Shown here piece by piece: positions 1 to 10,879 of a stretch of 10,879 nucleotides of DNA. This DNA comes from Bacteroidota bacterium (GTDB lineage Bacteria > Bacteroidota > Ignavibacteria > Ignavibacteriales > Ignavibacteriaceae). Under the pieces are notes generated by a model. That model saw only the letters and a list, made by a program, of their open reading frames with translations. It did no database searches and had not been told where the DNA came from. Every line of letters begins with the position of its first letter. Within the stretch, counting starts at the first letter, position 1. The stretch is taken from contig JAJYOQ010000108.1 in NCBI GenBank assembly GCA_021796135.1, forward strand, positions 1 through 10,879, read 5' to 3'. The translations under genes and the position numbers were made by a program.

Positions 1-3000
1 CGGTATATCCGGATCGACGCCATGACCTTCGGGGAACCATTGACCGTCGGGAAGAAACATTCTAAATGTAGGGACAGTAATATAGCCGCCGTCAATAAGG
101 GAGGGTGATCCGGAGATACCGATTAAACCGCCCCAGGTTCTCATACCGATAAGGGGACCGAGTCCGGCTTCATGGAAAAATTCAGGGAAAGCATCCCCGC
201 CGGAGCCGCTCCAGCCGTTAATCAGCATCACCTTAGGACCGAAGACAGAGAACTGAGGCCATTGCCAGTCCTTACCGTCTCTAACGGCAAAAAAAGCAAG
301 CGGTTTTCTGTCGAGCATTTCGATAAACCTATCGGGAATTTGCCCGCCGCTATTAAAGCGTTCGTCAATAATTAAACCCTGTTTATCAATCTGAGCAGTG
401 AACTGTCTGATGAGATCATTCTGACCCTCGATACCCGTATCCTGGACATAGATATATCCGATTTTTCCGTCAGTTTGTTTTTCCACAGTTTCTCTATTAT
501 GTTCAATCCAGTTAAGCAGGCGCAAGCGGCTTTCATCCGTCATAGTTTCGACCATAATTTTTCTAGCGCCGTCCATAGAAGGTTTATCATTCACGGTAAG
601 TTCGACAGATTTACCCGCGAGTCCCTGAAAAGCAGCCCAGGGATCTTTTTTAATATCAATAGGGATACCGTTAACAGCGAGGATGTAGTCGCCATCATGC
701 ACATTAAGTCCCGGCTGATCCAAAGGAGAGCGAGTATCGCTATCCCACGAAGCGCCTTTAATAATTTTTTTAATTCTATAAGCGCCGTTAGCCAGTTCCC
801 AATCAATACCGAGGTAACCGACAGGCATAATGACAGGTTTTTGTAGATCGCCGCCTCCGCGATAAGTATGGGAAGAGCTAATTTCGCCGATCAATTCGCC
901 GATGATATAATTAACATCAGATCTGGTCATAGCATTATCTATAAGATTACCGTACTGAGTGCGCAATGCATCCCAATTAACACCGTGCATATGCGGGTCA
1001 TAGAAGAAATCTCTTTCAATGCGCCAGGCATCATTAAATATTTGGTGCCATTCTTCGCGGGGATTGACAGTAATTTCCATTTGATCCGTAGGCATTTTCT
1101 TATCAAGTTTAACATCCGGAGCGACATCTGTAATAAAATAAGAGCCATTTTGAGCGATCATAATTTTTTTACAATCAGCCGAAAGCATATAATTATCAAT
1201 ACCGGCGGCGATATTTTTTTCTTCACGTTTATCGAGATCGTAATAGGCAGCCGTATTTTTTTTATCAAGGGATCCGGTCCGGGGCGCTCTGATAAATAAA
1301 ACTTTTCCGGAGACAGCTTCAAGATTCGAATAGTTACCCGCAGCAGGAGGGAGAATAACAGTTCTTAAATCCATACCGTCGAAATCAATTTTCACATCAT
1401 TAGATTTTTCTTCTTTTTTCTTACCGTCATTTTTCTTAGAGTCATTATCCTTCGGCTTATCGCCGTCTTTTTTCTCATCACTCTTAATAGAAGTAGAGTC
1501 ATTTCTAACCGAGAGAGGAGAAGGGACATCAGTGCGGAGAGTAATAGCGGCGATACGGGTAGAATTCGGATATATAAAAGTATTATCCATATCGCTATAT
1601 AGAGGAGAGAAAGTATTATTCGTTAAGAAGTAAAGATATTTACCATCGGGATCGAAGACAGGAGAGCTGTCGTTATAATAGCCCGAAGTAATATCATGCA
1701 CCTTATTATTGACCGCATCATAAATGCAGATTTTGCTATGCAAGTTATCGACATCTTTAGCATAGGTCATCCACCGGCTATCGGCAGACCAGGAAACTTT
1801 AAAGCCCTCGAGATTGCCCTCATAATAGAATTTCTCTTTATCCACTTTAGTAGTTTTATTATTATCGACATCATAGATGAAAATATTCATAGCTTTATCG
1901 ATAAAGGCAATTTTTTTACTATCCGGCGACCAATAGAGATTATATCTAAAACCGGGACCATAGGAAGTAAGTTTTTTTTCGCTTAGAGGGTTTTCCATAT
2001 TTTTTAGATAAAGTTCATACTCACCGGAGCGGTCGCTCCAATAGGCAATATTCTTGCCGTCAGGAGACCAAGCGGGGAATCTTTCTGCAAAGCCGGAAGT
2101 ATTAGTAAGGTCAGCCACATAGCCATGTTCAGCCGGAACCGAAAAAATATCACCCCGTGCTTCAAACAGAGCCCTATTGCCATCGGGAGAGACGAAGAAA
2201 TTTTTAATCATACCGGCAGCATTTTCGGTTTTAGACATAATCGTAATATCATCAGTGACCACCTCAATTTTGACCTCCTTATATTTTTCCGTAGAGAGAT
2301 CGAGGAGATAAAGTTTTCCGCCGGCTTCGAATACAATATCATCCGGACCCAGTGAAGGGAAGTGGATATCGAAATCGGTAAAGTTAGTAATTTGTCTAGT
2401 CTGTTTAGTTTTAAGGTCATAAGCCCAGATATTAGCGCGTTCATCGGTGCCTCTATCAGAAAGGAAATAAATAGTATTATTATGCCACATAGGGAATTCA
2501 TCATTAGCCGGATTATTAGTAATATTTTCAGCAGTACCCGTTTCGAAATTATAGATCCAAATATCCGCAGCCCAGCCGCCGCGATATCTTTTCCAGGTAC
2601 GATAAGCCTGAGACATAGGCGTATAGGCAATCGATTTAGAATCCGGAGAAATAGAAGCAAACTCACCGTAGGGTATAATAAGTTTTTCAGGCATACCGCC
2701 GGAGGCACTGACCTTATAGAACTGGTCATAGCGTTGTCTGCCGCTTTCCATAGAAGAAGCATAGAGCAAGCTTTTCCCATCCGGATACCATCCGACCGTT
2801 AAATCCGGGTAGCCATGGTGAGTAATTCTCAGAGGCATACCGCCTTTAGAAGGCATAACATAGACATCCATATTACCTTTATAATCGCCGCTGAAGGCAA
2901 TTTGGGAGCCATCCGGAGAGAAGTGGGGAAGAATTTCATCACCCGGAGGAGTAGTAAGTCTATTAGCAACGCCGCCGTCTTTAGGGGCAATCCACAAATC

Positions 3001-3135
3001 GCCCGCATATTCAAAGACGATTTGAGATTTAGACACAGCGGGGTACTGCAACAAGCGGGCGTCGATCTGTGCATTAATATTTTTTACGAAGAAAGCTGAC
3101 ATTAGCAATGCCGTGAGGAAAACGAATCTTTTCAT
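1..3135 (-). CDS. Tricorn-family serine protease with signal peptide (C-terminal end beyond window)
   Basis: Large exported protease, probably trimming peptides outside the cytoplasm. The frame is open from ATG at 3135 to base 1 (1045 codons, no stop), so only the extreme C-terminus is missing. AAGGAG (3140-3145) precedes the ATG by four bases. Residues 1-22 form a Sec signal peptide (MKR, hydrophobic stretch, cleavage after INA before Gln23); no lipobox Cys is present. Residues ~25-690 hold repeated propeller blades with FSPDG, WSPDG and WSPDS motifs, as in the two tricorn beta-propellers. A Lys/Asp/Glu-rich linker lies at ~545-580, a position where bacterial tricorns often carry one. A PDZ domain spans ~770-865 (GYLGIDW, DGDYILAVNG). 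The catalytic region shows Ser755-His756 (SSHTY), Ser978 (WSGSGGD) and Glu1036 (FPEGHGVDPD). These match Ser745, His746, Ser965 and Glu1023 of archaeal tricorn, which is 1071 aa, with near-identical spacing, so the enzyme looks active. The family call is secure; substrate is unknown. Confidence 0.95.
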   Translation of the reverse strand, partial: MKRFVFLTALLMSAFFVKNINAQIDARLLQYPAVSKSQIVFEYAGDLWIAPKDGGVANRLTTPPGDEILPHFSPDGSQIAFSGDYKGNMDVYVMPSKGGMPLRITHHGYPDLTVGWYPDGKSLLYASSMESGRQRYDQFYKVSASGGMPEKLIIPYGEFASISPDSKSIAYTPMSQAYRTWKRYRGGWAADIWIYNFETGTAENITNNPANDEFPMWHNNTIYFLSDRGTDERANIWAYDLKTKQTRQITNFTDFDIHFPSLGPDDIVFEAGGKLYLLDLSTEKYKEVKIEVVTDDITIMSKTENAAGMIKNFFVSPDGNRALFEARGDIFSVPAEHGYVADLTNTSGFAERFPAWSPDGKNIAYWSDRSGEYELYLKNMENPLSEKKLTSYGPGFRYNLYWSPDSKKIAFIDKAMNIFIYDVDNNKTTKVDKEKFYYEGNLEGFKVSWSADSRWMTYAKDVDNLHSKICIYDAVNNKVHDITSGYYNDSSPVFDPDGKYLYFLTNNTFSPLYSDMDNTFIYPNSTRIAAITLRTDVPSPLSVRNDSTSIKSDEKKDGDKPKDNDSKKNDGKKKEEKSNDVKIDFDGMDLRTVILPPAAGNYSNLEAVSGKVLFIRAPRTGSLDKKNTAAYYDLDKREEKNIAAGIDNYMLSADCKKIMIAQNGSYFITDVAPDVKLDKKMPTDQMEITVNPREEWHQIFNDAWRIERDFFYDPHMHGVNWDALRTQYGNLIDNAMTRSDVNYIIGELIGEISSSHTYRGGGDLQKPVIMPVGYLGIDWELANGAYRIKKIIKGASWDSDTRSPLDQPGLNVHDGDYILAVNGIPIDIKKDPWAAFQGLAGKSVELTVNDKPSMDGARKIMVETMTDESRLRLLNWIEHNRETVEKQTDGKIGYIYVQDTGIEGQNDLIRQFTAQIDKQGLIIDERFNSGGQIPDRFIEMLDRKPLAFFAVRDGKDWQWPQFSVFGPKVMLINGWSGSGGDAFPEFFHEAGLGPLIGMRTWGGLIGISGSPSLIDGGYITVPTFRMFLPDGQWFPEGHGVDPDIP

Positions 3136-3207
3136 ACTGCTCCTTAATTGTAAAATGGTATAGACTTAAAGAATAAGAATTGGATAATAAAAGACCGGAA
3201 AGAGGTA

Positions 3208-3717
3208 TTAGTAGTAGATAACGTTAACAAGAGTCCCCGTATCAATCTGAGTTCCCGTACGATAAGTTTTATTAATCCTTTCATCCATCGGGGATTTAGG
3301 TTTTTTGACTTGGTTTTTAGCGGAAGAGGAATTTGATTTAGAATCGATCAGGTAAAAGCTGGAGCCCGAAATAATTTGTCCGGGTTCATAATTTGAATTT
3401 TGGTCCTGGACTTTAGGGTTATAGGTATTATTAATAGTTTCTTTACTAACGAAAGGTTTATTAACCTCATTATAAAGCAAGCTAGAAGAAAGGGCATCGG
3501 AGACCGGGACATTCTGTTGAAAGCGAAGGTTCTTATTAGCCGAGGAGAGGTTTTTATTTTGGTTTTCGGTAACAATTTTATTTTTAGTATCCTGAGGAAT
3601 TTTAGAATTAGGGGAAGGGGAATTATTAGGGGAGTCCGGGATACTTTGCACAATACCGGATTTAGCCGGAGCCAAAACAGATTCTATAAAAGCCGGATTA
3701 TTTGAAACTGACGTCAT
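3208..3717 (-). CDS. Hypothetical Asn/Ser/Lys-rich low-complexity protein
   Basis: A 169-aa protein I do not recognise. The start at ATG 3717 is chosen because AAAGGAG (3728-3734) lies ten bases upstream; a TTG further out at 3738 would put that ribosome site inside the gene. The protein is rich in Asn, Ser, Lys, Pro and Gln from about residue 25 to 150 (PDSPNNSPSPNSK, ENQNKNLSSANKN, SKSNSSSAKNQVKKPKSP) and looks largely disordered. It has no signal peptide, membrane segment or cysteine pattern. The C-terminus, YRTGTQIDTGTLVNVIYY, is more ordered and hydrophobic. It lies 72 bases upstream of the tricorn gene on the same strand with no terminator between, so the two are probably co-transcribed. 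A functional link to the protease is inference only. Confidence 0.65.
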   Translation of the reverse strand: MTSVSNNPAFIESVLAPAKSGIVQSIPDSPNNSPSPNSKIPQDTKNKIVTENQNKNLSSANKNLRFQQNVPVSDALSSSLLYNEVNKPFVSKETINNTYNPKVQDQNSNYEPGQIISGSSFYLIDSKSNSSSAKNQVKKPKSPMDERINKTYRTGTQIDTGTLVNVIYY

Positions 3718-3737
3718 AGTAAAAATTCTCCTTTGCA

Positions 3738-3766
3738 AGAATAATAATGTTTTAACTATTTGTCAA
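3738..3766 (-). promoter_or_regulatory. Candidate promoter for the hypothetical-tricorn pair
   Basis: Read on the minus strand, TTGACA (3766-3761) is followed after exactly 17 bases by TATTCT (3743-3738), a good sigma70-like match. The implied start would fall inside the AAAGGAG ribosome site at 3728-3734, giving an unusually short leader, so either the -10 assignment is off or initiation is elsewhere. If the host is a Bacteroidota, its main sigma factor uses different boxes, which weakens the call. Confidence 0.35.
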
Positions 3767-3806
3767 TATATTTTTTCAGCTTTATTTTAATCAGTAATTG
3801 TCAATA

Positions 3807-4079
3807 TTAATAAACATCATCATGACTACCCAAATCAACTGGTATTATTTTATCTTTATCAATTAAAAAATAAATTGAAATACGATAAGATAAATTTATC
3901 GAAACAGAATATAGCTTGGATAATTTTCCCTGAAGTTTATGCAATCTTAAGGAAGGGTGATTGGGATTTAATTCTAATAATTTTAATGTCTTTCCGTACT
4001 GAGGGATTACTTCAGGATGTTTTTTGATGAATTTCTTTGCTCGTTTTAAGTAGCTGACAGTATAAATTATTTCAGCCAC
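3807..4079 (-). CDS. RelE/ParE-superfamily toxin (mRNA interferase type)
   Basis: A 90-aa toxin of a type II toxin-antitoxin pair. RelE/YafQ-like members cleave mRNA on the ribosome and are held inactive by the partner antitoxin. Visible family marks are the basic N-terminal helix (YLKRAKKFIKKHPE, residues 10-23), the HPSLRLHKLQGKL segment (41-53), the strand SINLSYRISIYF (60-71) and the C-terminal VDLGSHDDVY (81-90), where the conserved His86 sits. Length is typical of the family. The start is GTG at 4079, overlapping the last eight bases of the antitoxin gene (CGTGGCTGA is read in both frames), so translation is coupled; no later Met exists. RelE superfamily is near certain; the subfamily and whether it cleaves RNA or poisons gyrase (ParE-like) cannot be settled from sequence alone, though the HPSLRLHKL pattern favours the RelE/YafQ side. 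Confidence 0.88.
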   Translation of the reverse strand: MAEIIYTVSYLKRAKKFIKKHPEVIPQYGKTLKLLELNPNHPSLRLHKLQGKLSKLYSVSINLSYRISIYFLIDKDKIIPVDLGSHDDVY

Positions 4080-4329
4080 GAGTTATTCTCGTTATATGTT
4101 TTTCCACAGATTCTTTTATAAACTTTCCTTCTTTTATATCATTTTTAGCTTCAAGTAAGGCTGCTTCTAATTCACATTCCCTTAAATAATTGTATTTTTC
4201 AATTGGAATGACAACATATTTATTTTTCCCTCTTACTGTCACAATTACTTCATTGTTGTCGGAAGTTTCTTGATCCAAGATAGTGACGCCCTTAGTTTTT
4301 AAATCATTTGCCGTTATTATTTGTGCCAT
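4072..4329 (-). CDS. Phd/YefM-family antitoxin
   Basis: An 85-aa antitoxin that should neutralise the RelE-type toxin encoded immediately downstream and repress their shared promoter. The N-terminus, MAQIITANDLKTKG, and the central strand pair EVIVTVRGKNKYVVIPIEKYNYL (residues 27-49) are typical of the Phd/YefM DNA-binding fold. The C-terminal part (ECELEAALLEAKNDIKEGK) is helical and charged, as expected for the toxin-wrapping tail. I chose ATG at 4329 because AAGGA lies eight bases upstream and the family's N-terminal motif begins there; an upstream ATG at 4386 would overlap the promoter. The gene overlaps the toxin gene by eight bases, the usual antitoxin-first layout. Confidence 0.9.
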   Translation of the reverse strand: MAQIITANDLKTKGVTILDQETSDNNEVIVTVRGKNKYVVIPIEKYNYLRECELEAALLEAKNDIKEGKFIKESVEKHITRITRG

Positions 4330-4345
4330 ATTAATAATCCTTATA

Positions 4346-4386
4346 TTAGTACTGTCTATAATACTAAAAAGAAGACTATTTATCAA
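4346..4386 (-). promoter_or_regulatory. Promoter and operator candidate of the toxin-antitoxin operon
   Basis: On the minus strand TTGATA (4386-4381) and TATTAT (4363-4358) are separated by 17 bases, a strong sigma70-like promoter directed at the antitoxin gene, with the start expected about 20 bases before its ribosome site. A perfect inverted repeat, TTAGTA (4346-4351) and TACTAA (4362-4367) with a ten-base spacer, covers the -10 box. That position suits autorepression by an antitoxin or toxin-antitoxin complex, which is established for Phd/YefM systems; binding at this site is inferred. Confidence 0.55.
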
Positions 4387-4509
4387 TCCAATAGTTTTAA
4401 AAACATGGTTCTTATCAACACAACAATTTCCAACTTAATTCTTATTAAGATTCTATAATAAACATTCGCTATAAATATTTTGGTGCGTGAGTCGTGTTTT
4501 ATATAGGCT

Positions 4510-4531
4510 AGAATCAATATCTATTGATTCT
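4510..4531. repeat. 22-bp palindrome, candidate operator
   Basis: Perfect 10-bp arms AGAATCAATA (4510-4519) and TATTGATTCT (4522-4531) around a TC centre. The right arm contains the TTGATT -35 box of the candidate rightward promoter, so a dimeric regulator bound here would block that promoter. The same bases could form an RNA hairpin only if transcribed from further upstream. The regulator is unknown. Confidence 0.6.
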
Positions 4532-4552
4532 TAAATTATTTTTAACTAAAAT
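4524..4552 (+). promoter_or_regulatory. Candidate promoter for the cas operon
   Basis: TTGATT (4524-4529) and TAAAAT (4547-4552) are 17 bases apart, a fair sigma70-like match in an AT-rich background where such matches arise easily. The predicted start near 4559 gives a leader of ~60 bases to the small ORF at 4620 and ~310 bases to cas5. Its overlap with the 22-bp palindrome supports a regulated promoter. Confidence 0.4.
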
Positions 4553-4619
4553 TCAATTATTATTAAATCTTACTATTCCTGAAAGTAATTTAATCAATTA
4601 AAACTTAAGGGGAATAAAT

Positions 4620-4754
4620 ATGGGAAAAACTGAACCTAGAGAAAATTGTAAATGCATTTTTATCTTAATTGGTCATGAAGCTGCTACTGTATCAATAAAA
4701 TCACTGCTCTACAACAATACCATACTAATCGAAAATATTATTACGCGGATATGA
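4620..4754 (+). CDS. Small ORF of unknown function in the cas leader
   Basis: A 44-codon ORF starting MGKTEPRENCKC, which I do not recognise. In favour of it being real, AAGGGG lies just upstream of the ATG at 4620 and a plausible promoter lies further upstream. The predicted peptide has two cysteines near the N-terminus (residues 10 and 12) and a mixed hydrophobic C-terminal half (FILIGHEAATVSIKSLLY) without a clear membrane segment. It ends 113 bases before cas5 and reads in the same direction, so it could be the first gene of the operon, a leader peptide, or the start of a decayed gene. No family assignment is possible from what I can see. Confidence 0.35.
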   Translation: MGKTEPRENCKCIFILIGHEAATVSIKSLLYNNTILIENIITRI

Positions 4755-4867
4755 ATAAATGATTAATTTATTATTGATGACTTTACTATTAGCCCATAAT
4801 GCGGAGAACAAAGAGTCTATTGCACATGTGGAACAAAATTACAACATAATAAATAAAAGAGGCTTTA

Positions 4868-5479
4868 ATGACAACACAAGACAAACCTTATGAGGTTCAA
4901 TTCGAAATTGCAGGACCAGCAGCAATGTTTACTAGACCGGATACTGGTGCAACTCCAGTTTCTTATCCAGCACCAACATATTCTGCGGCAAAGGGAATGT
5001 TTGAATCTATTGCACGACTTAAAAGTGCTTACATTAAGCCCGTAAGAGTTGAGATATGCGCTCCAATTCATTACCACAACTATACAAATAATTACCATGG
5101 CCCATTACGAAAAAGTGGGACAGATAATTTCCAATTATTTGCAACTATTCTTACAAATGTTTGTTATCGTATTTATGGAGTTGTAGAGGAATTGGAACGA
5201 GCGCCCATTGATAAAACGACAAACCATTTACATTATCTTCAAGATAAATTTGAAAAGCGACTTCGTAATGGCAGGTGGTATCACGTACCATGTTTGGGCT
5301 GGAAAGAGTTTACACCTTCTTATGTAGGATTATTCCGTGAAGAGACTAAAGTTGAAGAATCAATCGAACAAATAATTCCTTCAATGCTATTTTCTGTTTT
5401 CAGCGCGCCGGGTAAATATGCACCATCATATAAACAAGATGTTTGGATAAAGAAAGGAGTGCTTGAATATGTTGAATGA
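4868..5479 (+). CDS. cas5: CRISPR-associated Cas5, type I-C-like (Cas5d/Cas5c)
   Basis: A 203-aa RAMP protein that should cap the 5' handle of the crRNA in Cascade and, in type I-C, also cut pre-crRNA because cas6 is absent. Family marks are the N-terminal strand and loop (VQFEIAGPAAMFTRP, residues 10-24), VSYPAPTYSAAKGMFESI (31-48), equivalent to the SY-x-PT-SAARG-ILEAI block of known I-C Cas5, and the G-rich-loop region RLRNGRWYHVPCLGWKEF (131-148), equivalent to the RxGQ...PYLGCREF block. In the I-C proteins I remember a Lys-His pair precedes that block; here the matching stretch reads NHLHYLQDKF, so His120 or His122 is present but the Lys is not obvious. AGAGG at 4858-4862 sits five bases before the ATG. 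The 3' end overlaps cas8 by 11 bases. Confidence 0.88.
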   Translation: MTTQDKPYEVQFEIAGPAAMFTRPDTGATPVSYPAPTYSAAKGMFESIARLKSAYIKPVRVEICAPIHYHNYTNNYHGPLRKSGTDNFQLFATILTNVCYRIYGVVEELERAPIDKTTNHLHYLQDKFEKRLRNGRWYHVPCLGWKEFTPSYVGLFREETKVEESIEQIIPSMLFSVFSAPGKYAPSYKQDVWIKKGVLEYVE

Positions 5480-7634
5480 AGGTTATGCTCTTTATAAAAG
5501 CCTTGAACGATGTGGGATGATTGGAAAGTCAACCTTTACACGAGGACACCGCGATGTAACAAATCCAGGTAAAAGCGATGGTTTAATAATCGGGCTCAAT
5601 GAAAGAGGGCAAGTGACGAGAATTGAATTTAGAAATAAACAAGAAATGATAAAGTTGTGGACAATAACAAAAGGAAACCACAATAGTTTCCCAGCGATCA
5701 AATTGCAGCGTCCCATATGGAATGTAAAATCAAACGATACACTTCGGACAAATCTTAAAGAGTTGAAAAAGAATGAACATGAGAAGAAGATTTTACTCTT
5801 TAGTCAAAATACGGAATTTAATATCACAGAAACGGAAATAAACTGGTGGAAACGACTGCAAGAACGTACCAAAGAATTACAACCACTTTTTAAAACAACA
5901 GATAGGGATTTTAATGTACTCAACGAATTGATGACTCGTTTTCAACTCGCAGACAACTTTGATAAGTTTCTTGTTGGGTTTCTAAAAGCTTTAAAAGATT
6001 CCAAAAATGACATTCCTTATTTACTCATCGAAAATATTCTTATTGGTAATAAAGCGGATAAAAACAAGAATGAATATCGAGCCGAAGTACGTTTAATATT
6101 TGATGTTGATGATTGGGATGATGCCGATAAATATTTAAATCGTGTGGCGAGCCCTCGTTTAGAACCATTTGTTATCAACTGCTTGTTTAATATGCAAGAT
6201 TCTTCGAGCGGAATATCAACACATCGTGTAAGTGGATTATCTGGAAAACTGAAATTATTAATTGATGATAAATATCCACAATTAACATTACCGATTGGGA
6301 AAGCGTATCTGTTCTCAGCCACAGAAAATATACGTTGCTTGGAACGATATGGGAAAATAAGCACAGAAATATTTCCTGTTGGCAAAGATGAAGCTGATGA
6401 CATTTTACGCGCACTTAAAGGAATAATTAATGAAGACCGTAAAGGTAAAACATGGTATCTTTTAAATAAAGATGAGTTATTAATAGTGTACCTCGAAAGC
6501 AAACCAGATACTAATGTAAACAATGCACATCTATTGGGTGGTGTAACTAAGGATGATTTCAGCGAAAGCTCTTATGAAGCAATATCAAGTGTTGCTATTG
6601 AAGCATTAAAAGGAAACAAGCTTATTAAAGCAAATGACCTGATTAGGCTTTTTGCACTTCGGAAAGCGGACCCTGGAAGAACTCAAGTATCTCTACAACG
6701 AATTTATACAATATCCGATCTTGTGAAAGCAGACGAAGTTTGGAGGGCAGCCGCACAAAACGCTCCCAATATTACTCTTCCTTTTTTCCGTAAAGAGATA
6801 GAAAAAATAACCGCAAAACAAAATAATATTTCGACAATAATTAAAACATTTCTTGATGTTGAAGAATCAAAATTGATAAACATAGCACCCAACTGTCCAT
6901 TCCCTGTTGATCTTGTCCGCCTGACGCAAAAACAATGGATACGAGCTGGAAAAGATTTTTCTTCGGTAGCTGGTTGTTCACTCGGAGATATATATGATGT
7001 GTTTTTTGCCAATGAAAATGAAAAGAAATATATAGTTGAAAATCTTCTGAGCAAAACACTACAACGCACAAAAGCGCTGTTAATTGGTATAGCGAATGCA
7101 GATCACAAAAAAGAATTAATAAGAGAACAGAAAAAATTTCATTCGGAAAAACGCTTTATTGTGCTGAGAACTATTTCAGCATTCGCTATTTATTTAAATA
7201 AATTAGGAATCACCAAGGAGAATTATATGAAAGACACATTTTTTTATGTCGGTAGATTTTTATCCCTGATCGACACATTACATTTTGAATATTGTAAAAA
7301 TGTTCGTGGTGGAAGTATTCCACCTCAACTTTTGGGAAATTCACACCTTCAAATTGCCTTAGATAATCCAGTTTCAGCAATTGATATGCTCTCAAGAAGG
7401 ATTAGTGTATATCATGCCTGGGCAAAAAAAGAGCAGGGGGAAAACATTAGGTCAGCTAAATGGGCAGTTAGAGAACTTGGGAAAATATCTAATTTACTCG
7501 CCGAAAAAAATCTGCCTTTATCAACAACCGATGTTGAAAGGACACAAATACTTTTAGGATATTTATCAAGATCGGAAAGCAATACAGAATTCAATTCTGT
7601 TAATAACATGGAAGAACATAACGACAAGAATTAA
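5469..7634 (+). CDS. cas8c: Cas8c-like (Csd1) large subunit of a type I-C-like Cascade
   Basis: Predicted large subunit, expected to recognise the PAM and help open target DNA. It is 721 aa, longer than the ~600 aa I expect for Csd1, and divergent. The identification rests on its place between cas5 and cas7, plus features matching Csd1: the N-terminal GLNERGQVTRIE segment (~42-54), the central block FSATENIRCLERYGK with WYLLNKDELLIVY (~283-342), and the helical C-terminus with FYVGRFLSLIDTLHFEY, QIALDNPVSAIDMLSRRI and the terminal ILLGYLSR. I chose ATG at 5469, nine bases after AAAGGAG (5453-5459), over a TTG at 5463 that lies only three bases away. It overlaps the cas5 end by 11 bases. The last 135 codons carry an internal ribosome site and start, listed separately. 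A divergent Cas8b is the main alternative; gene order favours Cas8c. Confidence 0.82.
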   Translation: MLNEGYALYKSLERCGMIGKSTFTRGHRDVTNPGKSDGLIIGLNERGQVTRIEFRNKQEMIKLWTITKGNHNSFPAIKLQRPIWNVKSNDTLRTNLKELKKNEHEKKILLFSQNTEFNITETEINWWKRLQERTKELQPLFKTTDRDFNVLNELMTRFQLADNFDKFLVGFLKALKDSKNDIPYLLIENILIGNKADKNKNEYRAEVRLIFDVDDWDDADKYLNRVASPRLEPFVINCLFNMQDSSSGISTHRVSGLSGKLKLLIDDKYPQLTLPIGKAYLFSATENIRCLERYGKISTEIFPVGKDEADDILRALKGIINEDRKGKTWYLLNKDELLIVYLESKPDTNVNNAHLLGGVTKDDFSESSYEAISSVAIEALKGNKLIKANDLIRLFALRKADPGRTQVSLQRIYTISDLVKADEVWRAAAQNAPNITLPFFRKEIEKITAKQNNISTIIKTFLDVEESKLINIAPNCPFPVDLVRLTQKQWIRAGKDFSSVAGCSLGDIYDVFFANENEKKYIVENLLSKTLQRTKALLIGIANADHKKELIREQKKFHSEKRFIVLRTISAFAIYLNKLGITKENYMKDTFFYVGRFLSLIDTLHFEYCKNVRGGSIPPQLLGNSHLQIALDNPVSAIDMLSRRISVYHAWAKKEQGENIRSAKWAVRELGKISNLLAEKNLPLSTTDVERTQILLGYLSRSESNTEFNSVNNMEEHNDKN
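7215..7220 (+). promoter_or_regulatory. Internal Shine-Dalgarno site within cas8
   Basis: AAGGAG, a perfect ribosome-binding core, stands six bases before an in-frame ATG at 7227 inside the coding sequence of cas8. Site strength and spacing equal or exceed those of the annotated cas gene starts in this operon, and the flanking bases are AT-rich and probably unstructured. Confidence 0.7.
7227..7634 (+). CDS. cas11c: Predicted internally translated small subunit Cas11c (in frame within cas8)
   Basis: A 135-aa protein read from Met at 7227 to the cas8 stop. In studied type I-C systems the helical small subunit Cas11c is made from an internal start near the 3' end of cas8c and lines the belly of Cascade in more than one copy. 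Here the same architecture is visible: AAGGAG, six bases, ATG, then MKDTFFYVGRFLSLIDTLHF and a mostly helical, basic sequence with no interruption (RRISVYHAWAKK, AKWAVRELGKISNLLAEK). The start falls at the expected boundary before the C-terminal helical domain of Cas8. The acidic, Asn-rich tail (last ~20 residues) is probably disordered. Separate translation is inferred from the start site, not shown; the reading frame itself is certain. Confidence 0.68.
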   Translation: MKDTFFYVGRFLSLIDTLHFEYCKNVRGGSIPPQLLGNSHLQIALDNPVSAIDMLSRRISVYHAWAKKEQGENIRSAKWAVRELGKISNLLAEKNLPLSTTDVERTQILLGYLSRSESNTEFNSVNNMEEHNDKN

Positions 7635-7667
7635 AATATTTTATTAACAAATCTACTGGAGGCTATT

Positions 7668-8531
7668 ATGTCAGACACTACAAAAAAAGAAATCTTTAAT
7701 CGTGCGACCGGATTATTGGTTATCGAAGTAATTAATTCTAATCCTAATGGAGACCCCGACAAGGAAAGTGATCCGCGGCAGAGAAATGACCAAAGAGGTG
7801 AAATAACCCCGGTATCATTCAAAAGAAAGGTTCGTGATCTTACTGAAAATAAAGAAGGGCCGGTCTGGAAATCAATTTCAAAAAAATTAGCACTCGATGA
7901 AAAAAAATTCATGATATCAGAAAGTCGCAAAACAGAACTTAGTGAGATGCGTAATCTTGATGAAAAGCAGTTTACAGAACAATTTTGGGATGGTCGTATT
8001 TTTGGTAATACAGAATTAGAAAAAGGAAGAAAGATTCCTGTTAAAACCGGAGTAGTGCAGTTTGGTCTTGGTGTTTCTATTGCACCAATTGAAATCGAAC
8101 GTATGACGACAACTAATCCACCTGTTGAGAATGATAAAAAAGGTGGTATGGCTCCATTGTCATTCCGCATCGTTTCTCATGGAATTTATTGTATGCCTTT
8201 TTTTATTAATCCTACAGCATCATTTAAAACAGGATGTACAATGGAAGACATTAACCTTCTTTTAAACATTATACCTCATGCTTATAAGCATACAGCTTCA
8301 TACATTAGAAGTAATGTAGAGATTATACACGCTTGGTATATCGAACACAAAACTCCAATTGGTTCATGTTCAGATTTTGATCTAATAAATGCATTAACAC
8401 CCAAAAAACTTAATGATCTCGAAAAACCTTCTAATTCAAGAGCCGATTATATTATACCAACTGAAAAAGATGTGCCGGAAGAACTGTCCAATAAAGTGCT
8501 TCCAATTAGAGACTTAATGAAAGAAATATAA
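7668..8531 (+). CDS. cas7: CRISPR-associated Cas7 backbone protein, type I-C-like (Csd2/Csh2 family)
   Basis: A 287-aa RAMP protein, several copies of which coat the crRNA spacer in Cascade. Clear family marks are LLVIEVINSNPNGDPD (residues 16-31) with the conserved NPNGDPD, ITPVSFKRKVRDL (46-58), the block FWDGRIFGN (106-114), the KTGVVQFGLGVSIAPIE strand (126-142) followed by ERMTTTN, and the later HGIYCMPFFINPTASFKTGCTMEDINLLL (171-199), matching the GlY...gFinp..A..TGfs.eDl pattern of Csd2. TGGAGG with a five-base spacer gives a strong start at 7668, 33 bases after the cas8 stop. The stop codon abuts the cas3 start. Length is normal for the family and no conserved segment appears missing. 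Confidence 0.93.
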   Translation: MSDTTKKEIFNRATGLLVIEVINSNPNGDPDKESDPRQRNDQRGEITPVSFKRKVRDLTENKEGPVWKSISKKLALDEKKFMISESRKTELSEMRNLDEKQFTEQFWDGRIFGNTELEKGRKIPVKTGVVQFGLGVSIAPIEIERMTTTNPPVENDKKGGMAPLSFRIVSHGIYCMPFFINPTASFKTGCTMEDINLLLNIIPHAYKHTASYIRSNVEIIHAWYIEHKTPIGSCSDFDLINALTPKKLNDLEKPSNSRADYIIPTEKDVPEELSNKVLPIRDLMKEI

Positions 8532-10727
8532 ATGCCAACTTGGCTTGCACATAGTGCGGGCAAGAATCCGCCAATACCGCCTCAAACATATAATAAACAT
8601 GTTTCGGAAGTGTCGAAACGTGCTTTAGAAAATGTTAATCCTATTTCATCTTACTATAAAGGCGATATAGATTATTTCCGTGAAGCAGTACATTCAGCAG
8701 CTATTTACCATGACTTGGGAAAACTTGATGATGAAAATCAAAAGATCCTTTCTAAAGGCGGTGGAAAAGGTTTGCCCTTTAATCATGTTGATGCAGGCAC
8801 AGCAAATTTACTAAAAAATAATTTGGTGGAATCTGCATTACTGGTATACTCACATCATATAGGCTTACAATCTATTCCTGAGGAGCAAGCAAAGGCAGAA
8901 ATGTTTCTTCGTGATTCAAATTCAGCTACAAGGACTGAACAATTTCTCTCAGATTATCTTTCAAAACACATTCAATCGGGTTCAGAGAAGTTGGGGAATA
9001 ATACCAAAAGTATTTCCGATTGGAATGGATTAACACGGAGAATAGCACTTTCATGTTTGGTGGATTCAGATCATGGAGATACAGCAAATAATTATGGAAA
9101 AGAATTCCCCATTCCCAATCCATTACCAAAATGGAAAGAACGACTTGAAGCACTCGATAAATATGTTTCTGGATTAACTAGCGTAAACAGGCAAGATGAA
9201 AGAAATCGTCTTCGTCAAAAAATATATCAATCTTGCCGTGAAGCGGATACAACCCCTTCTTTTTATGCTTGTGATAGTCCTGTCGGAACCGGCAAAACAA
9301 CTGCGGTAATGGCACATTTACTTCGTGTGGCAATTGATAAAAACCTCCGTCACATTATCGTTGTTTTGCCTTACACGAATATCATTAAACAATCTGTAGA
9401 AGTTTACAGAAAAGCTCTTGTATTACCCGATGAAAAAGAAGACGAAGTTGTTGCCGAACATCATCTCCAAGCAGACTTTGATGCATTGGAAACGCGGCAG
9501 TTGGCAACACTTTGGAAAGCACCGATTATTGTTACAACAGCCGTGCAGTTTTTTGAAACAATTGCAAGTAATTACCCATCAAAACTCAGAAAACTTCACG
9601 AACTTCCTGGTTCTGGGATTTTCATAGACGAAACACATGCTTCTATACCATCGCATTTATGGCCTCAAACATGGAAATGGCTAAAAGAGTTTTCTGATAA
9701 GTGGGGTTGTCATTTTGTATTTGCTTCAGGTTCTCTTTCAAGATTTTGGGAACTCAAGGATATGATTGATGTCCCGATAATAATTCCAGAATTAGTTCCA
9801 CAAAATCTTAGAGAAGAAGCCCTGCGTCAGGAAACAATACGCGTTACACCAGTTCGCTATCCCTCAGTACTTAATGAGAAAGGTTTAATTGATCTTGTGA
9901 TAAGTAAACAAGGACCACGTTTGGTTATCATGAACACGGTTCAATCAGCTGCAGTGATAGCCCAAACAATGCGTCAATCAGGTCATGATGTTTTGCACCT
10001 TTCAACGGCACTTGCTCCTATTCATAGAGACTTGATTCTGGAGAGAATAAAGCAGCGGCTAAAATATGAAGTACAAGATTGGACATTAATTGCTACTAGT
10101 TGTGTAGAAGCAGGTGTAGACTTTTCTTTTCGTTCTGCATTTCGGGAACGTGCAGGTGCAGCAAATCTAATTCAAGTTGGAGGGCGTGTACGCCGGAACA
10201 ATGAAAATTTTGAACCAACACTTATTGATTTTAGAATTGAAGCACCGCTTTTTAATCGACATCCTGCATTTACTTTATCTAGTCAAATATTAGAAAAACT
10301 TTTTGATGAACATCGAGTAGAAAATGACACACCTGCAAATCTTATAACAGAAGCGTTACGCAGAGAATTGATGTCTAATGACTGCGAGAAACAGAAAAGA
10401 TTACAAAGGATGGAAAACGAAATGGACTATCCGGAAGTAGCACGTCTCTACAAAGTTATCGCGGATGATACTCGTCTTGTGCTAATTGATCAAGAATTAA
10501 TAAGGAACCTTGAGAATCATCAAAAAGTTGATCCTAAAGATATTAATAGGAAAAGCGTTCAAATATGGGCAAGCAAGATTAACAAACTTAGCATAAAACC
10601 TTTGAGTGGATCTTCCGATTCCGGACTTTATGTGTGGCCTTATGAATACGATCCCGATTTTCTTGGTTATATGAAAGGTATACTCCCCTTACTTAAATTT
10701 GAATCTGAAGGTTTCCAAATCATATAG
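8532..10727 (+). CDS. cas3: CRISPR-associated nuclease-helicase Cas3 (HD plus SF2 helicase)
   Basis: A 731-aa effector recruited by target-bound Cascade to nick, unwind and degrade DNA in the 3'-5' direction. The N-terminal HD nuclease is intact: His23, His60-Asp61 (YHDLGK), His85 (FNHVDAGT), His108-His109 (YSHHIGL) and Asp178/Asp180 (LVDSDHGDTA). The helicase motifs follow in order: Walker A DSPVGTGKTTA (248-258), Ia LPYTNIIKQ (279-287), DExH box DETH (366-369), motif III FASGSLSRFW (397-406), IV VIMNTVQSA (465-473), V ATSCVEAGVDFSF (521-533) and VI IQVGGRVRRN (547-556). The ATG follows the cas7 stop directly (TAAATG) and has only a weak purine stretch before it, so its translation is probably coupled to cas7. 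It is the last cas gene here, whereas in usual I-C loci cas3 comes first. Confidence 0.96.
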   Translation: MPTWLAHSAGKNPPIPPQTYNKHVSEVSKRALENVNPISSYYKGDIDYFREAVHSAAIYHDLGKLDDENQKILSKGGGKGLPFNHVDAGTANLLKNNLVESALLVYSHHIGLQSIPEEQAKAEMFLRDSNSATRTEQFLSDYLSKHIQSGSEKLGNNTKSISDWNGLTRRIALSCLVDSDHGDTANNYGKEFPIPNPLPKWKERLEALDKYVSGLTSVNRQDERNRLRQKIYQSCREADTTPSFYACDSPVGTGKTTAVMAHLLRVAIDKNLRHIIVVLPYTNIIKQSVEVYRKALVLPDEKEDEVVAEHHLQADFDALETRQLATLWKAPIIVTTAVQFFETIASNYPSKLRKLHELPGSGIFIDETHASIPSHLWPQTWKWLKEFSDKWGCHFVFASGSLSRFWELKDMIDVPIIIPELVPQNLREEALRQETIRVTPVRYPSVLNEKGLIDLVISKQGPRLVIMNTVQSAAVIAQTMRQSGHDVLHLSTALAPIHRDLILERIKQRLKYEVQDWTLIATSCVEAGVDFSFRSAFRERAGAANLIQVGGRVRRNNENFEPTLIDFRIEAPLFNRHPAFTLSSQILEKLFDEHRVENDTPANLITEALRRELMSNDCEKQKRLQRMENEMDYPEVARLYKVIADDTRLVLIDQELIRNLENHQKVDPKDINRKSVQIWASKINKLSIKPLSGSSDSGLYVWPYEYDPDFLGYMKGILPLLKFESEGFQII

Positions 10728-10780
10728 ACATGATTATAAATATCAAAGTCGATTTCACATGATTAGCCAATTACATCAAC

Positions 10781-10813
10781 TAAAGGGTAGGTACATTTTG
10801 TCCCTACCCTTTA
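10781..10813 (+). terminator. Hairpin after cas3, possible terminator
   Basis: Arms TAAAGGGTAGG (10781-10791) and CCTACCCTTTA (10803-10813) pair perfectly over 11 bp; ACA (10793-10795) and TGT (10799-10801) can extend the stem past a T-C mismatch to a three-base loop. The stem is stable, but it is followed by A-rich rather than T-rich sequence, so it is at best a weak intrinsic terminator. It could equally be an RNA-stabilising structure or an operator for the following gene. Confidence 0.5.
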
Positions 10814-10851
10814 AAAAATTTAATAATGTTAAACACTTTACAAGGAATCTT

Positions 10852-10879
10852 ATGTCAAACATAAAACTTTTTAGATCGG
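10852..10879 (+). CDS. Start of a new ORF, cut by the right edge
   Basis: Only nine codons are visible (MSNIKLFRS), beginning at ATG 10852 with AAGGA (10842-10846) five bases upstream, a good ribosome site. An ATG at 10826 in another frame stops after twelve codons. The gene lies 124 bases after cas3 and beyond the hairpin, so it probably belongs to another unit. Its first residues do not resemble the usual starts of Cas4, Cas1 or Cas2 as I remember them. They are vaguely like BRO-type phage antirepressor proteins, but nine residues cannot support an assignment. Confidence 0.45.

Follow-up and report, generated by a model that had tools for sequence, protein, structure and literature searches.

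A predicted internal start for Cas11c within a divergent type I-C cas8 gene of the Ignavibacteriaceae

A type I-C effector operon with a divergent large subunit

The window analysed here, a stretch of 10,879 nucleotides from a Bacteroidota bacterium of the Ignavibacteriaceae (contig JAJYOQ010000108.1), carries a type I-C effector, with cas5c, cas8c, cas7c and cas3 contiguous at 4868-10727 on the forward strand and no intervening gene. The features relevant to this work are the following.

4868..5479, forward strand: cas5c, overlapping the start of cas8
5469..7634, forward strand: cas8c, divergent large subunit of 721 aa (PADLOC PDLC01562, E 7.2e-145; fold of type I-C Cas8c)
7215..7220, forward strand: AAGGAG, an internal Shine-Dalgarno-like site forming Lys-Glu codons of cas8, identical in the DNA of seven relatives
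7227..7634, forward strand: predicted Cas11c, an internal reading frame of 135 aa with an ATG start (conserved start and predicted fold)
7668..8531, forward strand: cas7c (profile matches)
8532..10727, forward strand: cas3, helicase and HD nuclease (profile matches)

The cas8 start at ATG 5469 is favoured by the homologues, and a TTG at 5463 lies two codons upstream. Neither a separate small-subunit gene nor cas6 is found among the four contiguous cas genes. In one relative (L001) the effector genes are followed by cas4, cas1 and cas2; this locus has a 32-nt repeat, present twice and ending in GTGGATTGAAAC, of a type typical of I-C, and a search of the window for repeats of this type found none. 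A second relative (L002) has a BRO-N domain gene (11490-12335) between cas3 and cas4. The window ends with 28 bases (10852-10879) that open a frame reading MSNIKLF, similar to the MANIKLF of the L002 gene, and the same insertion may therefore be present here. On the reverse strand, adjacent small genes at 3807-4386 show similarity, in every case under the Pfam cut-offs, to a YafQ/HigB-type toxin and to a Phd/YefM antitoxin, and positions 1-3135 encode a Tricorn-type protease, truncated at the edge of the window, with PD40 repeats and PDZ and S41 peptidase domains.

The large subunit shares with canonical Cas8c/Csd1 its place in a cas5-cas8-cas7-cas3 effector as well as profile and fold similarity, but it lies outside the canonical models: PF09709 gives no match to the window Cas8 at E 1, and TIGR01863 reaches only E 0.007 and 14.9 bits against a curated cut-off of 218.65. 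None of its 87 homologues, one of which (P0049) comes from a Melioribacter, carries a PF09709 annotation in the precomputed column, and several of their database records are labelled 'hypothetical protein'. In the wider sense the protein is a Cas8c, as indicated by the PADLOC match and the fold; in structure searches with Cas8, Foldseek ranks 1-8 and VIA ranks 1-12 are all type I-C Cas8 or Cas11. Alignment of a divergent profile (50 of 88 rows) with a canonical one (25 of 121 proteins) by hhalign gave a probability of 94, E 1.2e-7 and 20% identity over 373 columns, and paired the KE-N-Tyr motifs of the two families. Searches for relatives gave no match in plasmid records, four pattern-fitting stretches in viral contigs of which none is a relative, and no further relative in a second sample of 303 genomes from the class of G002. 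In searches of open-licence literature, no listed title or abstract opening described this Cas8 clade; passages of PMC6360697 and PMC7162821 concern other Cas8c or I-C variants.

A conserved ribosome-like site and start codon inside cas8

An earlier note on this DNA had proposed that cas8 contains an internal start for Cas11c, consisting of AAGGAG, a six-base gap and an in-frame ATG that opens a 135-aa C-terminal product. The sequence bears out each element, with AAGGAG at 7215-7220, AATTAT at 7221-7226 and ATG at 7227-7229, followed by an open frame to the stop ending at 7634 (predicted mass 15,396 Da); the codon number given, 589, is right counting from TTG 5463 and becomes 587 from ATG 5469. 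When the window cas8 was scanned for AGGAG, GGAGG or AAGGA spaced 4-10 nt before ATG, GTG or TTG, this was the sole in-frame combination, and one out-of-frame combination occurs at codon 321. Both codons of the word are in the minority in this gene, AAG serving 12 of 67 Lys and GAG 6 of 50 Glu.

In a protein alignment of 88 rows (the window and 87 homologues), Met587 is kept in every row, including homologues at 24-30% identity, and the remaining internal methionines of the window Cas8 are conserved in at most 46 of 83. At the two positions that encode the ribosome word, 82 of the 88 rows have KE and five have RE, TE, KD or QE; the last (P0086, which belongs to the most distant relatives, P0080-P0087) has PN, with which AAGGAG is not encodable, and keeps the Met. 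K583, E584 and Y586 are almost invariant, which favours an explanation in which Lys-Glu-x-Tyr-Met is conserved as a Cas8 linker alone, the ribosome-like word is a by-product and only full-length Cas8 is made.

Protein need leaves the codon choice unexplained, though. AAGGAG-N6-ATG is present in all eight DNA sequences compared (the window, G001, G002, G296, G405, G554, G573 and G637), where G405 speaks for the site only, since its contig ends eight codons into the small frame. A single codon is used by all eight in 9 of 62 shared-residue columns (Met and Trp left out), and where these nine are Lys or Glu columns, only K583 (AAG) and E584 (GAG) are fixed on the less-used codon, the others being AAA or GAA. 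Codon shuffling within each gene never produced AAGGAG in all eight (0/500), and the product of the codon frequencies is 2.7e-11, assuming independence. This codon-directed test is stronger than a motif-blind scan, but was chosen after the motif had been seen. The motif-blind synonymous scan, for its part, was not significant at the site (5-codon z 5.57 against a 95% maximum of 6.16 among shuffles; 88 of 500 shuffles with a maximum at least equal to the site's value), with higher scores at codons 1-4 (the cas5 overlap), 578 and 373, and is not decisive against the linker explanation. On balance, the alignments and the codon-directed test favour the conservation beyond coding need that the earlier note had named as a check.

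High synonymous conservation was also observed just upstream of the internal site, at cas8 codons ~574-580 (~7188-7208), where Leu576 is TTA in all eight sequences; this stretch is possibly a low-structure or enhancer region for initiation.

The same boundary in canonical Cas8c and in solved complexes

Canonical Cas8c loci were sampled from the phylum of G001, covering 31 of 45 places (30 loci and L007, which represents the G261 place). Among these 31 loci, several of which are near-identical at the site (e.g., L017-L021 and L029/L030), the ribosome word is AAGGAG in 25, shorter (AGGAG or GGAG) in three and absent in three, and the start codon is ATG in 14 and GTG in 17. The gap between word and start is 5-9 nt in 28 of the 31 loci, compared with six bases in 8/8 of the divergent family. 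The canonical start lies farther from the helix core than that of the divergent family, and start and site shift together relative to the helix, which favours a translation signal over a structural Met and is difficult to reconcile with conservation of a linker alone. Of 120 canonical proteins, 101 fit the boundary pattern (Met at this point in 99, Leu in two), and six of the 19 outside the pattern were looked at and have Met there. Three canonical loci (L033, L043 and L044) have an ATG at the Cas11c boundary without a ribosome-like word, and may use another way of initiation. The earlier note had held that homologues with the same C-terminus but no ribosome site or start would refute an internal start; such cases exist but are few, namely P0086 (1/88 rows) and the three canonical loci (3/31), all of which keep the start but lack the site, and with these exceptions a conserved in-frame internal start with a ribosome site lies at the domain boundary.

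The predicted model of the 135-aa product agrees with the claim that it is mostly helical, with seven helices and a mean pLDDT of 86.8 (residues 119-135 below 50), and it resembles the helical bundle of Cas11c, as the earlier note had anticipated. A DUF6189 match (Pfam) in this part of the protein was weak (21 bits against a cut-off of 25) and was not used. The internal start falls in a linker of the Cas8 model. In the solved type I-C complexes of Desulfovibrio vulgaris (PDB 7kha, 8dej; PMC7684278), separate Cas11c chains, helical small subunits identical to the Cas8c C-terminus, begin within Cas8c at (V)SLDPARTDRPYLLGRL, a further point against a linker-only role. PMC7684278 describes the small subunits of this complex and, by citation, attributes them to a ribosome site inside Dvu cas8c; the predicted window product shares their fold, and the two boundaries nearly coincide. 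The two differ in sequence (16-19% identity) and in their starts: the window frame begins with ATG, its Met aligning with about residue 7 of the Dvu chain, whereas the 7kha chain opens with Val, at a point in the fold that precedes this Met by about six residues. A PDB sequence search with the single protein gave four matches (best E 0.13) that we take as chance, and a 17-row profile gave none; the link to solved Cas11c therefore rests on fold similarity and on the bridging canonical family. Types I-B and I-D, where cas8b or cas10 gives rise to Cas11b and Cas11d, follow the same two-proteins-from-one-gene plan according to PMC11899642, which mentions internal starts for types I-B, I-C and I-D; their large-subunit families differ from that of the window, and the likeness is drawn from the plan, not from sequence.

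One gene, two predicted products

The computations presented here show the ribosome site and how well it is conserved, along with the domain boundary and a Cas11c-like predicted fold, and we consider it highly probable that the 3' end of cas8 is translated twice, as part of the 721-aa large subunit and as a separate 135-aa Cas11c from ATG 7227. The internal Cas11c start proposed by the earlier note is thus supported by site conservation and predicted fold, and the dual-product plan appears to be kept despite sequence drift, site and start being retained in a branch not recognized by the common Csd1 models. The conservation of Lys-Glu-x-Tyr-Met purely as a Cas8 linker is, on the evidence above, very unlikely. 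Less likely still is the release of a small subunit of this size by cleavage of Cas8 at the linker: the boundary does lie in a linker, and PMC11899642 notes an earlier proposal that Cas8b is fragmented in type I-B, but a ribosome site, a start codon and a particular choice of codons, none of which cleavage would require, are all conserved.

Under dual translation, a single mRNA would offer two initiation sites. Ribosomes starting at the beginning of cas8 would make the full-length 721-aa protein, while others would bind AAGGAG at 7215-7220 and start at ATG 7227, giving a free 135-aa Cas11c with the same residues as the C-terminal domain of Cas8. Actual initiation, copy number or stoichiometry and the role in Cascade are inferred for this organism: judging from the solved type I-C complexes, free Cas11c would be present in additional copies along the belly of Cascade, next to Cas8, and may steady the displaced DNA strand in R-loop formation. 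For type I-C, PMC7684278 and PMC11899642 give two such additional copies. According to Tan et al. 2022, cited in PMC11899642, type I-C Cascade fails to form when Cas11c is lacking.

The label of a hidden gene is fair for annotation; the mechanism itself is already published. Internal translation of Cas11 goes back to McBride 2020 and Tan 2022. Two products from one cas8 are already known in relatives of this system, and sequence and structure comparison supports the same for the distant branch studied here, whose cas8 very probably makes both. Two Cas8c families with only ~20% identity have both retained AAGGAG at a common boundary, although the position of the start along the helix differs, and we therefore lean, if only slightly, towards the view that the Lys-Glu pair is for the most part a coding shadow of the ribosome site, that ribosome site and start are older and more stable than the surrounding protein, and that a separate Cas11c predates the family split. 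The findings would bring a Cas8 branch missed by the Csd1 models into the range of internal Cas11c translation and add a sharp codon-level signature of the internal start; a Cascade rebuilt from the annotated genes would miss one subunit.
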